Of a DNA stretch of 64,000 nt, positions 1 to 64,000 are shown one piece after another. This DNA comes from Candidatus Puniceispirillum marinum IMCC1322 (GTDB lineage Bacteria > Pseudomonadota > Alphaproteobacteria > Puniceispirillales > Puniceispirillaceae): NCBI RefSeq assembly GCF_000024465.1, contig NC_014010.1:806001-870000 (forward strand), written 5' to 3'. Position 1 is the first letter of the stretch. Each line of letters opens with the position of its first letter. The position numbers were made by a program, and so were the translations under genes. A model generated the notes under the pieces. The model was given only the letters and a program-made list of their open reading frames with translations. It was not told the DNA's origin and did not search any database.

Positions 1-203
1 GTGACCACCAGCAATGCCAAAAACGATGCACGCTTTACGGCACAGCAAAAACAACACCCCCAAAATAACATCCCCAAAACAGCAACGGCTTCATCATATT
101 TTGCAGTCGGTATCTAAATGCAGTGAATTCGATTGACCAGCTCTTTATTTTTCTCTAATGCCAAAAATAAATCACGATTATAAATAGTTTACAGGAGTAT
201 ATA

Positions 204-1421
204 ATGTCCGACGATCAGATGCTTCATGTTACCCGCTGGCATAATGGGGAAAAGACCTTCCAGCCTTTTTCTAGTGGTGAAATGAATCGTCGTAGTGATG
301 CGATGATGGCGATAATGGGCAAGCTGGATATTGATGCCTGTTTGTTCACATCCTATCATAATGTCTGCTATTTTTCGGGCTTTCTATATTGCCAGTTTGG
401 GCGGCGCTATGGTGCGGTTCTGGGCAAGGATGGCGTCACCACTATTTCGGCTGCGATTGATGGTGGCCAGCCTTGGCGCCGTTCGACAGGCGATAATGTG
501 ACCTACACCGATTGGCGTCGTGACAGCTATTTCACCGCCCTCAAAGACCTTCTCAAGGGCGTAAAACGTCTTGGTATCGAATTTGATCATGTCAATCTGG
601 ATTTAAAAGTCCTGCTTGAGGAACAGTTTCCGGGCGTCGAACTGGTCGATTGTGCCACCGCCGCGATGAATCTGCGCACCATCAAAAGTGCCGAAGAACA
701 TGTTCTGATCCGCAAAGGTGCCGAAATGTGCCGCGTTGGTGGCCGTGCGGTTATGGAAGCTGTAAAAGCTGGCGTGCCCGAACATGAAGTTGCTATAGCC
801 TCAACAAATGCCATGGTGCGGGCGATTGCCGATTCCTTTCCCTTTGTCGAATTGATGGATACATGGACATGGTTCCAGTCGGGCATCAATACCGATGGGG
901 CGCATAATCCGGTCACCAACAAGCTGATCGAAGATGGTGATATTTTATCGCTCAACACATTTCCGATGATGTTCGGCTATTACACCGCGCTGGAACGCAC
1001 CCTGTTTTGCGGGTCGGCATCGAACGCGCATCACGATCTCTGGCAGAAAAACTGCGCCGTGCATGTGCGTGGCATGGAACTGCTGAAACCCGGTGCCAAA
1101 TGTGCCGATGTAGCGGCCGAACTCAATGAAATGTATCGCGAGTGGGACTTGTTGAAATACCGGTCATTTGGCTATGGCCATTCCTTTGGCGTGCTGTGCC
1201 ATTATTACGGGCGCGAAGCCTCGGTTGAATTGCGCGAGGATATCCAGACCGAACTGAAACCGGGCATGGTGGTGTCGATGGAACCAATGATCATGATCCC
1301 CGAAGGCGACTCAGGGGCTGGCGGCTACCGTGAGCATGATATCCTGATTATCACCGAAGATGGCGCGGAAAACATCACCCAATTCCCATTTGGCACCGAT
1401 GAAATGATCGTCGGGCGGTAA
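204..1421 (+). CDS. Creatinase (creatine amidinohydrolase), M24 fold
   Basis: Hydrolyses creatine to sarcosine and urea in the cytoplasm. The 405-residue product has the usual length of Pseudomonas creatinase and shares its signature stretches: FTSYHN near residue 48, DGGQPWRR near 87, MDTWTWFQSGINTDGAHNP at 218-236, and YGHSFG and SMEPMIM near the C-terminus. H234 corresponds to the catalytic histidine of the family. The metal-ligand set of true M24 peptidases is not conserved, as expected for creatinase. The start is supported by AGGAG six bases upstream of ATG. No sarcosine oxidase or urease lies beside it. The 203 bases upstream hold no recognisable gene. The gene converges on a DNA-modification/restriction pair. 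Function is inferred from remembered family sequence, with high confidence. Confidence 0.93.
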   Translation: MSDDQMLHVTRWHNGEKTFQPFSSGEMNRRSDAMMAIMGKLDIDACLFTSYHNVCYFSGFLYCQFGRRYGAVLGKDGVTTISAAIDGGQPWRRSTGDNVTYTDWRRDSYFTALKDLLKGVKRLGIEFDHVNLDLKVLLEEQFPGVELVDCATAAMNLRTIKSAEEHVLIRKGAEMCRVGGRAVMEAVKAGVPEHEVAIASTNAMVRAIADSFPFVELMDTWTWFQSGINTDGAHNPVTNKLIEDGDILSLNTFPMMFGYYTALERTLFCGSASNAHHDLWQKNCAVHVRGMELLKPGAKCADVAAELNEMYREWDLLKYRSFGYGHSFGVLCHYYGREASVELREDIQTELKPGMVVSMEPMIMIPEGDSGAGGYREHDILIITEDGAENITQFPFGTDEMIVGR

Positions 1422-1445
1422 CGTCCGGCGGTATAAATCATAAAA

Positions 1446-3173
1446 TCACGTTATCTTCGATGCCCAAACATTTACTATTTCGTTGGCGATGGTGTGTTGT
1501 CTTTCCTTAATTGTTTCTTCGTTCCAGTCATCAAATTCATCAATAAAAGCAACTTTCGAAAACTCATTACCTGCCTCAGCAGAATAATATTTTTTCTGCT
1601 TCTCAATAAATTTTCTTCGGGCGGCCTGTTTATTCTTTTTACCACTCAAAATCATCATATTTCCAAGCCTTTGATGATAGGTGCGATGTGTATCAGTATC
1701 AAAGTTTGGCCAGTTTTTTTTATGTAGTTCTTGGGGCAGAATATGCTCTACGTGCAAATCAGAACTGGATGAAACTCGTAGTGTTTGCACGTCCCGTTTA
1801 GCGTTATAGATTGCGATCAAAATATCTCGTGCTCGCTCTTCTTTTATTACCGGCAGGTCAGATAATCTTCTTACAAACTGTTCATCATCTAATACAAGTT
1901 TACCTTTTGAGCTAGCATCATGATCTTTCAATTTCTCATGAACATATTCTAATACATCGTCCTCAAGAACCTCTTTCTGGTAAATTTCTTTGCCCATTTC
2001 AGTAAATAGTTGGCCATATTGCATCCCCGGAATGTTGCCCAAAACCTGAGTTCGCTTTATCAGCGCTCCCGCCATTTTTATGGCACCAACAGTGACCTCA
2101 TCACCAAAATCTCTTGTTAAAAGGGAATAAGCGAAGGTTCCTAAAATTTTGTATTGATTGAAATCTAGTAAACAATCCTGAAGTGATGGTCGATTGCTAC
2201 TTTGAGTTGGTCTAATCCATCTGATATAGGTTGTATTAGCCAAGTCTGAGCAAACTAAATTGATCAAATCAGTGGACACTTTTGAAGCATCAGTTTCATT
2301 TCTCAGGTATTGCCTGAGCTCTGGAAACAAACTCTTTGGCTCAAGCCATTTACCAGCCTTAATACTGAGCACTATAGAAAATAATGTTTGAATATGGGAG
2401 TCTGTTTGACCGCCGTTTAATACACGCTTCAAAACAACATACAGTCGATCCCATTCATCAAGCAATAAGTTCAAAGTTTTTTCATCTTGAATTGTAGAAA
2501 ATAATTTATTTCGAATTAAATCAAGTGGTGAAAGGCCTCTTCCTCTAGCATTGAGGGTTTCAAAAATTTGATATGAAATATCATCATCAAGACATTCAAC
2601 AGCGATACAAATCACCTTATTACAGAGATAGCTTAAAAACTTTGATTTTTCAGACTCGTTATAATTTTCAAAGTGACGGCAGATAATTTCATTGGCTTCC
2701 TTTATACTGAGTTGTGGCTTTGTTTCAGATAATTCGAGAACACTCTCAAAGGTTTCCCTATCGTCCTTACGAAGGTGATGAATTACGGCTTTACAATCTC
2801 TAGCTATTAAATACCTTCTTGTTTCGTTTTGGGTCTTTGGATCACCAGATTTGAGCATACACGCAGATAAATGATTTATAATCAGGGCAATCGTTGTTAA
2901 GCGTTGCTGCCCATCTATAATTTCACACCGATCTGTATTTTCATTTAGCAGAATGGTAATCGGACCAATAAAATATCCGTCTGGTTGAGATTTGCTGGCA
3001 TCTCGAACATCCTCTAAGAACTCAACAATTTCGTCTTTTTTCCAAGAAAACCCTCGTTGATAATGAGGAACATGATACACTGGAAAAGGATTTTCTGAAG
3101 ATTGGGAAGATTGGTTTTTGGAACCAAAGACGTGCTCAATATTCTTTACTTGTACTTGAAAGTTTCCTGACAT
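1446..3173 (-). CDS. DUF262/DUF1524 protein, SspE/GmrSD-like nuclease
   Basis: The N-terminal DUF262 domain shows HYQRGFSW at 37-44, a YFIG strand near 67 and the DGQQRLTT nucleotide-hydrolysis motif at 87-94, followed by the family helix FETLNARG near 204. The C-terminal DUF1524 (HNH-like nuclease) domain shows HVEHILPQ at 474-481, a downstream GN and the closing basic stretch. This two-domain order is that of SspE and GmrSD, NTP-dependent nucleases that act on modified DNA or on unmodified invaders. It starts 9 bases after the upstream dndC-like stop, and its AGGAA ribosome site overlaps that stop, so the two are translationally linked. The gene is visibly AT-rich compared with the flanking metabolic genes. 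Inference: effector of a phosphorothioation-linked defence module. The target is unknown. Confidence 0.85.
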   Translation of the reverse strand: MSGNFQVQVKNIEHVFGSKNQSSQSSENPFPVYHVPHYQRGFSWKKDEIVEFLEDVRDASKSQPDGYFIGPITILLNENTDRCEIIDGQQRLTTIALIINHLSACMLKSGDPKTQNETRRYLIARDCKAVIHHLRKDDRETFESVLELSETKPQLSIKEANEIICRHFENYNESEKSKFLSYLCNKVICIAVECLDDDISYQIFETLNARGRGLSPLDLIRNKLFSTIQDEKTLNLLLDEWDRLYVVLKRVLNGGQTDSHIQTLFSIVLSIKAGKWLEPKSLFPELRQYLRNETDASKVSTDLINLVCSDLANTTYIRWIRPTQSSNRPSLQDCLLDFNQYKILGTFAYSLLTRDFGDEVTVGAIKMAGALIKRTQVLGNIPGMQYGQLFTEMGKEIYQKEVLEDDVLEYVHEKLKDHDASSKGKLVLDDEQFVRRLSDLPVIKEERARDILIAIYNAKRDVQTLRVSSSSDLHVEHILPQELHKKNWPNFDTDTHRTYHQRLGNMMILSGKKNKQAARRKFIEKQKKYYSAEAGNEFSKVAFIDEFDDWNEETIKERQHTIANEIVNVWASKIT

Positions 3174-3182
3174 TTTCTTTTC

Positions 3183-4340
3183 CTAAAATGTGACGAATTC
3201 ACTCTCGTCAAACTTGTTCAGTGGGATCCGAACTCCTATGTACCTCTGAAAAAAAACTCTATCTTCCTCCCAAAGATCGTGAATTAAATCAATTTCTTGA
3301 TCTAATATCAGATTTGCACCAACAGTCTTCTGAACGGTCATTAATTTTGTTAAAATTTCTAAGCGATGTTCTAATCTATATGGTCCATACACTAATAAGC
3401 CGTTTTTGTATCTTGTTTGACCCTGCCTGTTAAACGGCAATCTAGTTGTGATGTCATCACGTGTTTCAACTAACCAATTTCGAAAATCGTAAAGCGGCTT
3501 CAAATTCATATAACCCGAAGCTATTAGACCTTGGAGGCTGGAGTCATCCTTTACCAAGGTACATGTCCAGCACCCAAAGCGGGGCGAACGCTCGCCACAG
3601 CTTGGTTGACTCAATGCTGAGGCATCCGCCACAACAGGGCATTCACCACCATAAGCCTCACGGTAAAGATTTATTAAATCCATATAATCGCCACCCCAAG
3701 GCGGCGTTACAGATGCCAGATATTCCCAGACATCATCATCCGTCAAATATCGGATTGGCATAAAAATCTGCGTGTTTTGACGTGTGGTATGAGTAGAAAA
3801 AAACTCTGATACCGAGTGCTTGTCGATATTACGCTTCCGCGATGCACTTTCTGCCGCCCTTGTCCCTACTGACATCATCAAATCTTTATTACCAATTGTA
3901 CGGTCAATAAATGCTGACGTTGGGTCAATTTTTAGGCGCGAAGTACACCAGCGAAACATCTGGTTAGGTGCAGGATAACCTTTACCAATCAGATTAACCC
4001 AGAAGCTGTCATATAGTGGCGGCTCGGTCATATGTACCGACACTTTCAAACCCTCAGCTTCGATATAGCGTCTCAAAATCTTGTGCATTTTTTCCAACTG
4101 GCCAATAACCAGCGGACTTTCAACGCGCGTATTGTTTGAAACTACATAGATGTGCTTGCCATCTGGGTATTTTTTCGCTGAACGCAAAAACATGTCCAGC
4201 ACAACAGAACTGTCTTTACCGCCTGAATAAGTAACAACCCACGGCGATGTTGAATTTCTGTAAACGTCATCAACAAGTTTTTGAATATTTTTGAATTGTG
4301 ATGGTAGTTTCGCCGCGTTGCCATTTTTAGGCATATTCAT
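3183..4340 (-). CDS. dndC: DndC-family DNA sulfurtransferase (PAPS-reductase fold)
   Basis: The ATP-pyrophosphatase motif SGGKDSS sits at 39-45. The DndC hallmarks FWVNLIGKGYPAP (113-125), FRWCTSRLKI (129-138) and the cysteine cluster CGERSPRFGCWTC (248-260) follow; C248, C257 and C260 would hold the iron-sulfur cluster. DndC activates and transfers sulfur during DNA phosphorothioation with DndA/IscS, DndD and DndE. At 385 residues it is shorter than the roughly 450-530 I expect for DndC, ending soon after the RLEHRLEIL region. No dndA, B, D, E or ssp gene is adjacent. The start could be ATG at 4334, which is better spaced from AAAGG. The 193 bases upstream are AT-rich and hold no gene. It probably forms an operon with the DUF262 gene. 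Confidence 0.85.
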   Translation of the reverse strand: MNMPKNGNAAKLPSQFKNIQKLVDDVYRNSTSPWVVTYSGGKDSSVVLDMFLRSAKKYPDGKHIYVVSNNTRVESPLVIGQLEKMHKILRRYIEAEGLKVSVHMTEPPLYDSFWVNLIGKGYPAPNQMFRWCTSRLKIDPTSAFIDRTIGNKDLMMSVGTRAAESASRKRNIDKHSVSEFFSTHTTRQNTQIFMPIRYLTDDDVWEYLASVTPPWGGDYMDLINLYREAYGGECPVVADASALSQPSCGERSPRFGCWTCTLVKDDSSLQGLIASGYMNLKPLYDFRNWLVETRDDITTRLPFNRQGQTRYKNGLLVYGPYRLEHRLEILTKLMTVQKTVGANLILDQEIDLIHDLWEEDRVFFQRYIGVRIPLNKFDESEFVTF

Positions 4341-4533
4341 AGCCTTTGTTCAAAATGCTCCCTGCACATGACAAGACTCGAAAACAAAAACTTTGTGCGT
4401 TACCAGATCATCCAATAACTTGAAAATGAACGATGCGCAAATATTTTTTAACATATTGAAATAAATTGGTATTTTTTCAATTTGCTAATTTAGATTTTTG
4501 CTAGATTCAAAAGTATGAGAATACTGGCAACAC

Positions 4534-5688
4534 TCATTCACCCACAAAAAGATCGCGGCTTGAGGTGCTGAGGCGGGTGCCGCCTGTCTCCTCAAGCACA
4601 AAGCTTTCGCCCAGATTCATCGCCACGCCGCTTTCGCTATCCATCAGGATCATATGCATGAAAAAGGCCATGCCCTGTTCGAGCTGCACCGGATTGCCCT
4701 GATAGAACATTGGCCAGTCCATCCAGTTTGGCGAAAAGGTCGCGCCCATCGAATAGCCACAGGCATTGAGCCGCGCATGATTATAGCCGCGGGCGTCCAT
4801 AACGCGGGCATGGGCATCAAACACATCGCCAACATTATTGCCAACGCGAAAGGCATCATGACAGGCGTCAAGCGCCTCGACACACGCCGCATGCATGTCA
4901 ATATGCGCATCGAGCGCCCGCCCAATCGGGATTGTACGCATCATGGCCGCATGATAATGCCGGTACGCCCCCGCCCATTCGAGGGTAAGCTGGTCTTGAT
5001 CCTGCAAAATTTTGCGTCCGGAAAAATACCGGCATAACAACGCATCCTTGCCTGACCCGATGATAAATTCATTCGCCGGATAATCGCCCCCGCCCGCAAA
5101 GATCACCCCCTGCATCGCCGCCAGAATCTCGCCTTCATCGGCACCTGGCTTGGCCAGTTCATAAGCGGCATCCAGCGCCGCATCAGATAGTTCCCCTGCC
5201 CGTTTTATATAGGCAATCTCGGTAGCTGACTTGACCAGCCGAAGGCGCGAGATCATCTCTGACGCATCAACCATCTCGCCAAAGCCATCCAGCGCCGTAT
5301 TCAGCCGCATGGCGTTGCGCCCTGTCAGACCATAAGCTTCATATTCGACACCGAATTTTCCGTCTTTCAGGCCAAGCTCGACCAGAATATCGCGCAAATC
5401 ATCAGCGGGGCTGGCGCCATCTCGATCAACCCAGATGCGAATATCCGCTATGTTCGACGTATTCTGCGCTTGGCGCAAATCGGGCGCGCGCGTCATCAGC
5501 ACAACATCGCCATTGGCCGTTAGCACCAAGGTCTGGAAAAACACATAACCAAACGTGTCATAGCCTGTCAGCCAATACATCGATTCCTGCCGGAATATCA
5601 GCATCGCATCGAGCCCGGCCTGTTTCATCTCGGTCATCACCGCCATCTTGCGCGTGGCAAATTCGCTGTCAGAAAAATGTAATGTCAT
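4534..5688 (-). CDS. M24-fold hydrolase of the metal-less EutD/DoeA type
   Basis: This pita-bread fold protein has the N-terminal creatinase-like domain (MYWLTGYDTFGY near 37-48) and a C-terminal M24 domain. Where metallopeptidases have an Asp-rich metal site it has TLEWAGAYRHYHAAMMRT (235-252, counted from the chosen start). That matches the E-x-A-G-x-Y-x-x-Y-H pattern of ectoine hydrolase, in which the glutamate (E237 here) is reported to act as nucleophile. The start at 5688 is preferred over the longer frame because GGAG lies six bases upstream. The gene lies 76 bases downstream of the ureohydrolase gene on the same strand. The substrate is probably an amide or cyclic amidine. Ectoine itself is possible but not shown, since no DoeB/EutE deacylase is nearby. 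Confidence 0.7.
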   Translation of the reverse strand: MTLHFSDSEFATRKMAVMTEMKQAGLDAMLIFRQESMYWLTGYDTFGYVFFQTLVLTANGDVVLMTRAPDLRQAQNTSNIADIRIWVDRDGASPADDLRDILVELGLKDGKFGVEYEAYGLTGRNAMRLNTALDGFGEMVDASEMISRLRLVKSATEIAYIKRAGELSDAALDAAYELAKPGADEGEILAAMQGVIFAGGGDYPANEFIIGSGKDALLCRYFSGRKILQDQDQLTLEWAGAYRHYHAAMMRTIPIGRALDAHIDMHAACVEALDACHDAFRVGNNVGDVFDAHARVMDARGYNHARLNACGYSMGATFSPNWMDWPMFYQGNPVQLEQGMAFFMHMILMDSESGVAMNLGESFVLEETGGTRLSTSSRDLFVGE

Positions 5689-5764
5689 CAAAAACTCCGG
5701 TTCGGGTCTATGGGTTTGGCTGGGGAGGAAAGTCAACAATTCCTGCCGTTATGAAAGCTAGTCT

Positions 5765-6727
5765 TTATGCGGTGCGCCGCGCATAATCAATCCGGCCAAT
5801 GATGTTCAGCAATATCTGCGCGGCCAGTGTCGTTGTGCTACCCGACAGATCATAATCTGGTGCCACTTCGACCAGATCAAGACCAATCACATCACCACGT
5901 TTAATCAGGCCAGCCAGCAATTCCAGCACTTCATAATACAGAAATCCGCCATGCGACGGCGTACCTGTACCTGGCGCAATCGATGGATCAAAGCCATCAA
6001 TATCAATGGTAACGTAATATCGTCCTCCTGCTGGAATCCGATCCAGCATCGCCGCTACGCCTATCGCGCGGAACTGGCGCACCGACTGGATATCAGATCC
6101 CATTTTGCGGGCATCCTCATAGCCGTCGCGGGCTGTTGATGACACATTGCGAATACCAATTTGCGACAACCCTGTCACATAGGGTTTTTCGGCCGCGCGC
6201 CGCATCGGATTGCCATGGCCATAGCGCACGCCATGCCGTTCATCGACAAAATCCAGATGCGCATCGATCTGCACCAGATGGAACGGCTCCTGATCTGCAA
6301 AGGCATTGATACAGGGGATATTGACCGAATGATCGCCGCCCAGAACAATGGGAACAGCCCCCGCTTTCAATATCGCGCGGACGCCAGCCTCGATATTGGC
6401 GTGGCTTTGCATGGTATCGGTATGGATAATATCAGCATCGCCTATATCGACAATCCGCACCTTGTCAGCTTCGAGATAGGTGACATCATCTTCATGGTCG
6501 TAAGCACCGGCATGACCAAAGGAAAACAGCGTTGATGCCTCACGGATACCGCGTGGGCCAAAGCGTGCCCCTGCTCTAAATTGCGTGCCAGAATCAAATG
6601 GGGCACCAAGCACCGCATAATCAGCTTCGATATTGTCCCAGTCTGGCTGATATGGATATTTGCCAAATGTACATAAACCAACGAACGGCAGATTCAACCG
6701 CCCGGTTTCATACCCATGTCCGCTCAT
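5765..6727 (-). CDS. Ureohydrolase, agmatinase family
   Basis: This is a manganese-dependent hydrolase of a guanidino compound that yields urea and an amine. The three family signatures are present: GGDHS at 130-134, IDAHLDF at 154-160 and DIDGFDP at 242-248, which supply the binuclear metal ligands. The 320-residue length suits agmatinase or guanidinobutyrase. The substrate (agmatine, guanidinobutyrate or guanidinopropionate) cannot be fixed from sequence. The start has GGAG eight bases upstream. It probably shares a transcript with the M24 hydrolase downstream and is divergent from the PhyH operon. With creatinase nearby it makes this a guanidino-nitrogen catabolic neighbourhood. Confidence 0.85.
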   Translation of the reverse strand: MSGHGYETGRLNLPFVGLCTFGKYPYQPDWDNIEADYAVLGAPFDSGTQFRAGARFGPRGIREASTLFSFGHAGAYDHEDDVTYLEADKVRIVDIGDADIIHTDTMQSHANIEAGVRAILKAGAVPIVLGGDHSVNIPCINAFADQEPFHLVQIDAHLDFVDERHGVRYGHGNPMRRAAEKPYVTGLSQIGIRNVSSTARDGYEDARKMGSDIQSVRQFRAIGVAAMLDRIPAGGRYYVTIDIDGFDPSIAPGTGTPSHGGFLYYEVLELLAGLIKRGDVIGLDLVEVAPDYDLSGSTTTLAAQILLNIIGRIDYARRTA

Positions 6728-6936
6728 CTACTAGGCTCCTTCATTCATGTGACGTATAAGCTTGTCTGACAGCCATTTGGTCAAATGGCAATCTGGCAAA
6801 TCGTCAAAAACGCTAATATAGTTAGTCTGTGTATGCAACCACCGATACCAATCTAAAGCGATTGCAAATTTGGGCTTTACTCGGATCGCTTTACGCGCAA
6901 AAGATAAACTTAATATAGAATTAAGAGGGTTTTCTA

Positions 6937-7758
6937 ATGCTCACGGATGCGCAAAAACAGCACTATGATGATCATGGCTTTGTTGCCCCTATCGATATTT
7001 TTACCGCCAACGAAATTGCCTCTATTCGGGCTGACATCGAAGCGGCAGACGAACAATATCATGATGAGCTAGCAGGTGCCGGTCGCAATAATGCCCATTA
7101 TGTTTTGCCTGTTCTGGACGCCATCACGCATGACAGCCGGATTCTTGACGCCGTTGAAAGTCTGATAGGCCGGGATATTCTGGTCTGTGGTACAACATTA
7201 TTCATCAAGCCGCCGCACACTGAGGGTTTTGTCAGCTGGCATCAGGATGCCCGCTATATTGGACTGGAACCGCATAACTGGGTCACCGCCTGGCTGGCAA
7301 TCGATGATGTCGATGAACAGAATGGCTGTATGCGCATGGTCAGCGGATCGCATAAAGCCCCCTTGCAAGATCATGTTGATACATTTGGCGAGGATAATAT
7401 CCTGACCCGTGGCCAGACCGTGCCTGATATCAGAATGGAAGATAGCGTGCCTGTCATCATGCAAGCCGGACAGCTATCGCTTCATCATCCACGCATTGTG
7501 CATGGGTCAGGCCCTAATCATAGTGACAAACGCCGCATGGGGTTTGCAATCCAGAGCTATATCGGCGCCAATGTCGATCAGGTGATTGGCAAAATCTGGG
7601 TACAACATGCGCGCGGTAATGATACCTATCAATATCACCAATATGCAGGTCGTCCAAGCCAGCCAATGCAACCAGATGATCTTGCGTTCAGACAAAAGGC
7701 TAATGACTGCCTTTCAGATATTTTTTACGCCGGCGCAGATAAAAAAGGACAATTTTAA
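6937..7758 (+). CDS. Phytanoyl-CoA dioxygenase (PhyH) family protein
   Basis: This is an Fe(II)/2-oxoglutarate-dependent oxygenase that would hydroxylate a small molecule. The iron-binding HxD is in SWHQDARY (H102, D104) and the distal histidine region is HHPRIVHGSGPN (183-194), followed by KRR for 2-oxoglutarate binding. The length of 273 residues fits the family. It lacks the ectoine hydroxylase EctD signature around the HxD motif, so it should not be called ectD. It is the first gene of a tight operon: its TAA overlaps the ATG of the ammonia-lyase gene by one base. GAGGG lies seven bases before the ATG. The substrate is unknown but is likely tied to the product of the next three genes. Confidence 0.82.
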   Translation: MLTDAQKQHYDDHGFVAPIDIFTANEIASIRADIEAADEQYHDELAGAGRNNAHYVLPVLDAITHDSRILDAVESLIGRDILVCGTTLFIKPPHTEGFVSWHQDARYIGLEPHNWVTAWLAIDDVDEQNGCMRMVSGSHKAPLQDHVDTFGEDNILTRGQTVPDIRMEDSVPVIMQAGQLSLHHPRIVHGSGPNHSDKRRMGFAIQSYIGANVDQVIGKIWVQHARGNDTYQYHQYAGRPSQPMQPDDLAFRQKANDCLSDIFYAGADKKGQF

Positions 7759-8927
7759 TGAGTAATTTAGATCAGGCGATGGGACAATGCAGCATTGTCG
7801 AATGTATCACCAACCAGAACCATAATCCGGGTACATTTCCGGATGACGAGCATGTGCTTAGCAATGCCCAGATGCAGACCGCACAATCCGTCATCGCCGC
7901 CTGGCCTGGCTATGAACCAACACAGTTGCTGGAACTTGACGTTGTGGCAAATGCCTGTGGGGTAAAATCGGTTCTTTATAAGGATGAATCAACACGTTTT
8001 GGCCTGCAATCATTCAAGGCACTTGGGGGTGCCTATGCGATTGCTGACGTGCTAAATAGCTTTGTCAGCAAAGGCGGCAAGCCAGAAGACTTCACCGCCG
8101 CCACCGCCACTGATGGTAACCATGGACGTTCGGTTGCATGGGGCGCCCAGCAGGCCGGATGTAATGCCAAGATTTATATCCATGCGCATGTCAGCACCGC
8201 CCGTGAAGACGCCATGAAAGCCTATGGTGCCGATGTAATCCGGGTTGATGGTAACTACGAAGCCTCGCTTGCTGCCTGTAAAAGCGACGCTGAAAAACAT
8301 GGATGGCAGCTGGTATCAGATACGTCATGGGATGGCTATCTGGATGTGCCACGTCAGGTTTTGGCAGGTTATTCGATCATTTCAGCTGAAGTCATGGATC
8401 AGATGGGCGAGCAGCGCCCGACACATGCCTTTTTGCCTGTTGGCGTTGGCGGTCTTGCCAGCGGAATCGTTGGCCCGTTCTGGGATGATATGGGTAGCAA
8501 TATGTGCAAAGCCATTTCGGTTGAAAGCGCGATGTCAGCCTGTTTCCTTGAAAGCATTCGCAATGATCGTCCTACATTGGTTGATATTGCCGAAGAAACC
8601 ATGATGGCTGGCCTGTCATGTGGGGAAATCTCGTCTCTGGCGTGGGATATGCTGCGCCCGACCCTATCGCACTGCCTTAGCATTACCGATGATGGTGTTG
8701 CCCCGCTTATGCAGGCCTTTGCAAATGGCCAGCTAACCACTGATAGCACCAAAATCGAAGCGGGTGAATGCTCGACATCTGGCCTTGCCGCTTTGATCGC
8801 CGCAACATCTGACCCTGCCTTCAAAGATCAGCTTGGTCTGGATGAAAACGCCATAGTGCTTTTGATTGGCACTGAAGGCGCAACCGATCCTGCACTTTAC
8901 AGCGACATAACCGGTATCAATCTCTAG
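7758..8927 (+). CDS. dpaL: Diaminopropionate ammonia-lyase, PLP fold type II
   Basis: The enzyme converts 2,3-diaminopropionate to pyruvate and ammonia. The PLP lysine is K87 in RFGLQSFKALGGAYA, which closely follows the DpaL/YgeX pattern (KDES...FKxLGGAYA). A glycine-rich phosphate-binding loop VGVGGLASG lies near residue 226, and EAGECSTSGL, also typical of YgeX, lies further on. The length of 389 fits DpaL, whereas hydroxyectoine EutB and threonine dehydratases are shorter. It overlaps the PhyH stop by one base and has AAGGA upstream. The next gene follows 16 bases later. The role is probably to release ammonia from a diamino acid made by the operon. Confidence 0.85.
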   Translation: MSNLDQAMGQCSIVECITNQNHNPGTFPDDEHVLSNAQMQTAQSVIAAWPGYEPTQLLELDVVANACGVKSVLYKDESTRFGLQSFKALGGAYAIADVLNSFVSKGGKPEDFTAATATDGNHGRSVAWGAQQAGCNAKIYIHAHVSTAREDAMKAYGADVIRVDGNYEASLAACKSDAEKHGWQLVSDTSWDGYLDVPRQVLAGYSIISAEVMDQMGEQRPTHAFLPVGVGGLASGIVGPFWDDMGSNMCKAISVESAMSACFLESIRNDRPTLVDIAEETMMAGLSCGEISSLAWDMLRPTLSHCLSITDDGVAPLMQAFANGQLTTDSTKIEAGECSTSGLAALIAATSDPAFKDQLGLDENAIVLLIGTEGATDPALYSDITGINL

Positions 8928-8943
8928 CGTGATAAGGACATAT

Positions 8944-10116
8944 ATGCACATGGAACGCGGCTTTACATCAGAAGAATTCGAACAACGCTGTCAACGCATT
9001 CAAAAGGCAATGCACAATAGGGATGTAGATGCTTTACTGCTGAGTTCAGAAGCTGAAATTCGCTATTTTACCGGCTTTATGACGCAATTCTGGCAAAGCC
9101 CAACCCGTCCCTGGTTTATTCTGATTCCGGCAGATGGCAAGCCAATTGCCATAATACCGACAATCGGCGTCCCACTTATGCAAGACTGCTATGTCGGTGA
9201 CATCAAAAGCTGGCCATCACCAGCCGAGGATGACGATGGCATCAGCCTCGTATATGACGCCATTACCAGCCATATGGGATCAAAAAGCAGACTTGGTATG
9301 CTTATGGGACGTGAAACCGCGATCCGTATGCCTCTGGCCGATCTTGATAGATTACGCGCCCGGTTGACGGATATAGAATGGGTCAATATGACAACCGATG
9401 TTCAGCATATCCGGATGATCAAATCACCAGCCGAGATAGCAAAATCACGTCATGTGTGTGGCATGGTATCATCGGTATTTGCCGATCTCCCAAATTGGGT
9501 AACAGCAGGCCTGCCTTTGCGCGAATTATTCCGCGAATTCAAAATCCGGGCGTTGCAGGCGGGTATTGACGATGTCAGTTACCTTGTCGGCTCCGCTGGT
9601 CCGGGTGGATATTTTGATATCATCGCCCCGCCAGATGGCCGCATGCTTGCCGCAGGCGACGTCTTTATGCTCGATACCGGATGCATATGGGACGGCTATT
9701 TCAGCGACTTTGACCGTAATTTTGCCATTGGCCACGCCACTGATGATGCCAAGAGCGCGCATCATCAACTCTATGACGCCACCGAGGCGGCCTTGGATAT
9801 CCTGAAACCCGGCATAACCGCGTCTGATTTGTTTCATGCCATGGATAATATTTTGCGGCCTGATGCAGATCCAGATGATGGTGGCGGTGATGTTGGCCGA
9901 TATGGACATGGTCTGGGCACGCAATTGACCGAGACGCCCTCACATACGATATGGGACAAAACCGTGATTGAGGCTGGTATGGCCCTGACTATTGAACCAT
10001 CGATTATCTATGGTGATGGGTTCCTTATGGTCGCCGAAGAAAATTTGGTCGTGACCAAGGATGGATTTGAGTTATTATCATATCGTGCTGATCGTGATCT
10101 TCCGATCATTGCATAA
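8944..10116 (+). CDS. M24 family metallopeptidase-like protein (Xaa-Pro type)
   Basis: An N-terminal creatinase-like domain (EIRYFTGF) precedes an M24 catalytic domain that keeps the metal ligands: DTGCIWDGYFSDFDRN (two Asp), GHGLG (His), IEPS (Glu) and EEN (Glu). It is therefore a probable dinuclear-metal aminopeptidase, dipeptidase or amide hydrolase, unlike the metal-less copy at 4.5 kb. The start at 8944 is chosen because AAGGA lies six bases upstream; an in-frame GTG at 8929 would only add five residues. It is the third gene of the PhyH-DpaL operon, where an M24 enzyme takes the place that EutD holds in hydroxyectoine clusters. The substrate is unknown. Confidence 0.82.
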   Translation: MHMERGFTSEEFEQRCQRIQKAMHNRDVDALLLSSEAEIRYFTGFMTQFWQSPTRPWFILIPADGKPIAIIPTIGVPLMQDCYVGDIKSWPSPAEDDDGISLVYDAITSHMGSKSRLGMLMGRETAIRMPLADLDRLRARLTDIEWVNMTTDVQHIRMIKSPAEIAKSRHVCGMVSSVFADLPNWVTAGLPLRELFREFKIRALQAGIDDVSYLVGSAGPGGYFDIIAPPDGRMLAAGDVFMLDTGCIWDGYFSDFDRNFAIGHATDDAKSAHHQLYDATEAALDILKPGITASDLFHAMDNILRPDADPDDGGGDVGRYGHGLGTQLTETPSHTIWDKTVIEAGMALTIEPSIIYGDGFLMVAEENLVVTKDGFELLSYRADRDLPIIA

Positions 10117-10139
10117 CAACCAGGTGATAAAGGAAACAG

Positions 10140-10925
10140 ATGATGGATGAAAACCGCACCGCTAAAACAGCATTCAGCCGACTGCCCTTTGATGTGATCG
10201 CACCCCAGGATCAGCCCTTACAGCTTGGTCTTGTGACACTGGAAACGGATCTCACAATCGAAAATGAATTCCGCTATTTTCTGGGTGATGGTGCGTTGTC
10301 ACTGATCCATACACGGATCGCCTGCGACGATCAGGTAACTGCCGATAATCTGACAATGATGGAAGATCGCTTTGCAGAAGCATTATCACTATTTCCTCCA
10401 AAATATGCGTTTGATGCCGTTGGTTATGGCTGTACCTCAGCGTCATTACTCATCGGCGAAGACAATGTTGAAAAGATCATCAAATCGCATGTAGATGCGA
10501 AACATGTGACAACGCCCATGACCGCCGTTAAGCGGGGCCTGTCAAAACTAGGCGCGCGCAATATCGGGTTTTTGGCACCCTATATCTCGGATATTTCGCA
10601 AAAAATGTGTAATGACCTGTCATCTGCCGGATTTACCGTTGCCACCGCTGCCAGTTTTGATGAAGATCGCGACTCGATTGTAGGATGTATATCGCCACCA
10701 GCCATTATGGCGGCGATCACCGCTGTCGCTAACAATGCTGGCACCACATCGCTTGATGCTATTTTTGTTGCCTGCACATCATTAAAATGCGCACCTATAA
10801 TTGCCGAAGCTGAAGCCATACTTGGCATTCCGGTAATTTCCAGCAACTCAGCTTTGGCGTGGGATATGGCACGCTTAACCGGCCTTAGCGTTGGGGCGGC
10901 TGGAAAAGGCGCCTTATATAACTAA
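10140..10925 (+). CDS. Asp/Glu racemase superfamily protein, EutA / maleate-isomerase-like
   Basis: The 261-residue protein has the paired cysteines of this superfamily: C98 in GYGCTSAS and C212 in VACTSLKCAP. The first is in the GCTS context typical of EutA, maleate isomerase and arylmalonate decarboxylase relatives. EutA is a component of hydroxyectoine catabolism thought to act as a racemase or epimerase. The gene closes the operon 23 bases after the M24 gene, with AAAGGA before tandem ATG codons. I infer that it inverts a stereocentre before DpaL acts. Maleate isomerase activity is the alternative. Confidence 0.75.
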   Translation: MMDENRTAKTAFSRLPFDVIAPQDQPLQLGLVTLETDLTIENEFRYFLGDGALSLIHTRIACDDQVTADNLTMMEDRFAEALSLFPPKYAFDAVGYGCTSASLLIGEDNVEKIIKSHVDAKHVTTPMTAVKRGLSKLGARNIGFLAPYISDISQKMCNDLSSAGFTVATAASFDEDRDSIVGCISPPAIMAAITAVANNAGTTSLDAIFVACTSLKCAPIIAEAEAILGIPVISSNSALAWDMARLTGLSVGAAGKGALYN

Positions 10926-10958
10926 ATTAAGCATAGCTAGACGCGTGTGCCCTCACCC

Positions 10959-12095
10959 CTAGCGCAACAGAATACTGTCATCAATGCTGGCAAGATCGCT
11001 TTTGCCGCACAAGCCCATCGTGACATCAAGTTCTTTATGTATTATTTCCAGCGTCTCGCGCACACCATCCTGTCCACGCGCCCCAAGCCCATAAAGAAAA
11101 GCGCGCCCGATCAGCGTTGCCTTGGCACCCAGTGCAATCGCGCGTAACACATCCTGCCCTGAACGAATGCCGCTATCCATCCAGACTTCAGCCTTATCGC
11201 CAACAGCATCAACAATCGCCGGAAGCGCCGCAATCGCAGACATCGCACCATCCAGCTGACGACCACCATGGTTAGATACGACAATGGCATCAGCACCAAT
11301 ATTTACAGCCGCTTTGGCATCCTCGGCATCCAGCACGCCTTTGATGATGAGCTTGCCACCCCATTGTTTGCGGATTGCTGCCACATCGTCCCACGATAAT
11401 GACGGATCAAACTGGCTATTCGTCCAGCTTGATAATGACGACATATCCTCAACGCCCTTTACATGCCCGACGATGTTACGAAAATCACGACGTTTTGTGC
11501 CAAGCATACCCAAACACCAGCGGGGCTTGGTCGCCATATTGACCATATTTCTGATGGTCAGCTTTGGTGGGGCGCTCAGCCCATTATAAACATCCTTGTG
11601 ACGTTGCCCAAGAATTTGCAAATCAAGTGTCACCATCAAGGCAGAACAATTTGCATCGCGGGCGCGCTCAATCAGGCGCGAGACAAAATCGCGATCCCGC
11701 ATCACGTAAAGCTGAAACCAGAAAGGTTTATTCGTATCTTCGGCGACATCCTCAATCGAACAGATCGACATGGTGGACAACGTAAAAGGCACACCATATG
11801 CAGCCGCCGCGCGTGCGGCCAGAATTTCACCATCGGCATGTTGCATACCAGTAAGTCCGGTAGGTGCCAGCCCAACAGGCATGGTAACCTTTTCCCCCAG
11901 CATGGTCATTTCGGTTGACCGCTTACTAACATCCAGAGCGACACGCTGGCGGAATTTTATGTCCTGTAAATCAGTTTCGTTCGCCCGATAGGTTGACTCA
12001 GTCCATGAGCCACTATCGGCATAATCATAAAACATTTTTGGTACGCGTCGTTTGGCGAGCTTTTGCAAATCATCAATGCAAGCGATTTTGGTCAT
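10959..12095 (-). CDS. lldD: FMN-dependent L-lactate dehydrogenase
   Basis: This is a member of the alpha-hydroxy-acid oxidase family that oxidises L-lactate to pyruvate at the membrane and passes electrons to quinone or cytochrome. Visible features are the N-terminal FYDYADSG, the FMN-contacting LAPTGLTGM, WFQLYVMRDRD, and the active-site stretch VVSNHGGRQLDGA with the catalytic histidine, followed by MDSGIRSGQDVLRA. The length of 378 is typical of LldD. AAGGG lies eight bases before ATG. No lldP permease or lldR regulator is adjacent. It converges on the EutA-like gene. Glycolate or mandelate could be the true substrate, but the sequence is closest to LldD. Confidence 0.85.
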   Translation of the reverse strand: MTKIACIDDLQKLAKRRVPKMFYDYADSGSWTESTYRANETDLQDIKFRQRVALDVSKRSTEMTMLGEKVTMPVGLAPTGLTGMQHADGEILAARAAAAYGVPFTLSTMSICSIEDVAEDTNKPFWFQLYVMRDRDFVSRLIERARDANCSALMVTLDLQILGQRHKDVYNGLSAPPKLTIRNMVNMATKPRWCLGMLGTKRRDFRNIVGHVKGVEDMSSLSSWTNSQFDPSLSWDDVAAIRKQWGGKLIIKGVLDAEDAKAAVNIGADAIVVSNHGGRQLDGAMSAIAALPAIVDAVGDKAEVWMDSGIRSGQDVLRAIALGAKATLIGRAFLYGLGARGQDGVRETLEIIHKELDVTMGLCGKSDLASIDDSILLR

Positions 12096-12152
12096 TCGTC
12101 GAGCCCTTGATAGAAAACCATAAACTCACAGCTATTACCTTATTTGTAAAGT

Positions 12153-13796
12153 CTAACGGCTTCGTTTAAGCATCATATTCATTAAAGCAACCGGCACCAG
12201 CCCCGCAATGACAATCATCAAAGCGGGCAAGGCCGCTTGTTCAAGCATTTCATCCTTGGCAAATTGATACGTAAAGGTCGCCAATGTTTCGAAATTAAAC
12301 GGACGCAATAATAAAGTCATGGGTAGTTCTTTCATGACATCAACAAAAACCAGCAAACCGCCTGCAAGAAGAGAGCTCCGTAAAAGGGGTAAAATGACCA
12401 GCTTTATACTGCTTGAATATCCATGTCCAAGAATGCGGCTGGCATTCATCATATTAGGTGGTAACCGTCGAACCCCTGATATCATGGCTCCATAGCCAAC
12501 AGCCTGAAACCGAACAATATAGGCAAATAGTAAAACTCCCAGACCACTAATTAGGATACCCAATATATGCCCGTTGGTAATAGTTGCAATCACGCGATCA
12601 AATGCACTCGCAAAAATCAGCACACCGATAGCCAACATGGTTCCAGGGAAGGCATATCCAAGCGATGATAGCAACGCCAGCGAGCGCACCCATTTGCCCG
12701 AGCGATATGTTGCGGTCAGTACAATAAAACATGAAACAACCATCACAAAAACTGATGCCATACCCGCAATCATCAGGGTGTTTGATATAATGCCCGAGAC
12801 TGCAGCAAAATCAGCACCCGCATTATTCACCAATACGAAACTCAGCAACACCAGAACTGGAATGAGGAAACCAAGCGCAAGCGGGATCATACATATCAGC
12901 CAGCAGATAAACACCTTGCTACCATGTAGCACGATAGGTGTGACTGGCGTAGGCGGTTTTCCATTACCAGAAAATTGTTGGCGTGCGCGTGCATAAAGCT
13001 CTAGTCCCAGCAAACTGACAATAAAGACGAAGCCCACCAGCGAAATTTGTGCCGCGGCAACGATATTATTCATCCCCAACCAGACATTAAAAATGCCCAG
13101 CGTTATGGTTGGAATAGCAAAATATTCAACAGTACCAAAATCCGAAACCACTTCCATTAATACCAGTGCCAGACCCGCCATAATCGCTGGTCTAGCGAGT
13201 GGCAATCCGACTGTCCAAAATTGTGATTTATTATGCACAAGTGCAATTTCAAAAAGGCTGGCTGGGGTCAGACGAAAAGCAACACGTGTGACCATATAAA
13301 TATAAGGATAGAGAACTGAGGCCATCACCAATATTGCCCCACCAAGCGACCTGATCTCCGGAAACCAATAATCTTGGGCTGTCTGCCAACCAAAAACGCT
13401 ACGCAAACCACTCTGAACAAAGCCGGCATATTCAAAGAAATCTGTATATGTGTAAGCTATAATATAAGCAGGAATGGCCGCAGGTAACAAAAGGGCCCAT
13501 TCCATCACTGTCTTGCCAGGAAAATGATAACGACTCACAACCCAAGCCGTACTGACACCAAAACCGATGGCAAGCACACCAACGCCAACCATCAAGATGA
13601 GCGTGTTACTTACATAAGTCCCTAAAACCGTATTCAGCAGATGTGACCAAAGGCCGTCACTATCACCACTAGCTGTGATAACAAGCGCCAAAACCGGTGC
13701 CAGAAACAAACCACATAACAACACAACACCGACCAACCAGCGATCCAAATACTGGCGCGAAGCACCCGCCCAGTTGGTTAAAAATGTTGCTACCAT
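12153..13796 (-). CDS. Iron(III) ABC transporter permease, fused two-domain (FbpB/SfuB type)
   Basis: The 547-residue protein has about twelve hydrophobic segments in two repeated halves, the layout of ferric-iron permeases. Each half carries the permease signature that contacts the ATPase (PAIMAGLALVLMEVVSDFGT region; LLRSSLLAGGLLVFVDVMKE region). The partner binding protein and ATPase genes are not in the window, so the permease stands alone. Inverted Fur-like boxes about 95-145 bases upstream of the start support a link to iron. AGG lies four bases before ATG. Thiamine or phosphonate permeases share the fold, but the Fur-like sites favour iron. Confidence 0.8.
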   Translation of the reverse strand: MVATFLTNWAGASRQYLDRWLVGVVLLCGLFLAPVLALVITASGDSDGLWSHLLNTVLGTYVSNTLILMVGVGVLAIGFGVSTAWVVSRYHFPGKTVMEWALLLPAAIPAYIIAYTYTDFFEYAGFVQSGLRSVFGWQTAQDYWFPEIRSLGGAILVMASVLYPYIYMVTRVAFRLTPASLFEIALVHNKSQFWTVGLPLARPAIMAGLALVLMEVVSDFGTVEYFAIPTITLGIFNVWLGMNNIVAAAQISLVGFVFIVSLLGLELYARARQQFSGNGKPPTPVTPIVLHGSKVFICWLICMIPLALGFLIPVLVLLSFVLVNNAGADFAAVSGIISNTLMIAGMASVFVMVVSCFIVLTATYRSGKWVRSLALLSSLGYAFPGTMLAIGVLIFASAFDRVIATITNGHILGILISGLGVLLFAYIVRFQAVGYGAMISGVRRLPPNMMNASRILGHGYSSSIKLVILPLLRSSLLAGGLLVFVDVMKELPMTLLLRPFNFETLATFTYQFAKDEMLEQAALPALMIVIAGLVPVALMNMMLKRSR

Positions 13797-13889
13797 AAAG
13801 CCTATTCAACTGTCTTTTACGGATATGATCGCGACAAAGGCCAATCACCTAATGTCATGTTTGATGAATATAAGTGACATCATTAATAA

Positions 13890-13942
13890 GAATGATTATC
13901 AAAATCAAAAACTGTTTGCAAGCGCCAAATTGATAATCATTC
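13890..13942. promoter_or_regulatory. Inverted pair of Fur-like boxes
   Basis: GAATGATTATCAA at 13890-13902 and its exact reverse complement TTGATAATCATTC at 13930-13942 are separated by 27 bases. Each copy resembles half of the classical GATAATGATAATCATTATC Fur box. They lie in the divergent intergenic region between the iron permease gene and the terC-family gene, closer to the permease. Alphaproteobacteria may use Fur, Mur or Irr on such sites, so the regulator is inferred only. Confidence 0.5.
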
Positions 13943-14081
13943 GCAATTTTTGAATTACAGAAAATGATGAATAATTAGAGAATTGAGCAAAATCGACCCT
14001 TTCATTTCGCTACCCCTGCACCTATCTTCAATCAGATTAATTAAAGCTGTTTCAAGATTAAAAACCTAGAAAGTCTAACCC

Positions 14082-14777
14082 ATGCCAGAATTCATGTCAG
14101 CGTTCATGACTGATGCTCTTGTCATCTCCATTCTTCAAATTATTGCGATTGATATAATTCTGGGGGGTGATAATGCGATCATAATTGCTTTGGCCTGTCG
14201 TGACTTGCCTGCCCATCAAAAAAAGCTGGGCATTCTGTGGGGCACAGCTGGCGCGATCATTTTACGTGTTATCCTCGTTTTCTTTGCTACGACTTTGCTA
14301 ACCGTTCCTGGTCTAAAGCTTATTGGCGGGCTTTTACTTTTATGGATTGGCGTCAAGCTACTTATGGAAAATGATGATGAAAGTGAACATAAGGTCAATA
14401 GTTCCAAAGGTCTTGCATCGGCTATTCGCACCATCATAATTGCCGATTTTGTGATGAGTTTGGATAATTCGATAGCGATTGCGGCGGCGGCAAAAGGTAA
14501 TATGTATCTGGTGGTCTTTGGCTTGCTTCTAAGCGTGCCTATCATCATCGGAGGCAGTGCAATTATCCTTAAGCTGATGTCTCGCTATCCAGTTATCATC
14601 ACTATGGGCGCAGGATTATTGGGGTGGCTTGCGGGTGATTTGATCGTTCATGACCCGCTTCTCAAAGCCTATCTGACCCAGCATATACCCTATGCGGATA
14701 TCGTTGTTGCAGGTGGATTTGCGGCGGCTGTTATCATCAGCGGGCGCATACTTGCGACACGTCATAAACCCGTTTAG
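14082..14777 (+). CDS. TerC/YjbE-family membrane protein
   Basis: This is an integral membrane protein of about seven segments with the family signatures IILGGDNAIIIALA near 25-38 and DFVMSLDNSIAIAAAA near 122-137. Their aspartates probably line a metal path. TerC/YjbE relatives are linked to manganese export and to metalation of exported proteins. The length of 231 fits the YjbE subgroup. No strong ribosome site is seen before ATG. The Fur-like inverted boxes lie 140-190 bases upstream, which would suit joint iron/manganese control. Its 3' end overlaps that of the EamA gene by four bases. Confidence 0.82.
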   Translation: MPEFMSAFMTDALVISILQIIAIDIILGGDNAIIIALACRDLPAHQKKLGILWGTAGAIILRVILVFFATTLLTVPGLKLIGGLLLLWIGVKLLMENDDESEHKVNSSKGLASAIRTIIIADFVMSLDNSIAIAAAAKGNMYLVVFGLLLSVPIIIGGSAIILKLMSRYPVIITMGAGLLGWLAGDLIVHDPLLKAYLTQHIPYADIVVAGGFAAAVIISGRILATRHKPV

Positions 14778-15676
14778 TCAGTCGTCATATTACTGGACAT
14801 AATGCCGATATACGCCCCTGTCATAATGATCGCGACAAACCCGACCCATTGCCAGTAATCAAGATGTTCACCTAAAAATATGGCGGATGATAGGGCCGCA
14901 ACGATAACTTCTGACAACATTACAATGCCTACCAGCCCGGGCGACACATATTGATTGACGCGAAAGATAATCAGAACCGATGGCAGAAAAATACATACTG
15001 ATGCCACAAATGCTACTGGTAATGCACTTACTAACATACCCATATCAGGCATTGGTATGCCCAGAAACACCGCCGCTATAGCGGCTATTAAGCCGCCTAC
15101 GGCATATTGAAACAAGGTGATATTCATGACATTGGTGTTTGGGTATTTACCGATAATGATCGACCCCACTGACCAACTTAAGCCTGATAGAAACCCCAGA
15201 AAATCACTTTTTGAAAACTGTATGTCAAAAACATTCATTTTCATGATCAGAATACACCCAATCAATCCCATGCTTATCGCTATCCAGCGTTCTCTGTTTA
15301 GTTTTTCAGCCAGATATATGCTGCCAAGTAAGGTTGACCATATGGGCGTCAGATAAAACAGCACTGTAGTTTTGGTAACCGATGCCACCACAAGCCCAAG
15401 AGAATAAAGCGCAAAGCCAATACCCATCGCACCACCGGCGGCAAGATAAACACCCCAGTCCTGACGATTTGACAGCAGTGATTTTCGGCAAAATGGAAAC
15501 AAAGCCATAAAGGGCAAAGTCTGAAAAATGACCACAACCCATAACGCACTGATGCCCTGACTTTCGACATAACGCATGGGCACCCAGATCAATCCCCACA
15601 CCGAAGCCGCCACACAGACCAGCAACAAACCTGTTCGCTTGTTCGTTGATTGAAGAGTTAACTGTGAAATGTTCAA
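14774..15676 (-). CDS. EamA/DMT family transporter
   Basis: The product has ten predicted membrane segments in two EamA repeats, with the usual SVWGLIWVPMR start and a conserved FxLTPIWSTLLG in the first repeat. At 300 residues it has normal length. It is probably an exporter of amino acids or metabolites. The start codon appears to be TTG, with AGGG six bases upstream; no in-frame ATG is near. It lies 35 bases after the PatB-like gene on the same strand and is probably co-transcribed with the aminotransferase cluster, which suggests export of a product or intermediate of that cluster. The substrate is unknown. Confidence 0.8.
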   Translation of the reverse strand: MNISQLTLQSTNKRTGLLLVCVAASVWGLIWVPMRYVESQGISALWVVVIFQTLPFMALFPFCRKSLLSNRQDWGVYLAAGGAMGIGFALYSLGLVVASVTKTTVLFYLTPIWSTLLGSIYLAEKLNRERWIAISMGLIGCILIMKMNVFDIQFSKSDFLGFLSGLSWSVGSIIIGKYPNTNVMNITLFQYAVGGLIAAIAAVFLGIPMPDMGMLVSALPVAFVASVCIFLPSVLIIFRVNQYVSPGLVGIVMLSEVIVAALSSAIFLGEHLDYWQWVGFVAIIMTGAYIGIMSSNMTTD

Positions 15677-15711
15677 TATGTACCCTGTACCCTATATGGC
15701 GCCTTGTTTCC

Positions 15712-16887
15712 TTATTGAAGATCAGAAAAGGCATCCTGAAGGCGTTCTACAGCTTCTTCGATAAGGGCGCGGCGTGTCGCCAGATTAAAGCGCATAAAAT
15801 CATCACCACCTGCCCCGAAACTGCTACCAAAATTCCCGGCAATACGTGCCTTTTGCGTGACGCGGTCATTAAATTCATCTGCGCTCATGCCGGTATCAGC
15901 AAACCCTACCCAGGTCAGATAAGTCGCCTCCAGAGGCATGATCGTCAAACCAGGAATTCTGCGAATCCCTGCGGCAAAAATACGGTTATTTTCGGATAGG
16001 TATAAGCGTAGAGCGTCAAGCCATTCATCACCATGCTTATAGGCAGCCTCAGACATGATCATGCCAAATCGGTTAAGCGACGTGCCTGCCGCTTTATGCG
16101 CTTTTACAAATTGTTCACGCAACATTTCATTTTCTATAATCACACTGCCAAGCATGGCACCTGCAAGATTGAATGTCTTTGTCGTTGCCGCCAAAGTAAT
16201 AAGATTAGCTTCAAATTCCGGCGCAATTTTCGCCAGCACATGGTGCTCATGACCATCCAGAATAAGATCATGATGCACTTCATCACTAATCAGGATGATA
16301 TCCCGTTCTGCACAAAAAGCGGCAACCGCTCGTAATTCATCTTTTGTCCATATACGGCCACCGGGGTTATGCGGCGAACACAGAAACATCAGCTTCTCAT
16401 CCCCCTGAAGTTGCAACGCCAGGGCATCCAGATCCATAGAATAGCGTCCATCGTCAAGCACGAGTTCGGATTCGATCACCTTGCGGTCATTCGCTTTGAT
16501 AAGCCGCTGGAACGCGTGATAGACTGGCGAGAAAATGACCACGCTATCGCCAATATCGGTAAAGGCATGAACAGCAAGCGATAGCGCATTTACCAGACCA
16601 TGTGTATTCACGATCCAGTCAGGCTGCACAGTCCATCCATGCCGCCGATGCATCCAGCCAACAAGCGCATCACGGAAACTTGTATCATCGCCATAATAGC
16701 CATACACGCCATGCGCATGCATGTTTTTCACCGCATCAGCCACCGCCTGCGGGGGTTTGAAATCCATATCGGCAACCCACATGGGAATGCCGTCATGCGG
16801 CGATACGTTGTAATTTGCTTGCATGGTGTCCCATTTATCCGAATGGGTGTTCACGCGATTAATGATTTCATCAAAATCTATTGTCAT
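15712..16887 (-). CDS. PatB/MalY-type PLP enzyme (C-S beta-lyase or aminotransferase)
   Basis: This is a fold type I PLP protein. It has the MalY/PatB opening MWVADMDFKPP, the substrate-side YGYYGDD, the cofactor aspartate in ISDEVHHDLI and the Schiff-base lysine in AATTKTFNLAGAM. MalY/PatB proteins cleave cystathionine or other C-S bonds and some transaminate. The length of about 391 fits. The start at 16887 has AGGA seven bases upstream; the longer frame to 16932 has no ribosome site. It is part of a run of same-strand PLP and ThDP enzymes. Confidence 0.85.
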   Translation of the reverse strand: MTIDFDEIINRVNTHSDKWDTMQANYNVSPHDGIPMWVADMDFKPPQAVADAVKNMHAHGVYGYYGDDTSFRDALVGWMHRRHGWTVQPDWIVNTHGLVNALSLAVHAFTDIGDSVVIFSPVYHAFQRLIKANDRKVIESELVLDDGRYSMDLDALALQLQGDEKLMFLCSPHNPGGRIWTKDELRAVAAFCAERDIILISDEVHHDLILDGHEHHVLAKIAPEFEANLITLAATTKTFNLAGAMLGSVIIENEMLREQFVKAHKAAGTSLNRFGMIMSEAAYKHGDEWLDALRLYLSENNRIFAAGIRRIPGLTIMPLEATYLTWVGFADTGMSADEFNDRVTQKARIAGNFGSSFGAGGDDFMRFNLATRRALIEEAVERLQDAFSDLQ

Positions 16888-17040
16888 CAAAATCCTATCG
16901 ACAAATATCCGATTGGCCGACAGCCAATACATGCAAAGGCAATGCTTTAGAAATCATGGCGGAAAATAACCACACATATTATCCAATAAATTACAGTCGT
17001 TTATCAGCACAGGTCAAGCCATCAGCTTGAAAGATGTTTT

Positions 17041-18267
17041 CTATAATGTAGCGTCAAGTGCGGTAATCAGCTTTTGCACTTCATCGGCATGCGTATAATG
17101 TACAAAGCTCAAACGAAGCACGCCAGGGTCACTTTTAACGCCCATCGCCTCAATCAGGCGAACAGCATAAAAATCGCCACCCCCTGCCATAACGCCATGC
17201 TGTACAAGCCTTTTGGCTAAATCTGGCGCTGGTTTATCAGAATGCACAGCAACGGTTGGCACGCGATACCCCACCTTGTCAGTACCCAGAATACGGATAT
17301 CATTTCGGCTACGCAGATAATCAAGCAACGGTGCTAAAATCAAATCTTCATGATCGCGTTGCAACTGACGCACCGCCCTACCGCGCGCCGCCGCATCAGC
17401 ATTTGGAGCAAAATGATGCTTGTGAATAAGATCAATATAATCAGCCATGCCGGCACAGGCAGCAATCTGCGCATGATCCGGTCCAGCGGGGGTAAAGCGC
17501 TTATAGCGTACATCACTGTTAAAAAAATGTGCCTGATTTGGCAATCGATCCGCCAGATCGCGCGCCACAAACATGATGCCTTGATGCGGGCCATAGGTTT
17601 TATAGCTTGAAAACAGATAAATATCGGTTCCAAGGGCGTGTATATCAGGCAACCCATGCGGTGCCATGCTAACCCCATCGGTACAGGTAACCGCCCCGAC
17701 CCCATGTGCCATTCGCGCAATATCGGCGACGGGGTTTTCCTGACCCACAATATTCGAGCAATGCGGAAAACAAACCAGCTTGACGCTTTCATCTAGAATC
17801 GACGCTAGCGTTTTGAGGTCAAGCTGACCGCTTTCAGCATCAACATGCCATTCACGTACCTCAATACCCTGCGCGGCAAGTCGCCGCCACACGCCGGTAT
17901 TGGCTTCATGATCCTGATCTGTCACGATAATGGCATCACCCGCAGACAGCATCTGACCAAACGCATGTGCCAATACATAGGTGTTTTGGCTGGTTGATGG
18001 ACCAAAACTGAGTTCGTCGCTATGAATATTCATCAAAGCCGCAAGCCGTGAGCGTGCTTCGTCCATTTCCTCACCGCCAAGGCGCGACGCCTCATACGGT
18101 GCATAGGGCTGCACCTTTCGCTCACGATAAAAACGATGCAGACGATCAACAACCTGTTTGCATGTATAAGAGCCGCCCGCATTTTCAAAAAATGCCTGCC
18201 CTGCCAGTGATGGCTCAGAAAAAGCCGGAAACTGGCTACGGATGAAATCTATGTCCAAGGCACTCAT
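17041..18267 (-). CDS. Class V aminotransferase / cysteine-desulfurase-like protein
   Basis: A PLP enzyme with FFENAGGSYTCKQVVDR at the N-terminus, TSQNTYVLAHAFG and DQDHEANTGVW in the middle, the PLP aspartate in TCTDGVSMAPH, and lysine in FSSYKTYGPHQG as the Schiff-base residue. It belongs to the CsdA/isopenicillin-epimerase-like group. I see no SufS-type catalytic cysteine loop, so true desulfurase activity is doubtful. The start at 18267 is supported by AGGA six bases upstream and removes an overlap with the neighbour. It begins 31 bases after the ThDP-enzyme stop. Confidence 0.8.
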   Translation of the reverse strand: MSALDIDFIRSQFPAFSEPSLAGQAFFENAGGSYTCKQVVDRLHRFYRERKVQPYAPYEASRLGGEEMDEARSRLAALMNIHSDELSFGPSTSQNTYVLAHAFGQMLSAGDAIIVTDQDHEANTGVWRRLAAQGIEVREWHVDAESGQLDLKTLASILDESVKLVCFPHCSNIVGQENPVADIARMAHGVGAVTCTDGVSMAPHGLPDIHALGTDIYLFSSYKTYGPHQGIMFVARDLADRLPNQAHFFNSDVRYKRFTPAGPDHAQIAACAGMADYIDLIHKHHFAPNADAAARGRAVRQLQRDHEDLILAPLLDYLRSRNDIRILGTDKVGYRVPTVAVHSDKPAPDLAKRLVQHGVMAGGGDFYAVRLIEAMGVKSDPGVLRLSFVHYTHADEVQKLITALDATL

Positions 18268-18298
18268 GACTGATCCTATATATTTAAAAATGTAGTTC

Positions 18299-19957
18299 TT
18301 ATGTTTTACTGTGTTCACGTAAGCTCGAAATTGTAGCACGCGGGCTAATGGCTTCGGTGCCTATCATGAGTTCTAATACGGCACCGGTCGGCGATGCCAA
18401 CGCACGCTCAAAAGCAGCACGGAACGCTTGTGTGCTGGCGACGCGCTCACCATAAAACCCATATGCTGATGCCAATGTAACAAAATCGGGATTCACCAGA
18501 TCGGTTCCTGAAACACGGTTTGGATAGGTGCGTTCCTGATGCATCCGTATTGTGCCATAGGTGCCGTTATTCAAAATCAGGATTATAGGCTGGATATTCT
18601 CCTGCATCGCTGTGCCTAGTTCATTTCCATTCATCTGAAAATCACCATCACCGGCAAAACACAGAACCGTACGATCAGGATACTTGGCCTTGGCGGCAAT
18701 GGCGGCGGGAACCCCTGCACCCATTGCACCACTTTGTGGTCCCAGCAACCGTGCCTTATGTCCAAATTTCATAAATCGATTTGGCCATAGCGCAAAATTA
18801 CCTGCCCCATGTGTCACGATCACATCGTCAGGCAGAACATCGTCCAGAACTGCCATCACCACGCTCATATCGACCGGGCTGTCCTGAGGATCAATTTTGA
18901 AACTTGATAAATAGGTTTTTCGGGCTGTATGGCACCATTTTTGACGTTTTGAATTAGCCACCAGCGTGCGTGTTGACAAGGCTTCGGCAAAACAGTTAGG
19001 TCCCGCATGAAGCGGTATATCTGCCGCATAAATTTTACCTAATTCACCATCAGATACATGACTATGAATCAATTTGGCTTTCATGTTGGGGCTGTCAAAA
19101 AGCTGATAGGCATCGGTTGTCATTTCACCAAAACGGATATTGATCGCCAGAATCAAATCAGCCTCACGCAACATTGACTTCATATAGGAATGCATGCCAA
19201 CACTGGCATCACCAGCATAGCAATCGTGGTGGTTATCAATGATGTCATGAAACCGGTGCGCCGCAACAATTGGCAGATTATTCGTCATACTGAAATTACA
19301 TAACGATTTAACACCGTCATCATGCCAGCGGCTTCCCCCAACTATGATAACCGGCTTGTCCGCCCTATTGAGCATGGCTTCAACCGCATCCAATTGCGAC
19401 ATTGATATGCCGGGTTCGGGAATGCGAACAGGCTTGCATGGTGGGGTCGCAACTTGTTGCGTCAGCAATGTTTCGGGCAAAGACACAATGACAGGTCCCG
19501 GGCGGCCACTCAAAGCCGTAATCCACGCCCGACTGATCAATTCCGGAATACGTGCCGCGTCATCAATTTCGACAACCCATTTGGCAATACTACCAAAATA
19601 GGCTGTATAATCAATTTCCTGAAACGCTTCACGGCCAATCATATCGCCACCAACCTGACCGACAAATAACAGCATTGGCGTTGAATTCTGCATTGCCGTA
19701 TGCACGCCAATTGACGCGTTTGTGGCACCGGGTCCCCTTGTCACAAAGCAAAGCCCTGGTTCACCAGTGAGTTTGCCCCATGCCTCAGCCATATAGGCTG
19801 CGCCACCTTCCTGTCGCGCCATGATAAAACGGAATTCATCTTGGTGATCGAACATGGCATTCAAAACAGCAAGGTAGGATTCACCCGGGACACCAAAGCC
19901 TACCTTGGCACCCAGTGTTATCAGGCATTCCATCAAAAGGCTGCCACCATCTCTCAT
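18299..19957 (-). CDS. Thiamine-diphosphate enzyme, acetolactate-synthase-like
   Basis: The three-domain ThDP enzyme (552 residues) has the catalytic glutamate in ARQEGGAAYMAEAWG near 48-62, the phosphate and Mg-binding GDGDFQMNGNELG near 438-450 and NNGTYGTIR. It resembles IlvB but lacks a small-subunit gene beside it. 2-oxo-acid decarboxylase or carboligase activity is equally likely. It sits between an aspartate/aromatic aminotransferase and a class V aminotransferase on the same strand, so its 2-oxo-acid substrate could come from transamination. AGGA lies eight bases before ATG. Confidence 0.82.
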   Translation of the reverse strand: MRDGGSLLMECLITLGAKVGFGVPGESYLAVLNAMFDHQDEFRFIMARQEGGAAYMAEAWGKLTGEPGLCFVTRGPGATNASIGVHTAMQNSTPMLLFVGQVGGDMIGREAFQEIDYTAYFGSIAKWVVEIDDAARIPELISRAWITALSGRPGPVIVSLPETLLTQQVATPPCKPVRIPEPGISMSQLDAVEAMLNRADKPVIIVGGSRWHDDGVKSLCNFSMTNNLPIVAAHRFHDIIDNHHDCYAGDASVGMHSYMKSMLREADLILAINIRFGEMTTDAYQLFDSPNMKAKLIHSHVSDGELGKIYAADIPLHAGPNCFAEALSTRTLVANSKRQKWCHTARKTYLSSFKIDPQDSPVDMSVVMAVLDDVLPDDVIVTHGAGNFALWPNRFMKFGHKARLLGPQSGAMGAGVPAAIAAKAKYPDRTVLCFAGDGDFQMNGNELGTAMQENIQPIILILNNGTYGTIRMHQERTYPNRVSGTDLVNPDFVTLASAYGFYGERVASTQAFRAAFERALASPTGAVLELMIGTEAISPRATISSLREHSKT

Positions 19958-20030
19958 AGCCGTATCCTATCCAATGAAGGTACCCCCTGACGTCAGCTAA
20001 ACTTATATCAGGATGAAAAGATCACGAACA

Positions 20031-21224
20031 TTATTTTGAAATATTAGCAACCATAGAAACTGCTTTGGCAAAGGGAGCCACGCGCCCTCCAGACAAGCCT
20101 GGCACATTGATACGACTATCACCAACGACATACATACCATGATCAACACGAAGCATTTCAACCTGTTCAGGCGAAAGGCCAAGCCGTGAGAACATACCAC
20201 GATGGTCTTTTATAAAGTCAAAATGATCTGAATTACATTGCTGACGCAATGCTTCGGCAAGATCTTCACGCACCGTCAACATGGCTAGGCGCATCTCTTC
20301 TAATTCGGCTTCCCACTCGGCGCGTAATTCACTGTCCGATAGAATAATGGCCACCAAAGCAGCTCCATGATCAGGTGCAAAGGAATAATTCATCCGATTC
20401 AAAGTTGCCAAATTACCCTGTGTTACGGTTGCAGAGTCCGCATCCTTGGCAATAACCATCGCGCAACCAACACGGTCACGATAAAGGCCAAAATTCTTTG
20501 AACATGACGCCGCTACCATCATTTCTGGCATCCGTGAAGCCATGGTACGCATGTATATAGCATCTTCTTGCAGACCGTCGCCAAAACCCTGATAGGCAAT
20601 ATCAACAAGTGGCATGACATTCTTTTCCAGAACAAGATCGGTGATGGATTGCCATTGATTTGCTGTCAGATTGGCACCTGTTGGATTATGGCAACAGCCA
20701 TGAAGCACGAGCATGTCGCCAGCCTGCATGCCTTGAAGCGACACCATCAGGCCATTAAAATCAACCCCGCTTGTTGCTGGGTCAAAATAATCGTAATTTT
20801 CAGTTTTAAAGCCAAGATGCTTAGCCATTGCCACATGCGATGGCCAGCTTGGGTTGCTGACCCATATAGTTGCATCGGGATTCAATAATTTCATGGCTTC
20901 GAAAAGCTGATGTAATGCGCCAGTGCCGCCTGGTGCTTGCAAGGTTGCCACACGATCTGCCGCAACTGCATCTCCCAATACAAGCTTGCGCATCTCATCT
21001 CTAAACACCTCATCTCCGGCGAGCGCCTTATAGGATTTTGACGTCTGCTCAGCATGTAACCGGACTTCGGCTTTTTTAACAGCTGTCATAATCGGTGTTT
21101 TACCGTCAGCATCTTTATAGACGCCAACGCCAAGATCGATTTTATTTTCGCGTGCATCGGCAGCAAAAAGTTTACCTAGACCAAGAATGGGATCAGCTTT
21201 CGCTGGAATGAGCTTTTCAAGCAT
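20031..21224 (-). CDS. Aspartate/aromatic aminotransferase (class I, AspC/TyrB type)
   Basis: A PLP aminotransferase of the Ib-gamma group. Features are the opening DPILGLGKLFAAD, LGVGVYKD, the GCCHNPTGANLT loop, DIAYQGFGDGL and the Schiff-base lysine in CSKNFGLYRDRVG. The length of 397 is typical of AspC/TyrB. It exchanges amino groups between aspartate or aromatic amino acids and 2-oxoglutarate. It follows livM by 75 bases on the same strand and precedes the ThDP enzyme by 73, so it may link amino-acid import to the enzymes downstream. AspC cannot be separated from TyrB by eye. Confidence 0.87.
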   Translation of the reverse strand: MLEKLIPAKADPILGLGKLFAADARENKIDLGVGVYKDADGKTPIMTAVKKAEVRLHAEQTSKSYKALAGDEVFRDEMRKLVLGDAVAADRVATLQAPGGTGALHQLFEAMKLLNPDATIWVSNPSWPSHVAMAKHLGFKTENYDYFDPATSGVDFNGLMVSLQGMQAGDMLVLHGCCHNPTGANLTANQWQSITDLVLEKNVMPLVDIAYQGFGDGLQEDAIYMRTMASRMPEMMVAASCSKNFGLYRDRVGCAMVIAKDADSATVTQGNLATLNRMNYSFAPDHGAALVAIILSDSELRAEWEAELEEMRLAMLTVREDLAEALRQQCNSDHFDFIKDHRGMFSRLGLSPEQVEMLRVDHGMYVVGDSRINVPGLSGGRVAPFAKAVSMVANISK

Positions 21225-21298
21225 TATAATGTTCCGATTGTAAGGGCTGTCTATCTATTTTGTAGGGCAAATCTGCCTTTCAAGGCAATCACTTTTAG

Positions 21299-22612
21299 CT
21301 AGCGTTTAACCTCGGGTATCAAACCACGAGGGGCAAATCTCAGCACCAACAGTAAAACCAGACCCATTGTGATCAAGCGCATATGCGCGGCGCTATTCAT
21401 CAGATGCACGCGTAACCAGTGATCTTCTGACATTCCCGAGGTAAGCGTATCGATAAGCCATAATCCCATTGGTTCGGCTTCAATCCAGAAAAACCAGATT
21501 ATGAAACCACCAAGGATTGAGCCCCAGTTATTTCCCGATCCACCAACAATAACCATAACCCATATCAGAAAGGTAAACCGAAGTGGTTGATATGTAGTCG
21601 GGGTAAACTGGCCATCCAGAGTTGTCAGCATCGCACCTGCAACACCCACAACGGCTGAACCTAGAACAAACACCTGTAAATGCCGCCAGGTGACATTCTT
21701 GCCCATCGCGCTGGCAGCGATTTCATTATCCCGTATGGCGCGCATCATCCGACCCCAGGGTGAACGCAATGCCGTCTCAGACAGCCACAAAATTACCAGC
21801 AATACAGCCGTAAACAAAATGGCATAGCATAATTTAACGACAATGGATGATGCGTCATCGACCTGCACACCTAAACTTTCTGCCCAATCCTGAAAACCGG
21901 CTGAATTATTTAAATCGACTTCATAGGGAACGGGACGCGGCAAACCAGCCACATTCTTGACACCACGCGTAAGCCAATCCTCAAATTTGAGAAAATAGAT
22001 AATAATTTCTGAAATACCCAATGTGGCAATCGCCAGATAATCCGACCGAAGACCAAGTGATATTTTTCCAACCACCCATGCCGCACCAGCGGCAAAAACA
22101 CCACCAACAAGCCAGCTGAAAATGATCGGCATGCCAGCGCCACCCAGAAATCCGGTCTTTGCTGGCTCGACCGACTCAATCGCTAAAATAGCAGGGTCAA
22201 TAATCATCCGCATAATGATATAGCCAATTAGAACAGCAAGGCCCGTCAGCCAGTAACGCCGCCGCCCCATTTTGGCAGTCTTGCGCCAGACAAATATGCC
22301 CGCAACGATCATGCCAAGACCGGCGATAAGGCCACCAAGGATGCCAAGGCCACCTACTTGCCACGCTTCAGGTACAGGTTGCGATGCAACCAACACCCCT
22401 GCTAGACCACCAAGCGCGGCAAAGCCCATGATTCCAACATTAAACAGACCTGCATAGCCCCATTGGATATTAACCCCAAGCGCCATGATCGCCGAAATCA
22501 AACACAGGTTTAAAAGCGATAGTGACACACTCCAGCTCTGAATAAAGCCGACAAAAACGAGCAAGCCTGCCATGATTGAGAAATAGACAAGATTTCTTTC
22601 TTTATCTGTCAT
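21299..22612 (-). CDS. livM: Branched-chain amino-acid ABC transporter permease LivM
   Basis: A membrane permease of 437 residues with LivM hallmarks: SLCLISAIMALGVN-type opening (LINLCLISAIMALGVN region near 33-48), the YLAIATLGISEI segment, and the ATPase-contact region IRDNEIAASAMGKN. A basic linker around 108-118 (WRKTAKMGRRR) is followed by two extra hydrophobic segments, which accounts for the length. Its ATG overlaps the livH stop by four bases. It is the last gene of the liv operon and works with LivH as the inner-membrane channel. Confidence 0.92.
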   Translation of the reverse strand: MTDKERNLVYFSIMAGLLVFVGFIQSWSVSLSLLNLCLISAIMALGVNIQWGYAGLFNVGIMGFAALGGLAGVLVASQPVPEAWQVGGLGILGGLIAGLGMIVAGIFVWRKTAKMGRRRYWLTGLAVLIGYIIMRMIIDPAILAIESVEPAKTGFLGGAGMPIIFSWLVGGVFAAGAAWVVGKISLGLRSDYLAIATLGISEIIIYFLKFEDWLTRGVKNVAGLPRPVPYEVDLNNSAGFQDWAESLGVQVDDASSIVVKLCYAILFTAVLLVILWLSETALRSPWGRMMRAIRDNEIAASAMGKNVTWRHLQVFVLGSAVVGVAGAMLTTLDGQFTPTTYQPLRFTFLIWVMVIVGGSGNNWGSILGGFIIWFFWIEAEPMGLWLIDTLTSGMSEDHWLRVHLMNSAAHMRLITMGLVLLLVLRFAPRGLIPEVKR

Positions 22613-23625
22613 ATTGATTTCCCACTAAAGATACCGGTTGGCTTCACCAGAAGCACAATCACCAGGATGACAAAAGAAACGGCAAATTTGTAATCGGTAG
22701 ATAGGAATTGCACCAATCCCTCGGGCGCCATGCTTTCTGGTAGCATATAAGTTACAACACGCTTATACGCGAAAGTGATGATCAACTCGGAAAAAGCAAT
22801 GACAAATCCACCAGCAATTGCTCCAACCGGACTGCCTACACCGCCAACAATAGCCGCCGCAAAAATTGGCAATAGCAGTTGCAGATAGACAAACGGCTTA
22901 AAGCTTTTATCAAGACCATATAAAGTGCCCGCTATAGTTGCCAATGCAGCGGTGATAATCCATGCGATCATCACGACCCTATCTGGATTAATGCCAGATA
23001 AAAGCGCTAGATCTTCATTGTCTGAAAAGGCGCGCATCGATTTACCTGTCCGTGTTCGGTTTAAAAACCAGAACACAGCCGCAACAACGATGACTGCCGT
23101 GATCACTGTTACGCCTTGCGATGTTTTTATCGCCAGCCCTTCATTCAGACCGGTCATCTGCTTAAAGGCACGCGCTTTCATGATAAAACGGGCACCATCA
23201 CCAAATAATTGATCATTCGGGCCAATAATGAAACGTATTAGGCCGCCGGTAACGAACATCACACCAACCGAAACAATAAGATAAGTAACGGATGACGCCT
23301 TTTGCTCACGATAATAGCGATAAACCACCCGATCCGTTGTCAGGCACAGGATGGTTGTTCCCAAGATACCAACTGGCAAAGCCAATAATGCTGTTGGTAG
23401 CGGGGCTATGCTGACGCCCAGTGATTGCAACCACCAGGTCACCATGATCGTTATCATGGCACCAAAGGCCATCGTCTCACCATGCGCAAAATTCGAAAAG
23501 CGCAAGACGCTATAGATAAGCGTTACGCCTAGGGCACCAAGTGCCAGTTGGCTACCATAAGCCAGGCCAGGCACAAGAATGTAATTTGCCAGAATAGCCA
23601 GAGGGTTTAGAAAATCAGCCATCAT
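22609..23625 (-). CDS. livH: Branched-chain amino-acid ABC transporter permease LivH
   Basis: The 338-residue inner-membrane permease shows LALGALGVTLIYSVLRFSNFAHGE near 25-48, the RTGKSMRAFSDNEDLALLSGI ATPase-contact loop and IVGGVGSPVGAIAGGFVIAFSE near the C-terminus, all typical of LivH. It begins directly after the livF stop with no gap and overlaps livM by four bases. It pairs with LivM and is driven by LivG/LivF. Confidence 0.93.
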   Translation of the reverse strand: MMADFLNPLAILANYILVPGLAYGSQLALGALGVTLIYSVLRFSNFAHGETMAFGAMITIMVTWWLQSLGVSIAPLPTALLALPVGILGTTILCLTTDRVVYRYYREQKASSVTYLIVSVGVMFVTGGLIRFIIGPNDQLFGDGARFIMKARAFKQMTGLNEGLAIKTSQGVTVITAVIVVAAVFWFLNRTRTGKSMRAFSDNEDLALLSGINPDRVVMIAWIITAALATIAGTLYGLDKSFKPFVYLQLLLPIFAAAIVGGVGSPVGAIAGGFVIAFSELIITFAYKRVVTYMLPESMAPEGLVQFLSTDYKFAVSFVILVIVLLVKPTGIFSGKSI

Positions 23626-24330
23626 CTACCCTCCCAGAAATGCTTTACGCACATTCGGATTAGCCATCAATGCCGATCCCGTGTCGGTATAGCGATTTTC
23701 ACCTTGCACAAGGACAAAACCCTTATCAGCGATATTCAGCGCCTGTTTGGCATTTTGCTCGACCATCAAAATAGCAATGCCGGTGCGCGCGACTTCAATG
23801 ATCCGGTCAAACAGCTCATCCATGACAATCGGCGACACACCAGCGGTAGGCTCATCAAGCATGAGCACTTTTGGTTTTGTCATCAAAGCCCGGCCAACAG
23901 CCACTTGCTGACGCTGACCACCAGACAGTTCGCCCGCAGGCTGCAACCGTTTTTCGTGCAGAATGGGAAACAGCCCATAGACCTGATCCATTGTCTCGGC
24001 AATATCATCGCGGCGGATAAAGGCACCCATTTCAAGATTTTCTTCAACCGTCATGCTGGTAAAGACATTGCTGGTTTGCGGCACAAAACCCATGCCTTTG
24101 AGCACCCGATCCTGTGGCTTCAAATCGGTAATATCCTCACCATCAAACAATACTTTGCCTGCCCGCAAATCAAGCATTCCGAACATGGCCTTCATAGCTG
24201 TTGATTTACCGGCACCATTTGGCCCAACAACAACAGCGATCTCGCCGCGTTCAACACTTACTGTGCAGTCATGCAGAATGTCGGCACCGCCATATCCACC
24301 GGTCATTTTATCACCAATCAGAAAGCTCAT
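23626..24330 (-). CDS. livF: Branched-chain amino-acid ABC transporter ATPase LivF
   Basis: An ABC ATPase of 234 residues: Walker A GPNGAGKSTAMK near 37-48, signature ELSGGQRQQVAVGRAL, Walker B VLMLDEPTAG and the switch histidine replaced by the LivF-type VEQN. Length and MSFLIGDKMTGGYGGADIL opening are typical of LivF. It overlaps livG by four bases. It forms the nucleotide-binding dimer with LivG. Confidence 0.94.
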   Translation of the reverse strand: MSFLIGDKMTGGYGGADILHDCTVSVERGEIAVVVGPNGAGKSTAMKAMFGMLDLRAGKVLFDGEDITDLKPQDRVLKGMGFVPQTSNVFTSMTVEENLEMGAFIRRDDIAETMDQVYGLFPILHEKRLQPAGELSGGQRQQVAVGRALMTKPKVLMLDEPTAGVSPIVMDELFDRIIEVARTGIAILMVEQNAKQALNIADKGFVLVQGENRYTDTGSALMANPNVRKAFLGG

Positions 24331-25109
24331 TTTTTAGCTCTCTTATTGTTTTTCAATCCGGTGCCAAGATAGGCTTCGATGACGTCTTCATTCGCCTTGA
24401 TTTCAAGCGCGGTGCCTGTTGCAAGCACACTACCCTCGGCCATGACAATGACTGGATCACATAATCTGGAGATAAAATCCATATCATGCTCAATCATGCA
24501 GAACGTATAACCACGATCCTTGTTCAGGCGGAAAATGGCATCGCCGATGGAATTAAGCAATGTACGGTTCACACCTGCACCGACTTCATCCAGAAACACG
24601 ATCTTTGCATCGACCATCATCGTGCGGCCAAGCTCAAGCAGTTTTTTCTGTCCACCAGATAGATTTCCCGCCAGTTCATCCGCAACCTGACTGATTTGCA
24701 GAAAATCAATGACGTCACTAGCCTTTGCCCTGATCTCAGCTTCTTCAGAACGGACACGTGCCGGATTGATCCATGTATCGATCAAACGCTCACCAGATTG
24801 CATACCAGGTACCATCATCAGGTTTTCGCGCACGGTTAATGTCGAGAATTCATGCGCGATCTGAAACGTTCGCAACATGCCTTTTTCGAACAATTCATGC
24901 GGTGCAAAGCCGGTGATATCTTCACCATCAAGAAACACCTGTCCGGATGTGGGTTTATAGACCCCCGCAATGACGTTGAATAAGGTGGTCTTACCAGCAC
25001 CATTAGGGCCAATCAGCCCTGTAATTGAACCTGTTTCAATGACCATAGACGCATTATTGACAGCTTTAATGCCGCCAAAATGCTTACTAATGTTTTCAAT
25101 AACTATCAT
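24327..25109 (-). CDS. livG: Branched-chain amino-acid ABC transporter ATPase LivG
   Basis: An ABC ATPase with Walker A IGPNGAGKTTLFN, the LivG-type insertion after RTFQIAHEFSTLTVRENLM, signature NLSGGQKKLLELGRTM, Walker B IVFLDEVGAGVN and the switch EHDMDFI. The start at 25109 (MIVIENISKHFGG) is preferred because the longer frame would start inside the hairpin at 25131-25160. No clear ribosome site is seen before it. About 260 residues, normal for LivG. It is the first gene after the attenuator-like hairpin. Confidence 0.92.
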   Translation of the reverse strand: MIVIENISKHFGGIKAVNNASMVIETGSITGLIGPNGAGKTTLFNVIAGVYKPTSGQVFLDGEDITGFAPHELFEKGMLRTFQIAHEFSTLTVRENLMMVPGMQSGERLIDTWINPARVRSEEAEIRAKASDVIDFLQISQVADELAGNLSGGQKKLLELGRTMMVDAKIVFLDEVGAGVNRTLLNSIGDAIFRLNKDRGYTFCMIEHDMDFISRLCDPVIVMAEGSVLATGTALEIKANEDVIEAYLGTGLKNNKRAKK

Positions 25110-25130
25110 GAAAAATACAAAACAATAAAA

Positions 25131-25160
25131 TGATCCAGACACCCAATAATGTCTGGATCA
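25131..25160 (-). terminator. Attenuator-like hairpin between livK and livG
   Basis: On the minus strand, TGATCCAGACA and TGTCTGGATCA form a perfect 11-bp stem with an 8-base loop, followed by TTTTATTGTTTT. It has the form of an intrinsic terminator 16 bases after the livK stop. Partial termination here would let the binding protein be made in excess over the rest of the transporter. Confidence 0.8.
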
Positions 25161-25175
25161 TAAAATATACCGAAT

Positions 25176-26357
25176 CTAGCGGAAACGTGCTGTTGTGATC
25201 TCGCCACCTTTAACAAGGATTTCCTTGTAGTTGCCAGCAGACTCACCAGCATCAATCAGCTCAACAGCAGACGCGCCGACATAATCGATGTCACCACCAT
25301 CAGCAATGATCTTCATCGCCTTGGCTAGTTCACCAGGATAAATCTTTTCACCTGGCGCATTAGCAACATCCATCACCTTGCCTTTGAAATCAGCACTTTC
25401 GGCTGAACCAGCAGCCTGCATGGCCAGCATGATCAAAGCCGCACCATCATAAGACTCAGCCGCGAAAGGACCGTCTTTGAAACCAGCGGCCATGGCAAGT
25501 TCTGCAAACTTTGCAGCACCTGGGCTGTCGGTACCTGGGATAGTTCCAAATGAACCATCAAGATCAGGACCAATAGCCTGTGGAAGTGAGTCACCAATCA
25601 TGCCATCAGGAAGCACAAATGTGTCAAATGAACCTGTGTCCAATGATGCCTGAATGACGCCTTTACCGCCCTGGTCAAGGTAACCAGCAACGACCAACAC
25701 TTCACCACCAGCCTGGGCTAGTGCGGCTACTTCTGCGCCATAATCGGCTTTACCATCTTCATGCGAAGCTGAAATGGTGATTTTGCCACCCAGTTTTTCA
25801 AAATTCATCTGGATGCTGTCTGCCAGGCCCTTACCATAATCATTATTGGTATATGTCATGGCAACAGACTTGATGCCCTTTTCATTCAAGATCTCAGCAA
25901 CAACCTGACCTTGACGCGCATCTGATGGTGCGGTCCGGAAAAACAGACCATTATCTTCCAATGTCGATAATGCTGGCGATGTGGCTGATGGTGAAACCAT
26001 CACAATACCTTTGGCCATGGCAACATTCTGCAAAATAGCTGTTGTTACACCTGAACAGTCAGCGCCCATGATAGCTTTGACGCCATCTGACGTGATCAGA
26101 CGTTCAGCTGTCGCCGTTGCAGCCGCTGAATCGATACAAGTAGAGTCACCACGAACTGAGGTCACAGAAGACCCGCCCATGAATGCAGCTGAATCGGTAA
26201 CTTCCTTCATCGCAAGCTCAGCCGCCGCCGCCATATCTGGCGTTAGTGATTCGATCGGGCCTGTATAACCAAGAAGCGTTCCGATTTTGATATCAGCCGC
26301 AAACGCCGGTGTAGCTGAAACCGCTACAGCCAAAGCGGCAATAATAATTTTTTTCAT
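25176..26357 (-). CDS. livK: Branched-chain amino-acid ABC transporter substrate-binding protein LivK
   Basis: A periplasmic binding protein with a clear signal peptide (KKIIIAALAVAVSATPAFA, cleavage before ADIKIGTLLG). The family stretches LGYTGPIES, MGADCSGVTTAI, MVSPSATSPALS and TYTNNDYGKGLADSI are visible. The start is one of two adjacent ATGs; 26357 gives seven-base spacing from GGGAG. It is the first liv gene and is followed by a strong hairpin. The ligand could be a branched-chain or other amino acid or amide. It is divergent from the FAD oxidoreductase gene. Confidence 0.92.
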   Translation of the reverse strand: MKKIIIAALAVAVSATPAFAADIKIGTLLGYTGPIESLTPDMAAAAELAMKEVTDSAAFMGGSSVTSVRGDSTCIDSAAATATAERLITSDGVKAIMGADCSGVTTAILQNVAMAKGIVMVSPSATSPALSTLEDNGLFFRTAPSDARQGQVVAEILNEKGIKSVAMTYTNNDYGKGLADSIQMNFEKLGGKITISASHEDGKADYGAEVAALAQAGGEVLVVAGYLDQGGKGVIQASLDTGSFDTFVLPDGMIGDSLPQAIGPDLDGSFGTIPGTDSPGAAKFAELAMAAGFKDGPFAAESYDGAALIMLAMQAAGSAESADFKGKVMDVANAPGEKIYPGELAKAMKIIADGGDIDYVGASAVELIDAGESAGNYKEILVKGGEITTARFR

Positions 26358-26539
26358 CATTAATCTCCCAAAACATAATTCATACTTTGTTGGTGATAAT
26401 GGCTTAATATGCACGTAATACAAGTCTTAAACTATCATAAATACTCAAAAAACGATCTCATGAAATGAAAATTATTTACCAATCAATATAAATACATGAT
26501 TGTAAGTCCCTATAATCATCCATCTAGGTTTTGCCATTC

Positions 26540-27910
26540 ATGATCAGTCATATAACCACCAAAAACCTACCGCATAATCCGGGCATATCAGGCTGGAACG
26601 CGATACTACCAGATGACAAGCCACCACAGCCTTTGAATAAGGATATGACTGCCGATTGGCTGGTGATTGGGGGCGGTTTTGCTGGGCTATCAGCGGCGCG
26701 GCGTTTGTCACAGCTAACCCCCAGCACAAAAGACATAAATGGCGCAAAAATTGTCGTACTGGAAGCTGGCCGCATTGGTGAAGGCCCCGCCGGACGCAAT
26801 TCTGGCTTCATGATTGATCTGCCGCATGTGCTGTCATCCAAAGACTATGCTGGTGACAATACCGAAGACCAACTTCAAATAACGATGAACCGCCGTGCCA
26901 TAGATTTCGCGCTTGATGCCGCAGATGAATATGGAATGGATGCTGAAACCATTTCACAAAGTGGCAAGGTCAATGGTGCTGCCACCGCCAAAGGCGTCGC
27001 GCATAATCTGACCTATGCCGATCATCTGCAGAATCTTGGCGAAGCCTTTGAAATTCTTGATGCGCAGCAGATGCAAGAGCTATCTGGTAGCGATTATTAT
27101 CATCAGGGACTTTTCACACCCGGCACAACAATGCTTCACCCTAGCGCCTATATACGTGGGCTACGTGATGGCCTTCGGAACAAAGTCGATGTTTTTGAAA
27201 ACAGCCCTGTCATATCACTGAATCGGACAGGGCCCGACTGGCAAGCCAAGACACCTGATGGCACCATCACAGCACCCCAAATCATCATGGCGGTAAATGG
27301 TCATGCGCAAAGCTTCGGCTTTTTCAAAAGACGGCTGATGCATATTTTTCTTTACGCTTCGATGACCCGTGCCATGAATGCGGAAGAAGTACGAAAGCTT
27401 GGCGGGACATCACGCTGGGGCATCACCCCGTCAGACCCTGTCGGCAGTACGATACGCCGCATATCAGGACGCTCTGGTGACCGCATCATTGTCCGAAATC
27501 AAGCCAGTTTTGTAAGCTCTATGGAAGTGCCTGACCATGTTGCCACAGTCAAGCGCACGCATCATGAACGTAGTTTCGCCGACCGCTTCGAGAAAATGGG
27601 CAATATAGAAATGGAATATAGCTGGGGCGGTAAATTATGCCTTAGTCTGAATGATGTGCCTGCCTTTGGTCCGATTGAAGACGGCATCACCGCCGCCTGC
27701 TGTCAAAATGGGCTGGGCACTGCCCGCGGCACATTATCAGGCATCGTGGCGGCTGATCTTGTTACCGGCAATCTTCATGACAATCATCAAAGCCTAGAAC
27801 GCATGCTATCCTATCCACAGCCCAAAAAACTGCCTATGGAACCTTTTGCAACAATTGGTGCCACCCTGACGATCAAATACCGCGAATGGCGTGCTGGCAA
27901 AGAAGTCTGA
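26540..27910 (+). CDS. FAD-dependent amine/amino-acid oxidoreductase (DadA/PuuB-like)
   Basis: A flavoprotein of about 456 residues with the dinucleotide-binding WLVIGGGFAGLSAARRL near 40-56, VVLEAGRIGEGPAGRNSGF and the C-terminal FAD contact QNGLGTARGTLSG. The GxGxxG-EAG-GRNSGF combination places it with D-amino-acid dehydrogenase and gamma-glutamylputrescine oxidase relatives. The substrate is unknown. The start at ATG 26540 is uncertain; TTG at 26531 is in frame. It is divergent from liv and converges on the MttB-like gene with only 11 bases between stops. Confidence 0.78.
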   Translation: MISHITTKNLPHNPGISGWNAILPDDKPPQPLNKDMTADWLVIGGGFAGLSAARRLSQLTPSTKDINGAKIVVLEAGRIGEGPAGRNSGFMIDLPHVLSSKDYAGDNTEDQLQITMNRRAIDFALDAADEYGMDAETISQSGKVNGAATAKGVAHNLTYADHLQNLGEAFEILDAQQMQELSGSDYYHQGLFTPGTTMLHPSAYIRGLRDGLRNKVDVFENSPVISLNRTGPDWQAKTPDGTITAPQIIMAVNGHAQSFGFFKRRLMHIFLYASMTRAMNAEEVRKLGGTSRWGITPSDPVGSTIRRISGRSGDRIIVRNQASFVSSMEVPDHVATVKRTHHERSFADRFEKMGNIEMEYSWGGKLCLSLNDVPAFGPIEDGITAACCQNGLGTARGTLSGIVAADLVTGNLHDNHQSLERMLSYPQPKKLPMEPFATIGATLTIKYREWRAGKEV

Positions 27911-27921
27911 TGGCATAAAAC

Positions 27922-29478
27922 CTAATAAGTTTCATTTAGCCCCTTATCTTCGGGAATTTCGCGTTCACGGCGGGCAATATAGTCAAGCAAGGCATCGTTG
28001 ATCGCCACATCCAGCTTTGGTTCTTCATATTCATTCAACATCTGGCGCGCCATTGACAGCGCACGCGCGGTGACATCCTGTGCGCCTTCTGCTTGCCATT
28101 GTTCAAATGAATTATTGTCAAATAACGAAGGCATAAAAAAGGCACGCTCAAAATTCTCAAGCGTATGGGCATGACCCAGATAATGACCTCCTGGCCCTAT
28201 ATCTCGAATGGCAGATAATGCTTCATCAAAATCGTCCCAGCGTAACCCCTCTGCCATGCGATATCCCATTGCACATTGTTCGGCATCAACCATGAATTTG
28301 GCCACCGAACAATGCATGCCGGCCTCGTTCCAACCAGCCGAATGCCATATGTAATTCGCGCCAGCCATCAAAACAGCCATCAAGGTTGTTGCGCTTTCAT
28401 AGCCTGCCTGCGCATCAAGTGTTTTGGCACCACCAAGTGTATTCGATGTCCGCCAAGGCACACCATAAAACCGTGCCATCTGACCAATCATGAAATTCAT
28501 CAGCGAAATTTCGGGCGTTCCTGCCATCGGCGCCCCTGACCGCATGGATACCGTTGATAGATAATGCCCATAGATCGCTGGTGCTCCTTTGCGCACAACC
28601 TGCGTATAGGCAAGTGCCGAAAGCGCTTCGGCATTCAACTGCGCAACCGCAGGCACAGTCGAAGCTGGCGTATTGGCACCACCAAGTACAAAGGGCGAGC
28701 AAAGAACCGGTTGGTTACGTCGGACAAAGGCACGCATCGCGCCCAGCATCGTTTCATCCCACACCAATGGCGAATTGCCATTGATATTGCCGACAACAAC
28801 AGCATGATCTTCAAGATATCCAGCGCCAAACAATATATCGCACATATCCATGACATCTTCGCCATTTTTACCCGACGTCGTCATACCCATGAATGTCTTG
28901 TCCGAATATTTCATCGAAGAATAGGTGATTTGCAAATGCCGGTGCGGCACCGGATGATCCATTGGTTCAACAATATGATGCGCTGAAGAATGCAATGCTG
29001 GCGACATATGCGCCAATTTATGGAACATTCCCAGATCATTCAGCGTCGGCAAACGTCGATCATCATCAAGATCGCGCAAATAAGGCGCACCCGTCATCGG
29101 GATAAACATTGATTTACGACCGCCTAGACCGATCGTGTTTTCGGGATTGCGTGCATGAAGCGTTATCGTTTCGGGAATCGAGCTTATCAGACTGCGTATG
29201 TGTGCGCGGTCGAATTTAACAAGATCGCCCTCAACACGGGCACCGGCACTGCGCCAGTCATCAAGCGCAACTGGGTCACGAAACACAACACCAACATCTT
29301 CCAGAATAGACATTGACGCATCATCAATGCGGGCAATCTGGTCTTCATCCATTGGTTCCGTCAGTGGCAAACGGCTTTCCAGCGTCGGCAGCATAGACGG
29401 CACATGAAGTTTCCGCTTTTCTCTGCGTGATGATCGTCCACCAGCCCGATTGGGGGTATCTGATGATGATGCGTCCAT
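27922..29478 (-). CDS. Trimethylamine methyltransferase (MttB) family protein, non-pyrrolysine
   Basis: The 518-residue protein matches the MttB superfamily: ISILEDVGVVFRDP-type opening (SMSILEDVGVVF near 56), YSSMKYSDKTFMG, GNINGNSPLVWDE, and PGGHYLGHAHTLENF near the C-terminus. The frame has no internal amber codon, so it belongs to the non-Pyl group whose known members demethylate glycine betaine or similar quaternary amines. No corrinoid protein (MttC-like) gene is beside it. GGGGG lies four bases before the ATG. It starts 12 bases after prpE and is surely co-transcribed. The methylated substrate is unknown. Confidence 0.85.
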   Translation of the reverse strand: MDASSSDTPNRAGGRSSRREKRKLHVPSMLPTLESRLPLTEPMDEDQIARIDDASMSILEDVGVVFRDPVALDDWRSAGARVEGDLVKFDRAHIRSLISSIPETITLHARNPENTIGLGGRKSMFIPMTGAPYLRDLDDDRRLPTLNDLGMFHKLAHMSPALHSSAHHIVEPMDHPVPHRHLQITYSSMKYSDKTFMGMTTSGKNGEDVMDMCDILFGAGYLEDHAVVVGNINGNSPLVWDETMLGAMRAFVRRNQPVLCSPFVLGGANTPASTVPAVAQLNAEALSALAYTQVVRKGAPAIYGHYLSTVSMRSGAPMAGTPEISLMNFMIGQMARFYGVPWRTSNTLGGAKTLDAQAGYESATTLMAVLMAGANYIWHSAGWNEAGMHCSVAKFMVDAEQCAMGYRMAEGLRWDDFDEALSAIRDIGPGGHYLGHAHTLENFERAFFMPSLFDNNSFEQWQAEGAQDVTARALSMARQMLNEYEEPKLDVAINDALLDYIARREREIPEDKGLNETY

Positions 29479-29490
29479 GTAGCCCCCTAT

Positions 29491-31389
29491 TTATGCGTTC
29501 TCAGCATATCCAATCGTCTTTAATTGCGCTGCTATTTCATCCAGAATAGTTGGATCATCAATTGTTGCAGGTATTGTCCAAGGCTGGCCATCAGCAATCT
29601 TTGCCATCGTACTGCGCAATACTTTTCCCGAACGCGTTTTGGGCAAACGTTCGACAACAACAACCAGATTAAAGGCCGACACCCGTCCGACGCGCTCTTT
29701 TACAAGCGCAATCGCCTCGGCAACAATATCCTCAGCCGGACGTTGGCAATTTGGATAAAGACAGATCATGCCTAATGGTAACTGACCTTTTAATTCATCA
29801 GCCACCCCAATAACAGCACATTCGGCAATATCGGGATGATCAGCCAAAACCTCTTCTAATTGCCCTGTCGAAAGCCGGTGCCCTGCAACATTAATCACAT
29901 CGTCGGTTCGCGCCATAATATAGACGTAACCGTCCTCATCCTTAAACCCGGCATCACCCGACTCATAATATCCCGGAAACGTGGTGAAGTATTTTTCCAC
30001 AAACGCGTCATCAGCGCCCCAGATTGTTGACATGCCAGATGGCGGCAAAGGCCATTTGATCGCGATAGCTCCCAACTCACCTGGCGGCACAATCGCACCT
30101 TCGGAATCAAGAATATCAATCTCGTAACCTGGCATCGGCACCGAAGGTGAGCCCAGCTTGATAGGCAGTTTTTCGATACCCATGGGATTAGCACAGATAG
30201 ACCACCCCGTCTCGGTTTGCCACCAATGATCAATGACCGGAACTTTCAACTTGTTTTCGGCCCAGGTGACCGTATCTGGGTCGGCGCGTTCGCCAGCAAG
30301 AAACAGATACTCCAGCGATGAAAGATCATGTTGCTTCATCAAGGCACCTTCTGGATCAGCGCGCTTAATCGCCCTGAATGCTGTCGGCGCTGTAAACAGC
30401 ACTTTAACCTTATGCTCGGCAATCACCCGCCAGAACACACCTGCATCAGGTGTTCCAATGGGTTTGCCTTCAAACAGGACACTGGTGCATCCGAACAGCA
30501 AAGGGGCATAAACAATGTAGGAATGCCCAACGACCCAGCCAATATCCGACGCTGCCCAGTAAACCTCGCCGGGGCTCATGTCGTAAATGGCTGACATCGA
30601 CCAGTTTAGCGCCACCGCGTGTCCACCATTATCGCGGACAATACCTTTTGGTTGGCCCGTAGTGCCTGAGGTATAGAGAATGTAAAGTGGCGCCGATGCT
30701 GCCAATGGCACAGGCGGCAATTCGGCTACCCCATCATGCGCGTCATGCCATTCAAAATCGCGTCCCGGAACAAGCTCGGCTTTCAAGGCATCACGCTGGA
30801 CAATCACACAATGCGACGGCTTGTGTTCAGACATATCAATCGCCGCATCAAGCAGGGGTTTATATTCAACAATGCGGTTCGGTTCATGCCCACAAGAGGC
30901 GCTGATAATGACTTTTGGTGTTGCATCATCAATACGTTTGGCAAGTTCAGCCGCAGCGAAACCACCAAATACAACCGAATGCACAGCCCCTATGCGCGCG
31001 CATCCAAGCATGGCGATCACCGCTTCGGGAATCATCGGCATATAGATAATGACACGGTCACCAGTTTCCACACCAAAAGATTGCAACATACCGGCGAATT
31101 GAGCGGTTTTTTGCTGAAGCTCGGCAAACGTAAGTTTGCTTGACGAACCAGTGATAGGCGAGTCATATATCAATGCATTCTGCGCACCGCGACCAGCCAT
31201 CACATGCCGGTCAACAGCGTTAAAACATGTGTTCATAACCCCATCGGGAAACCAACTGTAAAACGGCTTACGCGATTCATCCAGTGCAGAAGATGGCGGC
31301 AACACCCAATCAATGCCGTTCGCAGCCTCAAGCCAGAACCCCTGACTATCACTGGTAGCCTTTGCAAAAAGAGATTTATATGCACTCAT
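29491..31389 (-). CDS. prpE: Propionyl-CoA synthetase
   Basis: An AMP-forming acyl-CoA synthetase of 632 residues. It has the P-loop YTSGTTGQPKGIVRDNGGHA, where IVRDNGGH distinguishes PrpE from acetyl-CoA synthetase. WWQTETGW, YYESGDAGF and the C-terminal TRSGKVLR with the catalytic lysine are also present. It activates propionate (or acetate) to the CoA thioester in the cytoplasm. GGGAG precedes the ATG. It lies between a YggT-like gene and mttB on the same strand, downstream of a carboxylate-type symporter pair, which fits uptake and activation of short-chain acids. Confidence 0.9.
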   Translation of the reverse strand: MSAYKSLFAKATSDSQGFWLEAANGIDWVLPPSSALDESRKPFYSWFPDGVMNTCFNAVDRHVMAGRGAQNALIYDSPITGSSSKLTFAELQQKTAQFAGMLQSFGVETGDRVIIYMPMIPEAVIAMLGCARIGAVHSVVFGGFAAAELAKRIDDATPKVIISASCGHEPNRIVEYKPLLDAAIDMSEHKPSHCVIVQRDALKAELVPGRDFEWHDAHDGVAELPPVPLAASAPLYILYTSGTTGQPKGIVRDNGGHAVALNWSMSAIYDMSPGEVYWAASDIGWVVGHSYIVYAPLLFGCTSVLFEGKPIGTPDAGVFWRVIAEHKVKVLFTAPTAFRAIKRADPEGALMKQHDLSSLEYLFLAGERADPDTVTWAENKLKVPVIDHWWQTETGWSICANPMGIEKLPIKLGSPSVPMPGYEIDILDSEGAIVPPGELGAIAIKWPLPPSGMSTIWGADDAFVEKYFTTFPGYYESGDAGFKDEDGYVYIMARTDDVINVAGHRLSTGQLEEVLADHPDIAECAVIGVADELKGQLPLGMICLYPNCQRPAEDIVAEAIALVKERVGRVSAFNLVVVVERLPKTRSGKVLRSTMAKIADGQPWTIPATIDDPTILDEIAAQLKTIGYAENA

Positions 31390-31441
31390 TGATCACTCTC
31401 CCAAAGCCAACTGGTTTTCACCATATAGGCATCTCTTAGCT

Positions 31442-31795
31442 TTATCTGAAAATTTGTCCAAAATCGTAAATTATTAGCGCTATATTAGACTCGAGTGGAA
31501 AGGATAGCATGCCCATCACATCATAGCCCAACACGGCCGGCATAATATAAAATCTGATCATATAGAGAAACCACGCCACATAGAGCGGCTTCATCCTATC
31601 GATCAGAAAGGGAGGTGTTAATCGGTGCATGGCCTTCAGCATCGGGTTGGTGATTTTGATGAAGGCTTTCATGAAAAAGAAATCTGAATTCTCAGCGACA
31701 AAAAGCGACATGCCAAAGCGGCCAATCAAAGTCCACATAGCCGCGCCCATCAGATAGTCCATTATCAGGACGATTGTTGAAAAGCCACTTTCCAT
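31442..31795 (-). CDS. YggT-like small membrane protein
   Basis: A protein of about 118 residues with two to four hydrophobic segments and a central KITNPMLKAMHRLTPPF that resembles the ITDPLLxPxRRxxPP motif of the YggT family, of unknown function. The start at 31795 is preferred because AGGGA directly abuts the earlier ATG. It lies 52 bases before prpE on the same strand and after the symporter terminator, so it probably begins the yggT-prpE-mttB transcript. Family assignment is tentative. Confidence 0.6.
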   Translation of the reverse strand: MESGFSTIVLIMDYLMGAAMWTLIGRFGMSLFVAENSDFFFMKAFIKITNPMLKAMHRLTPPFLIDRMKPLYVAWFLYMIRFYIMPAVLGYDVMGMLSFPLESNIALIIYDFGQIFR

Positions 31796-31862
31796 AATTA
31801 GCATTCCCTACTTGCTTCTTGAAATTCTCTATGCCTCGTTAAACATCCGTTTACAGTAGCAA

Positions 31863-31893
31863 AAAATAGGGCGGGGAAAAGCCCCCGCCCCTT
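31863..31893 (-). terminator. Intrinsic terminator of the symporter operon
   Basis: On the minus strand, GGGCGGGG pairs with CCCCGCCC across a 6-base loop, and the stem is followed by TATTTTTTGC. It lies about 35 bases after the symporter stop and separates that operon from the YggT-like gene downstream. Confidence 0.88.
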
Positions 31894-31926
31894 TCATTCG
31901 TGAAACATAATCAGTCAAGTGACCAA

Positions 31927-33759
31927 TTATTGCGATGCGTCCAGCACAGCTTTGCCTTTCGGAATGCGGATTTCGTCAACCATCTTTTGGGTTTCCTCAT
32001 CCGGCTCCTCGGTAGCCAAGCTGACCACAACCATCAGAATCAGGCTGACCGGCATACCGATCATACCAAACCGCAGACCGTCGAGGCCAAGCCATGGCGT
32101 CATGCCAGCGAACTGCACCATATACAGATACCATGCGCCAGCGCCAAAGCCACCGATCATACCGGCGACAGCACCTTGACGGTTTGCCCGTTTCCACCAG
32201 ACACCAAGGACTAGCGGGAAGAACAAGCCCGAGTTTGCAAAGCAGAACGCCCATGCAACCGCACCAAGAATACCTGTCAAACCTTGCGACGCGACATAAG
32301 CACCAGCGGCACCAACCGCCAGCAACAGAATACGAGCCACAACTAGGCGTGTTTTGGTATCAGCCTTTGGATCAATCATCTTGTAGTAAAGGTCATGTGA
32401 CAAAGCATTCGCGATCGCCAGAAGCAAACCGTCAGCTGTTGACATCGCAGCCGCCAGACCACCAGCGGCCACAAGGCCGGAGATGACATAAGGCAGACCT
32501 GCGATTTCTGGTGTTGCCAGAACCACAATATCACCCTTCATGAAGAATTCATTGATCTGCAAAATGCCATCGCCATTGCCATCAAAGATTTTCAGGAAGC
32601 CAACATTGCTCCATTTCTGAACCCATTCCAGCGCGTTCACATCGGCAATCGACTTGCCGATAATGCCTGTTGCCAGGTTCGGATCAAGCAGAGAAAGCTT
32701 GGTGAATGTCGCCAAAGCAGGCGCGGTGAAATATAGCAGGAAGATGAATGCCAATGACCAGCCCACGGACTGACGCGCGGCTCTTACTGAAGACGTTGTA
32801 AAGTAACGCATAAGAACATGCGGCAGAGACGCTGTACCAGCCATCATACAGATAACCAAGGTCAAGAACTTCCATTTCGCCATCAATGTCGTGCTGGCAT
32901 CATTAATACCAACTTTCAACGCGGCAAGACTACCAGCCGCAGCTTGTGCCTCGGCAGTCGGCATAACAGTGCCAACACCATGCAAGGCCTCAAGTTCCTG
33001 CACACGCAAGACAGCATCAAATTGTGCAAATTGCGGTATCAGTCCATAATCGAACTTGTTGGACATCCACACCACAGGAAGAATATAGGCGATAATCAGC
33101 ACGATATATTGGGCAACCTGTGTCCACGTAACCGCTTTCATACCCCCCAGCATTGAACAGAGCAAAATGCCTGCAAGGCCGATCCAGACAGCTACATTAA
33201 ATGGAATAGCCAGCGCGCGAGACGCCACAATACCCGTTCCTGTAATCTGTGCTGTCACATATGTGAATGACGCCACCACCAGAATGATCACCGCACACAG
33301 ACGGGCAAGATTGCCACCGTAACGCGTACCGATAAAATCAGGCACAGTATAGCAACCAAACTTGCGCAGATATGGCGCCAGCAAACTAGCCACGAGCACA
33401 TAACCACCGGTCCAACCGACGAGGAATGCCATATACGGATAGCCTTTAAGATATATACCACCAGCCATCGCAATGAATGACGCCCCTGACATCCAGTCAG
33501 CCGCCGTCGCCATGCCGTTAAACACAGCCGGCACTTCACGACCAGCGACATAATATTCGCTGGATTCCATTGTTCTGGATAAAATGCCGATCAAAGCATA
33601 GATACAAATGGTGAAACCAACGAACAGCCAGCCGATTGTATCTGCGCTCACACCAAGCTGTTCGAGAATTGCCATTAGAATTACAAAGCCAAGAAATCCA
33701 AGAGTATAGATTCCATAAACTTTGGAAAGATTGTTAATAAATCCACCCTCAAGTTTCAT
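31927..33759 (-). CDS. Sodium:solute symporter, VC_2705 subfamily (ActP-like)
   Basis: A membrane protein of 610 residues with about thirteen segments. The SSS features are YYVAGREVPAVFNGMATAADWMSGASFI, TRYGGNLARL and MLGGMKAVTWTQ. It couples Na+ entry to uptake of a small carboxylate. A cytoplasmic or periplasmic loop at 393-404 reads DGNGDGILQINE, a canonical EF-hand calcium loop. GAGGAGGG precedes the ATG. It follows the DUF4212 small subunit by 11 bases, the paired arrangement known for this subfamily, and is closed by a strong terminator. Confidence 0.9.
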   Translation of the reverse strand: MKLEGGFINNLSKVYGIYTLGFLGFVILMAILEQLGVSADTIGWLFVGFTICIYALIGILSRTMESSEYYVAGREVPAVFNGMATAADWMSGASFIAMAGGIYLKGYPYMAFLVGWTGGYVLVASLLAPYLRKFGCYTVPDFIGTRYGGNLARLCAVIILVVASFTYVTAQITGTGIVASRALAIPFNVAVWIGLAGILLCSMLGGMKAVTWTQVAQYIVLIIAYILPVVWMSNKFDYGLIPQFAQFDAVLRVQELEALHGVGTVMPTAEAQAAAGSLAALKVGINDASTTLMAKWKFLTLVICMMAGTASLPHVLMRYFTTSSVRAARQSVGWSLAFIFLLYFTAPALATFTKLSLLDPNLATGIIGKSIADVNALEWVQKWSNVGFLKIFDGNGDGILQINEFFMKGDIVVLATPEIAGLPYVISGLVAAGGLAAAMSTADGLLLAIANALSHDLYYKMIDPKADTKTRLVVARILLLAVGAAGAYVASQGLTGILGAVAWAFCFANSGLFFPLVLGVWWKRANRQGAVAGMIGGFGAGAWYLYMVQFAGMTPWLGLDGLRFGMIGMPVSLILMVVVSLATEEPDEETQKMVDEIRIPKGKAVLDASQ

Positions 33760-33770
33760 GTCACCCTCCT

Positions 33771-34028
33771 CTAATCTTCAGCAACGTCGAATTCTTCATC
33801 CAATTTGTTTTGCTTTGACACAAACCAAAAGATGAGAATAACAAACGCTATCTGTGAACCCTGGCCAGCCATGAAATAGCCTCCCGGGAATGAACCTGCG
33901 ACGCCGTTTAGCTGTTCGCCAAACCAATGCACCACAAATGAAAAAACGAACCAAATCGCAAGAGTCGTAAAAAGCAAACTCTTGGTTCGGTCCCAGTGGC
34001 TTAGCGCCCCTGAGTCTTGCTTACTCAT
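33771..34028 (-). CDS. Symporter small subunit, DUF4212
   Basis: The short protein has two membrane segments. SHWDRTKSLLFTTLAIWFVFSF and the YFMAGQGSQIAFVILIF segment are hallmarks of the DUF4212 partner of VC_2705-type symporters. About 85 residues, normal. The start at 34028 has GGAGG nine bases upstream; the longer frame has none. It is first in the two-gene symporter operon. Confidence 0.9.
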   Translation of the reverse strand: MSKQDSGALSHWDRTKSLLFTTLAIWFVFSFVVHWFGEQLNGVAGSFPGGYFMAGQGSQIAFVILIFWFVSKQNKLDEEFDVAED

Positions 34029-34223
34029 GATGTAATCCCTCCGTTTACGTGGTTTCAACTCTCCAGAAAAACCACCATATGCTGACCCCTGAACTATTCG
34101 TGCTCCTGAAACAACATATCTATGTACAAATCGCAGATAGTAATTGTTATTATTTTGACCGCGACAATATAGGAAACAGATGTTAGTGAAGAAGTTGAAA
34201 ATGACAATCGATTTTTAAAAAAC

Positions 34224-34877
34224 GTGATTGCAAATATGTTCCAGAAATTGAAATCACTACTGCAAACGCTAGGATTAAGAAAGCTTGATCCCATCACCAC
34301 GCACAAGCAACTTATTGATTTTATTGAATCAAGATCCGCATTCGTTTCACAGACCACGTTGTACACCTATGTAAAAGCACGGGCGGGCATGCAGCATCCA
34401 AAATTATTTGCCAACCCGGATTTTTTGACCTCTTTGCGAATTGCGCGCTGGCATATTTATGGTGCCGCCATTAGTGACTTGACGCTTTTTGTAGGGGCGC
34501 AAATCAACCGTGACGCGATACTGGCACACGATCAGCTAAGTATTTATTGCACCGAAATGATCGAGGATATTTTTGCAGCCAATTCCCAGGAAGATATCGA
34601 TTCCAAGCGATTCATGCAGATTTGTGAAAAAGGAAAACAGCGGATAGCCTTTGCAGACTGGCAAGCGATTGAGAGTGGATCTGCCGCTTTTCAATCCAGT
34701 TCGGATGCTGTTTTTAAGTGGGCACCCATTGCCGATGAATTAAAAGTGCATGATGAAGAAATTGTGCGCAACTCCATTCACTTGCGGTGGATTGGTGTGC
34801 GCCGCGATTTAAAAGACCTAATCAAGCCAAGACTGATTATTGATGACTGGCAAAAACATCGTGATCACGCCTGTTAG
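34224..34877 (+). CDS. Conserved hypothetical protein beside symporter operon
   Basis: The 217-residue soluble protein has no signal peptide or membrane segment. A central block with TLYTYVKARAGMQHPKLF and SLRIARWHIYGAAISDLTLF looks like a conserved helical domain I recall from alphaproteobacteria near acetate/carboxylate symporters, without known function. The start is GTG at 34224 or ATG at 34236; neither has a clear ribosome site. It is divergent from the symporter operon and shares a 195-base promoter region with it, so a link in regulation is possible. Confidence 0.6.
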   Translation: MIANMFQKLKSLLQTLGLRKLDPITTHKQLIDFIESRSAFVSQTTLYTYVKARAGMQHPKLFANPDFLTSLRIARWHIYGAAISDLTLFVGAQINRDAILAHDQLSIYCTEMIEDIFAANSQEDIDSKRFMQICEKGKQRIAFADWQAIESGSAAFQSSSDAVFKWAPIADELKVHDEEIVRNSIHLRWIGVRRDLKDLIKPRLIIDDWQKHRDHAC

Positions 34878-34987
34878 GTCACTTATCACTGATACAAATC
34901 ACTGATACCATGCGGACGAACGCGCGACCTTATGACAACAGCCTAGGTTAGTGCTTTCAAACGCCTGAAACTTGTTGAAATTCTGAC

Positions 34988-36223
34988 CTAGCCAACTGCA
35001 CGCGCAACAGCCTGCAAGGCGCATAGCAAATCTCGATCCGTATCCGTATCAATGGCTGTCCCGTTCGACGCCATACGCACAATCACGGTCTCGCGCTTGG
35101 GGTTTACCCAGATCCATTGGCCATGAATCCCGATAGCGCAATATTCATCTTCGTCAAACCCTGGCTTGTACCATTTGGCACGATAGGTACCCTTTGGAAA
35201 CAGACGTGGTCCCTCGCCTTTCTTTTGCTTCAGCCAGGCACGGCTATCGGCATAGTTCCGGAACTCACTGATCCAGCTAGCCGGAACAATCTGCTGACCA
35301 CCCAACGCGCCTTCACATCGGGTCATTTCGGCAATCTGCAACAGGTCATGCACCGCCATGCAATAGCCCCCTGCGGCACGTGGTGCACCAAATGTATCAA
35401 GCGTGATATAACTCTCATGCCGCGTCCCGCATGGCTGCATAATCAGCTGTGAAAACAATGTTGATAGCGACATACCCGATACGCGCTCGATGACCCAGCC
35501 CAGCATATCGGTATGCGGCGAACAGTAATGATGAATCTCACCATGTTTCTGTCCATCACCCGCGGCTGGCATCTTCGCCAGAAACGCTCTTAAACCATCT
35601 GTTGTATGGCCTTCCTCGACCGGATTCCACGCCGATGCGCGCCGATAGGCCATGAAGACACCTGTCACATCCTCGTAATCCTCGACAAAGCTGGACGCAA
35701 CTGTCATATCCAGTAGCTGGCGAAGCGTCGCATCTTCATATGCACTACCGGCAACCTCCGGCACATAGGCGGATATTGTGCGTGTTACATCCAGCACACC
35801 CTGATCCACCAACACCCCCACCACCAAAGCGGTTAAAGACTTTGATACCGAAAACACAATATGTGGTCGGTCTGGCGCCCCAAAACCGTCAAACCAGTCA
35901 TAGATTAGCTGGCCATTCTGCATCACGGCAAAGCAATCGGTCTGGCTGTTACGCAAAAATGTATCGAGGGTCATATCCTTACCATCGGCACCGGTAAACC
36001 GCATGGATCCTAGATCCTGCCGCGCTTCATTCAGATCCAAAGGGGGCGATGCTGCCATTATCGGACTGGTAGGCAGAAGCTGGCGCATATGCGAAAATGA
36101 CCAACGGGCAAATCCGGGTTCACGCCAATTTGCCAGCGTTACTTGATCATGCGGCGAAGGGGGCGCGCCCTTCATCAAGCTATCATGCGTCGCATTATCA
36201 TTTTGCTGATTATCAGACATCAT
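34988..36223 (-). CDS. Serine hydrolase, class C beta-lactamase family
   Basis: A 411-residue protein with the SxxK motif in FSVSKSLTALVVG near 128-140 and a later YCSPHTDMLGW in the position of the YxN motif. The C-terminal GIHGQWIWVNPKRETVIVRM is typical of the esterase / 6-aminohexanoate-dimer hydrolase branch. No export signal is seen, so it is probably a cytoplasmic esterase or amide hydrolase rather than a resistance enzyme. It starts 12 bases after the aminotransferase stop would be reached on the same strand, so the two overlap in transcription (this gene lies downstream). Confidence 0.8.
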   Translation of the reverse strand: MMSDNQQNDNATHDSLMKGAPPSPHDQVTLANWREPGFARWSFSHMRQLLPTSPIMAASPPLDLNEARQDLGSMRFTGADGKDMTLDTFLRNSQTDCFAVMQNGQLIYDWFDGFGAPDRPHIVFSVSKSLTALVVGVLVDQGVLDVTRTISAYVPEVAGSAYEDATLRQLLDMTVASSFVEDYEDVTGVFMAYRRASAWNPVEEGHTTDGLRAFLAKMPAAGDGQKHGEIHHYCSPHTDMLGWVIERVSGMSLSTLFSQLIMQPCGTRHESYITLDTFGAPRAAGGYCMAVHDLLQIAEMTRCEGALGGQQIVPASWISEFRNYADSRAWLKQKKGEGPRLFPKGTYRAKWYKPGFDEDEYCAIGIHGQWIWVNPKRETVIVRMASNGTAIDTDTDRDLLCALQAVARAVG

Positions 36224-36235
36224 CTCACCCCTAGC

Positions 36236-37102
36236 TTAGCTAGGCTGGTAAAATTCGGCGCGCGCTGTTTTTAAAAATCCAGCGCGCAAAGCTTGTGTAA
36301 AAGCACCAGGCGTACCGTCAGCAATCATATTATCGTCAATATGGCTGACTGGCAGCACATAAATTGAGGCCGCCGTCAAAAAGGCTTCGTCAGCCCCCAA
36401 CGCTTCATCCAGCTTGTAAATACGTTCCTCGACCGCTATCCCCTGTTCGCTGGCAACACGCAACATGGTCTGCCGCGTAATGCCATGCAAAATCTCATTA
36501 CTCACTGGCCGCACAATAAGCGTCTTATCCTTGATAAAGAAAAAGCTTGAAGACCCTGCCTCGGTTATAAAACCATCCTCATCAATCATCAAAGCTTCAT
36601 AGGCACCCGCTTCATGCGCTGCCTGCTTGGCCATGACTTGCGCCAGCAAATTCGTTGTCTTGATATCACGGCGCACCCATCGCAAATCTGGTGCTGTCAG
36701 AACCTTAACAGCTGGTGCCGGATCATCAGCGATAAATTTAGCCCCTTGCGTAAAGGCAAATATATTTGGCTTATAACTGTCATTATAGAAAAAGCTGCGA
36801 TCACCCTCGCCGCGCGTAACGTGCAGATATAAAAACCCTTCAACCAGATCATTTTCGCTAACCAACCGCATCAGCATCTCAAATAATGCGTCCTTATCCA
36901 TTGGCGAAACCATGGCAAGCTCACCACATGACCGTTCCAACCGATGAATGTGATATTCAAAATCTACAATTTGACGGTCAATAACGCCAAATCCTTCATA
37001 AACAGCATCGGCAAACAGCAAACCACGGTCAAAAATTGATAGTTTGGCATTGCCTTCAGCTACAAATTTTCCATTCAGAAAAACAATCCGTTCACCACTC
37101 AT
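36236..37102 (-). CDS. Class IV aminotransferase (D-amino-acid / branched-chain type)
   Basis: A PLP enzyme of fold type IV. GRLLFADAVYEGF-type opening (DRGLLFADAVYEGF near 25-38), the Schiff-base lysine in IKTTNLLAQVMAKQAAHEAG, and EAGSSSFFFIKD are visible. The pattern favours D-alanine aminotransferase over IlvE. Its length of about 289 is normal. The start is ATG 37102 or GTG 37108; AAGGA is ten or four bases upstream. The serine hydrolase gene follows 12 bases downstream, so the pair may act together on a D-amino-acid amide or peptide (inference). Confidence 0.83.
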   Translation of the reverse strand: MSGERIVFLNGKFVAEGNAKLSIFDRGLLFADAVYEGFGVIDRQIVDFEYHIHRLERSCGELAMVSPMDKDALFEMLMRLVSENDLVEGFLYLHVTRGEGDRSFFYNDSYKPNIFAFTQGAKFIADDPAPAVKVLTAPDLRWVRRDIKTTNLLAQVMAKQAAHEAGAYEALMIDEDGFITEAGSSSFFFIKDKTLIVRPVSNEILHGITRQTMLRVASEQGIAVEERIYKLDEALGADEAFLTAASIYVLPVSHIDDNMIADGTPGAFTQALRAGFLKTARAEFYQPS

Positions 37103-37270
37103 TTTCACTATGTCCTTATGGATAAATATCTAATTAGAATCAGCTTATAATAAAGCACTATATCAAAACTATAGATTTGATTGCCCAAAGAACCTAATTT
37201 AAAGAGACCTTCATGAAAAGATGGCTGATGAAATCATCTCGTCAAAGGTGCTAAAGCTTGGCGGCTACCT

Positions 37271-38563
37271 CTATAAATGTGGCCAACGCGCTTGAAAGCG
37301 GTTCCGGTTGGCAATGCTCATCGTCAAAGATACCGTTTCATTTCCAGCCTCATCAAACAAGCTATTATGCACTGTGCCATGCGCGTGAAGCCATGCACGT
37401 GGAGCGCCATCTTCAGGCGCCAGCATAACATCAAGTCGTATGTCATCAATATTGATCTTCTCATCCAGCGCTAATAATGCATCATCAATGCCAGCGCCAG
37501 TTAGGGCGGACACAAACACACCATTGCCGACTAGATTTTCCAGATATTCGCGGGTCTCGCCAGCCATATCCCCTGCCATATCATCGATCTTGTCCGATTT
37601 ATTCAGAATATGAATCACACGCTCGGCCTGCATCTCGGCATCAAGCCCTAACTCTTCAAGTATCTGGCACACATCGGCATATTCTTCTGCCACCATTGGT
37701 GATGAGGCATCATGTACATGCACCAGAATATCAGCCTCAACCACTTCTTCGAGTGTGCTTTTAAACGCCTCAACCAATTCAGTCGGTAGCTGGCTGATAA
37801 ATCCAACCGTGTCGGCAAGCACCGCGCGACGTCCCGATGGTAGCTTCATACCCCGCATAGTCGGATCAAGCGTCGCAAACAGCATGTCTTTTGACAGAAC
37901 ATCTGCGCCGGTCAACATATTGAATAAGGTTGATTTTCCGGCATTCGTATAGCCAATCAGAGCCAATGTTGGCGTTTCACTGCGATCACGATTACGGCGT
38001 TGCAAATGACGTGTTCTTTCAACCTCACGTAACTCACCTTTGATGCGCATGACCCGATCCATCAACATGCGCCGATCAAGCTCGATCTGGCGTTCACCAG
38101 GGCCACCCAGAAAACCACCACCACCGCGCTGGCGTTCAAGGTGCGTCCAGCTCCGTACCAACCGCGAACGCTGGAATGTCAGTGCCGCCAGTTCGACCTG
38201 AAGCCGTCCTGCATGGGTCTGCGCGCGTGCACCAAAAATCTCTAGAATCAAAGCTGTCCGGTCAATGACCTTGCATGATGTCAGCGTTTCCAGATTACGC
38301 TGCTGCACCGACGACAAAGTCGTATTGATAATGATCAGAGGATGATCATAGGCCTCGGCCATTTCGGCAAGCTGGTCGGCATAGCCTTTGCCAAGAAATG
38401 AGCCCGCACGCGGTTGCGAAATATTGACCGTTTCCGCCACAACCACATCCAGCCCAATGGCCTCGACAAGCATACAGGCTTCTTCCAGCATCATGTCGGC
38501 TGGGCGTGATGTTGGCGCGTATTTTACGTCTGGATGAATGACAAAGGCGTTATTACTACCCAA
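37271..38563 (-). CDS. hflX: GTPase HflX
   Basis: A ribosome-associated GTPase of 430 residues. It has the HflX N-terminal domain with TLSSVQQRNLE and the glycine-rich ERQRGGGGFLGGPGE linker, followed by the G domain: G1 GYTNAGKSTLF, G3 DTVGF and G4 NKSD. HflX rescues stalled ribosomes under stress. The start codon is TTG with GAGGA six bases upstream. Hfq, its frequent neighbour in proteobacteria, is absent here. Confidence 0.93.
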   Translation of the reverse strand: MGSNNAFVIHPDVKYAPTSRPADMMLEEACMLVEAIGLDVVVAETVNISQPRAGSFLGKGYADQLAEMAEAYDHPLIIINTTLSSVQQRNLETLTSCKVIDRTALILEIFGARAQTHAGRLQVELAALTFQRSRLVRSWTHLERQRGGGGFLGGPGERQIELDRRMLMDRVMRIKGELREVERTRHLQRRNRDRSETPTLALIGYTNAGKSTLFNMLTGADVLSKDMLFATLDPTMRGMKLPSGRRAVLADTVGFISQLPTELVEAFKSTLEEVVEADILVHVHDASSPMVAEEYADVCQILEELGLDAEMQAERVIHILNKSDKIDDMAGDMAGETREYLENLVGNGVFVSALTGAGIDDALLALDEKINIDDIRLDVMLAPEDGAPRAWLHAHGTVHNSLFDEAGNETVSLTMSIANRNRFQARWPHL

Positions 38564-38670
38564 AATATGTCCTCGAAAATTAACTTATAAATCGATCCCG
38601 TCTTTCTGGAATATCGATAACTATCATATATGCAGATTGGTTTGCTGGGATACACTGACAAAATATATCG

Positions 38671-38684
38671 TATCGTTAACGATA
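38671..38684. promoter_or_regulatory. Palindrome in the hflX / lipoprotein intergenic region
   Basis: TATCGTTAACGATA is a perfect 14-base palindrome 60 bases before the lipoprotein ATG, in an AT-rich stretch between two divergent genes. It could be an operator; no regulator is identified. Confidence 0.3.
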
Positions 38685-38743
38685 TACTAAACTTTTTTTC
38701 CTATACTTTAGAATGGAATATTAATCGTCGGAGATATTAGGCT

Positions 38744-39946
38744 ATGAAGCAAGCGCACGTTCGTCCCCCGGAATGTAGGTTTAACCTAAATTTGAAAGAC
38801 GCTGATACGGTGCTTGATATTGTCACGCTGAAGAAAAACCAGAACCGGATTTCGCTGGATAGATTTACACCTTTGATACTTTTGATGCTGGCAGCATGTG
38901 GCGGTGGCGGTGGCGGTGGCCTCGGCAAACCAAGGGTAAAAATCTCGGATGATGGTTCAGACGTTGCGATAAGCATATGGGAAAACACGACGTTGGTTTC
39001 ATCTGATAGCGAAGAAACTAATCGAGAACTGCTGGAAAAACATGCCCGTGAAATCGCATCACTTGCTGGTAAATCTCCGGGCAGGGCAAATATTAGCGAC
39101 ATAAATATAGCGCCTGACGGTAAAAGTGTTACGCTTAGGCTAGATTATTCAAACTCTGAATTTTCATATCTTTCGGCAACTGTAAAAATAGAGCTTGTCG
39201 GGAATGATGCCGAATTTTTCCGTATGATCAGGCTTGACGGCCTTGGGTCAGAAATCAGATTCATAGATACCCCCAATTACGAAGAACCATCCGATAAAGA
39301 TGCAAATAATATCTATAATTTTAAATTAAAATACACAATGACCTTTGTTGAAACTGGCAAATCGGAAGTCTCCTACGTAAACTATGCGGTAACAGTGAGC
39401 GACGTAATAGGCGATTTGGATTCCACTGACGGAGGTGTGATTAGAGCATTCGATGTCGCGGAAAACACGTCTTGGATACTTACCAACAATATAATGACAT
39501 TGAAAAATGTATCTCGCATACAGAAGATCACTTTTGAAAATCTCGTCATCGCTGAAGATGGAAATTCAGCCACCTTTAGAACAACTGACAAAGCCACAGG
39601 TGCTGAAGGAATAGTTACAATTCGCTTAACTGGTAAAGATGCTGATAAAATTGAAATAGTACGATTTGGAACTGCAGATACATATTTTGGTCTTCAATTC
39701 AGAACCGCACCCGATTACGAAAACCCAACTGATAGTGATGGCAACAAAACTTATGAATTTTCTCTTGTCTATACGGGATTAAAACAGCCAGAAACCACAC
39801 GTTTCCGTATCACAATTACCGATCTTGACGAACCCGCATCGTCACAAAGTCGATCGCATCAAAATATGGAAATATTTCATCCGGATACTGACGACTATAA
39901 TATGCCCGAAAGTCAGGATTTATCACCCCCGTCTGAATTCATTTAG
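38744..39946 (+). CDS. Putative lipoprotein with poly-Gly linker and two cadherin-like repeats
   Basis: The 400-residue protein has a hydrophobic stretch FTPLILLMLAAC ending in a lipobox (Cys52), then seven glycines. About 34 residues precede the hydrophobic core, unusually long for a lipoprotein signal. The mature part holds two related blocks of about 150 residues. Each starts with an ENT(T/S) strand, has a SVTLR/SATFR strand and VxIxLxGxDA, and ends with PNYEEPSDKDANNIYNF or PDYENPTDSDGNKTYEF followed by a closing beta strand. The PxYExPxDxDxNxxYxF motif recalls cadherin-type calcium sites. AT-rich compared with neighbours. Function unknown; probably an outer-membrane-anchored surface protein. 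Confidence 0.7.
   Translation: MKQAHVRPPECRFNLNLKDADTVLDIVTLKKNQNRISLDRFTPLILLMLAACGGGGGGGLGKPRVKISDDGSDVAISIWENTTLVSSDSEETNRELLEKHAREIASLAGKSPGRANISDINIAPDGKSVTLRLDYSNSEFSYLSATVKIELVGNDAEFFRMIRLDGLGSEIRFIDTPNYEEPSDKDANNIYNFKLKYTMTFVETGKSEVSYVNYAVTVSDVIGDLDSTDGGVIRAFDVAENTSWILTNNIMTLKNVSRIQKITFENLVIAEDGNSATFRTTDKATGAEGIVTIRLTGKDADKIEIVRFGTADTYFGLQFRTAPDYENPTDSDGNKTYEFSLVYTGLKQPETTRFRITITDLDEPASSQSRSHQNMEIFHPDTDDYNMPESQDLSPPSEFI
38900..38920 (+). repeat. GGTGGC hexanucleotide tract encoding poly-Gly
   Basis: Three and a half GGCGGT units directly follow the lipobox cysteine codon and encode seven glycines. The same hexamer, read on the other strand, makes the poly-Pro tract of the lipoprotein gene at 49.3 kb. 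Confidence 0.8.
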
Positions 39947-40037
39947 TCTGAAATCATTTAGTCGGGTACATCTTGATCGCTGGACGCATCGCTTTCGTTT
40001 GCCTAAACTAACCACGATTTGGTAAGGGGCAGGTTTC

Positions 40038-40775
40038 ATGGCGAAAACAATCATCATCACGGGCGCGGGTAGCGGTATTGGGCGGGCAACAGCACAGGCT
40101 TTTCTTGATGCTGGTTACAAGGTCGGCTTGATTGGCCGGCGCAAGTACACGCTCGATGCAACCGCCAACGGGCATGAAAATGCCCTTGCCCTGCCATGCG
40201 ATGTCAGTGACGCCGATGCTGTCGAAACCGCATTCAGTACCGCCTTTAGCAACTGGGGACGGTTAGACGTTCTGTTTAACAATGCGGGTATTGGCAGTCC
40301 AGCCATGCCGATTGACGAAATCCCCGTCCAGACATGGCTTGATGTTGTGAATATCAACCTGACCGGATCATTTTTATGCGCCCGTGCGGCTTTTGCCCTG
40401 ATGCGCGCGCAATCCCCGCAAGGTGGCCGTATCATCAATAATGGGTCGATTTCGGCGCATGCCCCACGCCCGGGATCGTTACCCTATACGTCAACCAAGC
40501 ACGCGATTACCGGTCTGACCAAAACCCTGTCGCTGGATGGCCGCCCGTTTGATATTGCCTGCTCGCAAATTGATATAGGCAATGCGCTGACCGACATGGC
40601 GATACCGATGACCAAAGGTGTGCCGCAGGCCGATGGCACAATCAAGGCCGAAGCCACGATGGATGTGGCACATGTTGCCGACGCGGTTCTGCATATGGCC
40701 AATCTGCCGCTAGAAACCAATGTCCAATTCATGACAATAATGGCGTCAAAGATGCCTTTTGTCGGGCGCGGCTAG
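40038..40775 (+). CDS. Short-chain dehydrogenase/reductase (SDR)
   Basis: A classical SDR of 245 residues: [10 protein letters not shown] cofactor motif at 8-17, NNAG near 86, the catalytic serine in NNGSISA, and YTSTK (YxxxK) further on. The G-x-G motif with GRR afterwards suggests NADP(H). The substrate cannot be told. AGG lies four bases before ATG. It stands alone and converges on the photolyase gene, with a parS site between. Confidence 0.85.
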
Positions 40776-40927
40776 GTGGATCGTAACTAAATCAACATTT
40801 CCAGGCATAATGTGGCTAAATTGGCATCATCGGATCAGCGCGACGAGATTGGCGCAACTTGGGTAAACAGGGTCATATGGCTATCTGCCGTGACCAGTAA
40901 TGCGACAGTCACCAGCGTTTGTTCACG

Positions 40928-40949
40928 AAATGTTTCACGTGAAACATTT
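40928..40949. other. parS centromere site (ParB binding)
   Basis: TGTTTCACGTGAAACA at 40931-40946 is identical to the universal bacterial parS consensus and is extended by three A/T pairs on each side into a 22-base perfect palindrome. It lies between convergent genes, eight bases beyond the photolyase stop. ParB nucleates here for chromosome segregation. Such sites usually cluster near the replication origin. Confidence 0.85.
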
Positions 40950-40956
40950 TAGCCTG

Positions 40957-42504
40957 CTATAGCCCAAGCTCCAGCTGGCTATCCTGATCCAGCTGCTTTT
41001 GGCGGCGTTTGATGTGCATATCGTCAGTGCCTGATTGTATCCTGCGGGACAGTGGCACCCCCTCTTTCCGACTCGCATGTTTGGTCACAATACGCGCCGC
41101 TTCACGGCGGTGCATGGATGATTTGCGTATGTCGTGCATTTGCTGGCTAGCGCTTTTACGGGCGATTTTCTCATCGACGATGGGCGCAGGATAGTCCGGT
41201 GCCTGATCTGGCCGTATCCATGGCGTATGGATCAAATTATCCGATATATGCCGCAGCTCAGGTACCCAGCGCCGGATAAAAATGCCTTGTGGATCCTGAT
41301 CCTGACTTTGCTTGATCGGATTATAGATACGGATCGTATTAATGCCGGTAATGCCCGACTGCATCTGGCATTGGCTGTAATGAATGCCTGGTTCATAGTC
41401 GATAAAACTACGCGCAAGATGCCGGGCTGGAGATCGCCAATCCAGCCATAGATGATAGCTGGCAAAGCTCATGGTCATGGCACGCATTCGAAAGGTCAGC
41501 CAGCCAGTCGCTGTCAGTGACCGCATAACTGCATCGACAAGGGGATAGCCGGTGCGCCCCTCTACCCATGCGGTAAGTCGGGAAGCGGCATCGGCATGCG
41601 TCTTGTCGAGAGATTCATAAGCCGAATGAAAAGGCCTAAATTCAATGGCAGGTTCATCTTCAAGTTTCTGCATGAAATGGCAATGCCAATGCAGTCGGCT
41701 TTCAAAGCTTTTTAGGGCATTCTGCCATGCTCGCTTATTGCCGGTGCCACTGTCGCGTATTGCCATTTGCCGGCGTCTTGAGGCTTGAAATACCTCGCGC
41801 AGTGACACAGCACCAAAGGCCAGATGTGCCGATAGACGCGAACAGCTATCAGCGGCGGTCACAGGTGATGACATTTCATAACGGTATTTTTGCCCACGGC
41901 TTGCCAGAAAGCTTTTTAACAGCGCAATCGCCTCGTTTCGGCCACCTTTCTGCCGCTCATTGCATTCATCATCAACAAGACCCAAGGCACTAGCACTGGG
42001 CAATGGTACCCCCTTTATCCCAACTGATGATAAATGATCTGGCGCAGGCACTACATCGGCCTGCATCATCTTGTCCCATTTGCCAGCCCAGCCCCGCCGT
42101 GAACGAAGCGGGCGATGCACACCATACTGCGCAAATTCATGCCACGGACAATGATGGTCCTTACACCATTCTTGAACAGCCAGATCACGGGCATATGTCC
42201 AGCCATTCCCCGTTTCTTCATGCGAATAAAGCGCCGTTATACCATATTTTTGATGGATGCCAGCTAGCACGCTTGGCATATCACCCGCATATATAACCAG
42301 GGGCTGACCTAATTTGGTTAGGCTTTCATCAAGGCTGGCAAGGGTTTCACCAAGAAACGCATAATGACGATATGACATGTCAGGCTGCGCCCATAATGCA
42401 GGCTCGACAACATAAATAGGCAAGACAGCACCAGCAGCAGAGGCCGCAACCAGTGGCGCATGATCCCATACACGCAAATCCTTTTTAAACCAAACAACAT
42501 GCAT
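40957..42504 (-). CDS. Photolyase/cryptochrome family protein (full length)
   Basis: The 515-residue protein has the N-terminal antenna domain ([34 protein letters not shown]) and the C-terminal FAD domain ([81 protein letters not shown]). It should be a light-driven DNA-repair enzyme or a related cryptochrome. A basic tail of about 60 residues follows the fold. It is divergent from the split photolyase pair 188 bases away. Confidence 0.87.
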
Positions 42505-42640
42505 GACTTTGCCCCTTAACGAGATCTATATGTGTATCAGATTGCGGAAAATCAAATGACTGTCTAAAAAACATAACTAATATTGCATATATTGCAATGA
42601 CACCCATATAGCAGTCACTTCAGAATGAACGCGGCAATCC

Positions 42641-42676
42641 ATATCCGCCATATCCGCCATATCCGCCATATCCGCC
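42641..42676. repeat. Tandem 9-bp repeat ATATCCGCC
   Basis: Four exact head-to-tail copies of ATATCCGCC lie 16-52 bases before the ATG of the photolyase FAD-domain gene, inside its leader. Copy number could vary by slippage and change leader length or structure. Confidence 0.9.
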
Positions 42677-42692
42677 CATATCAGGTCAGAAC

Positions 42693-43496
42693 ATGTCACT
42701 TCAGCCCCTTAAGTCCCGTTTTGATAGCCGCGAAGAGCTCATCGCATATGTTGCCAGCCTTAGCCCCAAGAGTGATGACTCTATTGTAAGCGCAACGATA
42801 GGTGGAGAAGAACCTGCACAAATCGCACTGAAAAATATTAATCCAGATCAATATGCGCATACGCGTAACTATCTTGATGGTGATGTGTCGCGGTTATCGC
42901 CTTATATCCGGCATGGCATTATCTCGCTTAATGATGTACGGAACCATGCTCTTTCGATCAGCGGTGAACCACAACAAACCGAAAAGTTCATTCAGGAACT
43001 GGCCTGGCGCGATTACTGGCAAAGACGCTACCGTCAAAATCCGCACGACATATGGCATGACATCGAAGCCTATAAGACCGGTTTTACGGCAGATGATTAT
43101 GCTGAAACGTTACCTGCGGATATTGAAGCTGGCGAAACGGGCGTTGCTGTTATCGATCATTTCATTCATGAACTATGCACGACTGGTTATCTGCATAATC
43201 ACGCGCGGATGTATGTTGCCGCCTATATTGTGCATTGGCGGCGCATAAAATGGCAAGCTGGTGCGCAATGGTTCCTGCATCACCTGCTTGATGGCGATCC
43301 AGCCAGCAATAATTTATCCTGGCAATGGGTAGCCAGCACCTTTGCCAACAAACCCTATTTTTACAATCTTGAGAATGTCGCTAAATATGCCGCACCAGGG
43401 TTGAATGTTGCATCACAGGATAATCTGCCGCTTGCCTATTCCTATGATGAGTTGGACAGCATGCTGTTTCCGTATCGTGAGGATCATAATGGCTAA
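42693..43496 (+). CDS. Stand-alone photolyase FAD-binding domain
   Basis: The 267-residue protein corresponds only to the C-terminal half of a photolyase. RLSPYIRHGIISLNDVR, FIQELAWRDYWQRRY, LHNHARMYVAAYIVHW and DGDPASNNLSWQWVAS are conserved FAD and DNA-lesion contacts. It lacks the N-terminal alpha/beta domain, which appears to be encoded by the next gene. AGG lies seven bases before ATG. It overlaps that gene by eight bases, so the two are probably translated together. It may need the partner for antenna or structural support. Confidence 0.85.
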   Translation: MSLQPLKSRFDSREELIAYVASLSPKSDDSIVSATIGGEEPAQIALKNINPDQYAHTRNYLDGDVSRLSPYIRHGIISLNDVRNHALSISGEPQQTEKFIQELAWRDYWQRRYRQNPHDIWHDIEAYKTGFTADDYAETLPADIEAGETGVAVIDHFIHELCTTGYLHNHARMYVAAYIVHWRRIKWQAGAQWFLHHLLDGDPASNNLSWQWVASTFANKPYFYNLENVAKYAAPGLNVASQDNLPLAYSYDELDSMLFPYREDHNG

Positions 43497-43944
43497 TCTT
43501 ATCATTCTTCATGAAGATGCTTTGCGCTTAAGCCATCCTATTTTCAACGATGACACGAAATCCCTGTCCGATCACAGCGACTGGAAAAAACCTGTTTTCA
43601 TCTGGGATCCAGATTATTTTGCGGATGCTGGATATAGCTTCAAACGGCTGGTTTTTATCTATGAAACGCTCAGCACAATGCCTGTTGATATATATTATGG
43701 CAAAATGGATGAGGTGATTGTTGACTTAATACAAGATCAGTCTGTGACTGATATATTTATCCCAGAAACACCAAATCCCCAGCTATACGCATTCATAGAT
43801 TTCGTCAGCCGTTTGGGGGCAACGCATATCATTGACGACGATGCTTTTGTGTCATTGGAACGTACACCTGATCTGGGGCGGTTTTTCCGCTATTGGAACA
43901 AGGTCAAGAAAGCCGCTTTATCACCCGATGGCATCAGATTATAG
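43489..43944 (+). CDS. Photolyase alpha/beta (N-terminal) domain-like protein
   Basis: The 151-residue protein resembles the nucleotide-binding alpha/beta half of photolyases: ANLIILHEDALRL opening strand, FKRLVFIYETL, DIYYGKMDEVIVDLI and a strand DIFIPETPNPQLYAFI. The start at 43489 (GAGG six bases upstream) overlaps the FAD-domain stop. Order is reversed compared with fused photolyases. Its 3' end overlaps the pobA stop by six bases. The assignment rests on pattern and context, not a strong motif. Confidence 0.65.
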   Translation: MANLIILHEDALRLSHPIFNDDTKSLSDHSDWKKPVFIWDPDYFADAGYSFKRLVFIYETLSTMPVDIYYGKMDEVIVDLIQDQSVTDIFIPETPNPQLYAFIDFVSRLGATHIIDDDAFVSLERTPDLGRFFRYWNKVKKAALSPDGIRL

Positions 43945-45117
43945 ATCAGGCAAAATTTCGACAGGAAGCCCAGCATAGTTTTCGGCAAATGATTTCATCG
44001 CGGCATCTGATGATAAAAGATAATCCATGTCAGCACGTTGAAGTTTCTTTTCAAATTCCGAATGGCGATGATCGGTATGGAGCAAAGTTGTGCAGAACCA
44101 GCTAAAGCGTTCGACTTTCCAAACGCGGCGAAGCGCACGAGATGAATATTCCTGCAGTTGGACTTCGCTTTCAGCACAATAGAAATCAATGAAGGCAGCC
44201 GATAATAAGGCTATGTCAGCAATGGCTAGGTTCAGCCCCTTTGCCCCGGTTGGTGGCACAATGTGGCCAGCATCGCCAGCTAGAAACAGACGTCCAGAGG
44301 ACATAGGCTCAGATACGAATGACCGCATCGGTGTGATGCCCTTTTGAATGATCTCACCACGATTTTGCTTAACGCCAATCCGGACATCTAATTCATCCCA
44401 TAATGCCTCATCCGACCAGTTATCAACATGATCATCATTATCAACCTGAATATAGAGGCGGCTGATGTCATTCGATCGCATCGATTGCAAAGCAAACCCT
44501 CTTGGATGCTGGGCATAGATGACAACTTTATTCATAGGCGTTGCCTTGGCCAGAATACCCAGCCATGAATAGGGATAAATCAGATCAAAATCATTGCGTA
44601 TAGATGTTGGCATAGCCTTTCGGGACACACCGCGAAATCCATCACAGCCAGCCACAAAATCACAGTTTAGTGTATGGTCTTTGCCTTCACGACGGTAGAG
44701 TATCTGCGGGGAAATGCCATCAATGTCATGAATTGCAGTCACCTCGGCATCAGTTATAATGACCGTGCCATTATCCACATGCTGACGAAATAAATCTTTG
44801 ACAATTTCAGTCTGGCCATAGGCCATAACCTGTCTGCCACCATCATATTTTTCAATGCTGATGGGATGAATACCCCCATCAAAAGCAATATCAATGCCGT
44901 GATGAGGCAATCCTTCACGGTCCATTCGTGCGCCTAGGCCGGCGGCCCGTAAAATATCAACTGTACCTTGTTCGAGAATGCCGGCCCGAATACGCGCCTC
45001 ACAATAGCTTTGTGACCGCGCTTCAATAATGACCGATGAAATTCCTCTAAGATAAAGGATATGCGATAATAACAGGCCAGCGGGCCCTGCCCCTATAATT
45101 GCAACTTGAGTCCGCAT
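43939..45117 (-). CDS. pobA: 4-Hydroxybenzoate 3-monooxygenase
   Basis: This FAD monooxygenase hydroxylates 4-hydroxybenzoate to protocatechuate with NAD(P)H. It has GAGPAGLLLSHIL near 9-21, the PobA-specific RIRAGILEQGTVD near 42-54, the DG fingerprint GCDGFRGVSR and the second FAD motif LFLAGDAGHIVPPTGAKGLN. The length of 392 matches PobA. No pobR or pca genes are adjacent, so it stands alone. Ribosome site is weak. Confidence 0.93.
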   Translation of the reverse strand: MRTQVAIIGAGPAGLLLSHILYLRGISSVIIEARSQSYCEARIRAGILEQGTVDILRAAGLGARMDREGLPHHGIDIAFDGGIHPISIEKYDGGRQVMAYGQTEIVKDLFRQHVDNGTVIITDAEVTAIHDIDGISPQILYRREGKDHTLNCDFVAGCDGFRGVSRKAMPTSIRNDFDLIYPYSWLGILAKATPMNKVVIYAQHPRGFALQSMRSNDISRLYIQVDNDDHVDNWSDEALWDELDVRIGVKQNRGEIIQKGITPMRSFVSEPMSSGRLFLAGDAGHIVPPTGAKGLNLAIADIALLSAAFIDFYCAESEVQLQEYSSRALRRVWKVERFSWFCTTLLHTDHRHSEFEKKLQRADMDYLLSSDAAMKSFAENYAGLPVEILPDL

Positions 45118-45211
45118 AACACACTAACAATCCAAACGTTTCATTATGGTTAGCGCAGATTTTAACAAAACACCACCAGCTAGATGTCATGCAGTTGGAT
45201 AAAGTGCGCAG

Positions 45212-45724
45212 TTAGGGGAAATCCATGTCCTTTTGCGATGACTCTCCAATCGCTTGCAAAATCATCTTTCCAATAAGGCCAATCGCAACTAAACGCAAAA
45301 TGGTAACTGTTGAAGCTGTTAGTGAAAATGGATCGTCCGAATGTGTGATTCGCATACTGAAATCATCTACCAGGCCGAAAATGGCGGCAACAAACACAAG
45401 AACAGCAATCAGCGAAAAATAGCGATTTATTATGGCACTCACGCCGATTATAGCTGACAAGACTATGACTTTGATAATCCGTTGATTGAGTGTCGCTTCG
45501 GCAAATTGAAGATCAACATTTTCCATCAATCTTAGCTCGTTGATAAAAAATTCCTTTTTCAAAATTATGAATGTCAATGTGCATAATACGATGACAAAAT
45601 AAGATAAAAGGAGAAATAAAAGATTACGCGAAGCAATGTTTGTGTTGCTGTGGCTGGCAAGATCAACATTTGTTAGCGCGTCAATTTCCTTTTTGCTTAA
45701 TTTGCGAAAGAAATCTTCTGTCAT
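45212..45724 (-). CDS. Hypothetical membrane protein
   Basis: The 170-residue protein has a soluble N-terminal 30 residues and about four hydrophobic segments (near 34-54, 84-100, 104-122 and 139-158). AGGA lies seven bases before the ATG. I do not recognise a family. It stands between pobA and the bactofilin cluster, all on the same strand, with gaps of 94 and 142 bases. Confidence 0.6.
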   Translation of the reverse strand: MTEDFFRKLSKKEIDALTNVDLASHSNTNIASRNLLFLLLSYFVIVLCTLTFIILKKEFFINELRLMENVDLQFAEATLNQRIIKVIVLSAIIGVSAIINRYFSLIAVLVFVAAIFGLVDDFSMRITHSDDPFSLTASTVTILRLVAIGLIGKMILQAIGESSQKDMDFP

Positions 45725-45866
45725 GACTGCGTCCTAAAGCACTCAGTTTAAGGCTTTATAATCATCGCACAATTAATTTTTGTATCAAATTGCTATGTTC
45801 ATGAAAAAACTAGCGCGCAAGGTGCGCACTGGTTTGGAATATCTTTATGAGTTTAGGGTTTAGATT

Positions 45867-46181
45867 TTAAGACTTGCGCCCAACCGATCCGATAACTTCG
45901 GCACCAAGTTCGATGGCAAGTGAATTCGCTCTTAACTCTCCATCAACTTTTGCTGTTGACCCAACTGATAGTTCTTCAGTGGTCAAAGTTCCGTTGAAAT
46001 CACCTGCTATTTCAACACGATCAGCGTTCATAGTGCCTTTGAAAACGCCCATCTCTTCAAGGAATACTTCAACAGCAATCAACTCACCGGAAAAATTACC
46101 TGAAATAACAACCGGTGATTCACCTCCGTCAAGCTTACCTTCAACGACCATGCCCTGTATGATGTTTGTACTTCCGTCCAT
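45867..46181 (-). CDS. Bactofilin family protein (copy 3)
   Basis: A small 104-residue protein built of short beta-strand turns (VVISGNFSGEL, VEIAGDFNGTL, VGSTAKVDGELRANSLAIELGAEV) spaced in the roughly six-residue periodicity of the bactofilin beta-helix. Bactofilins polymerise without nucleotide into cytoskeletal filaments. It is the third and most compact of three tandem copies and has almost no tail. AAGGA precedes the ATG by eight bases. Confidence 0.82.
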   Translation of the reverse strand: MDGSTNIIQGMVVEGKLDGGESPVVISGNFSGELIAVEVFLEEMGVFKGTMNADRVEIAGDFNGTLTTEELSVGSTAKVDGELRANSLAIELGAEVIGSVGRKS

Positions 46182-46228
46182 AACTATTTTCCTTTACTGC
46201 GCCAGACCGAACTGGACTAAATTTTTAT

Positions 46229-46633
46229 TTATGAGGCTTCATCACCTGTTTCAGCATCATCGCTGGCGGCATCTTCATCTTCCGGCTCCGCAACACTATT
46301 GCCCGTATCTTCGGTCCAGTTATGAACAACACGGCAATTCAGTGCGGCACCACGATCCATTTGCAAAGATTGATAATGGACTTCGCCAGCGATCTGCGCT
46401 GTTTCGGTTGCCCACACACTATGGGCGTGCATTTCACCATGATAATGACCTGAAATAACAACCAGATCAGATTTGATCGCGCCTCGAAATTCACCTTCTG
46501 GTCCGATTGAAACTTTTTCAGCTTCCAGATCTGCTTCGACGGTGCCATTGATCTCGATTGACTTGGCATTGCTTATCGTGCCTGAAAAATGAGCGCCCTC
46601 ACCTATGACAGCTTTGGTTTTAGATATATCCAT
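46229..46633 (-). CDS. Bactofilin family protein (copy 2)
   Basis: A 134-residue protein: short N-tail, the beta-helix core (IEINGTVEADLEAEKVSIGP, VVISGHYHGEM, AQIAGEVHYQSL, MDRGAALNC) and an acidic C-tail of Asp/Glu/Ala. The core contains several His and a Trp not usual in bactofilins. It is the middle gene of the three-copy set, with 46- and 47-base gaps, and has AGAGGA before ATG. Confidence 0.85.
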   Translation of the reverse strand: MDISKTKAVIGEGAHFSGTISNAKSIEINGTVEADLEAEKVSIGPEGEFRGAIKSDLVVISGHYHGEMHAHSVWATETAQIAGEVHYQSLQMDRGAALNCRVVHNWTEDTGNSVAEPEDEDAASDDAETGDEAS

Positions 46634-46679
46634 TCTTCTATCCTCTAATCTTAATAAATTGGTTTTTAATTGCGGCTAT

Positions 46680-55205: not shown

Positions 55206-56360
55206 ATGGCTGAAGAAGTCGAAGAAGTTGAAGAGAAGGAAGAGGAAGATTGTCCTAAATGTCCTCCCGTGGGTGCGCCTGCATGGATGGCTACCTTTGC
55301 TGACATGGCGACATTGCTGATGGCGTTCTTCGTTCTTATTCTGTCTTTTGCGGAATTCAACGTACCAAAGTTCAAACAGATTTCTGGTTCTTTGAAAAAT
55401 GCTTTTGGTGTGCAGCGGACTGTTCCCATTGTTGAGCAGCCAAAAGGCACAACTATTCTGTCGCTGAATTTCAGCCCAAACCCAGCCCCATCTGCGACTA
55501 ACCAGATGAATCAGGAAACGACAAAAGACACACAGCCTGATCTGGATATCAAGAACAAAGACAAAGATGACGATGGCGGCGATCTTGATAATGCAGAAGA
55601 TATTGTTAAGGCGCTTGAAGATGCCATCGCGCGCGGTGAAATCGAGGTCGAATCCCTTGGTGAAAAAGTGATTGTGAATTTCACGCCTACCAACGCGCCT
55701 GAGGAAAATATGCCACAGCTTTTGAAAGAAACCTTGAATGCTATCGAGCAGGCCAAGGATGCCGCTGGCAAGGCCGAGGCCGAAGTGCTTTTTGGTGGTC
55801 TTGAGCAACAGCTTGAGAAAATGCTGGCGGCCGCAGAATCTGCCAGTGCCAGTCAATCACAATCAGAAGCAGAAGAAGCCGAAGCACAAGAACAGCAAGA
55901 AAAGCAGAATGCACAAGCAGCGATTGCTGAAGATGAGCTGAAAGTGGCTTTGCGTCAGGAAATTGGTCAGGGGCTAGTAACGGTCGAACGTGAAGAGGAT
56001 CGTGTCCTTATTACCGTTGGATCAGGCGGCGCCTTTGCATCCGGTTCAGCCGAGCTGACAGATAGCGCCAGGGAGATCATGCAGCAAATCGCCGAGGTGA
56101 GCGCTGGTGGCTCTAGTTCAATCAATGTATCTGGTCATACGGATAATGTGCCACTTATCTTTGGATCGCAATTCCGTGACAATTGGGATCTGGCTGCGGC
56201 GCGTGCCTCAAGTGTTGTGCAGGCACTCGAAGATAGTGGTCAAGTTCCAGGTAACCGCATGCAGGCTGTTAGTTTTGGTGAGTCCATGCCACTGGAGAGC
56301 AATGATACGGCTGAAGGGCGCGCACTGAACCGACGCATTGAGATTGAGATCAACTATTAG
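55206..56360 (+). CDS. motB: Flagellar motor stator protein MotB (PomB-like)
   Basis: A 384-residue protein with an acidic N-terminus, CPKCPPVG, and a single segment MATFADMATLLMAFFVLILS whose D33 is the ion-binding aspartate. The following FKQISGSLKNAFGVQ is PomB-like and predicts Na+ use. A long Glu/Gln/Ala-rich linker (about 180-255) leads to the C-terminal OmpA peptidoglycan domain (NVSGHTDNVPL, NWDLAAARASSVV, NRRIEIEI). AAGGA precedes the ATG. The strong terminator at 56409-56440 closes the operon. Confidence 0.93.
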   Translation: MAEEVEEVEEKEEEDCPKCPPVGAPAWMATFADMATLLMAFFVLILSFAEFNVPKFKQISGSLKNAFGVQRTVPIVEQPKGTTILSLNFSPNPAPSATNQMNQETTKDTQPDLDIKNKDKDDDGGDLDNAEDIVKALEDAIARGEIEVESLGEKVIVNFTPTNAPEENMPQLLKETLNAIEQAKDAAGKAEAEVLFGGLEQQLEKMLAAAESASASQSQSEAEEAEAQEQQEKQNAQAAIAEDELKVALRQEIGQGLVTVEREEDRVLITVGSGGAFASGSAELTDSAREIMQQIAEVSAGGSSSINVSGHTDNVPLIFGSQFRDNWDLAAARASSVVQALEDSGQVPGNRMQAVSFGESMPLESNDTAEGRALNRRIEIEINY

Positions 56361-56408
56361 ACCCTATGTACTTGCCTAGGCTAACTCAGCCAGCGTTTCG
56401 TATCAACC

Positions 56409-56440
56409 AACCATCACCCCCAAAGGGGTGGTGGTTTTGT
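56409..56440 (+). terminator. Terminator of motAB
   Basis: ACCATCACCCC pairs with GGGGTGGTGGT (one G-T wobble) across a CAAA loop and is followed by TTTTGT. It lies 49 bases after the motB stop and looks like a strong intrinsic terminator. Confidence 0.88.
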
Positions 56441-56719
56441 CGTTTATGAGAGATTGTATTGGCTTTAACAGCTATGATGGATCGATATCAGCATCGGTTA
56501 ACGGGATCTGGTAGCGGCCATTGAGCCACAAGACTTTTGGCTATAGGGCAGTTCAAGACAAGACCTTAAGCCGGATTGCATGATATGCCGAACAGATATT
56601 TAGCGCCACAAGCAGGCATGAGTATGAGCATCAGCCTGACTAGGATGTGATATGAGGATGGACTATAGCCACTCTATAGATAGGGTGTGTGGCCGCGACG
56701 CTGAGACCAGATAATAGGT
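56441..56719. other. Non-coding stretch between motB and the accessory flagellar genes
   Basis: Nothing recognisable lies here: no open frame with a ribosome site, no tRNA, no promoter-like element on the minus strand. Weak dyads such as CACTCTA..TAGGGTG near 56668 are visible. It may be a transcript end region or decayed gene. Confidence 0.5.
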
Positions 56720-57598
56720 CTATTTTTTGCGTGGGCGGCGGCGTTTTTTGGCTGGTGCTTCATCAGGCAGGACAGGTCCGACTTCGCTATCAATAAAATC
56801 ACATTTTGGATCAATCTTGCGACATATTTCCTGTACCTCACGTATCGAGCGTCCCGCTATTATGAGCCACATCTGCCGTTCTTTGAACAGGCTGAAGCTA
56901 CGTCTTAGAGGCACCTGTGCCTTTTTGAAGTAAAGCGACAGCAATATATAGGCGATCACAAACAGCACCCAGTGGACGCTCAAGGTGACACCATAAATCA
57001 AGGTCACTGCCAGCAAAGCTTCCCATAGCCGGTTTTGCATAAGCCAAATGGCAGGGATAAACATGATAAGATCAGACGGGCGCGTATCAATGACTTCTGT
57101 CTTTCGCTTGATGTCGCGCAACACTTCAAAGGTCGAATAATCATCCGGATGACCTATATCAGCCTCTTTAAAATCATTGTTAATGGCTTCGGATATGTCA
57201 GGCTTTGCATATTCAAGGGTGCAGCCAAGAGGACCACGCACAATGATATTATAAATCACGCCCTTACGCCAAATTGTAAGCATAACAGACTTGCCATCTT
57301 CGATGTCGAACAGAATGTCCAAGAAGGTATCAATATCACCGTGATACGGCTTTGCATCAACAGCGACAATCGCATCACCATTTTGCAGGCGAAGTGTCCG
57401 AGACCGCGAAATAGTGCCAATTTCAGAAATAGACAGAAAGCTGTTACGCGGCGCATTATTCTGAGGGTTGGCCGCGCCAGCATCACTTACTGTGTCTGGG
57501 TTTGGGCTTGTCTCATAACCAAAGGCACTCTTTGGTATGGCGCCATCAGGCGACGAGCCCGACTGGTTTCTGCCGGTACTGGTGTTGTTTTCATTCAT
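56720..57598 (-). CDS. Hypothetical membrane protein with PDZ-like region
   Basis: The 292-residue protein has a low-complexity N-terminus, a domain (about 55-130) with RSRTLRLQNGDAIVAVDAKP and SVMLTIWRKGVIYNIIVRG that looks like a degenerate PDZ fold, two hydrophobic segments near 190-225 and a very basic tail KKRRRPRKK. AAGG precedes the ATG. It is the last of four accessory genes after flhB, all on one strand. Function unknown; motility-linked by position. Confidence 0.6.
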   Translation of the reverse strand: MNENNTSTGRNQSGSSPDGAIPKSAFGYETSPNPDTVSDAGAANPQNNAPRNSFLSISEIGTISRSRTLRLQNGDAIVAVDAKPYHGDIDTFLDILFDIEDGKSVMLTIWRKGVIYNIIVRGPLGCTLEYAKPDISEAINNDFKEADIGHPDDYSTFEVLRDIKRKTEVIDTRPSDLIMFIPAIWLMQNRLWEALLAVTLIYGVTLSVHWVLFVIAYILLSLYFKKAQVPLRRSFSLFKERQMWLIIAGRSIREVQEICRKIDPKCDFIDSEVGPVLPDEAPAKKRRRPRKK

Positions 57599-57683
57599 CT
57601 TATGACCTTGGGTGCATAACAGGCAAAAAGGGCCTTTTCAGAACCCATCTTCACCCCTTGTCGATAGTGGATTGCAATATCGA

Positions 57684-58421
57684 TCACGGATAGCTGACCT
57701 TATTATCTTTGGCTTTGAACTGCGCCAGAATCTGCTTGTTCTGGCCAGCTAGCGCTTCAAGATGATCTGCAAGCACGGCCTGATTGGCTGATACTTGGGT
57801 TAGCACCTCATTGCTTGCCATACTGCGGGCAAGAGAGTCCATGGCGCCTTCGTTTGATTTAGCCAATTGCGCCATCTGTTTGGTAATTTTGCTGGTCTGA
57901 CTTCCCATTTCATTGGCGATGCCATTTGTGATGGCTTTGGCAAGCTTATCATTATCAGCTGACATTTTCTCGTTACTGTCACGCATGCTGGCGACAACTT
58001 CACGGTTTGAATCAATGATCGTTGTCCGCAAAGTATCAAGCTCGGCAATCAGCGTTTTGTTTAATGAGACTAACTCTTGCTGTGCCTCCAACGACACTTT
58101 CAACTTATCTAGCGAGTTGTTCATCGTATCAACATTTTCTGCAAATACGACCAAAGCTTCACGGCTTGTTGTGGTCATTGTGGTCAAATCAGACAAAGTT
58201 CTGAAATAGATTAGAGACGCAAAAATCAATGCTGCCACCGCGGCAACCATTGAACTGGCAAATATAATTGCTGTATAGCGATGAATCATTTTAATTGACC
58301 CTTCCAGTTTTTTGTTTTCACGCTTAATCTTATTAAATTCAGACGAAACGTCTGTGGCAGCGTCTGCTGCATCTAGCGCGATTTTGATACTTTCCTGTAC
58401 CGCATTATATTCGCTGCTCAT
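57684..58421 (-). CDS. Membrane-anchored coiled-coil protein
   Basis: The 245-residue protein has an N-terminal helix, a single membrane segment (IIFASSMVAAVAALIFASLIYF near 51-72) and a long coiled-coil C-terminal region dominated by Ala, Ser, Asn, Leu heptads (SREALVVFAENVDTMNNSL and LDTLRTTIIDSNREVVAS). The topology resembles chemoreceptor-like or PilJ-like scaffolds without a signalling domain. AGGAG lies six bases before ATG at 58421. It is 17 bases after the small Cys-rich gene and is probably part of the fliO operon. Confidence 0.65.
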   Translation of the reverse strand: MSSEYNAVQESIKIALDAADAATDVSSEFNKIKRENKKLEGSIKMIHRYTAIIFASSMVAAVAALIFASLIYFRTLSDLTTMTTTSREALVVFAENVDTMNNSLDKLKVSLEAQQELVSLNKTLIAELDTLRTTIIDSNREVVASMRDSNEKMSADNDKLAKAITNGIANEMGSQTSKITKQMAQLAKSNEGAMDSLARSMASNEVLTQVSANQAVLADHLEALAGQNKQILAQFKAKDNKVSYP

Positions 58422-58438
58422 ACCTGTCTCCTGACGAA

Positions 58439-58675
58439 TTAGGACGAAGAATGACGCCTGACAGGCGCTTTCCTCGGTTGAAAGTAAGCACATTTCATGC
58501 CAGTTGCTTCAAAAACATGCCGTGACGGCAAAAATTGTCCTTTGAACCCAAATTTCTGACATCCATATGGCCGCCCACGCTCATGCGTAATGAAATGGAA
58601 TGTACATTCAAAGCAATTGGGCTGTTTGATTGGTTTGGCATTTTTGATTGGCTTGGAATTTTTTTTCAGCGTCAT
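58439..58675 (-). CDS. Small four-cysteine (zinc-ribbon-like) protein
   Basis: A 78-residue basic protein with Cys at CFEC, GCQKFGFKG and MKCAYF: C-x2-C ... C ... C with PSRHVFEATGMKC. I recall this motif from small uncharacterised proteins near flagellar genes in other proteobacteria. Four cysteines could bind Zn or an iron-sulfur cluster. Its ATG overlaps the upstream stop by four bases, so it is translationally coupled. Confidence 0.65.
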   Translation of the reverse strand: MTLKKNSKPIKNAKPIKQPNCFECTFHFITHERGRPYGCQKFGFKGQFLPSRHVFEATGMKCAYFQPRKAPVRRHSSS

Positions 58676-58893
58676 TTCTTATGCCTTTGAGACTGATCAA
58701 ACATATTGGCAATAGAAAATCTCGCACCGCCCAGAAAACATAAAAACGAAGCGGTAAAAATCAAAACTGTTTTATAGAGTGGTTCATCAACCTCAAGTGA
58801 CGCCATACCATGCACGAAAGCCCCTGCCGAAACACCGTAGAAGCTCACAGTGCTGATCATTTCGCCCAAACTTCTATGCGTGCGTCGTGCCAT
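58672..58893 (-). CDS. Small membrane protein after flhB
   Basis: A 73-residue protein with two hydrophobic segments (about 12-30 and 40-58). Its ATG overlaps the flhB stop by one base (TAATG), with AAGGA upstream, so it is coupled to flhB translation. No family recognised. Confidence 0.65.
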   Translation of the reverse strand: MARRTHRSLGEMISTVSFYGVSAGAFVHGMASLEVDEPLYKTVLIFTASFLCFLGGARFSIANMFDQSQRHKK

Positions 58894-60050
58894 TATTCTA
58901 CATCCTTACTTGTCTTACCATTCTCATCAAAACGCAGATCTTCAGGCAAATCGATATCCGGCATGCCAAGCGTTTCACCATTATCAATGCGATAAATATA
59001 GGCCAAGGCGATCGCAACAGCATTATATAATTTTTCGCTAATTTCACCGCCAATGTCACTCGTAAAGAACAAAGCACGGGCAAGAAGCGGGCTGCGCATT
59101 ATGGTGATTTTTGAATCATTAGCGCGTTCGATAATCTGTTCGGCAATGCGCCCCTTACCCATAGCCAAAACAACTGGCGCGCCTGCTTCACCCGCAACAT
59201 ATTTAAGCGCGACGGCAAAATGTGTTGGGTTGGTGATAATGGCTGTAGCATCCGCGACATTTTCAAGCGATTCACGTTGCTGGCTTGAGGCTTGTGATTG
59301 TTCCATCTGCATGCGGCGAATTTTGGCTTTCACTTCAGGTGAACCCTCGGTTTGCTTATGTTCGTCTTTCTGTTCCTGCCGGCTCATTTTCAACTTCTTG
59401 GTATGTGAGTAGCTTTGCCAGGAATAATCAATCGCCGCGATAATGAATAGAACGATCAACATGGCACCCAAAAGCGCCGGAAATACGTCACCCATTTTTT
59501 CTATGGCGCCGTTGAGCGTGCCTTCAGATAGACGTAAAATGCTGGGCAACTGGCCATAAATTAGCAAACCAGCGACACCAAACAGTAGCACAACCTTTAA
59601 TATCGACTTGCCAAGTTCAACAAGTGATTTAGCCGAAAACATACGCTTCAGACCAGATATGGGATTTATACGGTTCGCTTTGAACGCCATCGACTTAGGG
59701 GCGAAATTGACCCCGCCAACAGCAAGCTGCGTAAACAGCGTAACAATCATCATCGGCACACCAATAATGGTCGATATGATAATGATCATCCAAAATGACT
59801 GCACAAGTTTGCCAAAAGCAAGTGTATCAATATGATCCGCATTATCCCAGCGGAACAATGTACCCCAATGTGTCAGTCCAGCTGACGATACAGAGGATAG
59901 TCCCATCATAAGGACAACTGCCATGGCCAATGTTGTGAATACAAAGGCTTCCTTGGAGGATAATACTTGACCATCTTCGCGGGCTTTTTCGAGTTTCCGT
60001 TCGGAGGGGTCTTCGGTCTTTTCTTGCCCATCACTGGATTCTTCAGCCAT
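58893..60050 (-). CDS. flhB: Flagellar export switch protein FlhB
   Basis: The 385-residue protein has four membrane segments and a cytoplasmic C-domain with the NPTHFAVALKY autocleavage site, where NPTH is cut to switch export specificity. The opening EKTEDPSERKLEKAREDGQV is canonical. Its ATG overlaps fliR by eight bases. It is part of the type III export gate with FliPQR and FlhA. GGAGG lies nine bases upstream. Confidence 0.96.
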   Translation of the reverse strand: MAEESSDGQEKTEDPSERKLEKAREDGQVLSSKEAFVFTTLAMAVVLMMGLSSVSSAGLTHWGTLFRWDNADHIDTLAFGKLVQSFWMIIIISTIIGVPMMIVTLFTQLAVGGVNFAPKSMAFKANRINPISGLKRMFSAKSLVELGKSILKVVLLFGVAGLLIYGQLPSILRLSEGTLNGAIEKMGDVFPALLGAMLIVLFIIAAIDYSWQSYSHTKKLKMSRQEQKDEHKQTEGSPEVKAKIRRMQMEQSQASSQQRESLENVADATAIITNPTHFAVALKYVAGEAGAPVVLAMGKGRIAEQIIERANDSKITIMRSPLLARALFFTSDIGGEISEKLYNAVAIALAYIYRIDNGETLGMPDIDLPEDLRFDENGKTSKDVE

Positions 60051-60864
60051 TTGCCAAATCCTCCATCATTACCTGCAGATCAGAAATCGCGTTAAACACC
60101 AAATCTGACATGTTGCTTGATAGCGTGCCTGCAGAAAAATACAGCACAATAAAGACACCCAACATCGAAATTGGGAAACCAAAAGAAAATAGATTTAGCT
60201 GAGGTGCCGAGCGCGTTATGACACCAATCGATACATTGATCATCAGCAAAATGATCACAACAGGTAGCATGATGATGGCCCCAACAAAGAACATCGATCC
60301 AGCAGCGCTGATACCAGCCTCAACAAGAATACCCATGTCTGGCACATGCCCAAGCGGCATAATGCTATAAGATTCCAGCATGATCCGGATCACCATCAGA
60401 TGCCCGTCCAAGGATAAGAAGATAACCGTAAGAAACAGATATAATATCTGACTGATAACTGGTGTTTGGCCACCAGTTGATGGATCTACCTGCGCGGCAA
60501 ACCCCAGACCCGCCGTTGACGCAATTTTTTCACCTGCGAGAAGCGCACCGGCAAACCATATTGTCAGAACCAGACCTGCAGCAAGCCCAATTGTGATTTC
60601 TGTTGCCATGATCATAAAGCCAGGCAATGACGTAATCACATTCACATCAATAGGTTCAACTTGAATAGCAACACTCATAGCCAACATGAAGGCCATTATA
60701 ATTCGTATCTGCAAGGGCATCCATCGGGCACCAAACATAGGCGATGAAATCATAAATGCGCCAATTCTCAAGCTTGCAACCAAATATTGCACCAATAACG
60801 TCACAACCCACTGCAAATCCATGCCGGGAAGAGCAACCATATTTTGGGTGACGAGAGGAAGCAT
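60043..60864 (-). CDS. fliR: Flagellar export protein FliR
   Basis: A 273-residue membrane protein with about six segments. RIGAFMISSPMFGARWMPLQIRI, the helix ERITIGLAAGLV-like (ITIGLAAGLVLTIWF), GFAAQVDPSTGGQTPVISQ and APQLNLFSFGFPISMLGVF are typical FliR. It overlaps flhB and follows fliQ by seven bases. It joins FliP and FliQ in the export channel. Confidence 0.95.
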   Translation of the reverse strand: MLPLVTQNMVALPGMDLQWVVTLLVQYLVASLRIGAFMISSPMFGARWMPLQIRIIMAFMLAMSVAIQVEPIDVNVITSLPGFMIMATEITIGLAAGLVLTIWFAGALLAGEKIASTAGLGFAAQVDPSTGGQTPVISQILYLFLTVIFLSLDGHLMVIRIMLESYSIMPLGHVPDMGILVEAGISAAGSMFFVGAIIMLPVVIILLMINVSIGVITRSAPQLNLFSFGFPISMLGVFIVLYFSAGTLSSNMSDLVFNAISDLQVMMEDLANG

Positions 60865-60871
60865 TTTTCAG

Positions 60872-61138
60872 TTAGCTGATTGTGGCAATTTGATCAAAGA
60901 TGAAAGCGAAATAGTCGGATAATTGAGCAAGCATGAAGCTGGACACCAACCCAAAGGTAAGCATAACAATCACCAATTTTGGTACAAAGCTGAGGGTTTG
61001 CTCGTTAATCGATGTCGCCGCTTGAAAGATACCAATCAGCAAACCAATCGCGAGGGCAACTCCCAGTAGGGGACCAGCAGCAATGATAATCTGCCAAAAT
61101 GCAATACGTAGAAATTCTACATTTGAGTCAAAATCCAT
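60872..61138 (-). CDS. fliQ: Flagellar export protein FliQ
   Basis: Two hydrophobic hairpin segments (LRIAFWQIIIAAGPLLGVALAIGLLIGIFQAATSI... region and LVIVMLTFGLVSSFMLAQL). INEQTLSFVPK is the FliQ signature. About 88 residues. ATG at 61138 is better spaced from AGGA than that at 61147. Confidence 0.94.
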   Translation of the reverse strand: MDFDSNVEFLRIAFWQIIIAAGPLLGVALAIGLLIGIFQAATSINEQTLSFVPKLVIVMLTFGLVSSFMLAQLSDYFAFIFDQIATIS

Positions 61139-61183
61139 AATCAGCATTCCTATTCTTAAAAGTGATCGTTAGGGCGTATCCGG

Positions 61184-61969
61184 TCATGATCCGGCGTAGG
61201 TGGCTACAAGTGAGCCAACTGTCATCGCCCAGCCATCGACCAGAACAAACAGCAGAAGTTTAAAAGGTAATGCAACAAGCATCGGGCTCAGCATCATCAT
61301 ACCTAGTGACATCAAAATAGACGCAATCACCATGTCGATGACCAGAAATGGCAAGAATAACAAAAAGCCAATCTGAAATGCTGTTTTCAATTCGGATGTG
61401 ATGAAAGCTGGTAGTAAGACGGTTAGCGGCACATCTTTTGGATCTTCATAAGTTGTGTCACCTGCCATCTCAGTGAACATGACCAGATCAGTCACACGCG
61501 TATTTTGTACCAGAAAATCCTTCATAATATTGGTGCCGTCTGAAAGCGCTGTTTCCATCGGCATCGTCCCTTCCATATAGGGAGAAAGCGCCATATCATT
61601 CAGCTGCGTGAATGTTGGTGCCATAATGAAAAAGGTCAAAAACAGGGCAATCGCAACCAGCACCTGATTAGGTGGTGTTTGCTGTGTGCCCATCGCCTGA
61701 CGTAAAATTGATAAAACAATGATGATACGGGTGAAGGATGTCATGCCTAGAACAAGTGACGGTAACACTGTCAAAGCCGTCATCAATGCCAATATCTGTA
61801 ATGACAATGAATAGGTTGAAGTACCGTCTTCGCTGCCGGTTACATTGAATGCTGGCAATCCCGGTGGCGTATCACCAATGAGCTGTGCTTCGGCACCACT
61901 CATCACACCACAAAGAGAAAGAATGGCAATAGGCAAAGAGGTTATGAGGATGCGCACAATACGGGTCAT
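61184..61969 (-). CDS. fliP: Flagellar export protein FliP
   Basis: The 261-residue protein has an N-terminal signal peptide (cleaved after GAEA), then SLSLQILALMTALTVLPSLVLGMTSFTRI, FTEMA..., FITSELKTAFQIGFLLFLPFLVIDMVIASILMSLGMMMLSP and the conserved LVDGW end. ATG overlaps fliO by four bases. It is the core of the export gate. Confidence 0.96.
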   Translation of the reverse strand: MTRIVRILITSLPIAILSLCGVMSGAEAQLIGDTPPGLPAFNVTGSEDGTSTYSLSLQILALMTALTVLPSLVLGMTSFTRIIIVLSILRQAMGTQQTPPNQVLVAIALFLTFFIMAPTFTQLNDMALSPYMEGTMPMETALSDGTNIMKDFLVQNTRVTDLVMFTEMAGDTTYEDPKDVPLTVLLPAFITSELKTAFQIGFLLFLPFLVIDMVIASILMSLGMMMLSPMLVALPFKLLLFVLVDGWAMTVGSLVATYAGS

Positions 61970-62433
61970 TCTTCTAATCCTAATTTTGGGTTACGAAGGC
62001 GCGCCTGCTTAATAGCTGCAGAAATTGGGTTTTCTTCAGCATCAAGTGTCTCAGCCGTGATCGTTTGCGATGCTGGCTTTGCCGTTGGAATTGATGGAAT
62101 TGGTTTGGATGGTTGGGCTGGTTTCGCTGATGGCGATACTGATTTTTGTTGCGATGGTTGCGCAATAGCCAGATTTTTATCCAATTGCACCATGGTGCTT
62201 GGCTGACCCTTTGCGGTAAAAATCAAAAACGTCGTGCCCGCAACATCAACAAGCCGCAAACGTTCGTGCGGTGTCATCGACATTTCTTCAATTAGGTGCA
62301 TTCGCTTTTCTGGCTGGAACCGCTTTCTTATACCGCCACGAAATCTTCGAACGATAATCAACAGCAAAAGCATTAGCGTCAGGAACGCCAGGGTAATAAC
62401 CCCCTGCTCTGTTGTGATTGTTGTCAGCGTCAT
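61966..62433 (-). CDS. fliO: Flagellar assembly protein FliO
   Basis: The 155-residue protein has one N-terminal membrane segment (VITLAFLTLMLLLLIIVRRF) and a cytoplasmic part with RLRLVDVAGTTFLIFTAKG typical of FliO, then a Pro/Ser/Ala-rich tail. It assists FliP assembly. It is the first gene of the fliOPQR-flhB operon. A sigma-54-type promoter lies about 40 bases upstream. Confidence 0.85.
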   Translation of the reverse strand: MTLTTITTEQGVITLAFLTLMLLLLIIVRRFRGGIRKRFQPEKRMHLIEEMSMTPHERLRLVDVAGTTFLIFTAKGQPSTMVQLDKNLAIAQPSQQKSVSPSAKPAQPSKPIPSIPTAKPASQTITAETLDAEENPISAAIKQARLRNPKLGLEE

Positions 62434-62471
62434 AGTCCGTCTCCGCCTTGAGTGAAATTCACTTCAAACAA

Positions 62472-62487
62472 GGCAAAGACCATGCCA
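62472..62487 (-). promoter_or_regulatory. Sigma-54 promoter of the fliOPQR-flhB operon
   Basis: On the minus strand TGGCATGGTCTTTGCC has a TGGCA -24 box and TTGC -12 box with ten bases between GG and GC. Transcription would start near 62461, about 28 bases before the fliO ATG. Upstream is an AT-rich region. Confidence 0.72.
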
Positions 62488-62635
62488 GACTTATATTATG
62501 AAACAGGTTTTTTCATAACGTACTGTTTATAAATAATTTTAATAGTCGCTATCTGATAGAAATCAAAAGTGTGAAGCCTTCATATAATCATCAATCAGAT
62601 AGCATTCATTTTTGTCAGGAAATTGACAGGATGCG

Positions 62636-62974
62636 TTAAAGTGTTTCCATCCGCTTTTCTGGCGCGACAATTTCTGAGAACCGAATACCAAAGCGTTCGC
62701 CAACCATAACCACTTCGCCCTTGGCGATCATGGTTCCATTAGCCAAAATATCAAGCGGATCGCCTGCCAAACGGTCTAACTCGATAACCGAGCCTTCATT
62801 AAGCCTAAGCAAATCACGGATTTTAATCTCGGCACTACCGACTTCTACGGTTAGGCTAACGTCGATATTTTCAAGAACGCGCATATTTTCCTTGCTGATG
62901 CGCTCATCTATGCCCGCACTTTCAGCACCCGGAATTTTGGCTTCTTCAACAACGTTTTCTGCTTCGTCAGACAT
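62636..62974 (-). CDS. fliN: Flagellar motor switch protein FliN
   Basis: The 112-residue protein is one SpoA domain with an acidic N-terminal stretch: ENIDVSLTVEVGSAEIKIRDLLRL, GSVIELDRLAGDPLDILANGTMIAKGEVVMVGERFGIRFSEIV. It forms the lower C-ring with FliM. GAGGA lies eight bases upstream. It follows fliM by 57 bases and is followed by a gap of 202 bases before fliO. Confidence 0.95.
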   Translation of the reverse strand: MSDEAENVVEEAKIPGAESAGIDERISKENMRVLENIDVSLTVEVGSAEIKIRDLLRLNEGSVIELDRLAGDPLDILANGTMIAKGEVVMVGERFGIRFSEIVAPEKRMETL

Positions 62975-63031
62975 CTAATTATCCTCTCTAAACACGGATC
63001 CAGTAGAACATACCGGCATATCCCGCTACGA

Positions 63032-64000
63032 CTATTCGACTATTCTTGAGGTCAGGTTGATGGCAGATTGCCCCCCAACTTCACCCATTTCTCCATAATA
63101 AAAACGATGTTCATCCATCAAGACTTCGACACCATCGCCAATCTGGATCGGGAATACATCACCCTCTTTCAAGCGAATTAGTTTGCTCATTGAAACGACA
63201 GGTTCACTTAGCTTGGCCGTCATTTTAATGGGAATATCAAGTACAGCGCGTTCCATCCGGTCACGCCAGCTTTGATCATCTTCAATACGGTCAGACTGAA
63301 CACGTGAGCGCAACTGTGCGGCAATCGGCTTTAAGGTCTGCAATGGGTAAATCACATCAAAACTGGCTGCGTCAATATCCGGCAATTGCACAACAAATGA
63401 ACAAATAATGACCAAATCAGCACCATCAACAAATGATGCGAATTGCGTATTCACCTCACTACTTTGATGCGACAAGGTGATCTCCATAAGATCACGCCAT
63501 GAATTTTCCAGAGTTTCGTTAAGACCGCGATTAATCAACTGAATCACACGTTCTTCCGTGGCGGTAAATTCCGGGCGGCGGGATTTATTACCCTCGATTT
63601 TGCCACCATAATAGGAATTGGTTAGCACCGAAATAAATGACGGTGAAAGAACCGTGAGCATGCTGCCTCGTAATTCTTCAATGCGGCTGATATTCAGACT
63701 CATGAAACTGTCAATACCAGCGGCATATTCATCAAAGCTCTTTACCTCGGGCGGGAATGACGAAATACGTGGCTGCACCCGCAACATTGGCAGAAAAACA
63801 GAACGGGCAAAGCGGGCAAAGCGTTCATTGATCATCCGAAGCGCATAATAGTCACCAAGTAGCGAAAGATCATCCGAACCAAATTTGAACGGACGAACAT
63901 CTGCCATGTCACCAACGTCCAAAGACGCCGGTGATGCGGACGAGTCTGATCCTAGCCCTTCGATAAGGGCATTAACTTCGTCGCTACTTAATTTCCGCGT
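63032..64000 (-). CDS. fliM: Flagellar motor switch protein FliM (5' end outside the window)
   Basis: The reading frame is open to the right edge, and the first visible residues include LSSDEVNALIEGL, close to the FliM N-terminal CheY-P binding motif LSQDEIDALL, so only the first few codons are missing. The middle has the FliM fold (RMINERFARFARSVFLPMLR, LTNSYYGGKIEG) and the C-terminal SpoA domain (VVSMSKLIRLKEGDVFPIQI). About 322 residues are visible. An internal TTG at 63922 is not the start. Confidence 0.93.
   Translation of the reverse strand, partial: TRKLSSDEVNALIEGLGSDSSASPASLDVGDMADVRPFKFGSDDLSLLGDYYALRMINERFARFARSVFLPMLRVQPRISSFPPEVKSFDEYAAGIDSFMSLNISRIEELRGSMLTVLSPSFISVLTNSYYGGKIEGNKSRRPEFTATEERVIQLINRGLNETLENSWRDLMEITLSHQSSEVNTQFASFVDGADLVIICSFVVQLPDIDAASFDVIYPLQTLKPIAAQLRSRVQSDRIEDDQSWRDRMERAVLDIPIKMTAKLSEPVVSMSKLIRLKEGDVFPIQIGDGVEVLMDEHRFYYGEMGEVGGQSAINLTSRIVE

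Follow-up and report, generated by a model that had tools for sequence, protein, structure and literature searches.

Well-studied photolyases are single chains. Within the 64,000-nucleotide stretch of the Candidatus Puniceispirillum marinum IMCC1322 genome examined here (the window; NC_014010.1, positions 806,001 to 870,000, lying on a single 2,753,527-base contig), two short adjacent genes were proposed in an initial annotation to encode the FAD-binding and alpha/beta domains of such an enzyme as separate proteins, catalytic half first, with genes overlapping by 8 nt. That gene arrangement was confirmed (Table 1), and the locus raises the question of whether the two products form one photolyase, of what kind, and whether they are made as one polypeptide or two.

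Table 1 Coordinates of the gene pair, its junction and the divergent gene, as positions in the window
Feature	Position	Strand	Description	Basis
P0003	40957..42504	-	515 aa, two-domain CPF protein, divergent from the pair	Pfam, alignment
P0001	42693..43496	+	267 aa, stand-alone photolyase catalytic (FAD-binding) domain	Pfam, alignment
GAGG, Shine-Dalgarno-like	43479..43482	+	within the P0001 gene, 6 nt ahead of the P0002 ATG	sequence reading
P0002	43489..43944	+	151 aa, stand-alone photolyase-type alpha/beta (N-terminal/antenna) domain; start ATG 43489, stop 43942-43944	
8-nt overlap ATGGCTAA	43489..43496	+	P0002 start and P0001 stop, +1 frame relation	

P0001 belongs to FAD_binding_7 (Pfam, E 1.6e-26), the catalytic domain of the photolyase/cryptochrome family (CPF), and matches the catalytic half of solved photolyases, e.g. 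1OWL and 1TEZ; no match to any N-domain family was returned by the Pfam search. An alignment anchored to the A. nidulans photolyase, whose numbering is used here, indicates that P0001 retains E283, W286, R287, N349, M353, W367, D380, D382, N386, W390 and W392. Equivalents of the FAD-contact residues D380, D382, N386, R287 and S244 are all present, as are E283, W286, N349, M353 and W392, which are diagnostic of CPD photolyases, and the active site pattern, as read from this alignment, is CPD-type. At W314, the third photoreduction-triad tryptophan, P0001 has alanine instead. (6-4) photolyases carry histidines at the positions of N349 and M353. None of the four Fe-S cysteines of Phr4/Phr5/Phr6 photolyases (C169, C254, C257 and C263 in RS9916), a set that also marks Fe-S bacterial (6-4) photolyases, was found in P0001, where the aligned columns hold V, N, S and L. 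One alignment, spoiled by a fused Bacteroidota row, was discarded.

P0002 gave no Pfam match, no NCBIfam match and no significant match to the PDB at the sequence level. It nevertheless is a homologue of the photolyase N-domain, as indicated by four comparisons. By blastp it shares 27% identity over ~70 aa with the N-domain of the neighbouring P0003 (E 2.7e-5), and a profile built from 20 P0002 relatives matches an ordinary photolyase of a different alphaproteobacterial genome at its N-terminus (E 4e-5), with weak matches to most other canonical N-domains tested. Profile-profile comparison with canonical photolyase N-domains using hhalign returned 97.5% over the full length, versus 0.2% for an SDR and 0.0% for a GTPase, both taken as controls from the same window. 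An AlphaFold model based on a six-sequence alignment (pLDDT 70, pTM 0.64) has an alpha/beta fold with five strands; Foldseek listed 50 PDB matches for it, every one a photolyase or cryptochrome (best E 4.9e-4). Both hhalign and Foldseek place P0002 with the Rossmann-like alpha/beta domain of the CPF, and the outcome that the initial annotation had named as fatal to its proposal, a P0002 structure unrelated to the photolyase N-domain, did not materialise. The protein ends in a conserved RFFRYWNKxKK helix. Class I CPD photolyases (A. nidulans 1OWL, E. coli 1DNP) resemble the window pair in both domain folds and in the FAD- and CPD-contact residues, but differ in having the opposite domain order in one chain, W314, and a classical antenna motif in the N-domain.

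The search with profiles or sequences of P0001 and P0002 covered 61 relatives and 385 genomes from the class. The two were found together in the same 19 of the 61 relatives and in the same 11 alphaproteobacterial genomes, corresponding to 28 distinct genomes. Neither half ever occurred alone: a P0001-type half lacking a P0002-type partner was seen in 0 of 28 genomes, and one extra match to the P0002 profile proved to be a canonical photolyase N-domain. In all, 34 split loci were found; those with names come from SAR116, Micavibrio, Caulobacterales and gammaproteobacterial bins. Viral contigs contained 16 pattern matches but 0 relatives of the pair, and phage records gave solely distant photolyase matches (~31-35%). 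Two MAG records probably carry the wrong name: L029 is titled Akkermansia muciniphila, and L024, titled Klebsiella pneumoniae, is almost the same as L023, a gammaproteobacterial bin from a lake. The genes for both P0001 and P0002 are under purifying selection, with dN/dS of ~0.1-0.3 in most close pairs and 0.47 for P0002 in one pair.

Junctions of the 34 split loci are diverse, comprising 8-nt overlaps (11), 4-nt overlaps (10), 1-nt overlaps (7) and gaps of 0-14 nt (6). Relative to the P0001 gene, the P0002 gene lies in frame +1 in 14 loci, in +2 in 19, and in frame 0 behind a stop in one. With every frame relation represented, the junctions cannot be explained by one programmed frameshift, while coupled translation of two proteins does fit, and P0002-type genes have their own start codon with an SD-like sequence ahead of it. 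The junction pattern across these loci argues that P0001 and P0002 would be made as two polypeptides, and the overlap in the window is likely to reflect translational coupling.

The reversed architecture, both split and fused, is already published. Marine Synechococcus and Cyanobium have phr4 and phr5 next to each other in different frames, with phr6 as the fused form (Haney et al. 2022, PMC9426592). As in the window pair, the FAD half comes first and the alpha/beta half second, in adjacent genes or in one fusion, but Phr4 and Phr6 have the four Fe-S cysteines that P0001 lacks. On the basis of these cysteines Phr4/Phr5 was predicted to be a (6-4) photolyase; Synechococcus that had lost phr4 survived UV-C 20-30-fold less well, and E. 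coli given both phr4 and phr5 survived UV-C better, a protection that did not depend on light (Haney et al. 2022). That study did not decide between one phr4/phr5 product and two, with frameshifting considered and the junction strictly kept in Synechococcus, whereas the junction varies among relatives of the window pair and its pattern points to two polypeptides. What is new here is the reverse-order pair in SAR116-type and other bacteria, together with CPD-type catalytic residues and the loss of Fe-S cysteines from the subclade to which the window pair belongs. Most members of this subclade have kept the first cysteine alone, and P0001 has none at these columns. Putative orthology to Phr4/Phr5 draws on the shared architecture, on the tree and on how the Fe-S cysteines are distributed in intermediate relatives.

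Those intermediate relatives include Deinococcus proteins annotated as "FAD-binding domain-containing protein" and three alphaproteobacterial split pairs, all with C, C, C, C at the Fe-S columns in nearly the spacing reported by Haney et al. The Deinococcus proteins have the same domains in the same order as the window pair, though with the four cysteines that P0001 lacks, and occur split and fused within one genus. Three Deinococcus plasmids encode both domains in one protein (WP_151845379.1, WP_114673394.1 and WP_124875266.1), the C-terminal half of which matches the P0002 profile at 99.5% (hhalign), while Deinococcus sp. QL22 has a split pair with a 4-nt overlap (WP_249396019.1/WP_249396018.1). 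That the halves are fused in one species and separate in another is good evidence, though no proof, that they work as one enzyme, which is the probable reading. A shorter reversed fusion, directly followed by a P0003-like gene, is present in two Bacteroidota.

In the phylogenetic tree the reverse-order proteins share a single branch, separated from the canonical photolyases (100/100). The NewPHL-type fusions (100/100) and the Bacteroidota fusions (100/98) form separate groups in this branch, and Fe-S and Fe-S-less Phr4/5/6-like proteins, P0001 included, group together (89/97). Split pairs without the Fe-S cysteines cluster together (85/88); the fused Deinococcus proteins sit among the split pairs that have them. 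The tree, which holds no cyanobacterial Phr4-6 rows, was rooted at its midpoint only and has long branches, which limits what it can say on whether splitting or fusion came first.

A further reversed class is Phr7, which consists of a FAD domain plus a Z-domain (Haney et al. 2022, PMC9426592). The Phr7, NewPHL or short photolyase-like class goes back to Xu et al. 2021, as that work is cited by Haney et al. and in PMC9649867. Homologues from Ruegeria TM1040, Asticcacaulis, Novosphingobium and Peteryoungia probably belong to this class. Like P0001, NewPHL proteins have the FAD domain first, no Fe-S cysteines and the same CPD-type residues, but they are encoded by one fused gene with the C-terminal Z-domain and have their own branch in the tree, and the window pair did not group with these fusions by tree or hhalign. 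The Z-domain matched the P0002 profile at 1.8% (E 0.01), which is not significant, and homology is not claimed. In five sequences (L046-L049 and L029) the C-terminal ~150 aa are collinear with P0002 over 133 columns and end in a similar GFFxxxKK helix. The Z-domain might be a worn alpha/beta domain, as a deeper profile might show.

Taken together, we consider it likely that the pair encodes a DNA photolyase with two subunits, belonging to the reverse-order (Phr4/Phr5/Phr6-like) CPF branch. P0001 and P0002 would be translated separately, but coupled, from the overlapping genes; P0001 would bind FAD and take the lesion into a CPD-type active site, where light would drive electron transfer from reduced FAD; and P0002 would dock where the usual N-terminal domain sits, lending stability to the enzyme and perhaps carrying an antenna pigment. 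The two-subunit assembly put forward in the initial annotation is supported by the obligate pairing in 28 genomes and by the natural fusions in Deinococcus, from which we infer the complex itself; repair activity, a preference for CPD over (6-4) lesions and any antenna function are likewise putative. An AlphaFold prediction of the read-through chain P0004 (TAAT read as N) was poor (pLDDT 55, pTM 0.37) and uninformative on docking.

Were P0001 instead to work alone or as a light sensor, P0002 would be a separate partner, such as a regulator, rather than a structural half. Retention of all FAD-binding residues tested is compatible with this, but a catalytic half that in 28 genomes never occurs without P0002, the Deinococcus fusions, and the end-to-end collinearity of P0002 with the photolyase N-domain make it an unlikely reading. 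The same architecture as Phr4/Phr5, and the matching cysteine spacing of the nearest Fe-S relatives, would suit a (6-4) photolyase of reversed order, which is what Haney et al. proposed for Phr4/Phr5 from the Fe-S cysteines. With all four Fe-S columns lacking cysteine, N and M in place of the two histidines, and both E283 and W286 kept, P0001 appears distinctly unlikely to be such an enzyme. Very unlikely, and the least probable of the three, is that programmed ribosomal frameshifting joins P0001 and P0002 into one reverse-order photolyase. This route was left open for the strictly kept Synechococcus junction (PMC9426592), fused forms exist in Deinococcus, and a +1 shift at the P0001 stop in the window would give read-through; three overlap lengths plus gaps, in frames +1, +2 or 0, and separate initiation signals for P0002-type genes all speak against it.

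A two-subunit enzyme is the simple answer to the one-or-two-protein question in Synechococcus, given that relatives' junctions occur in every frame relation, and the pair provides small, well-separated subunits with which the role of the alpha/beta half could be addressed. In the Fe-S-less subclade, reversed architecture and Fe-S cluster are uncoupled, and the CPD-type residues there question a (6-4) assignment based on cysteines alone. A bolder and rather improbable scenario is that the SAR116-type pair is an obligate heterodimer without an Fe-S cluster whose split genes represent the old state in this branch, with canonical and reversed orders arising as independent fusions of the same two genes and the Deinococcus and Cyanobium fusions as later refusions.

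The initial annotation had also noted a full photolyase divergent from the pair. A two-domain CPF gene, P0003, does lie there, but without a CPD-type active site: positions 283, 349, 353, 386, 390 and 392, which in CPD photolyases are E, N, M, N, W and W, hold R, F, A, H, C and M. Given these replacements, it would be wrong to treat P0003 as a second ordinary photolyase. It falls in a separate CPF group (100/100) that has His at the position contacting FAD-N5. P0003-like genes also adjoin reverse-order photolyases elsewhere, being divergent in SAR116-type genomes (also L016, L018, L020 and L021) and, in Bacteroidota (L028:4077-5555 and L045:3543-5024), on the same strand and overlapping the reverse-order photolyase gene. 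This shared neighbourhood in SAR116-type genomes and Bacteroidota suggests a functional link between the two. An ordinary class I photolyase with an adjacent PF04244 (PhrB/DPRP, PhrB-like) protein is encoded at ~2251720-2253889 of the contig, 1.4 Mb from the pair, bringing the genome to four CPF systems (the P0001/P0002 pair, P0003, the class I photolyase and the PF04244 protein); several further CPF genes likewise coexist in hosts of Phr4/Phr5/Phr6.

Between the divergent genes, immediately 5' of the P0001 start, the 9-mer CCATATCCG is repeated in 4.8 tandem copies (42639-42682). At its 3' end the P0002 gene is overlapped by 6 nt by a convergent gene (43939-45117, minus strand) whose translation resembles 4-hydroxybenzoate 3-monooxygenase (PobA). 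Further downstream, and judged by translations only, are three adjacent small bactofilin-like genes on the minus strand (45867-46181, 46229-46633 and 46680-47099) and, divergent from this trio, an M23-type peptidase gene on the plus strand (47627-49225).
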